Positions 1 to 64,000 of a stretch of 64,000 nt of DNA are shown here, one piece after another (positions within the stretch are counted from its first letter, which is position 1; the number at the start of each line of letters is the position of its first letter). The translations under genes and the position numbers were made by a program. Source of the stretch: Collinsella sp. An307 (GTDB lineage Bacteria > Actinomycetota > Coriobacteriia > Coriobacteriales > Coriobacteriaceae); the NCBI RefSeq assembly GCF_002161805.1, contig NZ_NFIP01000004.1, positions 124,001 to 188,000 on the forward strand, in the 5' to 3' direction. The notes under the pieces were generated by a model, which was given only the letters and a program-made list of their open reading frames with translations, made no database searches and was not told the DNA's origin.

Positions 1-37
1 CAACGGGGAGCTTGAGCATCTCGGACAAGTAATTCAT
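1..37 (-). CDS. Start of an unidentified gene running off the left edge (partial)
   Basis: Only the first twelve codons are visible, reading MNYLSEMLKLPV. A strong SD (GAAGGAG at 43-49) lies 5 nt upstream of the ATG at 35-37, so this is a real translation start. The residues resemble the beginning of a PRC-barrel domain (LSE-L---PV), as in sporulation-type PRC proteins or PRC-fused MgtE magnesium transporters. Twelve residues cannot decide between these, so the function is left open. Confidence 0.5.
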   Translation of the reverse strand, partial: MNYLSEMLKLPV

Positions 38-339
38 TAGCGCTCCTTCACGGCAAATCTCCCGGGCACCGCAAGCACCGGGGCGCGGGGTCATATCCCG
101 CTCATATGAGACGCGCAGCGACAGGCCGGCTCAGCGGCCTTCGTGCGGGTAGGCACCCCGTGCGCGCGCCGAAGAAGCACTCGCAGGGGTTACCGACTAT
201 GAGGTCGAGGTTTGGATTTCACCATGGCCCTTTCTAGTAACCCTTTAGAGACAGCCTTGTCACTATAGCACGAACGAGGCACCCGCACGCGCGGAGCGCC
301 CCGTTCGACCTTGAGTAGATTGTTGACGAGTCCGGAGTG
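38..339. other. Intergenic leader region, hairpins but no recognised element
   Basis: This 302-nt stretch separates the stop of the deacetylase gene from the start of the edge gene. It is GC-rich and holds several dyads: AGGCCG/CGGCCT at 123-140, a GCGGG/CCCGC hairpin near 86-100 and the palindrome CTCATATGAG at 101-110. On the minus strand these would lie in the 5' leader of the edge gene. I compared it by eye with M-box, TPP, B12 and Mn2+ riboswitch consensus features and found no convincing match. Confidence 0.4.
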
Positions 340-1707
340 CTACACCTCAGGTATGACCGTGCCCTCGGGCAGCGACACAGTACCCTCGATAACTTCCTCG
401 GGCACGCGTCCGTCAAGACGCATGAGCTCGCTCACGGTAACCAGCGTGTAGCCGCGCTCGCGCAGCCCGTCGATGATGCCAGGCAGTGCCTCGATATCTT
501 GCTCGCGGTTACCGCCGCCATCGTGCATGAGAACGATGGAGCCGTTGCGTGCGCCGTTCAACACCGCGCTGGTGATGGCCGCTGCACCCGGGCGCTCCCA
601 GTCGAGTGTGTCGATGTTCCAGAGGACGTTCGTCGAGATGATGTCTCCCGCACGGGCCCACTCCACCTCGGTAAACGCACCATAGGGGGCGCGTATCATC
701 TGCGGGCGCACGCCGGACGCCTGCTCGAGGGCATCGGCGGCAGAGGTAATCTCCTGACGGAGCGCATCGCGGTCGAGCGTGGGGAGGTTCTGGTGCGCGT
801 TGGTGTGACTGGCGAGCTCGCAACCCGCATCCACGATCGCGCGGCACCCGTCCTGGTTGCCACTCGCCTGGCTTCCCAAGTTGAAGAAGGTCGCCACCGC
901 GTTCTTCTCCTTGAGGATGCGCAGAATCTCGGGCGTGTATTTACTCGGACCGTCATCAAAGGTGAGCGCGATGTAAGGGCCGCCCGCGGGTTCCAGATTG
1001 ATGGAGCTCACGATCATATCGGTCGCAGGCTCAACAACCTCCACGTCGACGGTCTCGCCCGAGCGCTCGCCCCGACGCACCGTCTTTTTGCCGGCCTTGC
1101 CCCATTGCGAGACAAACTGCACCGCGCCGCCCCGCTCCTTTTGAACGCCCGGGGCAAGCGGCGCCTTCTCCTCATGACTCGGCTCCTCGACGTCGGTGCC
1201 GTTTCCCACAGCCACCTCGTCACCGTCCTTAAGAAGCGTTCCGGCAAAATCCTGCTCGGCAACGTTCTCGCCGTTGTAGGTCACGGTGCAGAGCACACCG
1301 CCCTGCTCGTCGATGACATTGCCCGTGATGGAAAGAAGACGCCCGGGTTGCACGCCAAAGTACTCGTTATCGGCAAGCAGGTTGGCAAGCGGCGTGTTGA
1401 TACGGGCGGTCATATCCTGGCCGTTTACCGTCAACTTGATATCGCGCAAGAAGAAATACCAGCCGCCAATGCCCGCACCAAAAAGCACCACGACAAAGAG
1501 CGCAACCACCGCAATCGCTGCAGATCCGCCGCGGCGCGGCGGGCGGGAAGAAGACGGTCGTGACGTGGGGCGGCGGGTCTCTTTGATAGCGGGATAGGTG
1601 CTCTGCGTCCGGTAAGTTGGCGCGACAGCGCCGCCCGACCCATGACGGCGCTTGCCATAATGGAGGTTTGTCGCCTTACCGATTTCTACATGGTCCCTGT
1701 GGGACAT
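340..1707 (-). CDS. Membrane-anchored polysaccharide deacetylase (NodB/CE4)
   Basis: This 455-aa protein has a basic, low-complexity cytoplasmic N-terminus, one membrane segment (about 62-87), an extracellular beta-rich linker (about 88-235) and a complete NodB homology domain. All CE4 motifs are present: TFDDGP (249-254), SHTNAH (300-305) with the two zinc-ligand histidines, RAPYG (339-343), DTLDW (366-370) and LMHDGG (393-398). It probably N-deacetylates peptidoglycan or another cell-surface glycan outside the cell. The ATG at 1705-1707 is chosen because a GAAGGTGG SD lies just upstream; an in-frame ATG seven codons earlier lacks one. The upstream gene at 1852-3234 is a same-layout paralogue with a degraded active site. 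Confidence 0.9.
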   Translation of the reverse strand: MSHRDHVEIGKATNLHYGKRRHGSGGAVAPTYRTQSTYPAIKETRRPTSRPSSSRPPRRGGSAAIAVVALFVVVLFGAGIGGWYFFLRDIKLTVNGQDMTARINTPLANLLADNEYFGVQPGRLLSITGNVIDEQGGVLCTVTYNGENVAEQDFAGTLLKDGDEVAVGNGTDVEEPSHEEKAPLAPGVQKERGGAVQFVSQWGKAGKKTVRRGERSGETVDVEVVEPATDMIVSSINLEPAGGPYIALTFDDGPSKYTPEILRILKEKNAVATFFNLGSQASGNQDGCRAIVDAGCELASHTNAHQNLPTLDRDALRQEITSAADALEQASGVRPQMIRAPYGAFTEVEWARAGDIISTNVLWNIDTLDWERPGAAAITSAVLNGARNGSIVLMHDGGGNREQDIEALPGIIDGLRERGYTLVTVSELMRLDGRVPEEVIEGTVSLPEGTVIPEV

Positions 1708-1851
1708 AGGATCCACCTTCCCCGGCAATCCAATGACATAGAGATGCGCTCAGCGTAGTTGTTTGCCCAGTTCATCGCAAGTAACTCAATCGTGAGTTGC
1801 TCCCCTATCAATCATACGTTGTTCCTCTAGGCGGACTTGCGCGCGACCCCG

Positions 1852-3234
1852 CTACTCCTCCTCTTCGGGGATAACCGGAAGCGACGCGCCCTCGGGCATA
1901 CCCACCTTAGTGAGGTCGACCTCTTCCCGCAGATCGACGTCGCTCTTGATGAGCTCGGAGAGCGTAACGAGGGTATAGCCCTCCTCCTGCAGGCGATCGA
2001 TGATTTGGGGGAGCGCCTCGAGCGTCTGCTCGCCGGTTGCATCGCCGTCGGTCAGAAGGACGATGCTGCCCGCCCGAACGGAGCCCACCACCGTGTCTGT
2101 GACCTCGTCGGCACCCGGGACAAGCCAATCGCCCGAGTCGACGTTCCACGAGACCACGGCGCTCACCAAATCCATCGCCTGCGTCCAGTTCTCGAGGCTG
2201 AATGAGGCATACGGCGCGCGCAGAACCGTCGGGCGCACGCCGGAGGCGGCCTCGATCGCATCGGCACCGCGCTCGATCTGGGAGCGGACCTCATCTGCGG
2301 AAAGACCGGTAAGGTCGGTATCGCTATAGGTGTTGGAGCCTATCTCGCAGCCCGCATCCGCAATGGCGCGCGCGGCAGTCGGATTCGCCTCCGCCGCATC
2401 ACCTTGCAGGAAGAACGTCGCCTTGACACCCTTCTCGGAAAGGATGGAAAGGATCTGCTCGGTATAGGAGCTCGGACCCTCGTCAAAGGTAAGAGCGACG
2501 AGCTTCTCGCTGTCCTCGGTAAAGACCGAAGCCTGGGCAATCTCGCAGTTGACGACCTCTTGCACAATGCCGCGGTCAGCGGTGATGCCCGAGACCTTGC
2601 CTGTCCAGATCTCGGAGCGACCGGGCCGGCCCCACGTCTTCACGTACTGGATGGCACCCGTGCCGTCGATAGTGACCGTGGGCATGATGTCGGTTGCCTG
2701 GACGTCGTGCTCCTCATACACGTCGGCCCCGTCGTCGACGGTAAGCTCTTCGCCGCCGGTGAGCTTCGTCGTCTCATAGGCGTCGGCCGGAACTTCCTCC
2801 CCGTTCAGCGTGACGGTATAGCGCGCACCGGCGCCGCGCTCGAGCACGGAGTCGTCAACAGCCAAAAGATTGCCGGAATCGTATTCCTCGGCAAGCCCGT
2901 TGTCTTCGATAAACTGTGCGATTGTCGAGTTGATGCGCGTGCTCGCGGGCTCACCGTTGTAGGTGATGTCCACCGAGCGGTTGAGGTACCAGATGACGGT
3001 CGCCAAAAAGAACAGGAAGGCGCAGCCAATCGCCAGGTAGGCGTAGGGCTTGCGCGTGTTGGGACCGCTGACGCGAAAACCGCTCCGGCGCCTGCCAAAG
3101 CCCTGGGAATGGTTGAGGTACGTGGCACCCGGACGGCGACGCGCACGCGCGCGCCCCTGCGGTAGCTGATAGCCCCCTTTACCCGTACGCATCGTCGGGC
3201 GGGGCGATGAGTAGGAGGTTCTACGTTTAGGCAA
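1852..3234 (-). CDS. NodB-fold deacetylase paralogue lacking its metal site (probable pseudoenzyme)
   Basis: This 460-aa protein matches its downstream neighbour in layout and nearly residue for residue in spacing: basic tail, one membrane segment (about 65-84), beta-rich linker, NodB domain. Each catalytic motif is altered. TFDDGP is TFDEGP (249-254), SHTNAH is SNTYSD (300-305, both histidines lost), RAPYG is RAPYA (339-343) and LMHDGG is LLTDGD (393-398). Without both histidine zinc ligands it is unlikely to deacetylate; a glycan-binding or regulatory role is inferred. The start is set to TTG (3232-3234) because AGGAGG lies 7 nt upstream. The in-frame ATG 16 codons earlier would place that SD inside the gene. 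Confidence 0.8.
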   Translation of the reverse strand: MPKRRTSYSSPRPTMRTGKGGYQLPQGRARARRRPGATYLNHSQGFGRRRSGFRVSGPNTRKPYAYLAIGCAFLFFLATVIWYLNRSVDITYNGEPASTRINSTIAQFIEDNGLAEEYDSGNLLAVDDSVLERGAGARYTVTLNGEEVPADAYETTKLTGGEELTVDDGADVYEEHDVQATDIMPTVTIDGTGAIQYVKTWGRPGRSEIWTGKVSGITADRGIVQEVVNCEIAQASVFTEDSEKLVALTFDEGPSSYTEQILSILSEKGVKATFFLQGDAAEANPTAARAIADAGCEIGSNTYSDTDLTGLSADEVRSQIERGADAIEAASGVRPTVLRAPYASFSLENWTQAMDLVSAVVSWNVDSGDWLVPGADEVTDTVVGSVRAGSIVLLTDGDATGEQTLEALPQIIDRLQEEGYTLVTLSELIKSDVDLREEVDLTKVGMPEGASLPVIPEEEE

Positions 3235-3320
3235 TGGTTCTCCTCCTCGCCATGGGGACGGGACCCCGTATGTGTGAGGCAAGCGCGCGGCGCCGCGTCC
3301 CGTCGTCGGCGCCGTGAGCG

Positions 3321-4079
3321 CTACTTGCCCTTCTTCTTGGTATCGGTGCCCGCAGCCTTCTTGAATTCGCTCTTGAAGGCCCGGAACATTCCCTTGGTCT
3401 TGCCGAGTTGGCGCCCAACGGCGCGCGTGCCCTTCTCTACGGCAACCGAACCGTGATCGTCGAGGACCTTGGCACCCTCTTTCACCTTCGCGCTCACCTT
3501 GACGGTGACCTCTGCGGCGCGAGCGGCGGCACCGCCCGAGACCTCGAGGTCGGCCACGGCATCGTCAACGATCATGCAACCGTCGCGGTAGCCGCGCAGA
3601 TACTGAGCGGGCATCTCGACATCGCCCAAAAGAACGCTTGCCGTGGCGCCGCGCGTCAGCGCGTAATGGGAGACCGCGCCGGTCTTGGGATCGAAGGTCG
3701 CATCGGCGCAATACCCCAGCGAGCTTCCCGATTGGGTGCGAACATCCATGCCCGTCCAAATGAGACAGCGATCCAAATCGATACCCAGCCGCTTTGCCGC
3801 GGCTTTGTCGAAAGACGCCTTCTCATCGACGGCGCAAAGGACGCCCTCGAACGGCTCGAGGGCGTCGTACGCTACAAAGAAGTCCGGGCGCTTGACCATG
3901 CCGGCTATCTCGGGCGGGGTGCACATGAAGCCCAGGAGGCGCGAACCCTCGGGGGTGAAGACGGGAAAATGGATCTTGCCCATCTTCTTCGGGCGCACCG
4001 GCGTGCCGTCTTTGGCGGTACGCTTACCCGCGGGCGGCACACGGTAGAGCTTGATGCCCTGAAAATCCTGTGCGCGCAT
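3321..4079 (-). CDS. PRC-barrel domain protein
   Basis: This 252-aa soluble protein carries one clear PRC-barrel-like beta segment (about 120-175, with GYCADATFDPKTGAV and a following ALTRG) and probably a more divergent first copy (about 30-100). The C-terminus is lysine-rich and may be disordered or bind nucleic acid or membrane. No catalytic motif is visible. The ATG overlaps the stop codon of the upstream YtxH gene (TAATG), so the two are translationally coupled. PRC barrels often act as small adaptor domains in photosystem, RNA-processing or sporulation proteins; the role here is unknown. Confidence 0.6.
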   Translation of the reverse strand: MRAQDFQGIKLYRVPPAGKRTAKDGTPVRPKKMGKIHFPVFTPEGSRLLGFMCTPPEIAGMVKRPDFFVAYDALEPFEGVLCAVDEKASFDKAAAKRLGIDLDRCLIWTGMDVRTQSGSSLGYCADATFDPKTGAVSHYALTRGATASVLLGDVEMPAQYLRGYRDGCMIVDDAVADLEVSGGAAARAAEVTVKVSAKVKEGAKVLDDHGSVAVEKGTRAVGRQLGKTKGMFRAFKSEFKKAAGTDTKKKGK

Positions 4080-4453
4080 TACGCCTCGGCAGCAGCCTCT
4101 GCGGCGGGAGCGACCTCAACCTCAACGTCCATGGCGGGCGTCACGTTGCCGGAAGAAACGGCCTCGTTGATGGTCTCGCGCAGCTGATCCATGCGCTCGC
4201 GGGCGAGGTCGACCTTGGCGCGGAGCTCATCGGTCTTGGCATCGACCATGGGACCAAAGTCGTTCATGGCAGTGCGGACCTGCTCGGTGCCCTGCTCATA
4301 GAAGTCGCGGGCGTTATCCCACGCGTCGTTGGCCATATCGCTCGCCATCGCACGGGTCTCCGCACCCGAACGCGGTGCGGTGAGGATGCCGATGATTGTA
4401 CCGGCGGCGGCGCCGATGACGGCACCGGCAACAAAGCTGAACGTCTTACCCAT
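4079..4453 (-). CDS. YtxH-like small membrane protein
   Basis: This 124-aa protein has an N-terminal glycine-rich membrane segment (about 3-26), then the TAPRSGAETR motif typical of YtxH/GvpP-like proteins. A long amphipathic helical region (about 35-100) and an acidic Ala/Glu tail follow. The start at 4451-4453 is preceded by GGAAGGG at good spacing; an earlier in-frame ATG lacks this. YtxH proteins are stress-associated membrane proteins of unclear function. It is the first gene of a two-gene unit with the PRC-barrel protein. Confidence 0.7.
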   Translation of the reverse strand: MGKTFSFVAGAVIGAAAGTIIGILTAPRSGAETRAMASDMANDAWDNARDFYEQGTEQVRTAMNDFGPMVDAKTDELRAKVDLARERMDQLRETINEAVSSGNVTPAMDVEVEVAPAAEAAAEA

Positions 4454-4571
4454 GTCGATCCCTTCCGTGAGATTCATATCTACAGGTGCGCTTCATTATA
4501 CCCGCATAGCGCGGCATCGAGCAGATGCGCCCGATAAACGGCGCATCCCGTCTGCTCCCTATGAACGTTTG

Positions 4572-5231
4572 CTACTCGACGTGCGCCGCAGCGGCGCCAC
4601 CAAAGACGGCGCCACTCGCGATGTCCTCGGTATGCGGGGCATCCTCAGCCTCATCGGCGAGTGGCTCGGCCACCTCTTCGTCGGCGGCGACATCCTCGGC
4701 AACGTCCTCAGCAGGTTCCTCGGCAGCAGTCTCGTCGCCCTCGGGCGTGCCCTCCCCGCGCAAGCTCGACACCAACTGGGTGAGCGCGGCGACCGTGCCC
4801 TCAAAGTCGGGCGCGGGGGCATCGGGGTTGACGAACGCCCACTGCATCATGAACGCCGCCGAAGACAGGGCGCCAATGGTAAGCGCATCATCGGGGCACC
4901 CGAGCTCGATGTCAAAGAGGCGCGGATCCTCTGCAACGCCACGGGTACGACCAAAGGAGATATCGCCCGCGAGCCCCGTCTGGTTCATGATCTCAACGGT
5001 GAGATGCTCAAGCAGGTGCGCGAGCTCGGTATCGCCCATGCAGTCCTGGAACTTCTCGCCCGCGTCTCCATAGCAGGCGTGCTGGGCAATGGCCGGAGCC
5101 AGATAGTAGACGCGCGCCGTCGCCTCAATATCCTCGGAGGTGCGCACCGGCATGCCGGGGTTCACCAGGACGCGGGCACGAAGCTTGTCCTCGCCCACAT
5201 GGATCTTCATGATGTTGAACAGGTCTGCCAT
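4572..5231 (-). CDS. Stand-alone protein similar to the N-terminal domain of cyanophycin synthetase
   Basis: This 219-aa soluble protein has a core with HLLEH at 72-76, E80 four residues on, and FGRTR at 93-97. That block resembles the N-terminal domain of cyanophycin synthetase CphA, which carries a cryptic zinc-peptidase-like site. HxxEH is also the inverted zinc motif of M16 peptidases. No ATP-grasp or Mur-ligase domain is attached and no cphA lies nearby. The C-terminus (about 163-205) is a very acidic Glu/Asp/Ala tail. The start is the ATG at 5229-5231. The family assignment is by eye and the function is unknown; a metal-dependent peptidase acting on acidic or Asp-rich substrates is one possibility. 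Confidence 0.5.
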   Translation of the reverse strand: MADLFNIMKIHVGEDKLRARVLVNPGMPVRTSEDIEATARVYYLAPAIAQHACYGDAGEKFQDCMGDTELAHLLEHLTVEIMNQTGLAGDISFGRTRGVAEDPRLFDIELGCPDDALTIGALSSAAFMMQWAFVNPDAPAPDFEGTVAALTQLVSSLRGEGTPEGDETAAEEPAEDVAEDVAADEEVAEPLADEAEDAPHTEDIASGAVFGGAAAAHVE

Positions 5232-5312
5232 GGCTGTCCGACCTTTCTGCCCTGCGCGCCTCGCGGCGGGCACATCTCGCGGCTCTATGCTCGATATTCT
5301 AGCGCAGTCGAC

Positions 5313-6716
5313 CTATCGGGCATCGCCCGCGGCCTCATCGGAGCGCGCCTCGTGTGCAGCGCCCGCCGACGCCGCGTCGCCAGAGTCGTTCGTGTTGGCT
5401 ACATTGCCCTGCTCAGCGGGCGTCTCGCTCTCCTCGGGAGCCGTCACGCGGATAAGCGAGATACGCTGTCCGCGCATGGACTGGACTTTGAACTTGTAAC
5501 CGTTCTGCTCAAAGATCTCGCCGATACTCGGCACCGAGTCGCAGAAATCCATGATCCAGCCGGCGATGGTCTCGTAATCGTCGCTCTCCTCAATGGGCCA
5601 GCCAAGCTCGGCGGCATCGTCGCAGCTAAAGCGACCGTCCACCAGCCACTCGCGGCGCGAGAGGCGCGTGAGGTACTTGTTGTCGGGATCGAACTCGTCC
5701 TCGATCTCGCCCACGACTTCCTCGACGATGTCCTCGATGGTGATGACGCCAGCCGTTCCGCCGTACTCGTCCACCACCACGACCATGCGCTCGCGCGCCG
5801 TCTGCATCTCGGAGAGCAGAGGCAGGATGTCTTTGGTGTCAGGCACGAACGTGACATCGCGCAGGCTCGTGCTCACCGGGCGCTTGCCCTCGCTCGACAG
5901 CGCGAGCTCGATCAGATCCTTGATGTGCGCGATGCCCACAACGTTGTCGGGGTCCTCGTGGTAAACCGGCACGCGCGAAAAGCCGGTCTTGCGCATGACG
6001 TCGAGCACCTGCTCGACCGTGTCGGTGTCCTCAACCATCTCAACATCCACACGCGGGACCATGACCTCGCGCGCCACAGCGTCGCCGAGGTCAAAGATCT
6101 CGTGAATCATGCGCTTCTCTTCGTCGCGCATGCCATCCTGCTCGGAGACCATGTACTTGATCTCCTCCTCGGACACGTTCTGACGGTCGTCAGCGCTCTT
6201 GATGCCAAGCAGCGCCGAGATGCCGTTGGCAGACGCCTGAGTGAGCCACACGAGCGGGCGCGCGATCTTGCGGAAGAACATGATGGGGCCGGCAACGGAC
6301 TTGGCCATGCCCTCGGCGTCGGAGAGGCCGATGCGCTTGGGCACGAGCTCGCCGATGACGATCGAGAGGTACGAAACGATAAGCGTGATGACGATGGGCG
6401 AGGCAACCGGGGCGATCGCGGAAAGCGGAGGGATGCCAAAGGACTCCACCCACGTCGTCAGCGGGTCGGAAAGCGTGTTGGACGAGACGGTTGCCGAGAA
6501 GAAGCCCACGAGCGTGATGGCGACCTGGATGGTCGCGAGGAAGTCCGTCGAGTCAGCGGCAAGCTCGAGAGCGGCGGTCGCGCGCTTGTCGCCCTCCTCG
6601 GCATCGTGCTCGAGGCTGGCGCGCTTTGCGGTGGTGAGCGCCATCTCCGACATGGAGAAATAGCCGTTCAGCAGGGTGAGAAGAAGCGTGGCAACAATGG
6701 ATATCGCAATGCCCAT
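5313..6716 (-). CDS. CNNM/CorC-HlyC family membrane protein with CBS pair
   Basis: This 467-aa protein has the standard order: DUF21/CNNM membrane domain (about 1-180), a CBS pair (about 205-330, with MVPRVDVEMV and MVVVVDEYGG) and a C-terminal CorC_HlyC domain (about 345-430). A polar tail rich in Asp, Glu and Ala follows. Members are linked to magnesium or cobalt efflux or homeostasis; the older name hemolysin C is misleading. The ATG at 6714-6716 is the only good start, though its GGGAGG SD sits a long 14 nt upstream. The gene lies downstream of the hemolysin III gene on the same strand. Confidence 0.88.
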   Translation of the reverse strand: MGIAISIVATLLLTLLNGYFSMSEMALTTAKRASLEHDAEEGDKRATAALELAADSTDFLATIQVAITLVGFFSATVSSNTLSDPLTTWVESFGIPPLSAIAPVASPIVITLIVSYLSIVIGELVPKRIGLSDAEGMAKSVAGPIMFFRKIARPLVWLTQASANGISALLGIKSADDRQNVSEEEIKYMVSEQDGMRDEEKRMIHEIFDLGDAVAREVMVPRVDVEMVEDTDTVEQVLDVMRKTGFSRVPVYHEDPDNVVGIAHIKDLIELALSSEGKRPVSTSLRDVTFVPDTKDILPLLSEMQTARERMVVVVDEYGGTAGVITIEDIVEEVVGEIEDEFDPDNKYLTRLSRREWLVDGRFSCDDAAELGWPIEESDDYETIAGWIMDFCDSVPSIGEIFEQNGYKFKVQSMRGQRISLIRVTAPEESETPAEQGNVANTNDSGDAASAGAAHEARSDEAAGDAR

Positions 6717-6806
6717 AAGGCGAAATCAAACCTCCCAGGTCTGGTAGATACAAGTGCCGGAGCTGTTCCGGCGAGCGGCGTGGGCGCGCAGAGGCGCGGA
6801 GTCACA

Positions 6807-7625
6807 TTAGATCACGTACAAGATCACCGCCATGAATTGGAATATGCTGCCGGCAAGCACCCACAGGTGCCAGACACTGTGCATATAGCGAACCTTCTTC
6901 ATAACGTAGAAGGCGCAGCCGATGGTGTAGCAGAGACCGCCCACGGTAAGCAGGGCGAGCGCAACGGGATCGAGCGCGGCGATGAGCTGTGGCAGGCGGA
7001 AGACCACGAGCCAACCCATGCAGAGGTAGATGATGACGGTGACCCAACGCGGCTGGCGCTGGCGGCCGATGATCTCAAACGAGATCCCGGCGAAAGCGAG
7101 CGCCCACACGACCACAAACATCACGATGCCGCCGGCGTCTGCCAAGGTAACGAGGCAAAACGGCGTATAGCTGCCAGCAATAAGCAGGTAAATGCTGCTG
7201 TGGTCGATAATGCGGAAGACACGTTTGGCGGCAGGCACCTGGATAGCGTGATAGAGCGTGGAGGCGAGGTACTCGAGGATAAGCGTCACGCCAAACACGA
7301 TCGCCGAGGCAATGTGCGTGGGCTCGGCACCGCCAAGGGCAGCCTTAACAATCAGAAGGACGAGGCCAGCAATAGCAAGCAGAACGCCGATGCCGTGCGT
7401 GATGGAATTGGCAATCTCCTCGCCCAGCGTATAGAGAGGCAGCCCCTTTTCAGAGGCGTCCTCGACGCGGGGATATTTGGGGCAGGATTTGCGGCGCTTG
7501 CGGCACGTGGCGCATACGTCAACCTCCCCGGAGGGAGTAGCGCCATCCTCAAGCGGAATGGACACGGGCGCATTGGCAGCGCCCGAGGTACTTCGCGGTG
7601 AAGAACTGTCGCTAGAAGCAGACAT
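6807..7625 (-). CDS. Hemolysin III / TrhA (PAQR) family membrane protein
   Basis: This 272-aa protein has seven predicted membrane segments. It carries the family motifs EEIANSITHG, LASTLYHAIQ, FRIIDHSSIYLLIAGSYTPF and HSVWHLWVLAGS, whose histidines form the metal site of PAQR proteins. A 70-residue cytoplasmic tail precedes the core and holds a cysteine cluster (C38, C41, C48), which is unusual for TrhA. The family affects membrane-lipid homeostasis or energetics. The ATG at 7623-7625 is preferred because GGAGG lies 13 nt upstream; a TTG four codons earlier is only 1 nt from that SD. Confidence 0.85.
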   Translation of the reverse strand: MSASSDSSSPRSTSGAANAPVSIPLEDGATPSGEVDVCATCRKRRKSCPKYPRVEDASEKGLPLYTLGEEIANSITHGIGVLLAIAGLVLLIVKAALGGAEPTHIASAIVFGVTLILEYLASTLYHAIQVPAAKRVFRIIDHSSIYLLIAGSYTPFCLVTLADAGGIVMFVVVWALAFAGISFEIIGRQRQPRWVTVIIYLCMGWLVVFRLPQLIAALDPVALALLTVGGLCYTIGCAFYVMKKVRYMHSVWHLWVLAGSIFQFMAVILYVI

Positions 7626-7749
7626 GTACTGAGTCAATCCTCCAACATAGACTGCTCATAACTATAGCAGATAGCTCCCCTGCTAACGTAAGAGACATAA
7701 AAAGAAGGGCGGCAGCGTGCTCCTGAGGCCGCACGCTCACGGCAGGTTG

Positions 7750-7787
7750 AAAAAGATGGCCGGAGCGATAAGGGTAGCCCCGGCCAT
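7750..7787 (-). terminator. Rho-independent terminator after the DUF362 gene
   Basis: An 8-bp stem (ATGGCCGG 7756-7763 with CCGGCCAT 7780-7787) is followed on the minus strand by CTTTTT. It lies 30 nt past the stop of the gene ending at 7818. Confidence 0.75.
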
Positions 7788-7817
7788 TTTGTATAACGAC
7801 AATATGTGTCCCAGCGA

Positions 7818-9011
7818 TTACTTGACCTCGACGAGCTCGTAGCTGCTCGTACCGAGCCCGATTTTCTCAGCGTGCTCGATCATGCTCTTCCAGTCGGTAT
7901 CGGGGTGCGTCACATAGAAGTGGTCATGCGCATGTTCCTCGTCAAGCTCGCCCGCCTCTTCGAGCTTGGCGCGCTGGTCGGTGAGCTCCGTGTTGGGCAG
8001 CGGCGCCTGCGCAAGCGCGGCGTCGATGCACGCCTGGTCGATGGCAACCGGATCGAAGCTCGCAAACATACCGATGTCGTTCACAATCGGCGTGTCGTTC
8101 TCGGGATGGCAATCGCAGTTAGGTGAGATATCGATCGCAAGCGAGATGTGGAAGTTCGGGCGATCCTGCACAACCGCCTTGGTGTACTCGGCGATCTTGT
8201 AGTTGAGCACCTCTACCGCCTGGTCGTAGTCGGGCTCGATGGCATCCTGGTTGCACGCACCGATGCAACGGCCGCAGCCCACGCAGCGGTCATGGTCGAT
8301 GTAGGCAACATGCACAGTACGGGCCGTGCCGTTGGCAAGCTCGCGCTCGCGCGTCTCGTCAAACGAAACCGCACCATGGGCGCAGATGCGCTCGCACGCA
8401 TGGCAACCGATGCACTGGTCAACCTTTACGCTCGGCTTGCCGGCAGCGTGCTGCTCCATCTTGCCCGCACGGCTACCGCCACCCATGCCGAGGTTCTTCA
8501 TGGCGCCGCCAAAGCCCGCCTGCTCATGTCCCTTGAAATGCGTAAGGGAGATGACAATGTCGGCGTCCATGAGGGCATGGCCGATCTTCGCCTCTTTCAC
8601 ATACTCGCCGCCCTTGACGGGAACGAGCGTCTCATCGGTGCCCTTGAGGCCATCGGCAATGATTACATGGCAACCCGTGGCATAGGGCGTAAAGCCGTTC
8701 TGATAGGCGCAGTCGATATGCTCGAGCGCGTTTTTGCGGCTGCCCACATAGAGCGTGTTGCAGTCGGTGAGAAACGGCTTTCCGCCGAGCTCCTTTACCA
8801 CATCGGCAACAGCACGAGCATAGTTGGGGCGCAGAAACGACAGGTTGCCAAGCTCACCAAAGTGAATCTTGATGGCGACGAACTTGTTCTGGAAATCAAT
8901 CTGCTCAATACCGGCACGCTTGACAAGGCGCTTCAGCTTGTCGAGTTGGCTCTCCTTTGCGTGCGTGCGCAAGTTAGTGAAATAAACTTTCGCGGGCTCG
9001 GTCACGGCCAT
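7818..9011 (-). CDS. DUF362 protein with two [4Fe-4S] clusters
   Basis: This 397-aa cytoplasmic protein has an N-terminal DUF362 domain, with HFGELGN and the glycine-rich GFGGAMKNLGMGGG. A 2x[4Fe-4S] ferredoxin module follows (CIGCHACERIC and CVGCGRCIGAC, about residues 190-250), then more DUF362 sequence. Such proteins are common in anaerobes and are presumed electron-transfer or cluster-dependent enzymes of unknown substrate. The ATG at 9009-9011 is fixed by GGGGAGG 7 nt upstream. It is transcribed alone, away from the tRNA gene. Confidence 0.85.
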   Translation of the reverse strand: MAVTEPAKVYFTNLRTHAKESQLDKLKRLVKRAGIEQIDFQNKFVAIKIHFGELGNLSFLRPNYARAVADVVKELGGKPFLTDCNTLYVGSRKNALEHIDCAYQNGFTPYATGCHVIIADGLKGTDETLVPVKGGEYVKEAKIGHALMDADIVISLTHFKGHEQAGFGGAMKNLGMGGGSRAGKMEQHAAGKPSVKVDQCIGCHACERICAHGAVSFDETRERELANGTARTVHVAYIDHDRCVGCGRCIGACNQDAIEPDYDQAVEVLNYKIAEYTKAVVQDRPNFHISLAIDISPNCDCHPENDTPIVNDIGMFASFDPVAIDQACIDAALAQAPLPNTELTDQRAKLEEAGELDEEHAHDHFYVTHPDTDWKSMIEHAEKIGLGTSSYELVEVK

Positions 9012-9197
9012 ATGCAATCCTCCCCTGATAACGCAAAACCGTACATGGCTATTATGGCGGATTCGACGATCCGAGAATAATACCCATACCTCATGGACAA
9101 ACATGCGTCAGCTGCATACGTTCACGTTCGCCGCCCGTCGTATCCCCCTCCCTTTACTCACCATTCTTGTGCCATAAAAAAGAATTTGAGAAAGTTC

Positions 9198-9226
9198 TTG
9201 ACGCCGGGCGGGGAGCGTGCGATTAT
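9198..9226 (+). promoter_or_regulatory. Promoter of tRNA-Arg
   Basis: A -35 box TTGACG (9198-9203), a 17-nt spacer and a -10 box GATTAT (9221-9226) place transcription start near 9233, just upstream of the tRNA. Confidence 0.65.
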
Positions 9227-9238
9227 ATCCCTTGCGCT

Positions 9239-9315
9239 GCGGCATTAGCTCAGCTGGATAGAGCGTTTGACTACGAATCAAAAGGTCGTAGGTTCGAATC
9301 CTACATGCCGCACCA
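9239..9315 (+). tRNA. tRNA-Arg (anticodon ACG)
   Basis: The full cloverleaf can be folded by eye: acceptor GCGGCAT/ATGCCGC, D arm GCTC/GAGC, anticodon stem TTTGA/TCAAA with loop CTACGAA (anticodon ACG at 9273-9275), and T arm GTAGG-TTCGAAT-CCTAC. The CCA end is encoded (9313-9315). The A34 of ACG would be read as inosine, decoding CGU, CGC and CGA. Confidence 0.97.
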
Positions 9316-9327
9316 CAACGAATTGCG

Positions 9328-9350
9328 AGAGGGCCCGAGGGCCCTCTTTT
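9328..9350 (+). terminator. Terminator of tRNA-Arg
   Basis: A GC-rich stem AGAGGGCC/GGCCCTCT is followed by TTTT on the plus strand, beginning 13 nt after the tRNA CCA. Confidence 0.8.
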
Positions 9351-9409
9351 GTTATCTAAACCCGATACTCCTGATGCCATCGAACCGCGACGAACGGGCA
9401 ATCGCGTTG

Positions 9410-9658
9410 CTACAACGTTGTCGCAACCGCCTTGCGAATGTAATCGGAACGGTTATTGGTCTTGCGATCTATAGCCGCGACCATGGACACCGGAAATTTG
9501 ACGGGCACCGTCACCAACGCCTCATCCGATATCCTCGGGCGACCAGAACGAGCGTTCACGAGTTGCCCATCCCACTCCCCCTTTTCATACTCCAGCGCCT
9601 CTTTCTCTAGATCCTCATCGGTAATGACCGTTCCGTTTGAAAGATGATATTCCGACAT
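9410..9658 (-). CDS. Ribbon-helix-helix antitoxin-like protein
   Basis: This 82-aa acidic protein has a C-terminal half (about 47-80, VTVPVKFPVSMVAAID then NNRSDYIRKAV) that fits a ribbon-helix-helix DNA-binding domain. The N-terminal half would wrap the partner. The gene starts 2 nt after the stop of the toxin-like gene, so the order is toxin then antitoxin. Such antitoxins normally repress their own operon. The assignment rests on fold pattern and pairing. Confidence 0.6.
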   Translation of the reverse strand: MSEYHLSNGTVITDEDLEKEALEYEKGEWDGQLVNARSGRPRISDEALVTVPVKFPVSMVAAIDRKTNNRSDYIRKAVATTL

Positions 9659-9660
9659 AA

Positions 9661-9930
9661 TTACAACCTCCTCATTGCACGCCGCATCTCGTCAATAGTC
9701 TTATTTGAGGGAGGCGTCATTGCATGAAAGACCAGCCAACCGTCAATGGTATGAACGCCGACCATTTCAATCAGTCTGCCCTGCTGGTCAAATCCCAAAC
9801 GAACCTCCCGTTCCCCAGGGATGCGAATAGCCGAACAAAGATATCCCTCCCAGGCAAATGCGACCTCGCATTCCCTTAGATTAGGATGCCTTTTCATCAC
9901 TTTGCTATGAATTATAGTCGTACACCCCAT
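9661..9930 (-). CDS. Small toxin-like protein of a TA pair
   Basis: This 89-aa protein has a compact mixed alpha/beta pattern: IIHSKVMKRHPNL, then VRLGFDQQGRLIEMVGV, WLVFHAMTPP and a basic C-terminal helix. That layout resembles small RNase-type toxins encoded upstream of RHH antitoxins in actinobacteria (BrnT/DUF4258-like). The conserved histidine and Arg/Lys positions would suit an RNase, but I cannot name the family with certainty. It sits between the tRNA-Arg gene and a lone hypothetical gene. Confidence 0.5.
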   Translation of the reverse strand: MGCTTIIHSKVMKRHPNLRECEVAFAWEGYLCSAIRIPGEREVRLGFDQQGRLIEMVGVHTIDGWLVFHAMTPPSNKTIDEMRRAMRRL

Positions 9931-9981
9931 ACATCCGCCCTACTTTCGTAATATTTTAAGAGGTAGATTACGGTTAGAACC

Positions 9982-10338
9982 TCAGCGCACGATTGCTTGC
10001 TCCCGCACCTCGTAGGGCAGCTCCAGGCGCTTGAGAAGCTCTCGGATTCTCACGCCTGCATCGTATCCGGTGAACCCCATCACGAGCACCTCCAGCACTT
10101 GCTCGGGCGTATCGACATGGAGGTATTCGCCAAGGCCTCGCACCGCGGGAGCAGACACAAGCGTATCGACCGTATGCGGGGACTCCTCAAAGCACCAGCG
10201 CGTCAAATCCCCCTCGCTTTCCTGATGGATCAACAGACTGCCGTCACCAAGAAGGGATGCCTCGATCTTTAGGCGCTCCTCATCCGGCTCGTTCTCGAAC
10301 AACATCGCCGTCACAACCAGTTCGTTCCACTCGCCCAT
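9982..10338 (-). CDS. Hypothetical protein, 118 aa
   Basis: I do not recognise this soluble, acidic protein. It has no membrane segment or catalytic motif; alternating strands in the first half and helices in the second (EQVLEVLVMGF, VRIRELLKRLELP) suggest a small alpha/beta domain. The start at 10336-10338 is fixed by AAGGAGG 8 nt upstream; an in-frame ATG six codons earlier overlaps that SD. It is probably monocistronic. Confidence 0.6.
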   Translation of the reverse strand: MGEWNELVVTAMLFENEPDEERLKIEASLLGDGSLLIHQESEGDLTRWCFEESPHTVDTLVSAPAVRGLGEYLHVDTPEQVLEVLVMGFTGYDAGVRIRELLKRLELPYEVREQAIVR

Positions 10339-10502
10339 GCTGCTTGCCTCCTTCATCCGGCCTATCTGATGGCATCAGTGTACGGCAAATTGCAAACATC
10401 TGTTCGTGGAACTTTTGTTCGTTTGTTTTCGGACTTTGTCCGCACGGTGTGGTATGAATAGCACGGCTACAATGGCAAAAAGCACGCGTTGAAGGAGCCG
10501 TT

Positions 10503-11516
10503 ATGCCCTACCCTGTTTTTGATCTGCACTGCGATACCGCCGACCGACTCGCCTGGCAATCGCTTCCCGCCGCCTTGCGCGAAGCGCTGAACATGGACAC
10601 CTACGGACCGGGTGACGAGAAAGACCCCGCCGGCATTACCCAGCTGGCCTGCAACCACGGGCATATCTCGCTCGATAAGGTCGGACAGTTGAGCTGGGCG
10701 CAATGTTTTGCCTGCTACATTCCCGATGAGCTCACGCCGGCGCAGGCGCATGCATTTTTTGACCACGTAAGCGCCTATCTAGGCGAGCAGGTCGAGCGCA
10801 ACGCCCCGCGCATCGTCCTAGCGCAGAGCGCCGCAGACATTCGACCGGCGCTTCATGCGAGGCATACCGTGGCGATTCGCACCATCGAAAATGCAACGCT
10901 GTTTGCCGAAGACCCTCGCCTCGTAGCAGCCGCATCCGAGCAGGGCGTGCTCATGGCATCGCTCAGCTGGAACGCACCCGGCCCACTTGCTAGCGGGCAC
11001 GACGCCCCGGAGCGCGGCCTTACCGCGGCCGGCCGCGCCATAATCGCCGAGATGGAACGTGAGCACATGGTCCTCGATGTGTCCCACCTGAACGACCGCT
11101 GCTTTGCAGAGGCCGCCTCGCTTACCGAGCGGCCGTTTGTGGCGAGCCACTCCAACAGCCGCAGCATCTGCGGACACCGCCGCAACCTTACTGACGAGCA
11201 GTTTGCCGAGATTCGAGACCGCGGGGGCATCGTAGGGCTGAACTTTGCCGATATCTTCCTGAGCGATGCGGCTCCTACCACCCCGCCCTCGTTTGACGAC
11301 ATCTCGAGTCACATCGACCATTGGCTCGAACTCGGCGGCGAGGACGTCATCGCCCTCGGCAGTGATTTTGACGGCTGCGACACCCCGCCCGTAATCGAGA
11401 CGGCAGCCGAGATGCCCGCATTCCAGCAAAAGCTCGAGGCTCGCTTTGGCGGGCGTCTTACCGCCAAACTCTGTGCCGAAAACGCACTAACCTTCTTCGA
11501 GCGCTGGGCCCGTTAA
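10503..11516 (+). CDS. Membrane dipeptidase (peptidase family M19)
   Basis: This 337-aa zinc dipeptidase of the amidohydrolase fold shows the M19 landmarks: DLHCDT near the N-terminus (HxD metal ligands), DVSHLND, ASHSNSR and GSDFDG near the C-terminus. No signal peptide is visible, so it acts in the cytoplasm, probably on dipeptides, possibly with D-residues at P1'. GAAGGAG lies 5 nt before the ATG. It is a single-gene unit ending in the long hairpin at 11575-11644. Confidence 0.9.
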   Translation: MPYPVFDLHCDTADRLAWQSLPAALREALNMDTYGPGDEKDPAGITQLACNHGHISLDKVGQLSWAQCFACYIPDELTPAQAHAFFDHVSAYLGEQVERNAPRIVLAQSAADIRPALHARHTVAIRTIENATLFAEDPRLVAAASEQGVLMASLSWNAPGPLASGHDAPERGLTAAGRAIIAEMEREHMVLDVSHLNDRCFAEAASLTERPFVASHSNSRSICGHRRNLTDEQFAEIRDRGGIVGLNFADIFLSDAAPTTPPSFDDISSHIDHWLELGGEDVIALGSDFDGCDTPPVIETAAEMPAFQQKLEARFGGRLTAKLCAENALTFFERWAR

Positions 11517-11574
11517 GGCCTCGTCCTCCAGGGTTCGCAATCTCAGGGCTTGCTTCCTCTCGACAGCAAAAGGC

Positions 11575-11644
11575 CCCGACCCCTTTTCCAGAAAGACGAT
11601 CGTGCAACGAGCGAAGCGCTCGTCTTTCTGGAAAAGGGGTCGGG
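11575..11644. repeat. Compound hairpin A between convergent genes
   Basis: A perfect 25-bp inverted repeat (11575-11599 with 11620-11644) encloses a 20-nt loop that carries its own GAGCG-AAG-CGCTC hairpin. It lies between the dipeptidase (+) and serS (-) stops and could terminate both. The outer arms are AT/GC mixed and unique to this site. The inner GCGAAGC core resembles those of the other compound hairpins at 19.5, 33.9 and 41.5 kb. Confidence 0.8.
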
Positions 11645-11668
11645 ACCTGCGCGGCCAGAGAAATGCCG

Positions 11669-12952
11669 TTAGCGGATGACCTCGAGACCGCCCATGTAGG
11701 GACGCAGGACCTCGGGCACCGTGATGGAGCCGTCGGCGTTCTGGTAGTTCTCCATAATCGCAGCCATGGTGCGGCCCGTGGGCAGGCCGGAGCCATTCAG
11801 GGTGTGAACGTAGCGCGTACCCTTGAAGTTCTCCGGGTCACGGTAGCGGATGTTCGCACGACGTGCCTGGAAATCGCCGCAGTTGGAGCAGCTTGAAATC
11901 TCCTTGTAGGCGTTGTAGCTCGGCAGCCAGACCTCGATGTCGTAGGTCTGACGCGCAGAGAAGCCGAGGTCACCCGTGCAGAGCGAAATCACGCGGTACG
12001 GGAGCCCCAGTTGCTGGAGGATATACTCGGCCTCGGCGACCATGCTCTCGAGCTCGTCGTCGGACTCCTCGGGCTTGGCGAACTTGACCATCTCCACCTT
12101 GGTGAACTGGTGCTGGCGAATGATACCGCGGGTGTCGCGGCCGGCGGAGCCCGCCTCCTCGCGGAAGCACGGCGTGCCCGCGGTGTAGCGGAGAGGGAGC
12201 TCAGCGGCGTTTAGGATCTCGCCCGCATGCAGGTTGGTGAGCGCGACCTCAGCCGTAGGAATGAGGAACTGGTCCTCGCCGGTGTGATAGGCATCGTCCT
12301 CAAACTTGGGCAGCTGGCCCGTGCCGTACATGATCTCGCGGTTGACGATCACCGGCGGGATGAACTCCTTGAAACCGCGCGCGATATGCGTGTTCAGGAA
12401 GAAGTTCTCAAGAGCGCGGTCGAGCTGCGCGCCGGCGCCAGCGAGCACCGTAAAGCGCGCGCCGGAGAGCTTGGAGCCGCGGTCGAAGTCGAGGATGCCG
12501 AGGTCGGTGCCGAGGTCCCAGTGCGCCTTGGCCTCGAATCCCTCGGTCGCAAAATCGCGCGGGGTGCCCCAGCGGCGACGCTCGGGGTTCTCGGACTCGT
12601 CCACGCCCACGGGCGTGGCATCGCAGGGGATGTTGGGCAGATGGGCCATGAAGTCGTTGAGCTCAGCCTCCAGAGCGGCGCGGCGCTCGGCAAGCCCGTC
12701 GATCTTCTCGTTCACCTCGCGGACGGCCTCCTTGGCGGCCTCCGCCTCGTCACACTTGCCCTCGCGCATGAGAGCGCCGATCTTCTTCGACTCAGCGTTG
12801 CGCGTGGCCTGCAGCTCCTCGACCTCGGTAATAACAGAGCGGCGCTCGTCGTCGAGGGCGAAGAAGCGCTCGCGGTCCCACGAGGTCTGACGATCGGCCA
12901 TGGCCTTGTCGACGGCATCGGGCGTCTCGCGGACAAATTTGATATCGAGCAT
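11669..12952 (-). CDS. serS: Seryl-tRNA synthetase
   Basis: This 427-aa protein has the full length of a bacterial SerRS. An N-terminal coiled-coil tRNA-binding arm (about 27-105, heptad-rich) precedes the class II catalytic core with motif 2 ([17 protein letters not shown]) and motif 3 ([12 protein letters not shown]). It charges tRNA-Ser and the tRNA-Sec precursor. The ATG at 12950-12952 follows GGGAGG by 4 nt. I saw no T-box features upstream; it appears monocistronic, ending near the long hairpin at 11.6 kb. Confidence 0.96.
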
Positions 12953-13080
12953 GGTTCCTCCCGGTCGTATGCTCCTATTTCTCAATCACTACTTGCACGG
13001 CCCTTGCGTCCGTAGCACTTTGGCAAGTATATACTTATTGCATCCAGACCCCTAGGGAGAAGGCGAGAAGCAAACAAGTC

Positions 13081-13251
13081 ATGGACGGTATTTTTACCTT
13101 TCTCTTCAACACCCGCGCCGGCTTGGCGGTGCTGTTCTTTGGCGGCATCGCTGTTATTGGCATCATTGCATTTGTAACCGAGAAGCGTACGCACAAGATG
13201 TACGTGGACCGTGGACCGGCGAGCGAAGACGAGGACGGTTGGATCCTGTAA
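13081..13251 (+). CDS. Small single-pass membrane protein, 56 aa
   Basis: This reading frame encodes a 56-aa protein with one strongly hydrophobic segment (about residues 13-34, LAVLFFGGIAVIGIIAFV) and a charged C-terminal tail ending DEDGWIL. It has no named family that I recognise. SD support is weak (an AAGGCGAG stretch about 15 nt upstream). It lies 60 nt before, and in the same direction as, another single-pass membrane protein gene. Confidence 0.55.
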   Translation: MDGIFTFLFNTRAGLAVLFFGGIAVIGIIAFVTEKRTHKMYVDRGPASEDEDGWIL

Positions 13252-13311
13252 CCGCGGCGGCACCGCCCGCGCCCCGTACGAGACGCTCTGAGCATCCGGG
13301 AAGGTGATCAC

Positions 13312-14436
13312 ATGGCTTGGGAACCGCGAACGCACGAACGCGAACCGAACATCGACCCCTTCAACGCGCCCGACCCCATCATGCCGGGCGGCGAGCCCGA
13401 GATGGAGCCGGCACGCGAACGTCCCGACGGTGACGACGGCATCGGTCGGATGGCGCGGCGCAACGAGCGCAAAGAGCCCGGCCACGGCAAGCATCGTCCG
13501 CAGCGCTCCTGGCGCTCCTTGGACAGCACACCAAGCTCTGCCGATAGCGGCCCCGTCTCCCCCATTCGAGAAGAAGAGGACGGGGCGCGCCATGCACAAG
13601 GCAAGCAGCAAGACCTCGAGAGCAGCGCAAACGCTTGGCGGGCACGCAAGGCCGCTAAGCGTCGTTCTGGCGATGGCTCCGGCTGGAAGAAGCGCTCCTC
13701 CCGCCTCGGCTGCCTTATCGCCTTCATCTTTATGCTGGCCTTTTCCGGCATAGTGAGCACGCTTTTTGAGAGCTGCTCCAGCTGCGTGGACTCCGTCTTT
13801 TTTGAAGACACCTACGAAGACGACTACGACGATACGTATTACGACTACGACTCTGACGCCTATTGGCTTGCGCAAGACGACTTGAAGGCAGCAACCGAGG
13901 AGGTAACTGTTTCTGCGCTTGAAGCGGCACGCGAAGGTGACGTCACCTACCGCGAGATTGTCGCGTCGGCATTCGCCGATGCGTTCACAAAAGCCTCGGG
14001 CGTTGAGCCAGAGAGCATCGGCCTCGATACGCTCGAAATCTCAGAGCTCATACTCTCCAACATCACCTATGACATTGACTCGATATACGCCTTTGGAGAT
14101 GCGACCGAGGACGGCTTCGTCTTTAGCTGCTCGTCGTATTTTGACTTCACCATCCCCTCTGCCCGAGACCTCGGCTATCAAGTGGGCGGATTTGCCTTAG
14201 GACTCGTGCCCGACGCCTCGGCCAGCCCATCGCTTTCGGTCGATGATCAGCTTGCCGTCAAGGCCTACGTTGAGCAGGAGCTCGAGCACGCAGAGGTTTT
14301 TGAAAACTACAGCTCCATGGAGTTCGCTGCCACGGCAGATGCCGAGGGTGCGATCCTTGAGGGGCCCGTCCTCGACTCGCAAGACTGGCTCGACAACTTT
14401 GCGGGTATGGTTGGCGCCTACGACTACCTCGACTGA
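13312..14436 (+). CDS. Single-pass membrane protein of unknown function
   Basis: I do not recognise this 374-aa protein. A long charged cytoplasmic N-terminus (about 1-130, Arg/Glu/Pro-rich, likely disordered) is followed by one membrane segment (about 132-152). The following C-x2-C pair (C155, C158) could form a disulfide outside. Next is a strikingly acidic Asp/Tyr stretch (about 166-183) and a globular extracellular domain. GGGAAGGTG precedes the ATG. Its last 13 nt overlap the 3' end of bioY on the other strand. Confidence 0.65.
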   Translation: MAWEPRTHEREPNIDPFNAPDPIMPGGEPEMEPARERPDGDDGIGRMARRNERKEPGHGKHRPQRSWRSLDSTPSSADSGPVSPIREEEDGARHAQGKQQDLESSANAWRARKAAKRRSGDGSGWKKRSSRLGCLIAFIFMLAFSGIVSTLFESCSSCVDSVFFEDTYEDDYDDTYYDYDSDAYWLAQDDLKAATEEVTVSALEAAREGDVTYREIVASAFADAFTKASGVEPESIGLDTLEISELILSNITYDIDSIYAFGDATEDGFVFSCSSYFDFTIPSARDLGYQVGGFALGLVPDASASPSLSVDDQLAVKAYVEQELEHAEVFENYSSMEFAATADAEGAILEGPVLDSQDWLDNFAGMVGAYDYLD

Positions 14437-14960
14437 ACGGGAGCAGGAAGCGCCCGAGCGACCGCGCGCGCAAGGACGGTACCGACGGACATCTTAACGA
14501 TATCGGGCACGATAAACGGCAGCACCGCCGCGGCGAGGGCTGCGGGCAACGCCATGCTGCCAACGATCATGAGCTGAGCGGTGCCAAACGTGTAGGAGAT
14601 GACCAGAAGCGCTGCGCGCGAGAACACCTCGCGCGCGGGCTCAGGCAGGCCCTTGATGTGGCTAACGGTGCCTGCGGTAACCATGCCGACAAGAAAGCCC
14701 CAAAGAAACCCTCCCGTGGGCCCGACGATGACGCCGAGGCCGCCCATCATGTTGGAGAAGACGGGCAGGCCCGCAATGCCAAGCACCAAGTAGACGGCAA
14801 CGGTCATGACGGCGTCGCGCGAAGCGAGGACGCCCGGCAACATGGCAAGCACCATCGTCTGCAGCGTGAAGGGAACGGGCCCTAAGGGAATGCTCACCCA
14901 AGCGCTCACGGCAAGGAGCGCGCAACAGAGCCCGCACCGGGCGATTCGCTGAGATGACAC
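14424..14960 (-). CDS. bioY: Biotin ECF transporter S component BioY
   Basis: This 178-aa membrane protein of about six segments carries the BioY signature regions (TLQTMVLAMLPG, then the glycine-rich MGGLGVIVGPTGGFLWGF). It binds biotin and passes it into the cell, usually with a shared EcfAAT energising module, which is not in this window. The start is GTG (14958-14960); its GGAGG SD lies inside the end of the upstream SPFH gene, 6 nt away, so the two are coupled. The 3' end overlaps the convergent gene by 13 nt. Confidence 0.92.
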   Translation of the reverse strand: MSSQRIARCGLCCALLAVSAWVSIPLGPVPFTLQTMVLAMLPGVLASRDAVMTVAVYLVLGIAGLPVFSNMMGGLGVIVGPTGGFLWGFLVGMVTAGTVSHIKGLPEPAREVFSRAALLVISYTFGTAQLMIVGSMALPAALAAAVLPFIVPDIVKMSVGTVLARAVARALPAPVQSR

Positions 14961-14966
14961 AGGCGC

Positions 14967-15920
14967 TTACGCCTCCGAGGCCGCAGGCGGGACTTTGCCC
15001 TGCTCGTCGGCCTCGCCCGCCGTGAGCATCTGCTCGAACATAGAGGCAGAGGTCTTGAAGTCGGCAGGAAGCACCACGGTGGAGCTCTTACCGGTCCGCG
15101 CGAACTCGGTCATCATCTCGCTCCACTGCGTGAACATGAAGAGCTGGTTGGCCTCGTCGTTGGAGACACCGGTCTCCTGGATGGTCTCGAGCGAGTCCTT
15201 GATGCCGACAGCGATGGCCTTGCGCTGGTTGGCGATACCCTCGCCCGCCTTCTCCATGGCCTCGGCCTCGGCGCGTGCCTCGGTGACGCGACGGATACGA
15301 TCTGCCTCGGCGAGATCCTGAGCCGCCGCCTTGGTGCGCTGAGCGGCGTTAATCTGGTTCATGGAGTCCTCGACCTCGGCGGGCAGCGCGATGCGCGTGA
15401 TAAGTGTCGACACAAGCGTGAAGCCGTAGGCGGCCATCTGCTCGGAAACGGTGGCGTTAACGTCTTTGGCGATGTCGTCCTTCTTGGCAAAGACCTCGTC
15501 AAGCGTGTAAACCGGGATGGAGGAGCGCAGCGCGTCGGTAATGAAGTCGCGCATCTGGGCAACCGGCTGCTGGAGCATGTAGTAGCTCTTGTAGACACCG
15601 GAATCGGCCGGACCGGCGCCCATGTCGTAGGAGACGTGGTACTGGGCGGAAACCTCGAGCCCGATGGTGACGTTGTCCTCCGTCTTGGCATCGATATCAA
15701 AGCCGTTTTTCATCGTGCGGAGAGAGACCGTTGCGGCCTTGCGATCGATGACGGGGATCTTGGCGTGGAAGCCCGCGCCCACGATACGGTTGAACTTACC
15801 GAGCCGCTCGATAATGACGGCATGCTGCTGCTTTACCACAAACAGCGTGTTGGCGAGAATGGCGATCACGATCGCCACGATGATGATGAGCCAGACCAGC
15901 CCGCCGATGATGCCACTCAT
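14967..15920 (-). CDS. SPFH/band-7 membrane protein (stomatin/prohibitin type)
   Basis: This 317-aa protein has an N-terminal membrane segment (about 5-27) and then an SPFH domain (about 28-185, with VKQQHAVIIERLGKF and the VSTLITRIALP segment). An Ala/Glu-rich coiled coil (about 190-240) and a short C-terminal region follow. Such proteins form ring-like membrane scaffolds and often partner with proteases. AAGGAGG lies just upstream of the ATG. It is followed closely by bioY, a pairing I cannot explain functionally. Confidence 0.85.
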   Translation of the reverse strand: MSGIIGGLVWLIIIVAIVIAILANTLFVVKQQHAVIIERLGKFNRIVGAGFHAKIPVIDRKAATVSLRTMKNGFDIDAKTEDNVTIGLEVSAQYHVSYDMGAGPADSGVYKSYYMLQQPVAQMRDFITDALRSSIPVYTLDEVFAKKDDIAKDVNATVSEQMAAYGFTLVSTLITRIALPAEVEDSMNQINAAQRTKAAAQDLAEADRIRRVTEARAEAEAMEKAGEGIANQRKAIAVGIKDSLETIQETGVSNDEANQLFMFTQWSEMMTEFARTGKSSTVVLPADFKTSASMFEQMLTAGEADEQGKVPPAASEA

Positions 15921-16085
15921 ACGAGACCTCCTTTAGGTCCGGAACAGATGGTCCAAGGATAGCAGGTTTGGGTCAAGGTTGCGTCATGGGCGGATGAGCG
16001 GCGCTGCATGCGGCGCACGAACCCAGCAGACCGCTGCATCCTCGAGCCGTTGACCTTGGGATTTCGACCGTTTGCCGCCCGCCTC

Positions 16086-16114
16086 TTTTCAGAAGCGAAA
16101 CAAATCGGCATAAT
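16086..16114 (+). promoter_or_regulatory. Predicted promoter of the PTS EIICBA gene
   Basis: TTTTCA (16086-16091), a 17-nt spacer and CATAAT (16109-16114) would start transcription near 16121, just before the RAT site. Confidence 0.45.
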
Positions 16115-16134
16115 GCACTGCAATCGCATATGCA

Positions 16135-16164
16135 GGGTGTGTAACTGGTAGGCAGGCACTAACC
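16135..16164 (+). promoter_or_regulatory. RAT antiterminator site for a LicT/BglG-type protein
   Basis: The 30-nt element begins GGGTGTGTAACTGG, continues with GGCAGGCAC and ends AACC. This is the classical ribonucleic antiterminator pattern: a dyad with the conserved ACTG and GGCA(A/G)GC internal loops. Its last nine bases form the left arm of the following terminator, so binding of the antiterminator protein and terminator folding exclude each other. The cognate regulator is encoded two genes on, at 18605. Confidence 0.85.
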
Positions 16165-16220
16165 TTCGGCTTTGGGGCGGCACGCACGTCGCTCGGCTGT
16201 CGTGGGTCGGTGCTTTTTTT
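16156..16220 (+). terminator. Leader terminator overlapping the RAT site
   Basis: GCACTAACC (16156-16164) pairs with GGTCGGTGC (16205-16213, one wobble and one mismatch), and seven T residues follow (16214-16220). It stops transcription unless the RAT hairpin is stabilised. Confidence 0.8.
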
Positions 16221-16349
16221 CATGCCGGCAGATTGCATCGTCCTGCACGCCATACAGCGCGCCCCTCCCCGAAAGCCTGCGACGTACCGCCCGGGAACCC
16301 CCGGGGAATACCTGCACCCGCACGGGTGCTCGGACGCTAGGAGGCGTAT

Positions 16350-18509
16350 ATGAAGGACAAGATCTTTGGGATCCTTCAGCGCGTGGGGCGCTCGTTCATG
16401 CTCCCCATCGCGGTGCTGCCGGTAGCGGGCCTGCTCATGGGCCTCGGCAGCTCGTTTACCAACGAGACCACCCTTGCCACGTACAACCTGCTAGGCATCA
16501 TGGGACCCGGCACCATCGCCTGGGACGTCTTCACGGTGCTCTCCGCGTGCGGCGGCGTCATCTTTGACAACCTGCCGCTCATCTTTGCCATCGGCGTGGC
16601 GATCGGCATGGCGCGCGCCGAGAAGGAGGTCGCGGCTCTCTCCGCGGGCGTGGCGTTTCTCGTTATGCACTCCGCCATCTCGGCCATGATTGACCTCACC
16701 GGCGGCGTGGAGCAGTTCATGGACGGCGCGACGGCGAGCGTCCTTGGCATCACGTCGCTCCAGATGGGCGCCTTTGGCGGCATCATCGTGGGCCTCGGCA
16801 CCTCGGCGCTGCATAACAGGTTCTACAAGATCCAGCTGCCGCAAGCGCTCTCGTTCTTCGGTGGGTCGCGCTTTGTACCCATCATCTCCACCGTGGTGTT
16901 CACCTTCGTGGGCATCGCCATGTTCTTCGTATGGCAGCCGGTCCAGACGGGCATCAACGCGCTTGGCTACGCGGTGGCAAGCGCCGGACCCGTCGGCGTG
17001 TTCCTGTTTGGCATGATCAAGCGCCTGCTCATTCCCTTTGGCCTGCACCACGTGTTTTACCTGCCCTTCTGGCAGACCGCCGTTGGCGGCTCCATGGAGG
17101 TTGCCGGCCAGATGGTCTACGGCGCCCAGAACATCTTCTTCGCGCAGCTGGCCGACCCCACCGTCACCCATTTCTCCACCGCCGGCACCTGGTGCTTCAC
17201 CGGCGAGTTCGTGCTCTACATCTTCGCGTTCCCGGGCGCGGCGCTCGCTATGTACCAGGCCGCCAAGCCCGAGCGCAAGCAGGCGGTGGGCGGTCTTCTG
17301 CTCTCTGCCGCGCTGACGTCTGCCCTCACTGGCATCACCGAGCCACTTGAGTTCTCGTTCCTGTTCGTGGCGCCGGTGCTCTTTGGCATCTCCACCGTTT
17401 TTGCCGGCCTCGCGTATATGCTCTGCTACCTTCTGAACATCACCGTCGGCCTCACGTTCTCCGGCGGCTTGCTCGACCTCTTTATGTTCGGCATCCTGCA
17501 AGGCAACGATAAGACGAGCTGGATGCTCATCATCCCGCTCGGCCTTGCGTTCTTTGCCGTGTACTTTGCGCTGTTCACCTTCCTCATCAAGAAGTTCAAC
17601 TTTGCAACGCCCGGCCGCGAGGAGGGCGATGCCGAGACCAAGCTCTACACCAAGGCCGACTACAACGCCCGCAAGGAGGGCGAGAAGGTGAGCGCCACAG
17701 CCGACGCCCCCGAGGGCGACGAGCGCTCCGTGCAAATCACGGCCGGCCTTGGAGGCGCCGCCAACATTCGCGACGTGGACTGCTGCGCCACCCGCCTGCG
17801 CGTGACGGTGCACGACGGCGACAAGGTGAACGAGGCCGAGCTCAAGGCCACGGGAGCCGCCGGCGTCATCCGCCGCGGCGAGGGCGTACAGGTGGTCTAC
17901 GGGCCCCAGGTGAACGTCATCAAGACGAACCTCGAGGCGTACCTGGCAGCGCTGCCCGCAGCCGACGACGCCGCCGAACCCGAGGCAGCGACCAAGGCCG
18001 ACTCCGAGCAGCCCGCCGAGGCGCAGGGGCCGCGCAAACCGGTGGCGACCGTCACGCTCGGCAGCCCGCTCACCGGCGAGGCGCTCTCCATCACCGCGTG
18101 CCCCGATGCGGTCTTTGCCCAGAAGATGATGGGCGACGGCGCCTGCGTGGTGCCCGCGACCGGCGAGCTCGTGGCGCCGTGCGACGCCAAGGTCGCCTTC
18201 GTGTTCGACACCAAACACGCCGTGGGCCTCGAGCTGCCCGACGGCACGGGCATCCTCTGCCACGTGGGCATCGACACCGTCAAGCTGGGCGGCAAGGGCT
18301 TTACCGCATGCGTTGCCCAGGGCGATGAGGTCAAGCGCGGTGATACACTGTTGACGTTCGACCTCGACTACATCCGCGAGAACGCCCCGAGCATCTCCAC
18401 CCCGGTTCTGGTGACCACCACCGACGGCAAGCACGAGGTGCGCCAGCTGGCGTTTGGCCGAGTGAATCAGGGCGACGATCTGCTCGCCGTCGATATCTAC
18501 GAGGCGTAA
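16350..18509 (+). CDS. PTS transporter EIICBA, glucose/N-acetylglucosamine family
   Basis: This 719-aa three-domain permease has EIIC (about 1-410, ten or so membrane segments), EIIB with the phosphocysteine motif CATRLR (C479) and a Crr-like EIIA. The EIIA holds H623 (TKHAVGLEL) and the phospho-acceptor H638 (LCHVGIDTV). It imports and phosphorylates a hexose, probably glucose, GlcNAc or a related sugar; sequence alone does not settle which. AGGAGG precedes the ATG. Expression should be induced through the RAT/terminator switch by the LicT-type protein downstream. The attached EIIA could also serve EIIA-less permeases such as the EIIBC at 30744. Confidence 0.93.
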   Translation: MKDKIFGILQRVGRSFMLPIAVLPVAGLLMGLGSSFTNETTLATYNLLGIMGPGTIAWDVFTVLSACGGVIFDNLPLIFAIGVAIGMARAEKEVAALSAGVAFLVMHSAISAMIDLTGGVEQFMDGATASVLGITSLQMGAFGGIIVGLGTSALHNRFYKIQLPQALSFFGGSRFVPIISTVVFTFVGIAMFFVWQPVQTGINALGYAVASAGPVGVFLFGMIKRLLIPFGLHHVFYLPFWQTAVGGSMEVAGQMVYGAQNIFFAQLADPTVTHFSTAGTWCFTGEFVLYIFAFPGAALAMYQAAKPERKQAVGGLLLSAALTSALTGITEPLEFSFLFVAPVLFGISTVFAGLAYMLCYLLNITVGLTFSGGLLDLFMFGILQGNDKTSWMLIIPLGLAFFAVYFALFTFLIKKFNFATPGREEGDAETKLYTKADYNARKEGEKVSATADAPEGDERSVQITAGLGGAANIRDVDCCATRLRVTVHDGDKVNEAELKATGAAGVIRRGEGVQVVYGPQVNVIKTNLEAYLAALPAADDAAEPEAATKADSEQPAEAQGPRKPVATVTLGSPLTGEALSITACPDAVFAQKMMGDGACVVPATGELVAPCDAKVAFVFDTKHAVGLELPDGTGILCHVGIDTVKLGGKGFTACVAQGDEVKRGDTLLTFDLDYIRENAPSISTPVLVTTTDGKHEVRQLAFGRVNQGDDLLAVDIYEA

Positions 18510-18536
18510 GGCAGATTCCGCTCGTTTTGCACTGCC

Positions 18537-18568
18537 GGTGGCCCCGCCCCGTCCGCTGCGGGGCCACC
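18537..18568 (+). terminator. GC-rich hairpin between the PTS gene and licT
   Basis: A perfect 11-bp stem, GGTGGCCCCGC (18537-18547) with GCGGGGCCACC (18558-18568), lies between the two genes without a T tract. It may stabilise or partly terminate the PTS transcript, lowering licT expression. Confidence 0.5.
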
Positions 18569-18604
18569 GCGCGCCCTTGCTTGCGCCCGTCCGAAAGGCT
18601 GCAC

Positions 18605-19444
18605 ATGTATCGCATCACCAAACCGCTGAACCACAACGCCGTGCTCGCATTCAACACCGACGATGAGCGGGAATACCTGGTGGTCGGGAAGGGCGTTGGC
18701 TTTGCGCGGAAGCCGGGCGAGCGCGTGGACGACTTGGGTGAGGCGGGGTCCGTCCAGCTGTATCTGCTCTCACAGCAAAACGGCAGCCGTGGGACGGCGC
18801 GCGACCTTGTTGAGCGCATCGACCCCGTGGTGCTCGATGTCGCGGAGGATATCTACGAGGATGCCTGCGCGACCTTTGGGCACGTGGACCAAAACATGCT
18901 GCTGCCGCTCGCAGACCATCTTGCGTTTGCCGTGGAGCGCGTGCGCGGCGGCGGCGCGTTGAGTAACCCCTTAACCGAGGACATCCGGGCGCTCTTTCCC
19001 CGGGAGTTTGAGGTCGCTGACCGCGGCGTGCGCGATCTGGAAAACCGGTGCGGCATCGTCCTCGGCGACGACGAGACGGGGCTTATCGCCCTGCACGTGC
19101 ACTCCGCCCTCGATGCGAGTCATGTGGAGCAGGCGATGCAGGTCGCCCAGCTCACGCGCGCCTGCATCGATGCGGTGGAGCGGATCACCGGGGCCGAAAT
19201 CGATGTATCGTCTATGGACTACAACCGGCTTATGACGCACGTGAAGTACATGGTGACGCGCATCCTGAACGAAGAGCGCCTCGCGATCGACGTGAATGCC
19301 GCCATCCAGTCAGGCGCGCCGGAGAGCTATCGCGCCGCGGCAGCCGTGTGCGCCGAGATGGAACGGATGCTGGGCACTGCGGTAAGCGAGCTCGAAGTCG
19401 GCTACCTTGCCATGCACATAGCGCGCGTCACCGGGGCCCGGTAA
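18605..19444 (+). CDS. licT: BglG/LicT-family transcriptional antiterminator
   Basis: This 279-aa protein has an N-terminal RNA-binding CAT domain (about 1-55, MYRITKPLNHNAVLAF) and two PTS regulation domains. The PRD histidines visible are in TFGHVDQN and ALHVHSA (PRD1) and in LMTHVKYMV and AMHIARV (PRD2). Phosphorylation by HPr and the cognate EIIB sets its activity. It should bind the RAT site at 16135-16164 and let transcription run into the PTS gene. The ATG at 18605 follows GAAAGG. Compound hairpin B ends the unit. Confidence 0.9.
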   Translation: MYRITKPLNHNAVLAFNTDDEREYLVVGKGVGFARKPGERVDDLGEAGSVQLYLLSQQNGSRGTARDLVERIDPVVLDVAEDIYEDACATFGHVDQNMLLPLADHLAFAVERVRGGGALSNPLTEDIRALFPREFEVADRGVRDLENRCGIVLGDDETGLIALHVHSALDASHVEQAMQVAQLTRACIDAVERITGAEIDVSSMDYNRLMTHVKYMVTRILNEERLAIDVNAAIQSGAPESYRAAAAVCAEMERMLGTAVSELEVGYLAMHIARVTGAR

Positions 19445-19470
19445 GCCGGCGCCTCAAGGACCCTGGCGGC

Positions 19471-19543
19471 GCTGGCGAGGTCCCTCCGGAGGCCATCCTC
19501 GGCGCTTCGCGCCTGCGGAGGCACCCGGAGGGACCTCCCCAGC
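19471..19543. repeat. Compound hairpin B between convergent genes
   Basis: Outer arms of 19 bp with one mismatch (19471-19489 with 19525-19543) enclose a core containing GGCGC-TTC-GCGCC. Read on the minus strand, the core is CCGCAGGC...GCCGAGGA, matching the cores of hairpins C and D. It lies between the licT-like (+) and proC (-) stops. Confidence 0.75.
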
Positions 19544-19584
19544 CCCCGAAGCAGCCTCCCTTTGACGCGCCCATCCGAAAAACG

Positions 19585-20376
19585 TTACCCTTCGATAGCG
19601 TCGACCGCTTGAATGAACGCCGAGCGCAGGCCGGCCCGCTCGAGCGCGGCGACACCTTTGATGGTGGTGCCGCCGGGCGAGCAGACGGCGTCTTTCATCG
19701 CGCCGGGATGCGCGCCGGTCTCGAGCTGGAGCTTGGCGGTGCCCGCGACCATCTGGCTCACCATGCGGTAGGCGTCCGCGCGCGGGATGCCGTGCTTTAC
19801 CGCCGCGTCACCCAAGGCCTCGATCACCATCGCAATGAACGCCGGTCCGCAGCCGCCAACGGTGCCGGCAACCGAGAGCAGGCGGCTCTCGACCTCGACC
19901 ACGCTGCCAAGTGCATCGAGCAACGCGCGAACAGACGCGTAGTCGTCATCGCGTAGCGTGTAGGTGCGCTCGCAGGCGATGACGCCCTCGCAGATAGACA
20001 CGGGTGTGTTGGGAACGGTCGAGATGTGGCGGGTCCCTGGTAGGAGCTCCTCGTAGCGGGCGCAGTCCCATCCCGCCGCGACCGAGAGGATGGGCTTGGC
20101 AGCCAGGCGCCCCGCAAGCGGTGAGAGCACCTCGTCAATGAGATGGGGCTTGATGGCGATAACCACCACATCGACGGCGTCCACCAGCTCCGCGGCGCTT
20201 TGGCAGGCGTTCATGCCGCGTGTGCCCGTGCGCTCGAGAAGCGCCTCGTAGCGGTTGGCGCACGCATAGAGATTTGCGGGAGGCACCGTACCCGCCGCAA
20301 TCCAGCCGTCCGCCATGGCGCTCGCCATGTTGCCAAAGCCAATGAAGCCGATCTTACAATCGTCTGCGTTCGACAT
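19585..20376 (-). CDS. proC: Pyrroline-5-carboxylate reductase
   Basis: This 263-aa enzyme catalyses the last step of proline synthesis, reducing 1-pyrroline-5-carboxylate with NAD(P)H. The N-terminal Rossmann motif GFIGFGNM (about 10-17) and the C-terminal family signature around SPGGTTIKGVAALE are present; the length is normal. AGAGGG precedes the ATG. It lies 26 nt after glyA on the same strand, so it is probably cotranscribed with it. Confidence 0.95.
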   Translation of the reverse strand: MSNADDCKIGFIGFGNMASAMADGWIAAGTVPPANLYACANRYEALLERTGTRGMNACQSAAELVDAVDVVVIAIKPHLIDEVLSPLAGRLAAKPILSVAAGWDCARYEELLPGTRHISTVPNTPVSICEGVIACERTYTLRDDDYASVRALLDALGSVVEVESRLLSVAGTVGGCGPAFIAMVIEALGDAAVKHGIPRADAYRMVSQMVAGTAKLQLETGAHPGAMKDAVCSPGGTTIKGVAALERAGLRSAFIQAVDAIEG

Positions 20377-20402
20377 TTCCCTCTCCCCTCGCGCGGAAGC
20401 GT

Positions 20403-21653
20403 CTACATTTCCGGATACAGCGGGTGCGCCGCCAGAAGCTCGTCGACCCGCGCGCGAACCACCGCCCGCACGCCTGCGTCGCCTGCGCCAAAGACGGCAC
20501 GCGCGACGAGCTCGCCGATCTCACGGAACTCGGCGGCGGTAAACACGCGCGTCGTGCCCGCCGCGGAGCCTACGCGGATGCCGCTTGTCTTGGCGGGCGG
20601 CAATGGGTCGTTTGGAATAGCGTTCTTGTTGACCGTGAGCCCACAGGCCTCGAGCAAAAGCTCGGCATCATGCCCGTTCACGCCCGAGGAGGTAAGGTCG
20701 ACGAGGCAGAGATGGTTGTCCGTCCCGCCCGAGACAAGGCGCAGGCCGCCTGCGACCAACCCCTCGCCGAGTGCAGCGGCGCCCTTGACCATGCGCGCGA
20801 TGTAATCGGCGAACGCCGGCGTGGCCGCCTCGGCAAAACATGCCGCCTTGCCCGCGATGACGTGCATGAGCGGGCCTCCCTGCATACCCGGGAACACCGC
20901 CTTGTCGATGGCGCGCGCAAGCTCGGCATCGTTGGTGAGGATGAGGCCGCCGCGCGGGCCGCGCAGGGTCTTGTGGGTGGTCGTGGTCACCACGTCGGCG
21001 TGTGGGAACGGCGAGGGATGGGCGCCCGTCGCCACAAGCCCTGCGATGTGGGCCATGTCGACCATGAGGCGCGCGCCGACGCCGTGGGCGATGGCGGCGA
21101 GACGCTCGAAATCAATCGAGCGCGGGTAGGCGGAGGCGCCACCGACGATGAGCTTGGGGCGCTCGGCTGCGGCAAGCGCCTCGAGGCCGTCATAGTCGAT
21201 GGTCTCGGTCGCAGGGTCGAGCCCGTAGGACAAGAAGCGGTACAGCTTGCCCGAGAAGTTGACCGGCGAGCCGTGCGTCAAGTGGCCGCCCTGGTCGAGC
21301 CGCATGCCGATCACCGTATCACCCGGCTCCAGCAGGGCCGTGTACGCGGCAAGATTGGCGTTCGCGCCCGAATGCGGCTGCACGTTGGCAAAGCCGCACC
21401 CAAACAGCGCGCAGGCACGACTGCGGGCGAGGTCCTCGACCACGTCGACGCACTCGCACCCGCCGTAGTAGCGCCTGCCCGGATACCCCTCGGCATATTT
21501 GTTGGTGAGGACGCTCCCCACCGCCTCGAGCACCGAAGGAGACACGAAGTTCTCCGACGCAATGAGTTCGATCGTGTTGCGCTGCCGCGCGAGCTCGGCA
21601 TCGAGCGCCGCGGCGAGCTCGGGGTCGGTCTGGGCCAGGTGTTCGAGCGCCAT
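20403..21653 (-). CDS. glyA: Serine hydroxymethyltransferase
   Basis: This 416-aa PLP enzyme interconverts serine and glycine and feeds one-carbon units to tetrahydrofolate. The PLP-lysine segment [15 protein letters not shown] is intact, as are the N-terminal LIASENF and [12 protein letters not shown] motifs. The length is typical. GAAAGGGG lies upstream of the ATG. A small membrane-protein gene ends 17 nt before it, and proC follows. Confidence 0.96.
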
Positions 21654-21670
21654 GGGGTCCCCTTTCGGCG

Positions 21671-21877
21671 TTAATCGTCAAGCCAGCGGCTGCGGCTGCC
21701 ATCACTACGCGTGATGTTGATGCGGATCTTGCCAAGCAACACGAGAACGAGCAGGACGATAAAGACGATGGGCAGCAGGCGAAGCGCCCCTACCACGAGG
21801 ATGCCCAGAAACGAGAGGACAAGCGAGATGACCGCTGCGATGGCGAGGACTGCGATGATAAGGGGAAGATACGACAT
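21671..21877 (-). CDS. Small two-segment membrane protein, 68 aa
   Basis: Almost the whole protein is hydrophobic, with two predicted membrane segments (about 3-26 and 28-48). A short tail follows with [13 protein letters not shown]. No family is recognised. The start at 21875-21877 is supported by AGAAAGGA. It is the first gene of an apparent operon with glyA and proC. Confidence 0.6.
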
Positions 21878-21963
21878 GCGCATCCTTTCTGTTGAGCGCG
21901 CACGGGGCGAAGGGGCGCATATTCCGCGCGGGCCCCGTGGATAGAGTTTAACCAGCATACCAA

Positions 21964-21993
21964 AAGCGTCTTCGCCGCGAAGCGAAGGCGCTT
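21964..21993 (-). terminator. Terminator after the Ntn-hydrolase gene
   Basis: A 12-bp stem with one mismatch (21964-21975 with 21982-21993) closes on the hexaloop CGCGAA. On the minus strand it runs into TTTTGG. It lies 44 nt past the stop at 22037. Confidence 0.6.
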
Positions 21994-22036
21994 GCTAGAA
22001 ACGTTTGGCTGAAACGGCACCGGCGGGGCCGCGAGC

Positions 22037-23170
22037 TTACGAGGCGAGGCTCACCTCGTAAGCAGGCTCGTCGTACTTGCCACCCATGATAATCGATGCG
22101 GTAAGGTCGTCGAGGTTGTAGACGACCGACCACTGGGTCTGGAAGACGCTGCCATCGTCGCGAATCTGCACCTCGCGCGAGACGCTCTGGAGCAGGTCCA
22201 TGGCCTCGTCCTCAGACAGCACGCCGTCTGCGGCCGTTAGGGTCTCCATAAGAACCTGGTAGCGGTCCTGGCCGCCGCCAAAGTTGTACTCACCGGGCGT
22301 GAGCAGGAAGTTCGTTGCCGCCTGATAGGTTACGCCCGCCTCGCCGGAGAGCGCTCCCATGGTCGTTGCGTCGCCGGGCTCGAGGATGCTCATCTCGTCG
22401 CCGATGTACTCGACAATCACCGAGGCGCCCGAGGCGTCCGCAATCTGGAAGTGATAGCAGCTGTTGGCGCTCGAGTGCATGTCGTACTTGCCGAGCAACG
22501 CCACCGCCTCGTCCACCGTCGCGCAGCTATCGAGCATCATGCGGATGGCAGTCGTGGTGGTGATATCGACCTTGTCGGTCTCTTGGTTGGTGGGCTCGGT
22601 GTCGATGAGCAGCACGCCCACGGCAAGGCCAGCCTCGTTGACGCCGTCGAGCGGCGCGTAGGGCGCGGCGAGCGCCGTCAGGCTCGAGATGAGGTCCTCG
22701 GGCATCTTGTCCTCCCCGTAGCCAAGAAAGCCAAGGTTCACCATGGACACACTGGCGTAGCCGTCCGCCGGGTCCGTTCGCACGAGCATGCCGGGCGAGT
22801 ACTCGAGGTCAAAGTTGCGCCCAAAGATCGCGTCGCCCTCGGCCGTGGTGGCGTTAAAGGTCGAGCACGCAAGATCGGGCAGGTCGATGGTGATCGGCAG
22901 GCCCTTCATGATGCGGTTCACCACAAACTGGATGAGCTCGGCGTCGTTAGAGGCGCCGCCCTGCTCGATAAACGCATCGATACCGTAATCCCCGTCATAG
23001 GTCATGGTGTAGAGCGGATAGTCGTCGACCTTCTCGATCGAATTCAACGTAGCAAGCTCGTGGCCAAAGAGTGCAAACACCGTAACAACGGCCGCAACGG
23101 CAAGCGCGACCACGGCGATCACAACACCCAGAACAATCTTTTTTGCCCTGCTCATAGGCTTTTTCTCCAT
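22037..23170 (-). CDS. Membrane-anchored linear-amide C-N hydrolase (Ntn/choloylglycine hydrolase-like)
   Basis: This 377-aa protein has one N-terminal membrane anchor (about 12-36) and an extracellular Ntn-type domain. The segment ACSTFNA with C102, then GRNFD (117-121) and DGVNEAGLAVG, matches linear-amide hydrolases related to bile-salt hydrolase, penicillin V acylase and acyl-CoA:6-APA acyltransferase. In the classic enzymes the catalytic cysteine is residue 2 or becomes N-terminal by cleavage. Here it is internal, so self-processing before C102 would be needed. The substrate is unknown; N-acyl amides or bile conjugates are candidates. AGGAGGGG precedes the ATG. Confidence 0.75.
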   Translation of the reverse strand: MEKKPMSRAKKIVLGVVIAVVALAVAAVVTVFALFGHELATLNSIEKVDDYPLYTMTYDGDYGIDAFIEQGGASNDAELIQFVVNRIMKGLPITIDLPDLACSTFNATTAEGDAIFGRNFDLEYSPGMLVRTDPADGYASVSMVNLGFLGYGEDKMPEDLISSLTALAAPYAPLDGVNEAGLAVGVLLIDTEPTNQETDKVDITTTTAIRMMLDSCATVDEAVALLGKYDMHSSANSCYHFQIADASGASVIVEYIGDEMSILEPGDATTMGALSGEAGVTYQAATNFLLTPGEYNFGGGQDRYQVLMETLTAADGVLSEDEAMDLLQSVSREVQIRDDGSVFQTQWSVVYNLDDLTASIIMGGKYDEPAYEVSLAS

Positions 23171-23368
23171 GAATCCCCTCCTGTCTTTGATAGAGCGCGC
23201 CCCATGCTACCAGACCTCTTTCATGGTTTGACGTTTTTTACAATTTCGTCAACTAATAGGAGGCAACGGCAGAGTCCGGTCGCCCTCCCCCAGGCGTGCA
23301 AAGCGGGGTATGCTATCCAACGAAACAATTGAGGCGCTCCGCGCAACACAAGAGAAGGGAATGCATCC

Positions 23369-24883
23369 ATGGACAGCATCACCGGCAAGAACATTGCCTC
23401 GCTCAAAGACCTGCAGCGCCAGATCCGCACAAAGCGCTACCTCATGAGCGTGCTCGAGTTCGACGGCGAAACCGTCGCCCCCGCGAACGGCGCCGCCGCA
23501 CGCGCCGAGGCGATGGGCGCGCTTGCGGGCGAGATGCACGAACTTTTGACGAGCGACGCCGCCGTAGAACTCGTCGCCGCGCTCGAGGAGAGCGCTGCGA
23601 CCGAGGGCCTCGACCCTCAAACCGCCGCTGAGCTCCGCGTCTTTGCGCGCGACCAGCGCGAGGCGCGTGCCATCCCCACCGACGAGGAGATTGCCTGGAG
23701 CCGCCTCACGAGCGAGGCGAATGCCGTCTGGCACGATGCAAAGCAGGCGGACGATTGGGCATCCTTCGAGCCGTACGTCGAGCGCATCGTCGAGACGCTC
23801 CGCCGTCGCGCCGCGCAGCTCGACCCCAGCCGTGACGCCTACGACGTCCTGCTCGACCAATACGAGCGCGGCATGGATACCGCTGCCTACGACGCGTTTT
23901 TTGCGCAGGTGAAAGAAAGCGTCGTCCCGCTCGTGCACGAGATTGCCGCTATGCCAGCGCCCGATCTCCCCTTCCGCACGGCGCATGTCGCCCGCCCTGT
24001 CCAGCTCGCTTTGTCGCGCGACCTGCTTGCGCTCGAGGGCCTCGACATGGCGGGCTGCGCGCTGGCCGAGGTCGAGCATCCGTTCTCGGACGGATTCGCC
24101 CCCGGCGACGTCCGCGTGACAACGCACATATACGAAAACGATGCGCTCTCCAATGTCTTCTCCATCCTGCATGAGGGCGGCCACGCTATCTACGAGCAGA
24201 ACGTCGATCCTGCCTACGCGTGGACCTGCCTTGACGAGGGCACCTCGATGGGCATCCACGAGAGCCAGAGCCGCCTCTTTGAAAACATCATCGGCCGCTC
24301 GCGTGCCTTTGCCGGTCCGCTCCTTGGCGTGCTGCGCGCGCACGCGCCCGAGGTCTACGGCGAGGTGACCGAGGACGACCTTTACCGTGCGGCCAACCTC
24401 GCCCACCCGCAGCTCATCCGCATGGAGGCCGACGAGCTCACCTATCCGCTCCATATCATGGTGCGCTACGACATCGAGCGGGCGCTTTTTGCCGGCGAGG
24501 CCCGCGTGGCAGACATCCCCACGCTCTGGCGCGACCTCATGAAGAGCTATCTGGGTGTGGACGTACCCAACGACACCCTCGGCTGCTTGCAGGACACGCA
24601 CTGGTCGGGTGGCAGCTTTGGCTATTTCCCAAGCTATGCCCTCGGCAGCGCCTACGGCGCCCAGTACGTCGACGCCATGGCCCGCGCAGGTATTGACGTG
24701 GACGCGGCCTGCGCGGCGGGCGACTTGGCGCCGGTGCGCGGTTGGCTTTGCGAGAACATCTGGCGCTGGGGCCGCTCCAAGGACGCACCCGAGCTCATCC
24801 GCGACTCCTGCGGGGCGCCCTTTGACGCCACGTATTACTGCAACTACTTGGTGAAGAAGTTCACCGAGCTGTACGGCCTCTAA
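23369..24883 (+). CDS. Carboxypeptidase Taq family metallopeptidase (M32)
   Basis: This 504-aa soluble zinc carboxypeptidase has the HEGGHAIYEQN active-site helix (family pattern HExxH), the downstream DEGTSMGIHESQSR segment with the third ligand, and the C-terminal block QDTHWSGGSFGYFPSYALG. The length is typical. It trims C-terminal residues from cytoplasmic peptides. AGAAGGGA precedes the ATG. The gene stands alone between divergent or convergent neighbours. Confidence 0.93.
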   Translation: MDSITGKNIASLKDLQRQIRTKRYLMSVLEFDGETVAPANGAAARAEAMGALAGEMHELLTSDAAVELVAALEESAATEGLDPQTAAELRVFARDQREARAIPTDEEIAWSRLTSEANAVWHDAKQADDWASFEPYVERIVETLRRRAAQLDPSRDAYDVLLDQYERGMDTAAYDAFFAQVKESVVPLVHEIAAMPAPDLPFRTAHVARPVQLALSRDLLALEGLDMAGCALAEVEHPFSDGFAPGDVRVTTHIYENDALSNVFSILHEGGHAIYEQNVDPAYAWTCLDEGTSMGIHESQSRLFENIIGRSRAFAGPLLGVLRAHAPEVYGEVTEDDLYRAANLAHPQLIRMEADELTYPLHIMVRYDIERALFAGEARVADIPTLWRDLMKSYLGVDVPNDTLGCLQDTHWSGGSFGYFPSYALGSAYGAQYVDAMARAGIDVDAACAAGDLAPVRGWLCENIWRWGRSKDAPELIRDSCGAPFDATYYCNYLVKKFTELYGL

Positions 24884-25066
24884 GAAATATGCGGCCGCAG
24901 CCGACTTAGTCACGGTTTTTGGGCCATCTCTCAAGTAGCCAAGGCGTATCGGATGCTCGCCGCAAGTCGCCTACCTGCGCAAACGAGAATGGGGCAAGCG
25001 GGGCCTACTCACAAGGGACGCGTTTTGCCGTGACTATGTCCTCTCATGCCCCCATTTCAACCCAAA

Positions 25067-25103
25067 GCGCCGCCCGCTGCATCCTCTTGACAGCGGGCGG
25101 CGC
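25067..25103 (-). terminator. Terminator after phosphoketolase
   Basis: A perfect 13-bp stem (GCGCCGCCCGCTG at 25067-25079 with its complement at 25091-25103) with an 11-nt loop lies 23 nt past the phosphoketolase stop and may serve both strands. The remaining 180 nt back to the M32 gene show nothing recognisable. Confidence 0.75.
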
Positions 25104-25125
25104 CCCTCATTTATTTGCTGCTCGT

Positions 25126-27678
25126 CTACTCGTTGTCACCCGCGGTCATCTGGGTGGCAGAGAGACCGGAGGCGGCGTCCGCCTCGGTTGCAGCGCGCGC
25201 ATCGGGCCACACCCAGTCGGTAAAGGCGGGGTGATCGTAGCCCTCCTCCACGGCAAAGCGGAAGGCCTCCTCACGGAAGGCGTCCCACGCCTCGGCCTGT
25301 GCGGTGTGCGCAGAGGTGCTGGCAGCGACATCCACCAGGCGCAGGGCCTCGGCCGCGAGCGCCCAGCGGTCCATGTCGTTCAGACGCAGCATGTCAAACG
25401 GCGTGGTCGTGGAGCCCTTTTCCTCGTAGCCGTGCACGCACCACGCGTCGTGGCCGGGGCGCGCCCAGACAAGACGGCGGATGGTGCCCGCGTAGGCATG
25501 GAAGCAGAAGAGCACGGGGCGGGAGCCGTCGCCAAAGAACTCGACGAAGCGCTCGTCAGAGATGGCGCGGTCGTTCTCGCAGGCGTTCTGGATCTTAAGG
25601 AGATCGGCCACGTTCACGAACCAGACCTTGATGCCCTGCTCGCGCAGCAGGTCTACCGCGGCGAGCGCCTCGAGCGTGGGCACGTCGCCACAGGTGGCGA
25701 TCACGAGGTCCGCCTCATCGAGCGAAGACGCGGTGGATGCCCACTCCCAGACCGCAAGGCCCTCTTCAAGCTCGGCCTTTGCATCATCGACCGTGATAAA
25801 CGTTGGCGCGGGCTGCTTGCCACAGAAGATGGCGTTCACACAGTCGGTCGAGGCGTAGGCACGCTCGGCAACCGCGAGCGCCATGTTGGCGTCGCAGGGA
25901 TAGTAGGCGTTGACGATATGCGTGTCGTTGGCCTTGTTGAGGAGCAGGTCGATGAAGCCCGGGTCCTGATGGCTGAAACCGTTGTGGTCCTGACGCCAGA
26001 CGTGGCTGGACAGCAGGATGTTGAGGCCGGCGATGGGCGCGCGCCACGGAATCTCGCGCTTGGTGGCCTCGAGCCACTTGCAGTGCTGGTTCACCATGGA
26101 GTCGACCACGTGCACGAAGCTCTCGTAGCTCGACCAGACGCCGTGGCGACCGGTGAGCACATAGCCTTCGAGGAAGCCCTCGCACTGGTGCTCGGAGAGC
26201 TGCTCGATCACCTTGCCCTGGGGCGCCAGCAGCTCGTCGTTGGCCTCGTCGGCATAAGCGTCGCCCGCCTCCCACTGCTTCTTGGTGACCTGATAGGCGT
26301 CCTGCAGGCGGTTCGACGCAGTCTCATCCGGGCCGAAGATGCGGAAGTTATCGGGGTTGGCCGCGAGCACGTCGGCCGTATAGGCACCAAAGACGCGCGC
26401 CGCCTCGGTCTGGCCGTAACCGTGACCGCGCTCTGCCACCGGCACTTCGTGGGCGTGGATGTCGGGGAGGTTGAGGTCCTCACGCACGCGACCGCCGTTG
26501 GCGTTGGGGTTGGCACCGATGCGCAGGTCGCCCGTGGGCATCCAGTCCGTCACCTCGGGGCGAATCTGCCCCTCCGGTGTGAAGAGCTCCTCGGGGCCGT
26601 AGGAGCGCAGCCAGTCACGCAGCACGCGGAAGTGCTCGTGGGTGTCCTTGGCGCTTGCCAGCGGCACCTGGTGCGCGCGCCAGGAGTCCTCGGTCTTCTT
26701 GCCGTCGATGGTCTTGGGGCAGGTCCAGCCCTTGGGCGTGCGGAACACGATCATGGGGTAGACCGGGCGCGTGACCTCCTCGCCCGCAGCGACCTGGGCG
26801 GCGGCGTGCTCCTTGATGGTGCAGATCTTGGCAAAGACCTCCTCCAAAAGCGCCGCAAAACGCACGTGGATGGACTCGTGGCTCTCGTCATCAAAACCGG
26901 CGACAAAGATGTGCGGCTCGTAGCCCATGCCCTCGAAGAACTTGGTGAGCTCCTCGTCGCTGATGCGTGCGAGGATGGTGGGGTTGGCGATTTTGTAACC
27001 GTTCAGATGCAGGATCGGCAGCACGATGCCGTCGGTCGCGGGGTTCACGAGCTTGTTGGACTGCCAGCTTGTGGCGAGAGGGCCCGTCTCGGCCTCGCCG
27101 TCGCCCACCACGGCCACCGCGAGCAGGCTGGGGTTGTCGAGCACCGCGCCGTAAGCATGGGAGAGCGTGTAGCCGAGCTCACCGCCCTCGTGGATGGAGC
27201 CGGGGGTTTCGGGCGCAAAGTGGCTGGGAATGCCACCGGGATAAGAGAACTGGCGGAAGAACTTCTCGAGGCCGGCCTCGTCATTGGTGATGTCAGGGCG
27301 AATCTCGCGATAGGTACCGTCGAGCAGGCTCTGCGCGGTGCCGGCCGGGCCGCCGTGACCGGGGCCCATGAGGAAGATAGTGTTCTGGCCGTGATCGGCA
27401 ATGAGGCGGTTCACGTGGCCAAAGAGGAAGTTGATACCCGGCGTGGTGCCCCAGTGGCCCACGAGACGGTGCTTGACGTCGGCGCGGCCAAAATCGCGCG
27501 GCTCACCGGTTTTGGCGTCCGGGTAGTCGGCGCGCATGAGCGGGTTGGAGCGCAGGTAGATCTGGCCGACGGACAGGTAGTTGGACGCGCGCCAGTAGCG
27601 CTCGACACCGGCGAGCTCGGCAGCGGAAACATCGCCGCTTCCGCGGTTCCAAGGCGTCCCGATTACCGGATGAGACAT
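25126..27678 (-). CDS. xfp: Xylulose-5-phosphate/fructose-6-phosphate phosphoketolase
   Basis: This 850-aa TPP enzyme splits xylulose 5-phosphate (and often fructose 6-phosphate) with phosphate into acetyl phosphate plus an aldose phosphate. Family landmarks include GHWGTTPG, the [10 protein letters not shown] segment, and TPP-binding GDGEAETGP. The protein is slightly longer than usual because of a C-terminal tail of about 25 residues. TAGGAG precedes the ATG. The promoter region carries two AAACGTTT operators, so expression is likely LacI-controlled. It would drain xylulose 5-phosphate made by the transketolase encoded at 43-45 kb. Confidence 0.95.
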
Positions 27679-27740
27679 AAGGCACTCCTATCTGCTTTTG
27701 GGGTCGAGTGCGGCCGCACGCCGCTCGTTTTGCTGAAAGC

Positions 27741-27784
27741 AGTATAGGTGATAAAACGTTTTAGCATTGTTAACAAAACGTTTT
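27741..27784 (-). promoter_or_regulatory. xfp promoter with two LacI-type operators
   Basis: On the minus strand a -10 box TATACT lies at 27741-27746. Directly upstream is the perfect palindrome TAAAACGTTTTA (27752-27763), inside the -10/-35 spacer. A second site AAAACGTTTT (27775-27784) follows. The two centres are 22 bp apart, about two helix turns. Both match LacI/CcpA-type half-sites around a central CG. Confidence 0.7.
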
Positions 27785-27896
27785 TGTTTCAGAATCCGTA
27801 AATGTTTGGCAATTTATCCGGTGAACGGTAGGAAAACGCGTATGAACGGTGTTTGCTTAGATTGTGACAGGAGTAGGGCGAACCTCCTGTGCGCTG

Positions 27897-28916
27897 CTAC
27901 CGCTGCTGCACCGAATCGCGCTCAACCAGACGGGGCTCGAGCAGGCGCGTCTCCGCCTCGACATCCTCGGGCGCGGCGGCATCTAGGCGACGCACGATAA
28001 GGGCGAGCGCCTCCTCCGCAAGAACCGCAACGTCCTGGTCGATGGCGGTAAGCGCCGGCTCGAACAGAGAGTCTGCCGCCGAATTGTCGTAACTCACCAC
28101 CGAGTAATCGCGCGGAACACGGCACCCCTCCTCATACAGGCGCTTGAGCAGGCCGAGCGCGATGTTGTCGGAACTCGCAAAGACCGCCGTGGCGTCGGTT
28201 GCGGTAATACCAGCCGCGGCCTCGTAGGCATCGGGGATGTAGTAGTCGCTGTCAAAGACCAGACTCTCGTCAAACGGCACGTCGAACTCATCGAGCGCCC
28301 TGCGGTACCCCTCGAGACGATGGCGGCCCGTGTTGGACCGGGAAGCATTCACGATGCAGGCGATGCGGCGGTGGCCGTGCTCGAGCAGGTGGCGGGTCGC
28401 CATGTACCCACCGAGCTCGTTGTCGAATAGCACCTTGTCGCAGGCGGCGTCATCGAGCACGCGGTCGATCATCACGTAGGGAACGGGAAGGGCCGCTATG
28501 CGCTCAGGAAGGTCCTCGCCGCCCTCGGTCTGGTTGCCCAAAACGATAAAGAGCCCCTCTACCCCGCGGTTGACGAGCGTGGAGAGCAGCTCGATGTCGT
28601 TGACGGCAAGGTCGTCAGACGTGGTGATAAACAGGGCAAAACCGCGCTCGCGGCAGCGCTGCTCGAGGTTTTTCGCCAGACGTGAGAAGAAGCGGCTCTC
28701 GATGTTCGGAACGATAAGGCCCAGGGTGTTCGAGCGCTGCGTCACGAGGCTTCGGGCGATCTGGTTGGGCACGTAGTGTTTGGCGGCGGCGATGGCCTTG
28801 ATGCGGCGGCGGTTCTCCTCCGTGATGCGGCACGGCCGGTTGTTAAGCACCAGAGATACCGTCGAGACGGAAAGCCCCGCCTCGCGTGCAATCTCTTTAA
28901 GCGTTACCTTGGGCAC
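27897..28916 (-). CDS. LacI-family transcriptional regulator
   Basis: This 339-aa repressor has an N-terminal helix-turn-helix (VTLKEIAREAGLSVSTVSLVLNN) and hinge (about 1-60). A periplasmic-binding-protein-like effector domain follows (about 62-325). The start is GTG (28914-28916) with GGGGAGG 6 nt upstream. It lies just upstream of xfp on the same strand. The AAACGTTT operators between them are its most likely targets, together with the similar site at 46816. The inducer is unknown, probably a sugar or sugar phosphate from the neighbouring island. Confidence 0.9.
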   Translation of the reverse strand: MPKVTLKEIAREAGLSVSTVSLVLNNRPCRITEENRRRIKAIAAAKHYVPNQIARSLVTQRSNTLGLIVPNIESRFFSRLAKNLEQRCRERGFALFITTSDDLAVNDIELLSTLVNRGVEGLFIVLGNQTEGGEDLPERIAALPVPYVMIDRVLDDAACDKVLFDNELGGYMATRHLLEHGHRRIACIVNASRSNTGRHRLEGYRRALDEFDVPFDESLVFDSDYYIPDAYEAAAGITATDATAVFASSDNIALGLLKRLYEEGCRVPRDYSVVSYDNSAADSLFEPALTAIDQDVAVLAEEALALIVRRLDAAAPEDVEAETRLLEPRLVERDSVQQR

Positions 28917-29028
28917 CGCCGACCTCCCCTATCGCTTTGATCTCACTCCACGGTACCACGAATGACGACGCGCGCGGTCGCGAGATATGAGGTTGGCAGC
29001 GAGCGTTTCTGCTTCGTGCGGGGCATGC

Positions 29029-29213
29029 TGGTCAAATTACCCCGTGAGAGGGCATTCGACTGAACCTAACGCAGCCCTAGAAGACCATTTGATGTCGCTT
29101 TGCACCGATCTTCTGCAAAAAGGGCCGGATCTTTGCCCGCCGACAACCCGCGACAGCAGTCCCCGGCGGTAAACAACCAGGGCGCAATGCCCCCTCGCGG
29201 GGCAATTTGACCA
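29029..29213. repeat. 185-bp element bounded by 28-bp imperfect inverted repeats
   Basis: The left end (29029-29056, beginning TGGTCAAATT) and right end (29186-29213, ending AATTTGACCA) are inverted copies with three non-Watson-Crick positions, one of them a T/G pair. The interior (29057-29185) has no coding potential I trust. No target-site duplication is visible. It could be a MITE-like relic or a structured non-coding RNA. It fills most of the 400-nt gap between the LacI gene and the glycosidase gene at 29318. Confidence 0.55.
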
Positions 29214-29233
29214 AATCTGGTTCCATGAACAAA

Positions 29234-29267
29234 GAGGAGCCGCTGGGAATGTTCCCGACGGCTCCTC
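29234..29267 (-). terminator. Hairpin after the apiosidase-like gene
   Basis: GAGGAGCCG (29234-29242) pairs with CGGCTCCTC (29259-29267), with an inner GGGAA/TTCCC stem. It lies 51 nt past the stop at 29318. The T tract is weak (TTTGTT on the minus strand). Confidence 0.6.
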
Positions 29268-29317
29268 CAAGCAGGTTTTATGTCGCCAGCCCACAGGGCA
29301 GGCTTAGCTGATAGACG

Positions 29318-30616
29318 CTACGCGACCGGTTCCAGCACGATGAGCGCGTCCGCGCAGAAGGGATGTTGTGCCACGCGAGTGGCGCCATCCCCAACCGTGA
29401 CCGGCAGATGCGCGATGCGCTTCTGGGCGAGGTCGATGGCACGGGCCGTATAGCCCTCGAGCGCCACGCCGAGCTTGAGCGCCGTCGCGCGGGGCAGATA
29501 GGCCAAATACGTCGGGCGCTCCGCCTCGTTATGCGCGACGCGAATCTGCTCGCGGTCGTCTGCAAGCTCATCCTGCGCCGGCACAAGCGTGCGGCAGCCA
29601 AGCGCATCGAGCAGAGGCTCAATCATGCCAAAGTCCCACACACCTGGCAGCTGCAGGGCCTCCTGCCAGCGGAAAGGCGCGTCAAAGCCCTCGCCGAGGA
29701 CCGATCCTTGACTCTGCGACGTCTGCCAGTTCCAGATGCCGTGGGCACCGTAAGTCACACCCGCGGTCGCACCGGCGAGGATGCCCGCCCATGCAGAGGC
29801 ACGGCAGTTCTCGTCGTTGAAACGTACGTACACGTGGCGGCTCGCGCCCATCATCTCGTAGCAGGGCTCGGAGTTGATAAGCGGCTTTTTGGGGTAGTTT
29901 GCACGGAAGTCCTCCGGGAGCTTCCACGCCTCGTCCTGAGCAAGCGCGTTGTGGCCGGGCTGGTACATATAGAAGTCCAGGCGGTCGATGAACTGCTCGG
30001 GGATGGTGCGATTCGCGCGGTTGATGTGCATGGTGCGCAGGCGCGTGGGCGCAAGCTCGCACACAGTCGCGAGGGCCGCCTCGTAATACGGCAGACACTC
30101 GTCTGCCTTCCAGTCCGTGTCGCCCGTCACCACGTACACGGGGTCAAACTCGTCGAGGTGCTCGACCACGCGGCGCACATGGCGCTCCACCTCATCGAGC
30201 GGCATCGTCGAGGCGCCGGTACGCTCGGCAATCGCGGCGCCCCAAGTACCGGGCACGTAGTTGCACCACATAAGCACAAGCGCCGGGCGAATGCCGTGCT
30301 CGACCGCCATGCGGCACATCTCGCGAGCGCGCTCCCAGTATGCGAGGTTGGGCTGTCCCCAGTCAAAGACGGTGCCGTCCTCGCTGGCGTACGGATAGAT
30401 ACCGAGGTCCGGGCGGCAGCGGTCCCACTGCGGCAAGGAGTTGACCTGCAGTGTATTGATGCCCTGCTCGGCACGGCGGGCGAGATAGTAGTCCCAATCC
30501 TCGAGCGTGATGCTCGTGAACGCGCTCCAGCAGGTATCCGCCAGCCAGAACCAGGGCTTGCCGTCGCACAGGAACCCGTCGCCCTTCTCGTTTACCGTGA
30601 GCGTCCCCAAAGCCAT
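29318..30616 (-). CDS. Apiosidase-like glycoside hydrolase (DUF4038, GH140-type)
   Basis: This 432-aa protein has a (beta/alpha)8 barrel of the apiosidase-like Pfam family (former DUF4038) from about residue 10 to 330, then a small beta domain. Landmarks are FLCDGKPWFWLADTCW at the start, VYVVTGDTDW with a candidate acid/base Asp and LINSEPCYE with a candidate nucleophile Glu. Characterised GH140 enzymes release D-apiose from rhamnogalacturonan II. No signal peptide is present, so it acts on imported oligosaccharides or glycosides. It follows the PTS EIIBC gene by 127 nt and is probably cotranscribed with it. Confidence 0.8.
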   Translation of the reverse strand: MALGTLTVNEKGDGFLCDGKPWFWLADTCWSAFTSITLEDWDYYLARRAEQGINTLQVNSLPQWDRCRPDLGIYPYASEDGTVFDWGQPNLAYWERAREMCRMAVEHGIRPALVLMWCNYVPGTWGAAIAERTGASTMPLDEVERHVRRVVEHLDEFDPVYVVTGDTDWKADECLPYYEAALATVCELAPTRLRTMHINRANRTIPEQFIDRLDFYMYQPGHNALAQDEAWKLPEDFRANYPKKPLINSEPCYEMMGASRHVYVRFNDENCRASAWAGILAGATAGVTYGAHGIWNWQTSQSQGSVLGEGFDAPFRWQEALQLPGVWDFGMIEPLLDALGCRTLVPAQDELADDREQIRVAHNEAERPTYLAYLPRATALKLGVALEGYTARAIDLAQKRIAHLPVTVGDGATRVAQHPFCADALIVLEPVA

Positions 30617-30743
30617 GACGTCTGTCCTCTCTTGTCCCGAAATACCGCGCTCAATAAGAGCAAACCGGGCGCACGGTCAGGACGACCCGCGCACCCGGCG
30701 ACTAACCTACATGGGATATACCCGTGTGGAGTGTGGAGGTCGC

Positions 30744-32198
30744 TTACGCGCCGATGAGCTCGGCCTCGTCCTCGTCCTCCATCTCGGCCAGCTCCTCCTT
30801 GGTGAAGCCGGTGAGGAAGACCACGATGGCGGCGACCACGAAGGACACGGCCATACCGATGACGGCAGCGATGACGTTCCACTGGCCGCCCTGCAGGTAG
30901 TTCAAGATGACCATGAAGTTGGAGGAACCGCCAGCCATGTAGTAGGTGACGCCGAGGATGCCGGAGAGCACCGCGCCGATGGCGCCGCCGATGAACATAC
31001 CGAGCATGGTGCGGCGGAAGCGCATAAGGATGCCGAAGAGGGCGGGCTCGGTCACGCCGCCGGCAATGGCGGAGATGACGTAGCCGAGGGCGAGGCCCTT
31101 CTCGTCCTTATTCTTCATGCGCAGGAACGCACCGAAGGCGCAGCCCCACACCGCGGTCATGGCGCAGTTGGTGGAGACGAAGACGAACGGGTCGTAGCCA
31201 GCAGCGATGATCTGTACCTGAGCGATCATGATGACGGGCATGTGCATGCCGGCGACCACGAAGAGCTGCCAGAAGGCGCCGAGGACAGCCATGACCACAA
31301 AGATGCCGATGCCACCGAGGTCAGCAAGGCCAAAGAGCGCGTTGGCAACGAGGTTGCCGAGCTCGCCGCCAATGGGGGCGAGGATGATGAGCGCGATAGG
31401 CACGACCACGATCATGGTGCAGAACGGGGTGAAGACCGTGGAGAGCGTGTCGGGCATGATCTTCTTGAAGAACTTCTCCACGAAGTAGAGCACCGGGATG
31501 GTGAGGATGATCGGCAGCACCGTCTGGCTGTAGTTGGCAGCAGTGATCTGGATGCCGTAGACGCTCACGATGCCCGTCGGGTCGGCGGAAGCCGCGGAGA
31601 CAATGCTCGGGGCGATCATGAGGCCGCCGGTGAGCATGCCGAGGACCGGGCTTGCGCCGATCTTCTTAGCGGCAGCGTAGCCGAGGTAGATGGGCAGGAA
31701 GTAGAACGTTGCCTCGTAGAGGGTCGTGTAGAAGAACGTGTAGGTCGGGTCGGTCTCCGAGATGACGTTCAGAAGCTGCGGACCCAGGATGACCGCAAAG
31801 GTGCGGAACAGACCGCCGGCCATGAGCAGCGGGATGAGCTGTGTCATGGAGCCGGACAGGTAGTCGAGGATGATGCCCGGGATCTGCTTGAGGGTGATCT
31901 TCTCCTTGGGCGCGTCGAGGTTCTCGTCAACCGCGGCGCCACGCGTGACACCGGAGATGGCGACGAACTCGTCGAGCACCTTCGGCACGTTCTGACCGAT
32001 GATGACCTGAAGCTGGGTGCCGGCAAACTGTGCACCGAGCACGCCCTTGACCTTCTTGATCTTCTCGATGTCAGCGAGGTTGTTGTCCTTGAGCGTGAGA
32101 CGCAGACGCGTCATGCAGTTGGTTGCGGTCGTGACGTTGGCCGCACCTCCTACGAGCTCAAGGACGTTTTCGGCGATTTGCCTGTTGTCAATTGCCAT
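30744..32198 (-). CDS. PTS EIIBC permease, beta-glucoside family
   Basis: This 484-aa permease has an N-terminal EIIB with the phosphocysteine motif NCMTRLR (about residues 28-34) and an EIIC membrane domain (about 105-470). It has no EIIA domain, so it must take phosphate from another EIIA, perhaps that of the permease at 16350. The family imports beta-glucosides, trehalose, sucrose or related glycosides. Context (apiosidase-like and rhamnosidase genes) suggests a plant glycoside. The ATG at 32196-32198 follows GGGAGGGG. The promoter carries a 19-bp palindromic operator. Confidence 0.9.
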   Translation of the reverse strand: MAIDNRQIAENVLELVGGAANVTTATNCMTRLRLTLKDNNLADIEKIKKVKGVLGAQFAGTQLQVIIGQNVPKVLDEFVAISGVTRGAAVDENLDAPKEKITLKQIPGIILDYLSGSMTQLIPLLMAGGLFRTFAVILGPQLLNVISETDPTYTFFYTTLYEATFYFLPIYLGYAAAKKIGASPVLGMLTGGLMIAPSIVSAASADPTGIVSVYGIQITAANYSQTVLPIILTIPVLYFVEKFFKKIMPDTLSTVFTPFCTMIVVVPIALIILAPIGGELGNLVANALFGLADLGGIGIFVVMAVLGAFWQLFVVAGMHMPVIMIAQVQIIAAGYDPFVFVSTNCAMTAVWGCAFGAFLRMKNKDEKGLALGYVISAIAGGVTEPALFGILMRFRRTMLGMFIGGAIGAVLSGILGVTYYMAGGSSNFMVILNYLQGGQWNVIAAVIGMAVSFVVAAIVVFLTGFTKEELAEMEDEDEAELIGA

Positions 32199-32257
32199 GG
32201 GGTCCCCTCCCATTGCCGTGACCAAGTTGCCGTCCTGCACATCTTGGTCGTTCCTAC

Positions 32258-32290
32258 CAGTAAACTATGTTTACTGAATGTTTATGTCAT
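32258..32290 (-). promoter_or_regulatory. Promoter and 19-bp operator of the EIIBC gene
   Basis: On the minus strand ATGACA (-35, 32285-32290) and TAGTTT (-10, 32262-32267) are 17 nt apart. The -10 lies inside the perfect palindrome CAGTAAAC-TAT-GTTTACTG (32258-32276), a LacI-type operator placed to block the promoter. Confidence 0.65.
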
Positions 32291-32515
32291 GTATAGTACG
32301 TGTCCCGCCCGCTTCCATAGGCTAGATGTCCGGTGAACGGTCGGAATTATCAGGTGAACGTCAAACAAGCGTAACGAAATGTCGCCTCGTAAAACATAAA
32401 CAGCCGGTTTTGCACACCTTCGTGTTTACAACAGACGGGCACTGTCCTTACCTAAGCTTTTCTTCACAATTCTTTACCGTTTAACAGGTAAAACAGCACG
32501 CTTACCGGTCTCTCG

Positions 32516-32554
32516 TTGGGTATATCGTCTAGTTTTATATACTAAACATGTTTA
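32516..32554 (+). promoter_or_regulatory. Promoter and operator of the esterase gene
   Basis: TTGGGT (32516-32521) and TATACT (32538-32543) are 16 nt apart. The palindrome TAAACATGTTTA (32543-32554) starts at the last base of the -10. It shares the TAAAC/GTTTA half-sites of the operator at 32258, so both sides of the divergent region are probably bound by one LacI protein. The rest of the gap (32291-32515) is AT-richer and holds no gene that I can see. Confidence 0.6.
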
Positions 32555-32578
32555 TACACTGTCTATGGAAGGATAGTC

Positions 32579-33931
32579 ATGGCAGAAACCGACCTCGCAA
32601 CACTCACCTACAAAACGGTGACCAAGCTCGGCGACTTTGGCCCCTGGATCTCAAAGCTCGTGCTCGAGCTGCCCGACGAGGTTGGAGTGAACGACGTCCG
32701 CCCCGCAACGTTTAACGTCTTCTGCGCCCGTCATGAGCGTACGGGAGCGGTTCTCATGCGCCGCGAGCGTGGCGCGGACCACGCTGCCCCCTCCATTGGC
32801 TACGTCCCGGTGCTGGCAGCCTATCCGTCAACCGAGGCGGGCGAGCGCCAGACCCGCGGATCGCACGTCGCGCTCGAGCTGCCCGAGACGCGCCTCACCA
32901 AGCACGTCGAAGGCGGTGTCATGGGCTCGCGCCTTATTGAGAACCGCTTCCGCGTAACGCAAACGGTCGCCATCCCCGGCAGCACCGACCCCATCACGGG
33001 CATGGTCTTCAACTCCTGCGCGGGCGATATCTGCCCCGAGCTCGATGGCTGGCATACCGCCGAGATGACGGAGACCGTCGAGGGCATCAAGATGGCGTAC
33101 GGCTACTTCGAGCCTGACTTCACGCCAGAGCCCGCAGGCCCCTTTGGCCCCGCACGCGAGAAGCCCGAGAAGGCGGCCCTCATCATTTACCTGCACGGCG
33201 CGGGCGAGGGCAAGGGTGAGGGTCTTGAGGCCCAGGGCGGGCCTCTTACGCCCGAAGGCCCCGAGCGAGCCTACATCGGCAACCGCGTGACGGCGCTTTC
33301 CGGCAAAAAGATCCAGGGCTACTTCGACGGAGCCGCTTGGGTGCTTGTTCCCCAAAGTCCCACGTTCTGGATGGACAACGGCGTCGAGCAGCTCGGCCAT
33401 AGCAACCAGAGCATCTACGTTCGTGCGCTCAAGGCGCTCATTGACGAGTTCATCGCGTGCCACGCCGGCCGCATCGATACGTCGCGCATCGTTGTCGGCG
33501 GCCTCTCCAACGGCGGCTTTATGACGCTGCGCATGTGCCGCGATTATCCCGGCTTCTTTGCGGCGGGACTCCCCTGCTGCGCGCCGTGGTACAACGCGAC
33601 CGCCGAGGACGTCGAGCTTCTGGCCAAAACGCCCCTGTGGTTCACGCACAGCAAGGGCGACGAGCTCGTCAACCCCACAGAGACGGTTCTTCCGCTCTAC
33701 CGCGCGCTCGAGGACGCCGGCGCGACCGCGCATGTCACGTACTTCGACCATGTCGAGGACCTTACCGGTGTGTATCACGAGGCCGATGGCTCGCCCAAAA
33801 AGACGTTTAACCACGGCGTGTGGATCCACGTGTTCAACGACTTCTGCCGAACCGACATCGACGGCACGAACGTCATGATCGATCGCGAGCCCGTGGGCAT
33901 GTGGGAGTGGGCGGCGCGCCAGCGGGCATAG
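32579..33931 (+). CDS. Alpha/beta-hydrolase esterase
   Basis: This 450-aa protein has an N-terminal beta-rich domain (about 1-195) followed by an alpha/beta-hydrolase domain with the nucleophile elbow GLSNGG (S310). A candidate Asp is in SKGDELVNP and a candidate His in FNHGVWIH. It resembles prolyl-oligopeptidase-type or CE1-type sugar esterases. No signal peptide is seen. The setting suggests removal of acetyl or acyl groups from imported glycosides. GAAGGA precedes the ATG. It diverges from the EIIBC operon and shares its operator region. Confidence 0.75.
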   Translation: MAETDLATLTYKTVTKLGDFGPWISKLVLELPDEVGVNDVRPATFNVFCARHERTGAVLMRRERGADHAAPSIGYVPVLAAYPSTEAGERQTRGSHVALELPETRLTKHVEGGVMGSRLIENRFRVTQTVAIPGSTDPITGMVFNSCAGDICPELDGWHTAEMTETVEGIKMAYGYFEPDFTPEPAGPFGPAREKPEKAALIIYLHGAGEGKGEGLEAQGGPLTPEGPERAYIGNRVTALSGKKIQGYFDGAAWVLVPQSPTFWMDNGVEQLGHSNQSIYVRALKALIDEFIACHAGRIDTSRIVVGGLSNGGFMTLRMCRDYPGFFAAGLPCCAPWYNATAEDVELLAKTPLWFTHSKGDELVNPTETVLPLYRALEDAGATAHVTYFDHVEDLTGVYHEADGSPKKTFNHGVWIHVFNDFCRTDIDGTNVMIDREPVGMWEWAARQRA

Positions 33932-33940
33932 CCTCCCATG

Positions 33941-34018
33941 GCGGGGGCGGGGCTTCCCCCTGTGCGTTTCCCGCAGGCAAAGCTGAGGACCACGCACAGG
34001 GGGAAGCCCCGCCCCCGC
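33941..34018. repeat. Compound hairpin C between two co-directional genes
   Basis: A perfect 27-bp inverted repeat (33941-33967 with 33992-34018) flanks a 24-nt core containing CCGCAGGC-AAAGC-TGAGGA. It separates the esterase gene from the next plus-strand gene, where it may act as an attenuator or processing site. Its core matches hairpins B and D; its arms do not. Confidence 0.8.
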
Positions 34019-34067
34019 ATGCACGCAACGCCCCTGCGCACACAGACAAGAGGAAAGGATGCCGATT

Positions 34068-35582
34068 ATGGCTGTCAACGAGCTGCCGCGAGTGATCGTT
34101 ACTACAGACCTTGAGGTGGACGATATGAACTCGCTCATCCACTTGGCGCTGTATCTCAACCTGTTGGATGTGGAGGCCATTGTCACCACTGCCTCGCAGT
34201 ACCACTTCCTGGGCGATGGCGAGCACATGCTCGGCGAGGTCACGCCGCATTGGCGCACCAAGGGCATGCGCTCCTGCACGTGGAAGGTCGTTCCCCACGA
34301 GCCCGACCCCGAGGCAGGCTCGCTCACAAGCTACCGCCCCTTCCCGCGCACATGGGTCCAGGACCTTTGGACGCACGAGTACGCCCAAGCCTGGCCCTAC
34401 CTCAGTGAGAATGCCGCAGCGGCGGGCGAGCCACCCTTCCCCACCCCCGAGCAGATGCTCGCGCGTACCTATGAGGGAAACATTGCCTTCGAGGGCGACA
34501 TTCGCGCCGACACCGTCGGCTCCAACGTCATCAAGCAGGCCATACTCGACAACGACCCACGCACGCTCTGGCTTCTCTCTTGGGGCGGCATGAACACCAT
34601 CGTGCGCGCCCTTATATCGATCGCCGAGGATTACCAGGCAACCGACGCCTGGGACGAGGTTCGCTCGCGCATTTATGCCAAGGTCCGCGTGCTGGGCGTT
34701 ACCAACGGTATCGGGCAAGATAACTCCTGGCTCGATCACGGCCAGCCGCTCTTTCCCGACCTTGTCTTTCTGCGCGTGCCCTTCATGTACGGCGGCTACG
34801 TGGACGCCGTGGCGGCGCAGCCCGACAGCATCGATCTCTTCCGCGCGCCCTGGCCGGAAGAGCACCTCACGCAAAACAACGGCCCGCTCATGGCGCGCTA
34901 CATGCTCTATGGCGACGGCAAGGTGTACGAGAACGAGCCCGAACGCTTCCAATTTGGCCGCCACGCGACGCTCGACTGGGGGCTCGACGGTATGCAGCCC
35001 ATCCACTTCACGCCCGGCGACTTCATGGCCGAGGGTGACTCGATGACCTACATACCGCTCATCCCCTTCGGCCTGCGGGGCGCCACGGACCCAGGCTTCT
35101 CGACCGTACTGGGTCCCCTCTTTTGCGATAGCGTCGAGAGCACAGGTGACGGCATGAGCTTTGCTGACCTCGGGCACGCTCCAGAAGACAACCCTAACCC
35201 GTATCTGCGCGCCTACCAGGAGGACTTCGCCGCACGCGCTCAGTGGTGCGCGCATAAGCCCGCCGCCTGCAACCACGCCCCCGTGATCGAGGGCGTCACG
35301 CCAGACATGGCCGCCGCCCCCGGCGCGACGGTTGAGGTCGGCGCGTGGGTATCGGACCCCGATGGCGACGTGCTTACCTGCCGCTGGGCGGTCGATGCGC
35401 TCTCGAGCACCTATAGCGGGGCGCACAACCTCGCCTCATGGCGCGTCGAGGGGGCGACCGCGTACTTCACCGTACCTGCCGATGCCGCCCCGGGCGACCA
35501 CATCCCCCTCACCCTGCGTGTCCAAGATGCCGCCAAGCGGCCCTGCACGCGCTATGCGCAGGTTGCCGTAACCGTGGAATAA
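34068..35582 (+). CDS. Sde182-like nucleoside-hydrolase-fold protein (DUF1593)
   Basis: This 504-aa protein starts with the DUF1593 domain (about 1-300), related in fold to nucleoside hydrolases; the N-terminal VIVTTDLEVDDMNS carries the Asp cluster that binds calcium in that fold. The C-terminal domain (about 400-500, beginning APVIEGVTP) is the Sde182-type beta-sandwich. Members occur in polysaccharide-utilisation loci and are thought to act on ribosides or glycans; the reaction is unproven. The ATG at 34068 is preferred to 34059 because AAAGGA abuts the earlier one. Confidence 0.75.
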   Translation: MAVNELPRVIVTTDLEVDDMNSLIHLALYLNLLDVEAIVTTASQYHFLGDGEHMLGEVTPHWRTKGMRSCTWKVVPHEPDPEAGSLTSYRPFPRTWVQDLWTHEYAQAWPYLSENAAAAGEPPFPTPEQMLARTYEGNIAFEGDIRADTVGSNVIKQAILDNDPRTLWLLSWGGMNTIVRALISIAEDYQATDAWDEVRSRIYAKVRVLGVTNGIGQDNSWLDHGQPLFPDLVFLRVPFMYGGYVDAVAAQPDSIDLFRAPWPEEHLTQNNGPLMARYMLYGDGKVYENEPERFQFGRHATLDWGLDGMQPIHFTPGDFMAEGDSMTYIPLIPFGLRGATDPGFSTVLGPLFCDSVESTGDGMSFADLGHAPEDNPNPYLRAYQEDFAARAQWCAHKPAACNHAPVIEGVTPDMAAAPGATVEVGAWVSDPDGDVLTCRWAVDALSSTYSGAHNLASWRVEGATAYFTVPADAAPGDHIPLTLRVQDAAKRPCTRYAQVAVTVE

Positions 35583-35604
35583 GCGGCAACAGATCAAAAT
35601 ACAA

Positions 35605-35642
35605 GGCGGTGCGGGGCGCCACGTAAAGCGCCCCGCACCGCC
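35605..35642. terminator. Bidirectional terminator between convergent genes
   Basis: A perfect 15-bp stem (35605-35619 with 35628-35642) with an 8-nt loop lies between the DUF1593 (+) and ROK (-) stops. Confidence 0.8.
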
Positions 35643-35684
35643 TACTTGTACCGGTTTGACACTCCCCCAAAGGAGAGCGCGGCC

Positions 35685-36596
35685 TTACGCCTCTGCCAGG
35701 CGCTTGGCCTCTAGCACGGCGCCGTAGATGTTGGCGTCGTTGCCGAGTTCCGCGCGCTTGATAACCGGGCGCGGGAAGCCGGGGAGCATGTGCTCGAGAG
35801 CCTTGTCCATCATGCGCTCGAACGCGTCGAAGAGCTCCGGATGGCAGCTGATGCCACCCGCGATGGCAAAGACCTCGGGGTCGAGCACGGCCTGCAGGTT
35901 GATGAGCCAGTTGTCAAAGGCGAGCGCGTACCGGTCGAGGCCGCGGATGGCCGCCTCGTCGCCTGCCTCGATCCACTTGAAGAAAATGCGGCCGTCGACC
36001 GATTTGTCCACCGGCTCGCCCTTTTCCTCAAAAATGCGCTCGCGCAGCGCCATCCAGCCCGCGGTCTGCGCGAACCACGTGCCCGGCGTCACAGGGTCGG
36101 CGGTGTTGTTGTTAAGGAAGCTGAACTCGCCCGCAAAGCAATGCGCGCCGCGCAGAGCCTTGCCGTCGATGACGATGCCGCCGGCGATACCGGTGCCGAT
36201 GCCAATGGTCACGCCAAAGCGCGTGCCCTTGAGGGCGCCCGCGGCGTACTCGCCAAGACCGGCGCACTTACCGTCGTTGTTAACGGCCACGGGCATGCCA
36301 AAGCGCTCGCGCATGAGCTTGGCGAGCGGGCACTGGTCCATGTAGGTGAGGGCGCCGCCGCGGTGGATGGTGCCATCCGGGTCGTCCTCCATGACGGAAC
36401 CGGGAACGCTCATGCCAATTGCCACGACTTGGTCGCGATACGGCTCGACGAGCGAAGCGAACGCCTCGACTGCCTCCTCGGCAGAGGAGAAGTCCGTCTT
36501 GATGGAACCTCGGTCGCCGACGAAGTTGAAGTCCTCGTCCATAATGGCCCACTTGACCTCGGTGCCGCCCACGTCAATGCCGAAGTACTGCTTCAT
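35685..36596 (-). CDS. ROK-family sugar kinase
   Basis: This 303-aa protein shows the ROK ATP-binding loop FGIDVGGTEVKWAI (about 5-18), the sugar-binding VNNDGKCAGLGE segment (Asp as catalytic base) and GIGTGIAGGIVIDG. The usual zinc-binding cysteine cluster after the active site is absent; instead the sequence runs GAHCFAGEFSF. Zinc-free ROK kinases include beta-glucoside kinases, so a role in phosphorylating glucose or a beta-glucoside is likely. GAGGAG lies 6 nt before the ATG. Confidence 0.87.
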   Translation of the reverse strand: MKQYFGIDVGGTEVKWAIMDEDFNFVGDRGSIKTDFSSAEEAVEAFASLVEPYRDQVVAIGMSVPGSVMEDDPDGTIHRGGALTYMDQCPLAKLMRERFGMPVAVNNDGKCAGLGEYAAGALKGTRFGVTIGIGTGIAGGIVIDGKALRGAHCFAGEFSFLNNNTADPVTPGTWFAQTAGWMALRERIFEEKGEPVDKSVDGRIFFKWIEAGDEAAIRGLDRYALAFDNWLINLQAVLDPEVFAIAGGISCHPELFDAFERMMDKALEHMLPGFPRPVIKRAELGNDANIYGAVLEAKRLAEA

Positions 36597-36724
36597 TGTT
36601 TGCTCCTCAAGAATCGAAATCAGATGCTGCCGCGCGGCAGGGGCGCCGCACGCTTACTATTCAGCTTACGTCAGCCCGCCCTTTCTTCAACCTGTAAAAA
36701 GAGAAACGGGCAGGTTAATCGGGG

Positions 36725-36761
36725 AACGGCGTTAACAAACGAACTGTTTGCCAACGCCGTT
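36725..36761. promoter_or_regulatory. 37-nt dyad between the GH78 and ROK genes
   Basis: AACGGCGTT (36725-36733) and AACGCCGTT (36753-36761) are exact inverted copies. Inside them CAAAC (36736-36740) and GTTTG (36746-36750) form a second dyad. It lies 129 nt upstream of the ROK start and 47 nt past the GH78 stop. There is no T tract, so an operator is as likely as a terminator. Confidence 0.5.
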
Positions 36762-36807
36762 TGAACAACAGATGAGCACGACGCGCCGCGCTGTCGTCAA
36801 GCCTCTT

Positions 36808-39069
36808 CTACGCGGCGCAGCCAAAGCGGTGCGTGCCACCGGCAACCGCGCACACCGTACCGTCGGGGAGCTCCACGTCTGCCGAGACGCCCTCGGGCAC
36901 CGTGCACTCGAGGTCAAAGCGACCGTTCTCGCAGCGCCAGAAGACCTCGATGCGCCCCTGCACCGACTCGAAGGCGCAGCGAGCCCACGTGATGCCCTCG
37001 CCCGGCTTGGGCGCGATGCGCACGCGCGCATACCCCGGCGTCGCCGGCGAGATGCCGCCGATGACCTGATAGATCCAGTCGCACACCGCGCCCAGCGCAT
37101 AGTGGTTGAAGCTCGTCATATCGCCCGGGTTGATGGAGCCATCCGGCAGCATCGAGTCCCAGCGCTCCCACGTGGTGGTGGCGCCCATGCGCACCGGATA
37201 GAGCCAGCTGGGGCACTCGTCCTCCAGAAGCAGGCGGTACGCCTCCGCCACGTGCCCGTTCTCAGAAAGCGCCCAGGTCACATACGGCGTGCCGGCAAAG
37301 CCGGTCGCAACCTTGTAGTCGCCCTCGCGCACGAGCTCGGCCAAGCGGTCGGCCGCGGGTGCCACCTCGTCGCCCTCAAGCAGGCCAAAGTGGAGGGCCA
37401 GCGCATAGGCCGCAACCGCGTCGGAGGTCAGACGGCCGCCCTCGAGCACATACGTGCGACGGAACGCCGCACGCGAGCGCTCTGCGAGCTCCTCCCAATA
37501 CGCGCGGTCCTCGGTAAGGCCCAAAATCTCGGCCGTGTCTGCCGCGATGCGGGCACTACGGCAGAGGCACGCCTGCGCGATGAGGTACTTGTCGGTCTTG
37601 CCATCCATGGGGGCCTCGGGCGGGGCGGCCGGATCGAGCCAGTCGCCAAGCTGCAGGCCCGTGTCCCACAGGCCCGTATCGGAGAGGCGCTCCTCCACGG
37701 CGCGCAGGTGCATCCCCATGGCGGGATATTGCGCGGCAAGCGCATCCTTGTCGCCGTAGACCTGCCAGAGCGTCCAGGGCACCCAGCAGCACGCGTCGCC
37801 CCAAAGCGCCAGCTCGCCCACCGTCTTCCAGAAGTGGTCGCTGTACTTGACCACATCGGGTGCCACCACGGGTACGCAGGAAAGCGCGTTGTGCGCGGTC
37901 TCGGCCATGAGGGTCTCAAGCCAGTCGCCCAAGAACGCCGAGCAGTCGTACTGGAACGCCGCCGTGGGCGCAAAGACCGCGATGTCGCCCGTCCAGCCCA
38001 TGCGCTCGTCGCGCTGCGGGCAGTCGGTGGGGATGCTCACAAAGTTGTCACGCTGGCTCCAGAGCGTGTTCGAAACGAGTTTGTTCACGTCATCGTTCGA
38101 GCACGTGAACCAACCCGTACGCGGCAGGTCGGAGCTGATGGCCACAGCCTCGATATCGTCTGCGCCAAGCTCGCCCGGCCAACCCGTGACCTCGGCATAG
38201 CGGAAACCGTGGAAGGTCAGCGTGGGCTCAAAGACGTCCTCACCGCCCGAGAGAATAAAGGTGTCGGTCGCCTTGGCGGCGCGCAAAGGACGCGTGCCCA
38301 GCTCCTCGTGCTCAAGCACCTCGGCATGACGCACGACAACCTCGGTACCGCGGGGGCCAGAGACGCGCACGCGCACCCAACCCACGATGTTCTGCCCAAA
38401 GTCCACGAGCGTCTTGCCCGCCGGGCTCTGCCAGATGCGCACCGGACGGAGCGTCTCGGTCCGGCGTACGGGCGGCATCGCCTGCGCATAGAGCGTCGCG
38501 TGGTCGAAGGCGACCTCGTGCACCTCGAGCGGGTGCTCAGCGGGGTCGATGCGCGCATCGATGGTCTCGCCGTTGTAGAGGGAGTTCTCGGTAATCGGCG
38601 TTGCGCAGGCGTGTGCCGTACCATCGGCCGCGGTCACCGCAACCTGGCGCGAACCGTCGGCGTAGACAATCTCGAGCGCGCCGATGAAGCCGAGCTCCTC
38701 GCCGTAATCGATCTTCATAAGGTCGAAGCCGAGCTCGCCGCGCCACCAGCCGTTACCAAGCAAGACCTCGATCTTTGCCGCACGGCCGCCCGCGCGCACG
38801 AGGTCGGTAACGTCCGCCTCCTGCACGGCAAGACGCCACTCGTATGCAGTCCAACCGGGGTTCAGCACCGCGTCGTCCACCGAGACGCCGTTCACGCGCG
38901 CCTCGTAGATGCCGTGCGCCGTCGACACCAGACGCGCCGAAGTCACGGCGCTGGCCGGTCCCTCAAGCTCAACATCGCAGGTGAGCCCAATTGCCTGGCC
39001 GCGCGGGGCATCCGCCCCGATCATGTGCGCGCCGGCGAGCAGCTCAACTGCAGAAAGTGTTTCCGTCAT
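36808..39069 (-). CDS. Alpha-L-rhamnosidase (GH78)
   Basis: This 753-aa enzyme follows the GH78 order: N-terminal beta-sandwich carbohydrate-binding domain (NPGWTAYEWRL, GNGWWRGELGF), a linker, the (alpha/alpha)6 catalytic barrel and a C-terminal beta domain. The hallmark DCPQRDERMGWTGD (about residues 345-360) supplies the general-acid region. It lacks a signal peptide, so it releases L-rhamnose from imported oligosaccharides or plant glycosides in the cytoplasm. GGGGAGGG precedes the ATG. It sits 158 nt after the DUF5060 glycosidase gene. Confidence 0.93.
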   Translation of the reverse strand: MTETLSAVELLAGAHMIGADAPRGQAIGLTCDVELEGPASAVTSARLVSTAHGIYEARVNGVSVDDAVLNPGWTAYEWRLAVQEADVTDLVRAGGRAAKIEVLLGNGWWRGELGFDLMKIDYGEELGFIGALEIVYADGSRQVAVTAADGTAHACATPITENSLYNGETIDARIDPAEHPLEVHEVAFDHATLYAQAMPPVRRTETLRPVRIWQSPAGKTLVDFGQNIVGWVRVRVSGPRGTEVVVRHAEVLEHEELGTRPLRAAKATDTFILSGGEDVFEPTLTFHGFRYAEVTGWPGELGADDIEAVAISSDLPRTGWFTCSNDDVNKLVSNTLWSQRDNFVSIPTDCPQRDERMGWTGDIAVFAPTAAFQYDCSAFLGDWLETLMAETAHNALSCVPVVAPDVVKYSDHFWKTVGELALWGDACCWVPWTLWQVYGDKDALAAQYPAMGMHLRAVEERLSDTGLWDTGLQLGDWLDPAAPPEAPMDGKTDKYLIAQACLCRSARIAADTAEILGLTEDRAYWEELAERSRAAFRRTYVLEGGRLTSDAVAAYALALHFGLLEGDEVAPAADRLAELVREGDYKVATGFAGTPYVTWALSENGHVAEAYRLLLEDECPSWLYPVRMGATTTWERWDSMLPDGSINPGDMTSFNHYALGAVCDWIYQVIGGISPATPGYARVRIAPKPGEGITWARCAFESVQGRIEVFWRCENGRFDLECTVPEGVSADVELPDGTVCAVAGGTHRFGCAA

Positions 39070-39184
39070 GATCCCTCCCCTGCTTTGGCGGCATCACGCC
39101 GCCAGATTGCGCCTCAAATACATGCATACCCGCGCACGCTGGGCGCCTTTCTCTGGGCTATGAGATTGCTTTCTTGAAAACGAC

Positions 39185-39217
39185 GGAGGGGCAGCCGCTC
39201 GCGCCAACCGCCCCTCC
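39185..39217 (-). terminator. Hairpin after the DUF5060 glycosidase gene
   Basis: GGAGGGGC (39185-39192) pairs with GCCCCTCC (39210-39217); the minus strand continues GTCGTTTTC. It lies 10 nt past the stop at 39228. Confidence 0.55.
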
Positions 39218-39227
39218 AAAAACTGGC

Positions 39228-40766
39228 TTACGCAGTCTTGTCGACTGCCTTGATATGCAGCAGCATGTACTGGCGGCTCGGCAGGTCCACACGTACCTGG
39301 CCCTCGTAGGTGCCCGGCAGGGTCTCGACCGTCATGTTCCACGTGTCCACCACGTCGATCGTATAGGTCTTGCCCTCGGGCAGGGTAAGGTCGCGGTACG
39401 CCGGACGGAAGAAGCCAAAGTACATGACCACGTCGTCGGTGCCTTCGCTCCAGTCGTTAGCCATACAGGCAATATCCCAGTTCATGGTGCCCAGGCAGAA
39501 GCCCTTCTCATACGGCACCAAGTCCATATCCTCCGGCAGGCTCTCCATGAACTGACGGCAAAACGCGATGCGCTCCGGGCTCTCGCCGTAGAGCTTGCCG
39601 CCGTGTGCCCACCAGATCTTGGGGCCGCGGTCCACAAAGGTCTCGCCGTGGGTGACGTATCCGCCGCGGAGGCATCCCTCCCAGAAGCGGCGCGTCTCCT
39701 CCTGGGCGGTCAGGTTGCCCCAGCCCCAGGTGGCGTTGCCCTCGTAGCCAACCTCGTCCACCAGCACCGGCTTGCCGTAGGCGGCGCGGAGCTCCGTCAC
39801 GCACTCGGCGGTACGCTGCAAGTCGCAGCGCTGCCAGCTCACGTGCGTGATCCACGGGTGACTGTGGTCAAAGAGCGTGCGGCAGTTGTGGATGCTGCGC
39901 AAGTGACCATACGGGTCGTTCGCCATAACAATGCGCGCGTACTGGTCCCAATCCTCGACCGGCTTTTGCGGCATAAGGTCGAACTCGTTAGCGAGGCTCC
40001 ACCAGATGTTCCGGAAGGCGCTGTAGCGACGCGCCACATAGGACAGGTAGAAGGCGTCCTCGTCGCGGGTCATCTTAGAGAAGCCCCACTCAGGCTTGTC
40101 GTAGGGATGCAGCAGGATGATGTCGGCCTGGATGCCAAGCTCACCCAGCTGGGCGATGCGATGGTCGAGGTTCTCCCAGAACGGCTCGTAAAAGCGCGTG
40201 TGGTCAAAGCCCTCCTCGATCGAGCCCTCGTACGCGTACATCGCCGGATTCTCGAGGTTGTAGTCGTAGAACTTGGGGAAGATGCACATGCGAATCTTGT
40301 TAAAGGGCGCATGGGCGAGCGTCTCGAGCGTCTGCTCCTGGCACTCCGGCTCCTGGTTGGTCCAAGCGTAGGCCGTGGTGCCAAAGGGCATAAAGCGCGT
40401 GCCGTCCTCGTAGGAGAACGTGTGGTCGCCGTGGGTGTCAAAGGGCGTGCCGCCGTGCTTGACGTCGCGGGTCAGAAGGACGCGGCCGTGGTTACCCTCG
40501 CTAGCGGGCGTGACCTCGACCTCGCCGGTGACGCCGGCAAGCGCTGGGTCGCTCCACGCGGTGCGATAGGTCCACGTGCCGGCAGAACGCGGCATGAAGC
40601 GGATGCCGTAGTGCCCCTCGCCGCGGTAGAAACCGCGGACCTCGACGGCGTCGGTACCATCAGCGCGCTCAAACGTCGCCGTCAGCGTGACGTCCGCATA
40701 GGGGTTCCCCCCTGCCGTGCCCTCGAGCACGAGGTCGAGTACGCGATACTGCTCAACGGTCTGCAT
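39228..40766 (-). CDS. Glycoside hydrolase with DUF5060 and apiosidase-like barrel
   Basis: This 512-aa protein has an N-terminal immunoglobulin-like DUF5060 domain (about 1-95), a (beta/alpha)8 barrel (about 100-415) and a C-terminal beta domain (about 425-505, DUF5605-like). Candidate catalytic acids are in SLANEFD and VDEVGYEG. It is cytoplasmic, with no signal peptide. The substrate is unknown; family relatives sit in pectin and plant-glycoside loci. The start is ATG 40764-40766 with AGGAG 7 nt upstream. The frame stays open further upstream through an unrelated MFS remnant, but that part is not coding for this protein. Confidence 0.8.
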   Translation of the reverse strand: MQTVEQYRVLDLVLEGTAGGNPYADVTLTATFERADGTDAVEVRGFYRGEGHYGIRFMPRSAGTWTYRTAWSDPALAGVTGEVEVTPASEGNHGRVLLTRDVKHGGTPFDTHGDHTFSYEDGTRFMPFGTTAYAWTNQEPECQEQTLETLAHAPFNKIRMCIFPKFYDYNLENPAMYAYEGSIEEGFDHTRFYEPFWENLDHRIAQLGELGIQADIILLHPYDKPEWGFSKMTRDEDAFYLSYVARRYSAFRNIWWSLANEFDLMPQKPVEDWDQYARIVMANDPYGHLRSIHNCRTLFDHSHPWITHVSWQRCDLQRTAECVTELRAAYGKPVLVDEVGYEGNATWGWGNLTAQEETRRFWEGCLRGGYVTHGETFVDRGPKIWWAHGGKLYGESPERIAFCRQFMESLPEDMDLVPYEKGFCLGTMNWDIACMANDWSEGTDDVVMYFGFFRPAYRDLTLPEGKTYTIDVVDTWNMTVETLPGTYEGQVRVDLPSRQYMLLHIKAVDKTA

Positions 40767-40849
40767 AGTTGAGCTCCTCTCGCAAACGGTCCGGGCGCTG
40801 CCCGGAAAACCGCCGCGAGCACACGCCCACGGCGGCGGGCCGAACGAAG

Positions 40850-41311
40850 TTACTTGACCTTCTTCACCATCATAATGAAGACCACGCCGGCGAGAACGAG
40901 CGCAATCGCGACCGGGAAGGTCAGGAAGTACGAACCGGTGCTGGCAACAATGCCCGAGGTGACGGCGGGGGCAACAGCCTGGCCGAGCATGTTGGCGAGG
41001 TTCTGGATGCCCATATCCTTGCCGGCCTCCTCCTTGGAGGGCAGAACGTCGACGTTCAAGGCCTGGTCGACCGCGGAGTAGATGCCGTAACCAAAGCCGG
41101 AGAGCGCAGCGAAGATGTACATGCTCACAGCGGAGGGCATGAGCCACGGCACAGCGAAGGCGATGCAGATGATGAACGACGAGGCGGCGATGAGCGGCTT
41201 GCGCTTACCGATGCGGTCGGAGATGACGCCGGAGATGAGCGAGGTCACAAGCGACACGACCATGATGATGACCGACAACGTAAGGCCGGCGTCAACGCCC
41301 TCGCCGCCATG
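40850..41311 (-). pseudogene. 3' remnant of an MFS sugar transporter
   Basis: About 150 codons of a major facilitator remain, covering roughly the last five membrane segments. They include the cytoplasmic-loop motif SGVISDRIGKRKP and end with MVKKVK and a TAA. The first half of the transporter is missing. Upstream of about 41311 the frame turns into sequence that fits a gene end on the opposite strand. The apparent TTG start at 41276-41278 is inside the family sequence. It once led an operon with the DUF5060 glycosidase, probably as its uptake system. Confidence 0.7.
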
Positions 41312-41425
41312 TGCGGCCTGGAGGGCCGTTGGCTCGCCCGCCCCGACGAGATTGACTACGAGGCGGAGTGGGCGCGCTTTGAGGACGTGCTCTTCCCGCT
41401 GCCCTTGTGGGAGGGCTACCGGTAA
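41309..41425 (+). pseudogene. C-terminal fragment of an unidentified protein
   Basis: Reading plus-strand from about 41309, thirty-eight codons end in TAA at 41423-41425 with a natural-looking C-terminus (RPDEIDYEAEWARFEDVLF, then PLPLWEGYR). It abuts, tail-to-head on the other strand, the truncated MFS gene, so the junction near 41.31 kb is a rearrangement point. I do not recognise the parent protein. Confidence 0.4.
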
Positions 41426-41491
41426 AAGCCGGTCTGAACCAAAATGCCGCGCACGGCCATCTTCTTACCCCCAAACGACACCCAACCAGAA

Positions 41492-41568
41492 GGGCCCCGG
41501 GGTATCCCTCGGCGAACATTCCGCAGGCCAAAGGCCGAGGACGTTCGCCGAGGGATACCCCGGGACCC
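41492..41568. repeat. Compound hairpin D
   Basis: Arms of 26 bp with one mismatch (41492-41517 with 41543-41568; the inner 22 bp are perfect) enclose a core with CCGCAGGCC-AAAG-GCCGAGGA. It lies 20 nt past the FGGY kinase stop and near the rearrangement junction, and can terminate the kinase transcript. Its core matches hairpins B and C. Confidence 0.8.
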
Positions 41569-41588
41569 GTTCCTGAGAAGTGTCGTTT

Positions 41589-43079
41589 CTACCCCGCGAA
41601 GGCAATGGCCGCCTTGACGGCACGGCGCCAGCCCTTGATGCGGGCGATTCGATCGTTCTCGTGCATCTTGGCGTCCCAGCTCGCACGAGGCGCCACGCTG
41701 TGAGCGACGTCCTCGGGATAGAGACCGAGCGCAATGCCGGCGCACCATGCTGCACCGAGGCCGCTCATCTCGTCGTTACCCGCCGCCACGATGGGTACGC
41801 GCAGCATATCGGCCACAAACTGCATGAGGTAGGCGTCGCGCGTGGGGCCGCCGTCGACGCGAAGCTCGGCCAGACCCACACCGGAGTCGCGCTGCATGGC
41901 ATCGACCACATCGAAGATCTGAAACGCAATCGACTCCACTGTGGCGCGCACAAACTCCGCGCGCCCCGTGGTGCGCGTCATACCAAAGACCGCACCGCGC
42001 GTCTCGGCGTGCCAGTGCGGCGCGCCCAGCCCCGTAAACGCGGGCACCAGATACACGCGGCTTGCAGGATTAGCCGCAAAGCAGAGGTCGGTCGTCTCGG
42101 CCGGGTTCTCAATCATCTCCATATCATCGCGGAGCCACGTCTTAACCGCGCCCGCATAGTTGATGTTGCCCTCGAGCACATAGACGGTCTTGCCATGGCG
42201 ACGCCAGCCGAGCGAGCTCGAAAGGCCCGCGGTCGAGCGCGTAAGCTCGCCACCAACGTTCATCATCACGCTCGAGCCCGTACCCATGGTGGCCTTGGCC
42301 TGACCGGATGCATAGCAGCCCTGCCCAAAAAGCGCCGCATGGGAGTCGCCCATGACGCCGTGGATGGGAACCGGTGCGGGCAAAAAGCCGTCGAGGTCGG
42401 TCATGCCAAAGCACGCGTCGGAGTCGGTCACCTCGGGCAGCCACGCGGAGTCGATGCCAAAAAGACGGCAGCAGCGCGTGGACCACTTGAGCTTCTCGAT
42501 ATCAAAGAGCTGCGTGCGGCTCGCGTTGGAGTAATCGCAGCGGAATTCGGCCCCATGCGTGAGCGTCCAGACCACCCACGCGTCGATGGTGCCCAGATGC
42601 AGCGCACCCTCGCGCGCGAGCTCGCGCGCCGCCGGCACGTTCTCCAGAATCCACGTCATCTTGGCAGCGGGGTAATAGGGCGAAAGCGCCAGGCCCGTGC
42701 GCTCGCAGATGATGTCCGCCGCGCCCTCGCGCTGCGCGATGCGGTCGCAAACCTCCTGGGCGCGAGCGCACTGCCACACGATAGCGTCGCAGATGGGCTC
42801 GCCTGTGCGCGCGTCCCACGCCACGGTGGTCTCGCGCTGGTTGGAGATACCGATACCGGCAACGTCAGCAGGGTCAATCCCCTGTTCCTCCACAACGGCG
42901 CGCGCCACGGCGAGGACGTTCTTGGCAATCTCTGCCGGGTCATGGCTCACCCAGCCGTCCTCGTTCACCTTCTGCTCATGGCTGCGGTCGGCGCGATGCA
43001 CGAGGCGCCCCGCCTCGTCCACCAGCAGAGCCTTGGTGCCCTGCGTCGACTGATCGATGCCGATTATGTAACGGCCCAT
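41589..43079 (-). CDS. FGGY-family carbohydrate kinase (glycerol kinase-like)
   Basis: This 496-aa protein has two actin-like domains. The N-terminal half looks like glycerol kinase: GIDQSTQGTKA, ISNQRET, IVWQCAR. The C-terminal half has ATMGTGSSVMMNVG. The substrate loop reads GDSHAALFGQ, whereas true glycerol kinases have GDQQAALFGQ, so the glycerol-binding glutamine is replaced. With a split transketolase and an isomerase-like gene just upstream, a ketose such as apulose or xylulose is a plausible substrate. AAGGAGGG precedes the ATG. The kinase follows the transketolase genes after a hairpin. Confidence 0.8.
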   Translation of the reverse strand: MGRYIIGIDQSTQGTKALLVDEAGRLVHRADRSHEQKVNEDGWVSHDPAEIAKNVLAVARAVVEEQGIDPADVAGIGISNQRETTVAWDARTGEPICDAIVWQCARAQEVCDRIAQREGAADIICERTGLALSPYYPAAKMTWILENVPAARELAREGALHLGTIDAWVVWTLTHGAEFRCDYSNASRTQLFDIEKLKWSTRCCRLFGIDSAWLPEVTDSDACFGMTDLDGFLPAPVPIHGVMGDSHAALFGQGCYASGQAKATMGTGSSVMMNVGGELTRSTAGLSSSLGWRRHGKTVYVLEGNINYAGAVKTWLRDDMEMIENPAETTDLCFAANPASRVYLVPAFTGLGAPHWHAETRGAVFGMTRTTGRAEFVRATVESIAFQIFDVVDAMQRDSGVGLAELRVDGGPTRDAYLMQFVADMLRVPIVAAGNDEMSGLGAAWCAGIALGLYPEDVAHSVAPRASWDAKMHENDRIARIKGWRRAVKAAIAFAG

Positions 43080-43140
43080 AGGCCCTCCTTAGGAAAGAAA
43101 CGTGATCAAACGCGCATGTTTTTGCCGAGGCGTGAGCAGA

Positions 43141-43194
43141 AATCCGTACGTTCCTGACGGTTTAGGCCCTCTAAACGTCAGAAACGTACTGATT
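43141..43194 (-). terminator. Long imperfect hairpin between transketolase and kinase genes
   Basis: AATCCGTACGTT plus CTGACG on the left (43141-43165) pair with CGTCAG plus AACGTACTGATT on the right (43171-43194), about 22 pairs with two mismatches and one bulge. It is placed to end or attenuate the transketolase transcript before the kinase gene. Confidence 0.55.
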
Positions 43195-43266
43195 CTTGCA
43201 CCCAACTCCCCTCAAGCCGTCGAGAACACCGATGCCGGCGGGAAGGGCGACAGCTGCCAGCGGTTC

Positions 43267-44211
43267 CTACGCGCGTGCCAGCGTCTCACGGGCCGCCTTG
43301 GCAATGCCTGCGGCATCGAGCCCGTAGTGGGCAAAGACCTCCGGCGAGGTACCCGTGATAACGGGCGCATCCGGCAGCGACAGGCACGTGAGCGGACGCG
43401 GGCACGAGGCGCCCAGCACCTGGGCGACCATGGAGCCGAGGCCGCCGGTGGGCGCCGCCTCCTCCACCGTCACCACGGCGCGCGCCCCGTTTGCAGCGCG
43501 CACCACGGCGTCCACGTCAAGCGGCTTTACGCAGTACATGTCGATAACGGTTGCCTCGATGCCCTCGGCAGCCAGAGCCTCGGCCGCGTCGAGCGCGGGG
43601 CGCACCATCTCGCCGCAGGCGATGATGGCAACGTCCGAGCCCTCGCGCAGCCATGTGGCGCGGTCCATCTCAAAGGGGCAGTCGCCTGCCGTGTACACGT
43701 CCGCCACGGCGTTGCGGCCCACGCGGATGTAGGCGCACTGGTCGTCGGCCATAAGGGCGCGGGTGAGTTTCTCGGTCTGCCACTCGTCGGAGGGGAGGTA
43801 GACGCGCATGCCGGGGATGGCGGCCATGGCGGCGATGTCCTGCGCGGAGTGGTGGCTCATGCCGAGGGCCCCGTAGGAGACGCCGCCCGAGATGCCGAGC
43901 AGCTTGACGTTGGTGCGCGAGTAGGCGCAGTCGACCTTAGTCTGCTCGTAGCTGCGCGTGGTGAGGAAGCACGCCGGCGACGCGACCCACGGCTTCTTGC
44001 CGCACGCAGCGAGGCCCGCAGCCATACCGACTGCGTCCTGCTCGGCAATGCCCGCCTCCACGGCCTGCTCGGGATAGGTGTCAAAAAATGGCGTCATGGA
44101 TGCAGAACCGCGGGAGTCGGAGCAAACGACCACCACGTCTCGGTCGCCGGCCGCGGCGGCCTCCATGAGGACCTCGCAGATGACCTGCTTGTTCGCCTTT
44201 GTCTTAGCCAT
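43267..44211 (-). CDS. Transketolase, C-terminal subunit
   Basis: This 314-aa subunit holds the pyrimidine-binding and C-terminal domains of a two-subunit transketolase. The catalytic glutamate segment EAGIAEQDAVGMAAGLA is intact, and a C-terminal domain with VEEAAPTGGLGSMVA follows. It moves two-carbon units with TPP bound between the two subunits. The SD AAGGAGG lies in the last codons of the partner gene 3 nt upstream, giving tight coupling. Split transketolases often serve specialised sugar pathways, such as apulose-4-phosphate transketolase, rather than the housekeeping pentose cycle. Confidence 0.88.
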   Translation of the reverse strand: MAKTKANKQVICEVLMEAAAAGDRDVVVVCSDSRGSASMTPFFDTYPEQAVEAGIAEQDAVGMAAGLAACGKKPWVASPACFLTTRSYEQTKVDCAYSRTNVKLLGISGGVSYGALGMSHHSAQDIAAMAAIPGMRVYLPSDEWQTEKLTRALMADDQCAYIRVGRNAVADVYTAGDCPFEMDRATWLREGSDVAIIACGEMVRPALDAAEALAAEGIEATVIDMYCVKPLDVDAVVRAANGARAVVTVEEAAPTGGLGSMVAQVLGASCPRPLTCLSLPDAPVITGTSPEVFAHYGLDAAGIAKAARETLARA

Positions 44212-44214
44212 CGC

Positions 44215-45189
44215 TTAGGCCTCCTTGCAAGCGGGGTTTACCGGGCAGTCTGCCGCAGGCGCCGGCGCGGCGGCACCCGCACGACCGGCGAGCGCAGCCA
44301 CGGGCGCGGTGGCACCGGCACGCTCGACCGTAAAGTCGAGCGCGGGCACAAAGGCCTCGCCTGCCGCCGCGGCCTCGGCGTGCGCCGCGAGGTCCGCCGT
44401 GATCTGGGCGTACTCCTCGTCGTTTGGCAGATGATGGTGCCAGCCCGCCTTGTTCTCCATAAGGGAGCTGCCGAGGCCCTTGACCGTATCCATAATGATC
44501 GCGGTGGGGCGGCCCTTGGTGGCAGCAGCCTCGGCAAAGGCGGCCTCAAGCGCGGCGAGGTCGTTACCGTTCACGCACACGGTGTGCCACCCAAAAGCAG
44601 CCCAGCGCTCCTCCTGGCTGTCAGCGTGCATGACGTCCTCGGTGTTGCCGCTGATCTGAAGGTGATTGCGGTCAATCACGGCGCAAAGGTTGTCGAGCCC
44701 ATAGGTCGCGCCCGCCATGGCGGCCTCCCAGATGGAGCCCTCGGCAAGCTCGCCGTCGCCCATGACCACATAGGTGCGGTATGCGCGACCGTCCATCTTG
44801 CCGGCGAGCGCCATGCCCACGCCCACGGGCAGCCCGTGTCCGAGCGAGCCCGAGTTCATCTCGATGCCGGGCAGCTTGTTGTTGGGGTGGCCGATGTAGG
44901 GGCTGCCGAACTTGGAGAAGCGCGCCTTCACGTCGTCGAGGTCGAGGTACCCAAAGTGGCAGAGCACCGCGTAGTACGCCTCCATGGCGTGCCCCTTGGA
45001 GAGCAGGAAGCGGTCGCGTTCAGGGTCCTCGAGCTTGTCGGGCCCCACGTTCATGACCTTGCCGTAGAGCAGCATGAGCGCGTCGATCACACTCATGTCG
45101 CCGCCGATGTGTCCGCCGCCGCCCGCGACGATGATGTCGACGGCGTCTTGGCGCAGCTGCCAGCGCAGCTGCTCAAAGTTCTCAGTCAT
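44215..45189 (-). CDS. Transketolase, N-terminal (TPP-binding) subunit
   Basis: This 324-aa protein carries the TPP pyrophosphate site: SGSLGHGLPVG and the GDGELAEGSIWEAA motif, with the metal-ligand Asn about 26 residues on (VIDRNHLQ). A conserved LSKGHAMEAYY block precedes it. The last 45 residues are an Ala/Pro-rich extension with two cysteines, beyond the usual subunit length. The start is ATG 45187-45189; SD support is modest (GGAATGAG). It pairs with the C-terminal subunit that begins 3 nt after its stop. Confidence 0.88.
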   Translation of the reverse strand: MTENFEQLRWQLRQDAVDIIVAGGGGHIGGDMSVIDALMLLYGKVMNVGPDKLEDPERDRFLLSKGHAMEAYYAVLCHFGYLDLDDVKARFSKFGSPYIGHPNNKLPGIEMNSGSLGHGLPVGVGMALAGKMDGRAYRTYVVMGDGELAEGSIWEAAMAGATYGLDNLCAVIDRNHLQISGNTEDVMHADSQEERWAAFGWHTVCVNGNDLAALEAAFAEAAATKGRPTAIIMDTVKGLGSSLMENKAGWHHHLPNDEEYAQITADLAAHAEAAAAGEAFVPALDFTVERAGATAPVAALAGRAGAAAPAPAADCPVNPACKEA

Positions 45190-45323
45190 CTCATTCCAAT
45201 CTCGTATGCGTTCCGTCAACCCAAGCGTGGTAAAGGCGCCCGAGATTGCCCCGAAAGCGGAGGGCATAGACCTTACGGTCATGCCCGACGGCTTGAGGGG
45301 CAAGGTCGGGTGCCTTGGGTACG

Positions 45324-46742
45324 CTACTCGCCGCGAAGGTATGCGCGGACGTCCTCCTCGATGGGATCGTAGAAATCGGGGGTGATGCCGAGGTACTTGC
45401 AGGCCTCGTAGAGCACCGGCACCACGTTTTGGTGGATACCCACGACGTGATGGATGTAGGGACCCTCGACGATCTTGGCCTCGAGGCGCTTCAGGTTCTC
45501 CACCTCAATCCAGAGGTAGGTACCCATGCCCTTGGGGCCATCGATGCCGCGGGCGTTGCCAAGCAAAAGCGAGTACTCGCCGTTGTCGCCGTCAAAGCGG
45601 GCGAGCGTGAGCTCACCGTGCTTGGCCTCCGCGGTGAGCGCGCCAGGGTGGTCGAACGCGAGCGGATAGGTGAGGCGCGGCATCTCGCAGGCAACCGAGC
45701 ACGGCCAGGGGCCGCAGTGCTGCAGAAGCTCGCCGTTCTCGTTGTCGGGGTGGCGCACCGTCCAGTCGGCAAAGAAGCTGCGGGTCTCACCCATGCCGGC
45801 CGCCTCGACCATAAGCGCGGAGATGGCGCCGTGGATGTCAGTCTCGCAGACGACGGGAATGCCCATCTCGTTCAGGATCGCGTTGGCGGCGCAGGGCATG
45901 ATGCCGAGCTCGTCCTGGAGGGCGTTCCAGCACTGGATGGCGCCGGCTTTGCAGCCGTACTTGTCGATAAGCGCCTTCATGCCGTTGGCGAGCGCCGCGA
46001 CCGTGCGCGTCTGCTCGGAGGTGATCTCGATCTTCATATGCTCGCCGATCCACGCGAGGGTCTCGGCAAGACCGGCCTCGTCGGCCTCGGCGGCGCGAAC
46101 AGCCTGGATAAGCTCAGTCATGGGCACGGGCGCGAGCTGGATGTTGAACTTCTCGAGAAGCTCGCCCTCGTTCACCATCGTTGTCCAGAAATCGAAGGGG
46201 CGGGTGGACATCTGCAGGATGCGCGTGTGGCGGAACGTCTTGACCACGTTGCAAACCGCCAGGAAGTCGCGGACGCCGCGCTCAAACTCCGGATCGGTCA
46301 GGCGGCAGTTGGTCATGTAGGTGAAGGGAACCTGGAAGCGGCGGAGCACCTTGCCCGTGGCAAAGAGGCCGCACTGGGTGTCGCGCAGACGCGTTCCGTC
46401 CGGCTCGGGGCGCTCGTCGCGCGGGCCCCAGAGGAGCACGGGCAGGCCCATCTCGCGCGCGAGGCGGGCGCACAGGTACTCGGTGCCAAAGTTGGCGTGG
46501 CAGAGCATGATGCCGTCGACGCCCGCGGCGCGGAACTTGTCGACGATGGGCTGGATGTGGGAGTCGTCGAAGAGCAGACCCTCCTCGTTCACGTCGTCGA
46601 TGTCGACGAAGTCAACCCCAAGCTCCGTGAGGCGCTCGGCGGTGAGGCCGCGGAACTTGATGGCATCGGGCGCGGAGAAGATGCTCCGGCGCGTGGGTAC
46701 GTATCCGAGTTTGATATGAGGCTTAGATGCGGCGACGTTCAT
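45324..46742 (-). CDS. L-fucose/L-arabinose isomerase-family protein
   Basis: This 472-aa protein belongs to the FucI/AraA superfamily. The segment VVCETDIHGAISALM matches the CESD metal-ligand block of FucI, and GIQ-like IQCWNALQDELGIMP precedes it. It is shorter than FucI (about 590 aa). It probably isomerises an aldose to a ketose with Mn2+. As the first gene before split transketolase and kinase genes it is the candidate first enzyme of the pathway. The ATG at 46740-46742 follows AAGGGGAG. An AAACGTTT operator overlaps its promoter. Confidence 0.75.
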   Translation of the reverse strand: MNVAASKPHIKLGYVPTRRSIFSAPDAIKFRGLTAERLTELGVDFVDIDDVNEEGLLFDDSHIQPIVDKFRAAGVDGIMLCHANFGTEYLCARLAREMGLPVLLWGPRDERPEPDGTRLRDTQCGLFATGKVLRRFQVPFTYMTNCRLTDPEFERGVRDFLAVCNVVKTFRHTRILQMSTRPFDFWTTMVNEGELLEKFNIQLAPVPMTELIQAVRAAEADEAGLAETLAWIGEHMKIEITSEQTRTVAALANGMKALIDKYGCKAGAIQCWNALQDELGIMPCAANAILNEMGIPVVCETDIHGAISALMVEAAGMGETRSFFADWTVRHPDNENGELLQHCGPWPCSVACEMPRLTYPLAFDHPGALTAEAKHGELTLARFDGDNGEYSLLLGNARGIDGPKGMGTYLWIEVENLKRLEAKIVEGPYIHHVVGIHQNVVPVLYEACKYLGITPDFYDPIEEDVRAYLRGE

Positions 46743-46814
46743 GACGCTCCCCTTCTGACACGGCTCGCGCACTCGCGCGCGAGCCACCGGTCCCATGGTT
46801 CGAACACTGTCAAC

Positions 46815-46850
46815 TAAACGTTTTACACTTTCGCATACCTATTATGCCAA
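46815..46850 (-). promoter_or_regulatory. Promoter and LacI-type operator of the isomerase-transketolase operon
   Basis: On the minus strand TTGGCA (46845-46850) and TGTAAA (46822-46827) are 17 nt apart. AAACGTTT (46816-46823) overlaps the -10. It is the same half-site as in the xfp operators at 27.75 kb, suggesting joint control of xylulose-5-phosphate production and use. Confidence 0.6.
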
Positions 46851-47040
46851 AGATTAAGGTAAACGGTCGTATAAACAAGGTGAACGGCAACAAGGATGCT
46901 TACCTGCGCGCTGTCTACAAAGGGGGACGCGCAGACGATGGGGTTAGGCTCTCGCAGTATTGGCTAAATGTCTGACTCTCCAGACTGAACTCGAACCGGC
47001 AGAATAATGCGCCCGCGGCTTCAATGCATCAAAAAATGCG

Positions 47041-47172
47041 CGAAGTAAGTGGGCTGTGCGGTTCTTGCGCTGCAGTTTGCGCGGCACAGTCTCAATCGGC
47101 CATGAAACGCCAGTGCATACTTTAGTTTACTAAAGAGCTTTACAACAGGGCCGACGAAGCTCACTTACTTCG
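47041..47172. repeat. Inverted-repeat-bounded segment downstream of the second lacI gene
   Basis: CGAAGTAAGTGGGC (47041-47054) and GCTCACTTACTTCG (47159-47172) are inverted copies with one mismatch. Inside are a CTGTGC/GCACAG hairpin (about 47054-47091) and the dyad CTTTAGT-TT-ACTAAAG (47120-47135). The rest of the gap (46860-47040 and 47173-47198) holds no gene that I can see. The segment may end the lacI transcript or be a small non-coding RNA or MITE relic. Confidence 0.45.
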
Positions 47173-47198
47173 GCATGTTTTCGAGCGGAAGGGACGTC

Positions 47199-48209
47199 CT
47201 AATGCTCGCAGACGCTCTTGCGCTCCACAAAGTAGGTGCTCACGAGCGTCTTGCACGTGTAGTTCTTGGGGTTGTTGACGTTGCCTACCAGGCGACGCAC
47301 CGCAATCTCGCCCACCTCGTGCTTGAGCACGTGCACGGTGCTGAGCGGCGGCGTGGAGAATGCGCCGATGGAAAGGTCGTCGAAGCCGATGATCGAAACA
47401 TCCTCGGGCACGCGGACCCCCGCCTCGGCGAGCGCGCGCAGGGCGCCCACGGCAAGCACGTCGTTGTCGGCAAAAAACGCTGTCGGCAAGTCAGCTTGAT
47501 GAATGTTCGCGAGTTTTGCCTTCATATCCTCGTACGCACGCTCGAGCGTGGTGCCAAGCTCGATGCGCCACAGGGGGTCGAAGCCCAGTCCCGCTTCGTC
47601 AAGCGCACGGAAGAAGCCGCGCTCACGTGCGCGAAAGTTCTGGATGCGGAAGTCACCAGAAAGATAGCCGATCCTTTTGTGCCCACGCTCGGTGAGATAG
47701 CGGACGGCGCGCAGCGCCGAGCCCTCGTTGGCCATGACGACGGCATCGAAATCAAACCGGTCGCTCCAGCCGTCGAGCACCACAAGGCGCGCCGCGGTAT
47801 CGCGGAAAAGCGCGTAGTCCTCCTCACCGAGCTCGGTGCCGAGCAGCACAATTGCGGCAGAAGGATCGCTCACAAGCGCCGCCACCTGCGGACGCACGGC
47901 GTCGAGGTCGGAGAAATCGAGCGAGACAAAGGCGGTGCCCATGCCGTGGCGGCGCGCTTGGCGCTCCACGCCCTCGATAACCGAGGGGTGAAACGTGCTC
48001 TCGTCCACGATGGCACCGGTCTTGCGGGCGAGCACGAACGTGATGGCGTCGAGCTGGGAGGGGTGCTGATAGCCCATAGCCTTGGCAGCGGCGCGGATCT
48101 TCTCGGCCGTCTCCTCGCTCACGTTGCGCTTGTGGTTGAGGGCGTTGGAGACCGTTGCCGGCGAAAAGCCGGTGGCACGGCTAATCTCGCGTACACTTAC
48201 CTTGTGCAT
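47199..48209 (-). CDS. LacI-family transcriptional regulator (second copy)
   Basis: This 336-aa repressor has an N-terminal helix-turn-helix (VSVREISRATGFSPATVSNALNH) and hinge, then the sugar-binding-protein-like domain. The recognition helix differs from that of the regulator at 27897 (PATVS versus VSTVS), so the two should read different operators. The TAAAC/GTTTA sites at 32.26 and 32.54 kb, or AAACGTTT at 46.8 kb, are candidates. The ATG at 48207-48209 follows GCGAGGTG. TAAAC and GTTTA half-sites near 48225-48260 suggest autoregulation. Confidence 0.88.
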   Translation of the reverse strand: MHKVSVREISRATGFSPATVSNALNHKRNVSEETAEKIRAAAKAMGYQHPSQLDAITFVLARKTGAIVDESTFHPSVIEGVERQARRHGMGTAFVSLDFSDLDAVRPQVAALVSDPSAAIVLLGTELGEEDYALFRDTAARLVVLDGWSDRFDFDAVVMANEGSALRAVRYLTERGHKRIGYLSGDFRIQNFRARERGFFRALDEAGLGFDPLWRIELGTTLERAYEDMKAKLANIHQADLPTAFFADNDVLAVGALRALAEAGVRVPEDVSIIGFDDLSIGAFSTPPLSTVHVLKHEVGEIAVRRLVGNVNNPKNYTCKTLVSTYFVERKSVCEH

Positions 48210-48400
48210 GGGGCACCTCGCACTAAACAAATTGCAATACTGTTTACTTTTCTGTTTATACCATCGTTCTGAACGTGCCGCACGCGATTCTTGCATCGGT
48301 GAACGGCGGATTCAAGCTAGCGAACGGTCCCTGTCGGGCATATCGGGCGCGGCCTTACACGCATACGTTGGCCGCGCGGTACCCCTGCGCAAGCGCCTAG

Positions 48401-48997
48401 CTACAGCGTGCGACGCGCCTCGATGGCACGGCCGAGCGTGAGCTCATCGGCGTATTCCAGATCGCCTCCAACGGGGAGGCCGCTCGCAAGACGGCTCACC
48501 GCAATGCCGAGCGGCTTGATGGTAAGTGCGAGATAGCTCGCCGTAGCCTCGCCCTCTACGTTGGGATTCGTGGCGAGGATGACTTCCTCTGTTCCCTCCG
48601 CGGCCAGGCGCGCGAGGAGCTCGCGGACGTGCAGCTGCTCGGGGCCGATCTTGTCCATAGGGCTGATGACGCCCCCGAGCACGTGGTAGAGCCCCCGGTA
48701 GGAGCCGGTGCGCTCGATAGCGGTCACGTCGCGCGGCTCGGCAACTACGCAGATGCGAGTACGGTCGCGCGTGGAGTCCTGACAGATGGGGCATTCGTCT
48801 GCCGTGGCGTAGTTGAAGCAACGGCTGCAGAAGTGCACTTCCTCTTTAACCTCGAGGATTGCCTCGGCAAGACGACGGGCCTCCTCGGCATCCGCCTCGA
48901 GGAGGTGGTAAGCGATGCGCTGCGCGCTCTTGGGGCCTATGCCCGGCAGGCGCCCGAGCTCATCGAGCAGCTTCTGCAGACTCTGGTTGGCAGCCAC
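48401..48997 (-). CDS. recR: Recombination protein RecR
   Basis: This 198-aa protein has the N-terminal helix-hairpin-helix ([15 protein letters not shown]), a four-cysteine zinc finger (CSRC and CPIC) and a Toprim domain (about 80-175). It works with RecO and RecF to load RecA at gaps. The start is GTG (48995-48997) with GGGGAG 5 nt upstream. It is the last gene of the dnaX-ybaB-recR unit, a common bacterial order. Confidence 0.96.
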
Positions 48998-49021
48998 GGC
49001 GACTCCCCCGCTTCAATACAA

Positions 49022-49342
49022 CTAGAACGGCATACCCGGGATGTTGAGGCCGCCGGTGATAGCGCTCATCTGGCGGTTGGCGGTCTCGGCAACGCCTCGG
49101 CTGGCCTCGTTTACCGCCGCCACGATCATGTCCTCGAGCATCTCCACGTCAGCGGGGTCGAGCGCCTCGGGATCGATCTTGATGGAGGTAAGCTGCATCT
49201 CACCGTTCATGGTCACCTTGACCATCCCGCCGCCTGCGGAAGCGTCGACCGTGACCTGGGAGAGGTTCTCCTGCGCGGCGGCGAGCTGCTCCTGCATCTT
49301 GCGGGCCTGCTTCATCATCTGCTGCATGTTCATGTTGGGCAT
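49022..49342 (-). CDS. YbaB/EbfC nucleoid-associated protein
   Basis: This 106-aa protein starts with the methionine-rich helix MPNMNMQQMMKQARKMQEQ typical of the family and has the central beta region with VTMNGEM. It binds DNA as a dimer and is encoded between dnaX and recR as usual. GAGGAG precedes the ATG by 6 nt. Confidence 0.94.
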   Translation of the reverse strand: MPNMNMQQMMKQARKMQEQLAAAQENLSQVTVDASAGGGMVKVTMNGEMQLTSIKIDPEALDPADVEMLEDMIVAAVNEASRGVAETANRQMSAITGGLNIPGMPF

Positions 49343-49442
49343 GCGAATCTCCTCGTATAGGGCCGCGTTGGCGGCGTTTTAGCTGTTGTGCTGGTGCATC
49401 GTACCACGAAGCGCCACCCTCCGGCAGCGCGCCCCGGCATCT

Positions 49443-52046
49443 CTACTCTTGATGGATGACGACTCCCGTACCAAAGACGTCGCCCAAAAGCTTCATGGCG
49501 TCCTCGGAGGTCTCGGGTACCTCCGCCGGAGGGGCGGCATGGTTGAAGACCGCTCGCGCGTCAAAGTCGGGCTGCGTGGGCGCGGCAGGCGCGGGAGGGA
49601 CCGGAGCAGCGGGGGCCACCGGGGCAGCAGCCGGCGCGACGGCCGGCTCCGACGGGGCTGGCGCTGTTGCAGCAGCTGGCGCGGCGACAGGCGCGGCGGG
49701 CTCGGGAGCAGGCATATCGAAGGGAGGAAGGTCCTCGTCCTCTTCAAACCCAGCGATAAACGCGTCGTCGTAGGGGACGGCCTCGTCCTCCCATGCCCGC
49801 CGGTCCTCGTCAACCGTGGGCTCTGGGACGATCGTGGGGCCGCTCGTCTGGTCCGCCGCGGGTGCGGGAGCAGGGGTGTCGCCGCCGGCAAACGGCACAA
49901 ACCCGGGAGACGTTGTCCGCGGGGCCGGCGCGGCCTTAGGCGAGGGCTGGGCTGCGGGAGCTGAAGAGGGAGCAGGCGCCTCGGGTGAGGGCGTCGACGC
50001 CGCCCCCGGCGCAGGCGTTGAGGAAACGGAAGGCGCCTCGGGCGTAGGAGCCGGAGAGCTAGTCGCCTCGGGAGCCGGTTCAGGGACGGCGGCAGCGGGC
50101 GCAGGCGCGGGGGCAGCGGCAACGGATGCGGAAGCAGCGGGCTCGGGCGCCGGAGCGACCGGTTTGGCAGAAACGGCAGGAGCGGAAGAGGCAGCCGGGG
50201 CAGGCGCGCTCGGGGCGTCGCCCATCACGTATACGACCTTGCGCGGGCCAAACACCGATGCCACGACAGGATGGACGGCCGCCTCGGAGTCGGCCCGGCC
50301 GAGCATCTTGATAGCAAAGCCGGAGCCCGCCGGGAAGGCCACCGTGAGCACATCCCCATCGTCACTTTTAGCGCGTGAGCTCTGCAGGAGCGCTCCGCGC
50401 GAGGGCTGGGCGGCCGTAACACGGCGTACTACCTCGGCCCACCGACGCTGGAGCTCGCCAGCGTCCACCGCTGCGGCGGGAGCGGACGATGTATGCTCAG
50501 CAGCTACCGCGGGCGTGGGCGCTGAGGGTGCCGACGGCGCGAGAGCGGCGGGGACGGAAGGGGCCGGAGCAGCGGGGGCAACTGGGGCAGCAGCCGGCGC
50601 GACCGACGGCTCGGGCGCGGCGGGCGACGAAGCGGCCGGGGCCGCGGGAGCGGGCTGAGCCGAGGCGGTGGCAACGGGTTTTGTCGGCGTCGCCGCGGGT
50701 TTTGCCGGAGCCGCCACGGGAGGCTTTACCTGGGGCATCGTCTGCGGCTTGGCCTGGGGCATCGCCGGGGGCTTTGCCTGAACGTTTTCCTGCGGATCTG
50801 GGTGGGCCTTTGCTTGCGCCCGACCCATCATTGCCACCGCAGCGCCGGCATCGAGCGGCGCCGACGGGACGCCGGCGGCAAGCTGCGCCTCGATACGGTC
50901 AAGACGATCGGCAAGGGCCTCGAGCGTAAGATCGGACTCCGGCCGCGCAAGACGGGTGAGCGCGATCTCGAGCACCAGGCGCGTGTCGGCAGCCGAGCGC
51001 ATCTCGAGCGCCGCGTCATCGAGCACGGTCAGAGTGCGCGCCAGGCGGTCCGGCCCCTCAAAAAGCGCCGCCTCGTCTGATAGCGCCGCAATCTCCTCGG
51101 GCGTTGCGTCTACCACCTCGCGGCGCGCCCCGGCAACACGCACCATATACACGTCGCGCAGATGCGCAATCAGATCGCGCGTGAGCTCCATGAGGTCGCC
51201 GCCCTCATCCACTTGCTCGCGCACGAGGGCAAAAAGCGTTGCCACATCGCGGGCGGCAATGGCGCGGGCAAACTCGGCGAGCACCGACCCTGCCACCTCG
51301 CCTAAAAGCGAGCGCGCATCGTCAATGGTCACCGAGCCGTTACCAAAAACCGACAGCTGCTCAAGCGTCGACAAGGCGTCGCGCATGCCGCCGCGGGCGT
51401 GTTTGGCAACCACCTCGAGCGCCTCGGCGTCGTAGGCAAACCCCTCCTGCTCGCAGATGTACGAGAGCCGGCCCACAATGTCCTCGTTGGAGATGCGGTG
51501 GAAATCAAAGCGCTGGCAACGCGAGAGAATCGTCTCGGGAATCTTCTGCGGGTCGGTCGTGCACATGACAAACACCACGTGCGAGGGCGGCTCCTCAAGC
51601 GTCTTCAACAGCGCATTGAAGGCGGCCACGGTGAGCATGTGGACCTCGTCGATGATGTAGACCTTGTAGGCGCCGCGCACCGGTGCGAAGTTGACCGAGC
51701 CGATGATCTCCTCGCGGACGTTATCGACACCGGTGCGGCTCGCCGCGTCGAGCTCGTAGACGTCTGGGTGCGTTCCCTCGGCAATCTGCTCGCACTCCGG
51801 GCAGGTCCCATCGGGCATGCAGCCGCTCGCCCCCTGCTCGCGCGCGGCAGCGGCCTTCTGGCAGAGCAGGGCCTTGGCGAGAATGCGCGCCATCGTGGTC
51901 TTGCCCGTACCGCGCGGGCCGCAGAACAGGTAGGCATGGGAGAGGCGACCCTCGGTCACCGCATGCTCGAGGGTGGAGACGATATGCTGCTGACCGACGA
52001 CGCTCTCAAAGGTGAGCGGGCGGTATTTCCTATAGAGCGACTCCAT
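49443..52046 (-). CDS. dnaX: DNA polymerase III subunit gamma/tau
   Basis: This 867-aa clamp-loader ATPase has Walker A GPRGTGKTT (about 44-52), a zinc site with CMPDGTCPEC, Walker B IIDEVHML and the sensor TDPQKIP. After the AAA+ and oligomerisation domains (to about 370) comes a very long Pro/Ala-rich region (about 405-800) that is probably disordered, interrupted by a small folded block near 540-620. Bacterial tau is usually shorter (about 550-650 aa). I saw no A-rich slippery site for making gamma. GAAGGAG precedes the ATG. Confidence 0.95.
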   Translation of the reverse strand: MESLYRKYRPLTFESVVGQQHIVSTLEHAVTEGRLSHAYLFCGPRGTGKTTMARILAKALLCQKAAAAREQGASGCMPDGTCPECEQIAEGTHPDVYELDAASRTGVDNVREEIIGSVNFAPVRGAYKVYIIDEVHMLTVAAFNALLKTLEEPPSHVVFVMCTTDPQKIPETILSRCQRFDFHRISNEDIVGRLSYICEQEGFAYDAEALEVVAKHARGGMRDALSTLEQLSVFGNGSVTIDDARSLLGEVAGSVLAEFARAIAARDVATLFALVREQVDEGGDLMELTRDLIAHLRDVYMVRVAGARREVVDATPEEIAALSDEAALFEGPDRLARTLTVLDDAALEMRSAADTRLVLEIALTRLARPESDLTLEALADRLDRIEAQLAAGVPSAPLDAGAAVAMMGRAQAKAHPDPQENVQAKPPAMPQAKPQTMPQVKPPVAAPAKPAATPTKPVATASAQPAPAAPAASSPAAPEPSVAPAAAPVAPAAPAPSVPAALAPSAPSAPTPAVAAEHTSSAPAAAVDAGELQRRWAEVVRRVTAAQPSRGALLQSSRAKSDDGDVLTVAFPAGSGFAIKMLGRADSEAAVHPVVASVFGPRKVVYVMGDAPSAPAPAASSAPAVSAKPVAPAPEPAASASVAAAPAPAPAAAVPEPAPEATSSPAPTPEAPSVSSTPAPGAASTPSPEAPAPSSAPAAQPSPKAAPAPRTTSPGFVPFAGGDTPAPAPAADQTSGPTIVPEPTVDEDRRAWEDEAVPYDDAFIAGFEEDEDLPPFDMPAPEPAAPVAAPAAATAPAPSEPAVAPAAAPVAPAAPVPPAPAAPTQPDFDARAVFNHAAPPAEVPETSEDAMKLLGDVFGTGVVIHQE

Positions 52047-52097
52047 AAACGGTCTCCTTCAGCGTCAAAACGATCACGCAAGCGTAAGCGCGCGAGG

Positions 52098-52292
52098 CTA
52101 CAGGCCCCGGGCGTCGAGCCTTCGGTCAATGTCCTTTAGGGTGATGCGCGTGGCAAACAGCTGGCGGTACGTCGCGGTCTTCACCTTGTTCTCGGACCGG
52201 AGCTCCTCCATACGCGCGGAGACGTCGGCAAGTTCTGCGCGGACCTCCGCGGTAAAGGCGTCGTAGGCGCCGAGGCGCTCAGCTGCATCCAT
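52098..52292 (-). CDS. Small helical protein upstream of dnaX, 64 aa
   Basis: This 64-aa, almost fully helical protein has heptad-like spacing in the middle (VRAELADVSARMEELRSENK) and a basic C-terminus. I do not recognise a family. GAGGGG lies upstream of the ATG at 52290-52292. It precedes dnaX by 51 nt and would be the first gene of the dnaX-ybaB-recR transcript. Confidence 0.6.
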   Translation of the reverse strand: MDAAERLGAYDAFTAEVRAELADVSARMEELRSENKVKTATYRQLFATRITLKDIDRRLDARGL

Positions 52293-52442
52293 AACTCATC
52301 CCCTCACTCGGACCCGCCATGCGGGAAATGGTCCCTTCATCATACCCGCCCGCACGGACAGCGCACCGGGCAAGATCGCGCAGCGTGGTATCATGACAGA
52401 AAACCATGGCCCATACGCACCCCAAACGCACCAGGAACCGCC

Positions 52443-54359
52443 ATGCCGCTCTTTTCGCCACATAACGTGCCGCATACCCGGCCGCCCGAGCCGCCCGTAC
52501 TAGGCAGGCGCGGGTCGCGCCCCCTAGACGCCGCCAGCCCCGCCCCGCAGGCGCCCGAGGCCGGCGCCGCCGCGACGGCCCTCCTTAAGCGCTACCGCCC
52601 GCTCGAAACCCGCGGTGGCGGCACCTTTGGCACGGTTGAGATCTGCCTCGACACGCGCCTGCAGCGCCGTGTGGCCATCAAGCGCATGCCGCTCGCCGGC
52701 ACCGACGCCGCCGCAGACGGCGCCCCCGCCGAGACGCACGCCACCGCGCTCGCCGAGGCGCGTACCGCCAGCATGCTGAGCGACGCACACATCGTCTCGG
52801 TCATCGACTTCACCTACGACCAGGGCTATGCCTACCTCGTTATGGAATACGTCGACGGCATGTCCCTCGAGGAGTTCCTCGCGGGGGTCGACGGGCATTC
52901 GCTCACTTACGACGAGGCGGCCGCCGTGACAGACGCGCTCATTCAGGCGCTTGCGCATGCGCACGAAAACGGCGTGCTGCACCTCGACGTCAAGCCTGCA
53001 AATGTGCTCATCGACCGCAGCGGCAACGTCAAGCTCGCTGACTTTGGTATGGCAACGCTTTCCCGCGCAGCGGGCTTTGGTGACGCGCGCGGCGGCACTA
53101 TCGGCTACATGCCTCCCGAGCAGCTCATCGGCGCCGCCGTTGACGAACGGGCGGACATCTTCGCGCTCGCCGCCGTACTGTACGAGGCCCTTTGCGCCGA
53201 GGCACCCTTCCGTGCAGAGACGCCCGCCGCCTCCATCGAGCTCATCCGCGAAGGGGCGACCGACCCCATCGAGTATCTGCCCGATCTGCCCGAGCTTGCC
53301 GCCGACGCCCTGCTCGCTGCGCTCTCCTCCGCCCCGGAGGACCGGCCGGCAAGCGTCGAGGAGTTTGGTGAGCGCTTCCTTGCGGGCCTTGGCAACGCAC
53401 GCGCGGGCAAGCGCAGCCTCGCGCACATCATCGCCGAGCTCACCTCAGACGAGGAGGAGGCCGCCGATGCGCTGGCGGAGGGCGAGGCACGGCCCGAGAT
53501 CCCCCTCGACCCCGAGAAGGGCTGGCTCGGCAGCCGCACACCGCGGGCACGGGCGCTCGTCGCGGGCGGCATAGCGGGCTTCTCCGTCGCCATCGCCTCG
53601 GTGCAGGTGCTCGCCATGCTCGGGTTTGCCAATCCGCTGGCGGGTCTTGTCATCGCCTTCGCTACGGGCGGGGCCGCCTTCGTGGCGCCGCAGCTCGGCA
53701 GTGCGCTTATCGCCACCGGCTTCATTGTCGCCATCGCCCAGCAGACCGAGGCGTTTCCCCTCCTGCCCGTCGCCGTTGTCCTCATCGCCCTTACCGTTAG
53801 CTGGTGGTATGTCTGGGGCAGGGCGAGCTCCGGGGCATCGGCCGCCTTTGTCGCCCTTATTGCCGCAGGTGCCCTCACGGGCAACCCGTGCCTATTGGCG
53901 GGACCGATCGCTGTCTTTGCCGGCTACCTCGCTGACCCGGTGTGTGCCGCGTCTACCACGGCGATTGGCACCATCGTCTCTGCCCTCTTTACCGCCGCGA
54001 TCGCAACGGGAGGCGTACTCGGAGCGGGCGAGGCGCTTGCCGCCTTTGCCGATTTCCACGTCATCGCGGGCATCGCGCTTGCCGTGGCAACGGCCGCCGC
54101 CGTCTCCGCGCTCTGCGGCATCTTTTGGGATCGCTACCAAGGCGGCGGGGGCAAAGGGGCGCTCGCAGGCGCCTATGCATGCGCGGGATTTATGGTGGTT
54201 TTGCAACTCTGCCTTGCAAACCCTGTGGAAAATGCCAGCTCGCAGACCCTGCCCTTTGCCGTCGCTTTAGCTGTAGGGGCCCTATCCTCTATAATCTTGT
54301 TCATCTGTATCTATCTCTTGGGTTATCGAAAAGAATCGGCGGAGGGTGATCGTCCGTGA
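52443..54359 (+). CDS. Multi-pass membrane Ser/Thr protein kinase
   Basis: This 638-aa protein has an N-terminal Hanks-type kinase domain (about 50-320) and about nine C-terminal membrane segments (about 368-632). K80 (VAIKRM), the catalytic loop HLDVKPAN (180-187, D182) and DFGMA are present. The usual HRD arginine is leucine, so activation-loop phosphorylation may not be needed. The glycine loop reads TRGGGTFGTV. Unlike PknB it has no PASTA repeats. It heads the operon; the next gene overlaps its stop by 4 nt (GTGA). Confidence 0.88.
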   Translation: MPLFSPHNVPHTRPPEPPVLGRRGSRPLDAASPAPQAPEAGAAATALLKRYRPLETRGGGTFGTVEICLDTRLQRRVAIKRMPLAGTDAAADGAPAETHATALAEARTASMLSDAHIVSVIDFTYDQGYAYLVMEYVDGMSLEEFLAGVDGHSLTYDEAAAVTDALIQALAHAHENGVLHLDVKPANVLIDRSGNVKLADFGMATLSRAAGFGDARGGTIGYMPPEQLIGAAVDERADIFALAAVLYEALCAEAPFRAETPAASIELIREGATDPIEYLPDLPELAADALLAALSSAPEDRPASVEEFGERFLAGLGNARAGKRSLAHIIAELTSDEEEAADALAEGEARPEIPLDPEKGWLGSRTPRARALVAGGIAGFSVAIASVQVLAMLGFANPLAGLVIAFATGGAAFVAPQLGSALIATGFIVAIAQQTEAFPLLPVAVVLIALTVSWWYVWGRASSGASAAFVALIAAGALTGNPCLLAGPIAVFAGYLADPVCAASTTAIGTIVSALFTAAIATGGVLGAGEALAAFADFHVIAGIALAVATAAAVSALCGIFWDRYQGGGGKGALAGAYACAGFMVVLQLCLANPVENASSQTLPFAVALAVGALSSIILFICIYLLGYRKESAEGDRP

Positions 54360-55456
54360 ACTTCCTGAACATCTTCGAGGACCACGTGGCGGGCATCTTT
54401 GGAGCCAGCCGGGCGCCGTTCTCCTTCAAGAAGCTCGCCAAGCAGGCGGTGCGCGAGATGGAGGACCAAACGCTTGTCATCAACGGCGTCAACACCGCGC
54501 CGGCGCTCTACACCATCCTCATCGCCAACGACGACGATCCCCTCATGGCTCCCTACTACCCGCAACTCACGCGTGAGGTCGCTGAGTTTGTCAAGGCTCA
54601 CGCCGAGAAGCGCAAGTACGTCTTTGTGGGCGAGCCACTCGTTCGCTTCATGATCGATCCGCAGCTCCGTGGCGGCAAGTTCTCCGTCTTTGCCGAGAAC
54701 ATCGACGCCCCCACGCTCGGCCGCCTCTACGAGGAGGAGCGCGCCTACCAGCAGGGCCTCTCGCAGAGCCTCACTGGCCCTGCCGCCCCGCGCGACGTTG
54801 CGCCGGAGCCCGAGCCCGCCCCCGCACCCAAGCCCACGCCGCGCCGTCGCCGCGATGCCGCAAGCGCGCCCGCACCTGCGCCTGCGCCCGCAAAGCGTGA
54901 GCGCGCAAGCGCCCCCGCTGTCCCCCACATCCCCGATGTCGCCGCGCCCGTCGCTGCTGCCGCGGCAGGTGCCGCCGTGGGCGCCGCCGCCTCTGCAGCC
55001 GCACGCGACCCCTTTGCTCCGCTCGCCGACGCCGCCGCGCCCATCCCGGTGCCGCAGACGGTCACCCGCGCCCAGATGGAGGGCATGGGCGGTGCTGCCG
55101 CAACGGGCGGTGCACGCGTAGGCGCGAGTATCGCCAACAACATGGTCGGCTCGCGCGCGCAGGTTGCGCTCCCGCCGCTCGCCCAGCTCATCGACGTGGT
55201 CACCGGCGACGTCTACGAGGTCACCGGCCAGCAGTGCGTCATCGGGCGCGAGCGCGCCGCCACCGACGTGACGCTGCGCGACCCCAACGTGAGCCGCCGT
55301 CACGCCCAGCTCACCTACACCGGCCAGGACTGGTCGATCGAGGACCTCAACTCCACCAACGGCACCCTCGTCAACAACCGCCGCATCACTCGCTGCCCCC
55401 TGCGCGACGGCGACCTGGTGACGTTTGGTCTGTCGACCTTCGAGTTCAGGGGCTGA
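54356..55456 (+). CDS. fhaA: FhaA-like protein (DUF3662 plus FHA domain)
   Basis: This 366-aa protein has an N-terminal DUF3662 domain (about 1-130), a Pro/Ala linker (about 140-240) and a C-terminal FHA domain. The FHA residues VIGRE, SRRHAQ and STNGTLVNN needed for phosphothreonine binding are intact. In mycobacteria FhaA links PknB signalling to cell-wall assembly. The GTG start overlaps the kinase stop, and GGAGGG precedes it. Confidence 0.9.
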   Translation: MNFLNIFEDHVAGIFGASRAPFSFKKLAKQAVREMEDQTLVINGVNTAPALYTILIANDDDPLMAPYYPQLTREVAEFVKAHAEKRKYVFVGEPLVRFMIDPQLRGGKFSVFAENIDAPTLGRLYEEERAYQQGLSQSLTGPAAPRDVAPEPEPAPAPKPTPRRRRDAASAPAPAPAPAKRERASAPAVPHIPDVAAPVAAAAAGAAVGAAASAAARDPFAPLADAAAPIPVPQTVTRAQMEGMGGAAATGGARVGASIANNMVGSRAQVALPPLAQLIDVVTGDVYEVTGQQCVIGRERAATDVTLRDPNVSRRHAQLTYTGQDWSIEDLNSTNGTLVNNRRITRCPLRDGDLVTFGLSTFEFRG

Positions 55457-55462
55457 TGACAC

Positions 55463-55876
55463 GTGATCGATATCATCCTGTTCATCGGGCGCATCGTTCT
55501 CGTTGCGATCCTCTACATTTTCCTGTTCGCCGTCATGAAGACCGGCGTGGGGCTCGTGCGCGGCCAGCGTCGCGACTCCGCCATCTGGACCATCGACGTC
55601 GACAAGGGCCCCCGCGGTATCCGCGGCATCCACGTCGACATGCTCGGCCCCGTGATCGTGGGCCGCTCGCCGTCGTCTGACATCTGCATCAACGAGCCCT
55701 TTGTCTCGGCCTCCCATGCGCGCTTCTCGCTGCAGGGCCCGGCCCTCATCATCGAGGATCTCAACTCGCTTAACGGAACGCTCGTCAACGGGCGCGCACT
55801 CACCGAACCCGCCACCCTGCGCGAGGGTGACGAGGTGCAGATCGGTGACGTCGTCATGAAAGTGAATCGCCGATGA
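55463..55876 (+). CDS. fhaB: FhaB-like membrane FHA protein
   Basis: This 137-aa protein has an N-terminal membrane segment (about 5-28) and a cytoplasmic FHA domain with VGRSPSSD, SASHARF and NSLNGTLVNG. It should bind phosphothreonine on the divisome or elongasome, in the way FhaB/FipA does. The start is GTG; it begins 6 nt after fhaA and its stop overlaps the phosphatase start (ATGA). Confidence 0.88.
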   Translation: MIDIILFIGRIVLVAILYIFLFAVMKTGVGLVRGQRRDSAIWTIDVDKGPRGIRGIHVDMLGPVIVGRSPSSDICINEPFVSASHARFSLQGPALIIEDLNSLNGTLVNGRALTEPATLREGDEVQIGDVVMKVNRR

Positions 55877-57357
55877 CCGACGAGGTTCTCCATAACGTCG
55901 AGCATCCGCACGACGGCCTAGACGGCGCTCCCATCGGTGCCCACAGCGCACCGGCGGCGCCCGTCGATGCTGCCGAGGCCGAGCTCGAGGCCACCCAAGA
56001 GGCCCCGAGCGACACCGAGGGCGCCACCACCTCTCCGGCAACCACCGCCGAGATCGACCTCGAAGAGGTCGAGGCGCGTCTCTCGGACCCCGGCTCCACC
56101 CAGAGCTTCCAGGCAATCCCCGAGGAGCGCATCGACACCGACTCCACCTACGACGCCGGCACCACCGCAAACCTCATGTGGGGCGCCCGATCCGACGTGG
56201 GCTGCGTGCGCACGCATAACGAGGACTCCTACCTCGTGCAGTCCCCGCTTTTCTGCGTCTCAGACGGCATGGGCGGTCACGCCGCGGGCGAGGTTGCCTC
56301 ATCCATTGCGGTCGAGACCATCGCCAAGCATGCGCCCACCGCAGCCGACCCCACGCTGCTTGCCCGCGCGGTCGAGAGCGCCAACACCGCCATCATCGAG
56401 GCGGCGGCAGAGGGCGTGGGCCGTCCCGGCATGGGCTGCACCGCCACGGTCGCCTACATCGAGGGCACGCAGCTCGCCATCGCGCACGTGGGCGACTCGC
56501 GCGCCTACCTTGTGCACGAGGGGACGCTCATCCGCGTCACGCGCGACCATTCTTATGTGGAGGAGCTCGTCGACGCCGGCGAGATCACGGCAGACGAGGC
56601 CCGCGTGCACCCCAACCGCTCGGTCATCACGCGCGCGCTCGGTTCCGACCCGGCAATGTATGCGGACCATTTCCAGCTGAACATCGAGGAGGGCGACCGC
56701 CTCATCCTCTGCTCAGACGGTCTTTCGTCAATGATTTCCGACGGCGAGATCGAGACCATCGCCAACCAGTCTCCCACCGCGCAGATCTGCGTCGACAACC
56801 TCGTTGACGCGGCGCTTGCCGCCGGTGGGTCCGACAACGTCACCGTTCTCGTGGTGGACGTGGTGGACGATGGACGCGTGCGCGAGGCCATGCGCCGTCG
56901 TAAGCGCAACGTGCTCATTGCCGTCGCCGCCGTGCTCGTGGCACTCGCCATCGCGGGCTTTGCCCTCTTCAACACGGTATCCAACTCGGTCTACCTTGGT
57001 ATCGACGACGGGCACGTCGCCATCTTCCGCGGTGTGCCGGGATCGTTCATGGGCATGCCCTTAAGCCACCTTGAAGACGATTCCGAGATTGAGGTCATCG
57101 ACCTTCCCGAGGACACGCAGCGCCGTCTGACAGAGGGCATCTCGCAAAAGTCCGTTGAAGACGCGCGCAACGTCCTCAACGAGTACCGTCGCCAGATCTT
57201 TGCCGAGCAGACGCAGCGGGCAGAAGCGGCGCGCGCGGCAGAAGCCGGAGCCGCCGAATCCGAGGCAGGCGTGGGCGATGCAGGAGATGCCAGCGCCGAG
57301 ACGCTAGCCGATACCGTAGCCCCAACCAACACAAACCAGGAAGGAGGCACCCAGTGA
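55873..57357 (+). CDS. pstP: PP2C-type Ser/Thr phosphatase
   Basis: This 494-aa protein has a disordered acidic N-terminal region (about 1-95), which is unusual for PstP, then the PP2C domain (about 98-335). Metal-site motifs are [26 protein letters not shown] and [11 protein letters not shown] membrane segment (about 346-369) and an extracellular tail follow. It removes phosphate from the operon's kinases and their targets. It overlaps both neighbours by 4 nt. Confidence 0.92.
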
Positions 57358-60266
57358 GCCGCCGTACCACCGAGCTTCTGCTTCTTATCGCCTCCGCGTT
57401 CCCGGTGACGCTCCTCTACGCGCTTTACGTGGCGACCACGGGCGCCGCCCTCTCCTTCACCACGCTCGCGGTGCCGCTGGGCCTTTTCGCGGCGTTTGCC
57501 GCCGCGCACATCGCGGTGCGCGCGCTCGCCCCCGGAGCGGACCCGGCGATTCTACCCATTGTCTTTGTGCTCTCGGGTGTGGGCATCACCTTCGTGACGC
57601 GTCTTGCCCCCGACCTCGCCATGAACCAGCTCATATACCTTTTCATATCCATCGCACTCATGGTGGCAACGCTTGCCGGGGTGAAGAACCTCGACATTGT
57701 CGCGCGCTACAAGTACACCTTTGGCATCATCGGCATCGTGTTGCTCATCCTCCCCATCTTTGTGGGCGAGTCACGCGGCGGCTCCAAGCTCTGGATCAAC
57801 TTCTTTAACCTCTTCACCATCCAGCCCGGCGAGTTCGCCAAGGTCTTCATCGTGCTCTTCCTCGCCGGTTACTTGGCCGAGAACCGCGAGCTGCTCGCCG
57901 CCTCCAACCGCACCATCCTCGGGCTCAAGGTCCCCCGCCTGCGCCTTCTGGCGCCGCTTTTTGTGGTGTGGGGCGTGTGCCTGCTCATCGTTGTTTTTGA
58001 GCGTGACCTCGGCAGCGCCCTTCTGTTCTACACGCTCTTCCTCATCATGCTCTATGTAGCAACGGGGCGCGTCTCCTACGTCATCATCGGCATCTTGCTT
58101 CTGGTGATCGGCGGTGCGGGCGCCTACATGCTCATGGGCCACATCCGCACGCGCTTTGCCATCTGGCTCAACCCCTTTGAGGACACCAGCGGCAGCGGCT
58201 TCCAGCTCGTGCAGTCGCTCTACTCGCTTGCCGACGGCGGTCTGGTGGGAACGGGCATCGGCCGCGGCATGGCGACCAAGATCCCCGTTGTAGAGAGCGA
58301 CTTTATCTTCTCGGCCATCGCCGAGGAGATGGGCCTTCTGGGCAGCTCCGCCATCCTCATCCTCTTCATGCTCTTTGCCGTGCGCGGCCTCACCACCGCG
58401 GCGCGCGCCAAGAGCGACCTCGCCGCGTTCTCGGCCACTGGTCTTACCGCGGCCATCTCGTTCCAGGCGTTTCTTATCGTGGGCGGCGTGACCCGTCTCA
58501 TCCCGCTCACCGGCGTGACCCTGCCGTTCATGAGCCAGGGCGGCTCCTCGCTGTTGGCGAGCTTTATCATCGTCGGCTTCTTGCTGCGTGCAGGTGACGA
58601 GGCAACCGGGCGCGAGGTAGCACTCACCGGCACCGGCGTCATGGAGTCGCTGCCCGGCCTCGAAGGGGCCCGCGCCCAGGCGGATAACGGTGTCACCGGC
58701 GTCAGCAAGGCCGGCACGCGCATCTTCTCGCGCACCTCCACCGGCGCCCACGCAAGCGCCGCGCACGCGCGCCCCGGCTCGCGCATGCGCCGCCGTCTCT
58801 TTGACACGCCCGAATCCGGCGTGCTCGGCCGCGTGGCCCTTGCCAACCGCCTCACACGCACGGTCTTTTTGTTCACGGCGCTCTTTGCCGTGCTTATTGG
58901 CAACCTCACCTACATCCAGGTCATCAAGGCGGACGAGTATCGCGACCTGCCGACCAACAACCACACCATCCAGCGCCAGGCCTACATCCATCGCGGCTCG
59001 ATCATCACCTCGGACGGCACCACGCTCGCCGAGTCCATCCGCCAAGAGGACGGCACCTACGTGCGCTCCTACCCCAACGGCAACCTGGCTGCGCACACGG
59101 TGGGCTACTACTCCCAGCAGTACGGCTCCACCGGCATCGAGAACACCATGAACGACACCCTGACCGGCTCTGAGGACTACTCGAGCTGGGAGAACGCCAT
59201 CGAGTCGCTCGCGGGCATCACGCAGCCGGGCAACACGGTCCAGCTCACCATCGACTCGCGCATCCAGATGGTTGCTGAGGAGGCGCTCGAGAGCCGTGGT
59301 CTCGAAGGCGCCATCGTGGTCATGAATCCGAGCACGGGCGCGGTCCTCGCCAAGGCAAGCTCGCCTTCGTACGACAACACCAACCCCGAGGGGGCCATCA
59401 CCGGCGCCGATACCAGCGCCTCGCTCTACGACCGCGCGACCCAGGCGCTCTACACGCCCGGCTCCACCTTTAAGGCTGTGACCCTCTCCGCCGCGCTCGA
59501 GACGGGCACCGCCACGCTCTCGAGTCGCTACGCTGCGCCTGCCGAGATGGAGATCGGCGGCGCACCCGTCACCAATGCTGATGATATTGGCTACGGTACC
59601 ATCACGCTCCAGCGCGCCTTTGCGGTTTCCTCCAACGTCGCCTTTGGCCAGCTTGCCAACGACATTGGCGCCGACGCCCTCGTGGCGCAGGCCAACGCCT
59701 ATGGATTTGGCCAGTCGCTTGGCCAAGACTTCTCGACCACGCCCTCGATCATGCCCGATCCGAGCGTGATGACCGAGTGGGAGCTCGCCTGGGCGGGCGC
59801 CGGCCAGCCCGTCGGCCAGGGGCACGAGCCTGGCCCGCAGGTGACGTGCATGCAAAACGCCGTCATTGTCTCGGCCATCGCCAACGGCGGCATCGCCATG
59901 AACCCCTATGTCGTGGGGCAGATTCTCGCACCCGACGGCACGGTCATCAGCACCACGCAACCCCGCTCGCTCGGCCAAGCCGTGAGCGCCGGCACCGCCG
60001 AGCAGGTCCGCGAGGCCATGCTCGACGTGGTGGAGTCCGGCACCGGCTACGAGGCGGGCGTCCGCGGTGTCAAGGTCGCCGGCAAGACCGGTACGGGCGA
60101 GACCTCCAAGGAGAACGCCAACTCGACCTTTATTGGGTTTGCACCGTACGACTCACCCACGGTGGCGATCTCGGTCGTCATCGAGCGCTACTACGACCAC
60201 GAGATCTCGGCGGCGTCCGTCGCAGGCGAGGTTCTCGCCCGGACGCTCAGCATCATGGGGGCGTAG
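57354..60266 (+). CDS. RodA (SEDS) glycosyltransferase fused to a class B penicillin-binding protein
   Basis: A single 970-aa protein joins two usually separate enzymes. Residues about 1-420 form the ten-segment SEDS polymerase; D218 in [11 protein letters not shown] is in the region of the essential SEDS aspartate. After a linker (about 425-495) comes another membrane segment (about 500-520) and a transpeptidase with S704 (GSTFK), SSN (759-761) and K911 (KTGTG). It would polymerise and crosslink peptidoglycan during elongation. In related actinobacteria rodA and pbpA are adjacent separate genes. I see no stop or frameshift at the join. The GTG start overlaps pstP. Confidence 0.93.
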
Positions 60267-60360
60267 CGCTATGGTGACCACGTATACCTTCGATTCAGAA
60301 CTAGGCGTGCGCCCGTAAGGACGCACGAGCGCAGAGCAACGTAGGATGTGAGGAGCACAA

Positions 60361-62358
60361 ATGGAACAGCAGGTCCTCGGGGGAAGGTACCTTCTCAAGG
60401 ATAAGGTGGGCTCGGGCGGTATGGCGACCGTCTACCGCGCGCAGGATCAGGTTCTCGACCGCACTGTCGCGATCAAGATCATGCTGCCGCAGTATGCGGC
60501 CGACGCCACCTTTGCAGCCCGCTTTAAGCAGGAGGCGCAGGCGGCGGCCGGCCTCCAGAGCCCCTACATTGTGGGTGTCTACGACTGGGGCAAGGACGGC
60601 GACACCTATTACATTGTGATGGAGTTCCTCCGCGGCACCGACCTCAAGAGCGGCGTGCGCGCACACGGCGCCCTCGACCCCAAGAAGGTCGCCCAGATTG
60701 GCAGCCAGATCTGCGGCGCGCTCTCGGTCGCCCACAAGCACGAGATCATCCACCGCGATATCAAGCCGCAGAACATCATGGTGCTGCCCGACGGTAACAT
60801 CAAGGTGATGGACTTTGGTATCGCGCGCGCCAAGAACAGCCACCTCACGCAGGACAACAACGTGCTCGGCACCGCGCACTACGTCTCCCCCGAACAGACG
60901 CGCGGCCAGGAGCTCGGCCCCACCTCCGACATCTACTCGCTCGGCGTGGTCATGTATGAGTGCGCCACCGGACAGGTCCCCTTTGACGGAGACGACGCCA
61001 TCTCGGTGGCACTCAAGCAGGTCAACGAGCTGCCCGTGCCGCCCTCGCAGATTAACCCGGGCGTCGACGCCGACCTCGAGCGCATCATCCTGAAGTGCAT
61101 GGAGAAAGATCCCGCCATGCGCTTCCAGTCTGCCGACGAGCTCCGCCAGGTGCTGAACGCCTACCTGGCCGGCCGCACGGTCGACGTGCCCGAGCCCACC
61201 CGCGTCATCCCCGCCGCTCCGGCGACCGGCGCGACCGAGACCCGCGTCATGGGCGGCGAGACCCGTACCATGGTGCGTCCCGCAGCCGAGGCCCCGCGCG
61301 CAGGCGCCACGTCCGCCGTCCGCGGCGGCGCGGCGGGCGGCACCGGCTCCTATGAGCCCGAGGACCGCCCCAGCAAGGGCAAGATCGCGGCCATTGTGAT
61401 TGGCGTCATCGCAGCGCTCGGCGTCATCGCGGCGCTCGCCATGAGCTTCATGGGCGGCGGCGACACCGCGACCGTCCCGAGCGTGCTTGGTATGACGCTC
61501 GAGGAGGCGCGCGACACCCTCGAGGAAGAGGGCTTTGAGGTGGGCGAGATCACCGACGGCTTTAGCAACGAGTACGCCGAGGGCGAGGTTATGGGCCAGA
61601 CGCCTTCCGGCGGCCTGCGTGAGGCGCCGGGCACCAAGGTTGACATCACCGTATCGCGCGGCGAGGAGCCCGTTGAGAAAGTCCAGGTTCCCAACCTGGT
61701 AGGCAAGACCGCTGATGAGGCCAAGCAGGCGCTCGACGAGGCCGGCCTTGTGGGCATCCCCACCGAAGAGGCCAACGATGCCGACGAGGGCACGGTCTTT
61801 GAGCAGACCCAAGAGGCGGGCACCGAGGTCGACAAGGGTACGTCCATCTCCTACAAGGTCTCGACGGGCCCTGACACGGTCGATGTTCCCGACCTGCGCG
61901 GCTACAGCGAGTCCGCCGCCAAGCAGATGCTCGACGAGCTCAAGCTCTCCTACACCGTCACCTATGACTACGACGAGAGCATGAGCGCCGGCAACGTCAT
62001 CAGCTACTCCCCCGGCGGCAGCGTCGAGCCGGGCACCACCATCCAGCTTGTGGTTTCGCAGGGCGCGCTGCCCACCACCGGCTCTGTCCCCAACGTGACG
62101 GGCGCCACGCAGGGCAGTGCTGAGAGTGACATCAAGGCGGCCGGCTTTAACGTGTCGGTTCAGGTTGAGTCGAGCAGCACGGTCCCTGAGGGCCACGTCA
62201 TCAGCTACAGCCCGAGCGGCACACAGGAGTACGGCACCACGATTACCATCGTGGTCTCCGGCGGCCCCGGCGCCAGCGCCGGCACGGAGCCCGGCACCGG
62301 CGACCAGACCACTTCCGGCGGCGATTCCACCACCGACCAGGGCGAGACCACAAACTAA
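60361..62358 (+). CDS. pknB: PknB-type Ser/Thr kinase with four PASTA domains
   Basis: This 665-aa protein has a cytoplasmic kinase domain (about 1-275) with K39, HRDIKPQN (131-138, D133) and DFGIARAK. A juxtamembrane linker and one membrane segment (about 340-366) follow. Outside are four PASTA repeats starting near 369, 440, 507 and 573, each opening with a VP-LG/VPN-type motif. A Gly/Thr-rich tail ends the protein. PASTA domains sense muropeptides or lipid II. GAGGAG precedes the ATG. It closes the operon, 94 nt after the RodA-PBP gene. Confidence 0.96.
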   Translation: MEQQVLGGRYLLKDKVGSGGMATVYRAQDQVLDRTVAIKIMLPQYAADATFAARFKQEAQAAAGLQSPYIVGVYDWGKDGDTYYIVMEFLRGTDLKSGVRAHGALDPKKVAQIGSQICGALSVAHKHEIIHRDIKPQNIMVLPDGNIKVMDFGIARAKNSHLTQDNNVLGTAHYVSPEQTRGQELGPTSDIYSLGVVMYECATGQVPFDGDDAISVALKQVNELPVPPSQINPGVDADLERIILKCMEKDPAMRFQSADELRQVLNAYLAGRTVDVPEPTRVIPAAPATGATETRVMGGETRTMVRPAAEAPRAGATSAVRGGAAGGTGSYEPEDRPSKGKIAAIVIGVIAALGVIAALAMSFMGGGDTATVPSVLGMTLEEARDTLEEEGFEVGEITDGFSNEYAEGEVMGQTPSGGLREAPGTKVDITVSRGEEPVEKVQVPNLVGKTADEAKQALDEAGLVGIPTEEANDADEGTVFEQTQEAGTEVDKGTSISYKVSTGPDTVDVPDLRGYSESAAKQMLDELKLSYTVTYDYDESMSAGNVISYSPGGSVEPGTTIQLVVSQGALPTTGSVPNVTGATQGSAESDIKAAGFNVSVQVESSSTVPEGHVISYSPSGTQEYGTTITIVVSGGPGASAGTEPGTGDQTTSGGDSTTDQGETTN

Positions 62359-62408
62359 GGTCCCGCACAGACCAACATACGGGGGCTAGGCCCTCCGTCA
62401 CAGCACAC

Positions 62409-62434
62409 GGCCCGTCGGTATCCACCGGCGGGCC
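62409..62434 (+). terminator. Hairpin after pknB
   Basis: GGCCCGTCGG (62409-62418) pairs with CCGGCGGGCC (62425-62434), with one T/G pair and a short loop. It lies 50 nt past the pknB stop and just before the inverted array. The T tract is poor (TATT). Confidence 0.6.
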
Positions 62435-62440
62435 TATTCA

Positions 62441-62670
62441 TGTGCATCCAGCACGCCTCATGTGCAGCTGTCACAGTCCGTGTGCAATCGGCACGCGCTG
62501 CGTGCATCAAGCACACTTCATGTGCATCTAGCACGGAAGAAGCCCTATAAAGCGTGCTATCTGCACATGAAGTGTTACAAGTGCACACAGGGCGTGCCGA
62601 TTGCACACGAAGCGTGCCGCATGCACACGAGATGTGCCGATTGCATCCGTCACGCCACAATTGCATCGGC
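62441..62670. repeat. Inverted array of eleven 20-bp units with GTGC-N5-GCAC sites
   Basis: Five forward units start at 62441, 62461, 62481, 62501 and 62521. A 10-nt centre follows (62541-62550). Six inverted units start at 62551, 62571, 62591, 62611, 62631 and 62651. Every unit is exactly 20 bp. Forward units read TGTGC-N5-GCACG and reverse units CGTGC-N5-GCACA; each is itself a small palindrome. Seven units are perfect, and those at 62461, 62571, 62631 and 62651 are degenerate. The two halves can fold into a long hairpin. The last unit ends at 62670, one base before the AraC-type gene's stop codon. Confidence 0.9.
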
Positions 62671-63714
62671 TCAACCAAGCGCGCCTCGCCGGTGGCGCGC
62701 CCGATACTCAGCGGGCGCGAGCCCATATGCCTCGCGGAACTTCCGGTAGAAAAACGTCGTGTTCTCGTACCCCACCTCACGCGCGATGTCGTCCACCGTC
62801 CGATCGGAGTGACGCAAAAGACTCGTCGCATGTCCTAAACGCTGCGCCTGCACCGCCTGGATGTACGTCATACCGGTATGCCGCTTGAGCAGAGTTGTCA
62901 CGTAATTTGGGCTGATGGCAAAGCGCTCCGCAATACCTTCCTGCGTGCAGGTGCGATAGTGCTTCTCGATGTAGCGGATGATGGGAATGACCGAAACGCT
63001 CCCTCGATCCTCATCGCGGCGAAGGTAATCCTCCTCGTACACGCTGATAAGCTCAGCAAAGATGAGCTGCAAAAGATTGATGAGCACGCGTTCAGCGTTA
63101 CTGGTGGGGTCAAAGTACTCGCACATGAACTCTTGAAAGTAGCGGCGAATGCGGCGACTGTTATCTGAATGGAAGCGCACATACCGACGATGATCGGTCT
63201 GCTCGTTGAGGGCGTTCACGATAAAGTGTGCGAGCATGCTTTCATGGGTAAAGCTCCCCAGCAGGTTGTCGCGCAGAAACTTACGCGAAAGCACCAGGCT
63301 CATCATGATGTCGCTCTCGCCGAGCGACCCGATTGAATGGGGGCAGTTGGTGTCGAGCAGAAGTACCTGATTCTCGCGAAGTGTCATCGAGCGCCCGTTC
63401 ACCGTCTGAGGACAGCTGCCGGCATATACGTAGCTGATCTCAATGTGGGAATGGATGTGCTCGGGCACGGGATTGAAGCGCGAATTGCGCCTGAGAAGGA
63501 GCGGGTCCGCCATGGGCCGACGATCACCTTGTCCCAAATTGGCATCAAGATACCGTGGACTGCCATCGACGCCCTGGTCCATCTGGAGCACCCGACGACC
63601 ATCAATCGTCGTTAGCTCGCTTGGCCCGGCCCAGTCATATGTCTCGCCCTCGCGATAGCGCTGCTCGCTCGGAGAAAGTTCGAGAAGAAGTCGATTCAGC
63701 TGAGCGATTTCCAT
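62671..63714 (-). CDS. AraC-family transcriptional regulator
   Basis: This 347-aa protein has an N-terminal cupin-like sensor region (about 60-150, with HIHSHIEISYVYAG), a linker, and two helix-turn-helix motifs at the C-terminus. The second HTH carries the signature DIAREVGYENTTFFYRKFREAYG. GAGGGG precedes the ATG. It diverges from a PTS permease gene, which it probably controls in response to the transported sugar. Its 3' end directly abuts the 20-bp array. Confidence 0.9.
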   Translation of the reverse strand: MEIAQLNRLLLELSPSEQRYREGETYDWAGPSELTTIDGRRVLQMDQGVDGSPRYLDANLGQGDRRPMADPLLLRRNSRFNPVPEHIHSHIEISYVYAGSCPQTVNGRSMTLRENQVLLLDTNCPHSIGSLGESDIMMSLVLSRKFLRDNLLGSFTHESMLAHFIVNALNEQTDHRRYVRFHSDNSRRIRRYFQEFMCEYFDPTSNAERVLINLLQLIFAELISVYEEDYLRRDEDRGSVSVIPIIRYIEKHYRTCTQEGIAERFAISPNYVTTLLKRHTGMTYIQAVQAQRLGHATSLLRHSDRTVDDIAREVGYENTTFFYRKFREAYGLAPAEYRARHRRGALG

Positions 63715-63768
63715 GTCCCCTCGCCTCCCTGTACTGTTACTAAGCGACTGTTATGCGATATATCGTAC

Positions 63769-63804
63769 TTACCTCATGCGAAATACTCTCAAACGCATAG
63801 GTAA
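63769..63804. promoter_or_regulatory. Dyad in the araC-PTS divergent promoter region
   Basis: TTACCTCATGCG (63769-63780) and CGCATAGGTAA (63794-63804) are inverted copies with one extra base. This is a candidate binding site for the AraC-type regulator or another dimer. Confidence 0.5.
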
Positions 63805-63879
63805 TGTGGATATGGTTGGTAAAACCGTCTCGAAAACGATGTTATCACGCCCAGAGTCCCTTCGTAAGATAGCGATATC

Positions 63880-63902
63880 AAACGAGAAGCAGCTGCTCGT
63901 TT
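63880..63902. promoter_or_regulatory. Dyad upstream of the partial PTS gene
   Basis: AAACGAG (63880-63886) and CTCGTTT (63896-63902) flank a GCAGCTG centre. It lies 30 nt before the PTS start, in the leader or promoter, and may be an operator or an RNA hairpin. Confidence 0.4.
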
Positions 63903-63932
63903 ACGTATTTCCAACCACTAGGAGGGGAACTC

Positions 63933-64000
63933 ATGGCAAAGGACTACACCCAGCTTGCCAAAGATGTGGTTGCTGCCGTTGGCGGCAAGGAGAACATCGT
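63933..64000 (+). CDS. Start of a PTS permease EIIB domain (partial)
   Basis: The first 22 codons begin MAKDYTQLAKDVVAAVGGKEN, the usual opening of beta-glucoside-type PTS EIIB domains, ahead of the phosphocysteine, which is beyond the edge. AGGAGGGG lies 6 nt before the ATG. It is divergent from, and probably regulated by, the AraC-type gene. Confidence 0.85.
   Translation, partial: MAKDYTQLAKDVVAAVGGKENI

Follow-up and report, generated by a model that had tools for sequence, protein, structure and literature searches.

What is the inverted array of 20-bp units that lies between a pknB-type kinase gene and a convergent AraC-type gene in Collinsella sp. An307, and is it the unit or the long hairpin formed by its two arms that matters? 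The window that we analysed, a stretch of 64,000 nucleotides, holds the array at 62442-62666, with the following features.

60361..62358, plus strand: pknB-type Ser/Thr kinase with PASTA domains, the upstream neighbour, ending 83 bp before the array
62409..62434, plus strand: GC-rich hairpin GGCCCGTCGGTATCCACCGGCGGGCC, probable pknB terminator, 3' of pknB and separate from the array
62442..62534, plus strand: forward arm of five 20-bp units (cores 62442-62454, 62462-62474, 62482-62494, 62502-62514 and 62522-62534)
62535..62553, no strand: array centre GGAAGAAGCCCTATAAAGC, 19 nt, with related sequence in orthologous arrays
62554..62666, minus strand: reverse arm of six 20-bp units (cores 62554-62566, 62574-62586, 62594-62606, 62614-62626, 62634-62646 and 62654-62666, the last degenerate)
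62671..63714, minus strand: AraC-type regulator, the convergent neighbour, whose stop codon is separated from the last core by 4 bp

Direct reading of the sequence bore out the eleven units, five forward and six reverse, that the sequence-only reading had placed on an exact period: within each arm, every core starts exactly 20 bp after the preceding one. The step from the last forward core to the first reverse core is 32 bp, leaving 19 nt between cores; the 10-nt centre given earlier depends on where the unit edges are drawn. Similarly, four bases lie between the end of the last core (62666) and the AraC-type stop codon (62671-62673), and the previous figure of one base counts the flank. The number of perfect GTGC-N5-GCAC palindromes was correct, since the exact pattern occurs 10 times in the window, compared with 2.9 ± 1.5 in shuffled sequences, and seven of these occurrences are inside the array. 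Array-less sister species have a terminator at the same place as the hairpin at 62409..62434. Shortly past the AraC-type gene, there is a second gene of this type that is 54% identical to the first (source genome C12:189408-190460); the matched stretch contains an in-frame TGA in the source genome and in one relative.

The array next to pknB is one of about nine. In the source genome, the pair of sites at 20 bp was found 17 times, against none for the reversed control, and nine loci with roughly 65 units were placed: pknB/araC, ygbA/usp, gene X/rubredoxin, argR-small ORF/PBP, ABC/asp23, Kef-type/histidine kinase, recF/dciA, aroQ/pnp, and a collapsed remnant after feoB. Three small contigs of this assembly (C7, C8 and C9, 1.2-2.2 kb) are masked as N. 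Among 299 genomes of the order, multiple diverse copies were present only in the source genome and two relatives of the same genus; one more genome carries four near-identical tandem copies and another a single pair. A three-unit search among nine members of the genus returned the same three carriers, and an arm-profile search of 61 family genomes gave convincing arms in these three only (best E about 1e-18 or lower), the remaining matches being marginal (E 0.003-0.01). In the genomes surveyed, the array family is confined to a small set of close relatives among the gut bacteria of the Collinsella group, and several arrays are orthologous between the source genome and its two close relatives. 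The pair pattern by itself had at least 112 matches in the genome collection and 20 in the viral collection; those listed are mostly chance pairs. Outside the Collinsella group, only a few longer in-phase runs appear among the matches listed, where L112 and L047 are near-identical tandem copies and L140 is iteron-like. No DNA similar to the arrays was found in the plasmid or phage collections, and the exact three-site pattern had no match in viral contigs. Contrary to what had been implied, the array is thus not unique and belongs to a dispersed family that resembles bacterial interspersed repeats in its behaviour. Nine loci in three species rule out an isolated slippage product, and the search across related genomes that had been suggested found the 20-bp geometry retained in the orthologues.

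A unit profile built from 119 curated units reads GTGCA[TA][TC][CT]N[GT][CA]AC, with the linker RCYYYRT. GTGC is kept in 98-100% of these units and the next A in 96%, whereas the right half-site is looser (T in 30% at position 10, a base other than C in 16% at position 11). Strict palindromy, as initially proposed, must therefore be abandoned: the site, roughly GTGCA-N6-AC, lacks symmetry, and each arm has a polarity, with GTGCA outward. The comparison of 44 orthologous unit pairs revealed 7 substitutions in 308 core positions (2.3%) and 85 in 474 positions of the words and linkers (18%, p about 5e-13). Given that a concerted exchange of units would not spare the core alone, this low rate reflects constraint, and, judged by these counts, it is strong on GTGCA and on the final AC. 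In line with the first suggestion, specific recognition of each unit by a putative protein is the best reading of such a core.

The geometry is conserved as well. Every array in which both arms are visible has the order of forward units, centre and reverse units, and the centre measures 19 nt in nearly all related arrays, the recF array having 18 nt. The period is seldom broken: the exceptions are one 18-bp step in the ygbA/usp array of a relative and the collapsed feoB remnants. Alignment of orthologous arrays showed gaps of exactly 20 bp, that is, whole units, at pknB/araC, gene X, argR/PBP and Kef/histidine kinase (arrays A1, A3, A4 and A6); with indels of this size and a period that is not a multiple of three, the array is non-coding, as first described. 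The claim that spacing is kept while sequence drifts now extends over nine loci and three species. That all sites share one helix face holds approximately, because 20 bp correspond to 1.9 turns of B-DNA and each step of about −34 degrees drifts off that face.

Both strands of the array fold far better than shuffled sequences (z = −9.6 and −11.6), as inverted arms must. Accordingly, the arrays could be RNA-level elements, in which transcripts from either side fold into a very long imperfect hairpin that stops transcription, shields the mRNA 3' end or is a substrate for RNase III cleavage, and no dedicated DNA-binding protein takes part. Their placement at 3' ends, the GC-rich hairpins of sister species at three of these loci, and the strong short hairpin that the collapsed feoB remnant still forms agree with this reading. 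However, words and linkers permuted within arrays paired as well as the facing ones (p about 0.06-0.66 across all arrays, in a test of modest power), a result that is compatible with a hairpin held by the invariant core blocks. The rare core changes were not compensated in the facing unit, which indicates that the sequence itself is kept and not pairing alone. Moreover, pairing alone would require neither the exact sequence nor the exact 20-bp period that the arrays keep, and the sequence shows no U-run at the array, as a terminator would have. A search of Rfam 15 gave no match above the gathering score; the models that came up were microRNA hairpins below threshold, the best at 59 bits where 268 are needed. 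The long hairpin noted at the outset does fold on both strands, but since facing units pair no better than shuffled ones, it is probably a by-product and not a selected feature; the unit itself is more likely than pairing to be what is selected. Owing to the modest power of the permutation test, an RNA role keeps some weight, and we consider it possible, though unlikely.

All nine loci are intergenic and directly downstream of a stop codon; six lie between convergent genes, three between co-directional genes and none between divergent genes, these being raw counts over the nine loci. Sister species with a 64-69% identical AraC have no array at pknB/araC where this region is readable, nor at the other loci compared. 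At ygbA/usp, feoB and ABC/asp23, they hold strong GC-rich hairpins at the array position, with intergenic folds of −33 to −60 kcal/mol. Within the three-species clade, the feoB array is lost or collapsed in two species, the recF array is a one-unit remnant in one species and missing from another, and the asp23 array is lost in one, so that no single array is indispensable. An intrinsic terminator already flanks one side of several loci, pknB included. In the sister species G050, the rubredoxin gene is followed by another kind of long intergenic repeat cluster, of the TTGACGAYCTGCGATGCAACTT type and partly inverted (L303, after about position 1676).

These placements bear on another explanation, that the arrays are chromosome-architecture sites comparable to matS or parS arrays, read by a segregation or nucleoid-associated protein and intergenic only by chance. 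Dispersed, oriented and tightly spaced, they have the form of plasmid partition or iteron arrays, and in an unrelated contig of the viral collection, L140, a probable replication gene lies close to five GTGCAAAATGCAC units in phase at 20 bp. Under this explanation, strict placement after stop codons would be unexpected; in addition, individual loci have been lost and only three species carry arrays, which makes it very improbable. The L140 units occupy about 1776-1890 of the reverse strand, with alternating linkers, as an iteron-like array in an unrelated replicon.

The arrays also receive insertion sequences. In the source genome, 14 visible ends of an IS with ends GGGACYGCGGAC were paired into seven insertions by their matching 3-bp duplications, and three of the seven sit inside arrays, which cover roughly 1.4 kb of 2.2 Mb. 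By our estimate, the chance of this is near 1e-8 at random, and near 1e-5 if only an assumed 12% of intergenic DNA is open to insertion. The transposase, read from the copy of a relative, combines HTH_21 with an rve integrase core, as IS3-family transposases do, and in one relative this IS was found solely inside the aroQ/pnp array. Judging from these positions, IS3-family elements use the arrays as preferred landing sites. A second, different IS lies inside the aroQ/pnp array of the source genome. In the relative G233, the aroQ/pnp array runs on either side into a single IS type at contig ends (L283 and L284), and the unmatched 3-bp flanks imply either a rearrangement or two separate insertions. 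Several contig breaks of the source genome (starts or ends of C1, C3, C12 and C15) are caused by a second IS, whose ends are AGGCTTATAGGACAAAATGTGTGTCC.

Mobility of the arrays themselves was considered too. They could be selfish or neutral interspersed repeats that resemble MITEs or REPINs, have no host function, and were dispersed a single time, in the common ancestor of the three species, by a putative transposase reading the 20-bp sites. Their sudden appearance in a three-species clade, their absence from sister species, and their dispersed, always extragenic and often lost copies would fit this origin, as would the enrichment of units ending in GTCAC or GTAAC at the outer arm ends (8/18 vs 13/69, p 0.03), where terminal repeats might be found. 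Nevertheless, neither a target-site duplication nor a clean empty site was seen at the arrays, the array-less orthologues being too diverged or deletions, and ancestral presence followed by loss explains every comparable position, so that recent transposition is not called for. The constraint on the core also continues after the spread. As for the genes that could drive such repeats, a RAYT-like Y1_Tnp gene (L257:1527-2474; source genome C10, about 42026-42973) is flanked by GGGGACGG/CCGTCCCC and is also present in relatives, and RAYT-like genes occur in array-less species too. A REPIN driven by the resident RAYT is ruled out, because this gene is flanked by the other repeats (GGGGACGG). Taken together, these observations make a purely selfish or neutral family unlikely. 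The genus seems to own a REP family with TTTGGGGACGGG, which in sister species is found at the recF and histidine-kinase loci, where the source genome has arrays.

The arrays share several traits with REP/BIME: short palindromic units clustered extragenically at gene ends and dispersed over the chromosome, a copy number that varies between strains, and targeting by IS3-family insertion sequences. In enterobacteria, IS1397 and ISKpn1, both of the IS3 family, target the palindromic units of BIME (PMC1525189). In contrast to BIME units, which alternate (PMC2817692), the units studied here share one orientation within an arm, the two arms are inverted relative to each other, and the 20-bp period is rigid. 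Their consensus lacks a GTAG or CGTC foot (CGTC is present in a minority of units only), they have no link to the resident RAYT, and there are about nine loci and roughly 65 units, whereas REP/BIME usually exceed 100 copies per genome. With plasmid iterons and partition-site arrays they share tandem, oriented, putatively protein-binding sites of about 20 bp at constant spacing; they differ in occupying nine chromosomal gene ends, in their inverted arms and in having no adjacent replication or partition genes. The neighbours are pknB/araC, ygbA/usp, recF/dciA, feoB and the like, with no replication initiator gene. Like CRISPR, they are regular intergenic repeats, but with a 20-bp period, degenerate units, two inverted arms and no unique spacers. 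Intrinsic terminators are also inverted repeats at 3' ends, and three of the array positions are taken by GC-rich hairpins in sister species; the arrays, in contrast, are about 200 bp long, keep their core sequence and lack a U-run, and several loci have a normal terminator besides. The sequence-only reading had set the array apart from CRISPR, REP/BIME and iterons, and features of each are indeed missing, although the family is BIME-like in behaviour. The arrays work like REP/BIME without being members by sequence, orientation pattern or RAYT linkage, and the family appears to be a BIME-like interspersed repeat of a new type.

The reading that we prefer, with a probability of about 42%, is that the arrays are a lineage-specific BIME-like family of 3'-end repeats, whose oriented units are bound by a putative protein and which may serve as 3'-boundary elements. 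Each 20-bp unit would be an oriented recognition site (core GTGCA-N6-AC) for a sequence-specific DNA-binding protein, several copies of which would bind side by side, perhaps cooperatively, on two arms facing each other across the fixed 19-nt centre. The occupied array would most likely end or separate transcription between convergent genes or between segments of operons, in place of the GC-rich hairpins that sister species use there. Arms grow and shrink by whole units, arrays disappear by deletion, and IS3-family transposases prefer them as targets. No binding protein for the arrays was identified or could be linked to them by synteny. A narrower and improbable version holds that one clade-specific protein reads the polar 20-bp sites of the facing arms at gene 3' ends as a dedicated boundary and blocks RNA polymerase, perhaps also replication forks, from either side. 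Such a boundary would be a bacterial counterpart in form to the terminator-site arrays of eukaryotic rDNA.

We found no published description of this repeat in the literature searched. The family brings to bacterial interspersed repeats an architecture in which two arms face each other across a fixed centre and the units keep a rigid 20-bp phase, in a lineage for which such repeats were not found described in that literature. Its strict core makes the search for the protein that would read it direct, and the IS3-family insertions are a second, independent case of transposons aiming for intergenic repeats. At known gene pairs, the three close species differ in whether an array is present, collapsed or lost, and these differences provide natural experiments on the role of repeats at gene 3' ends.
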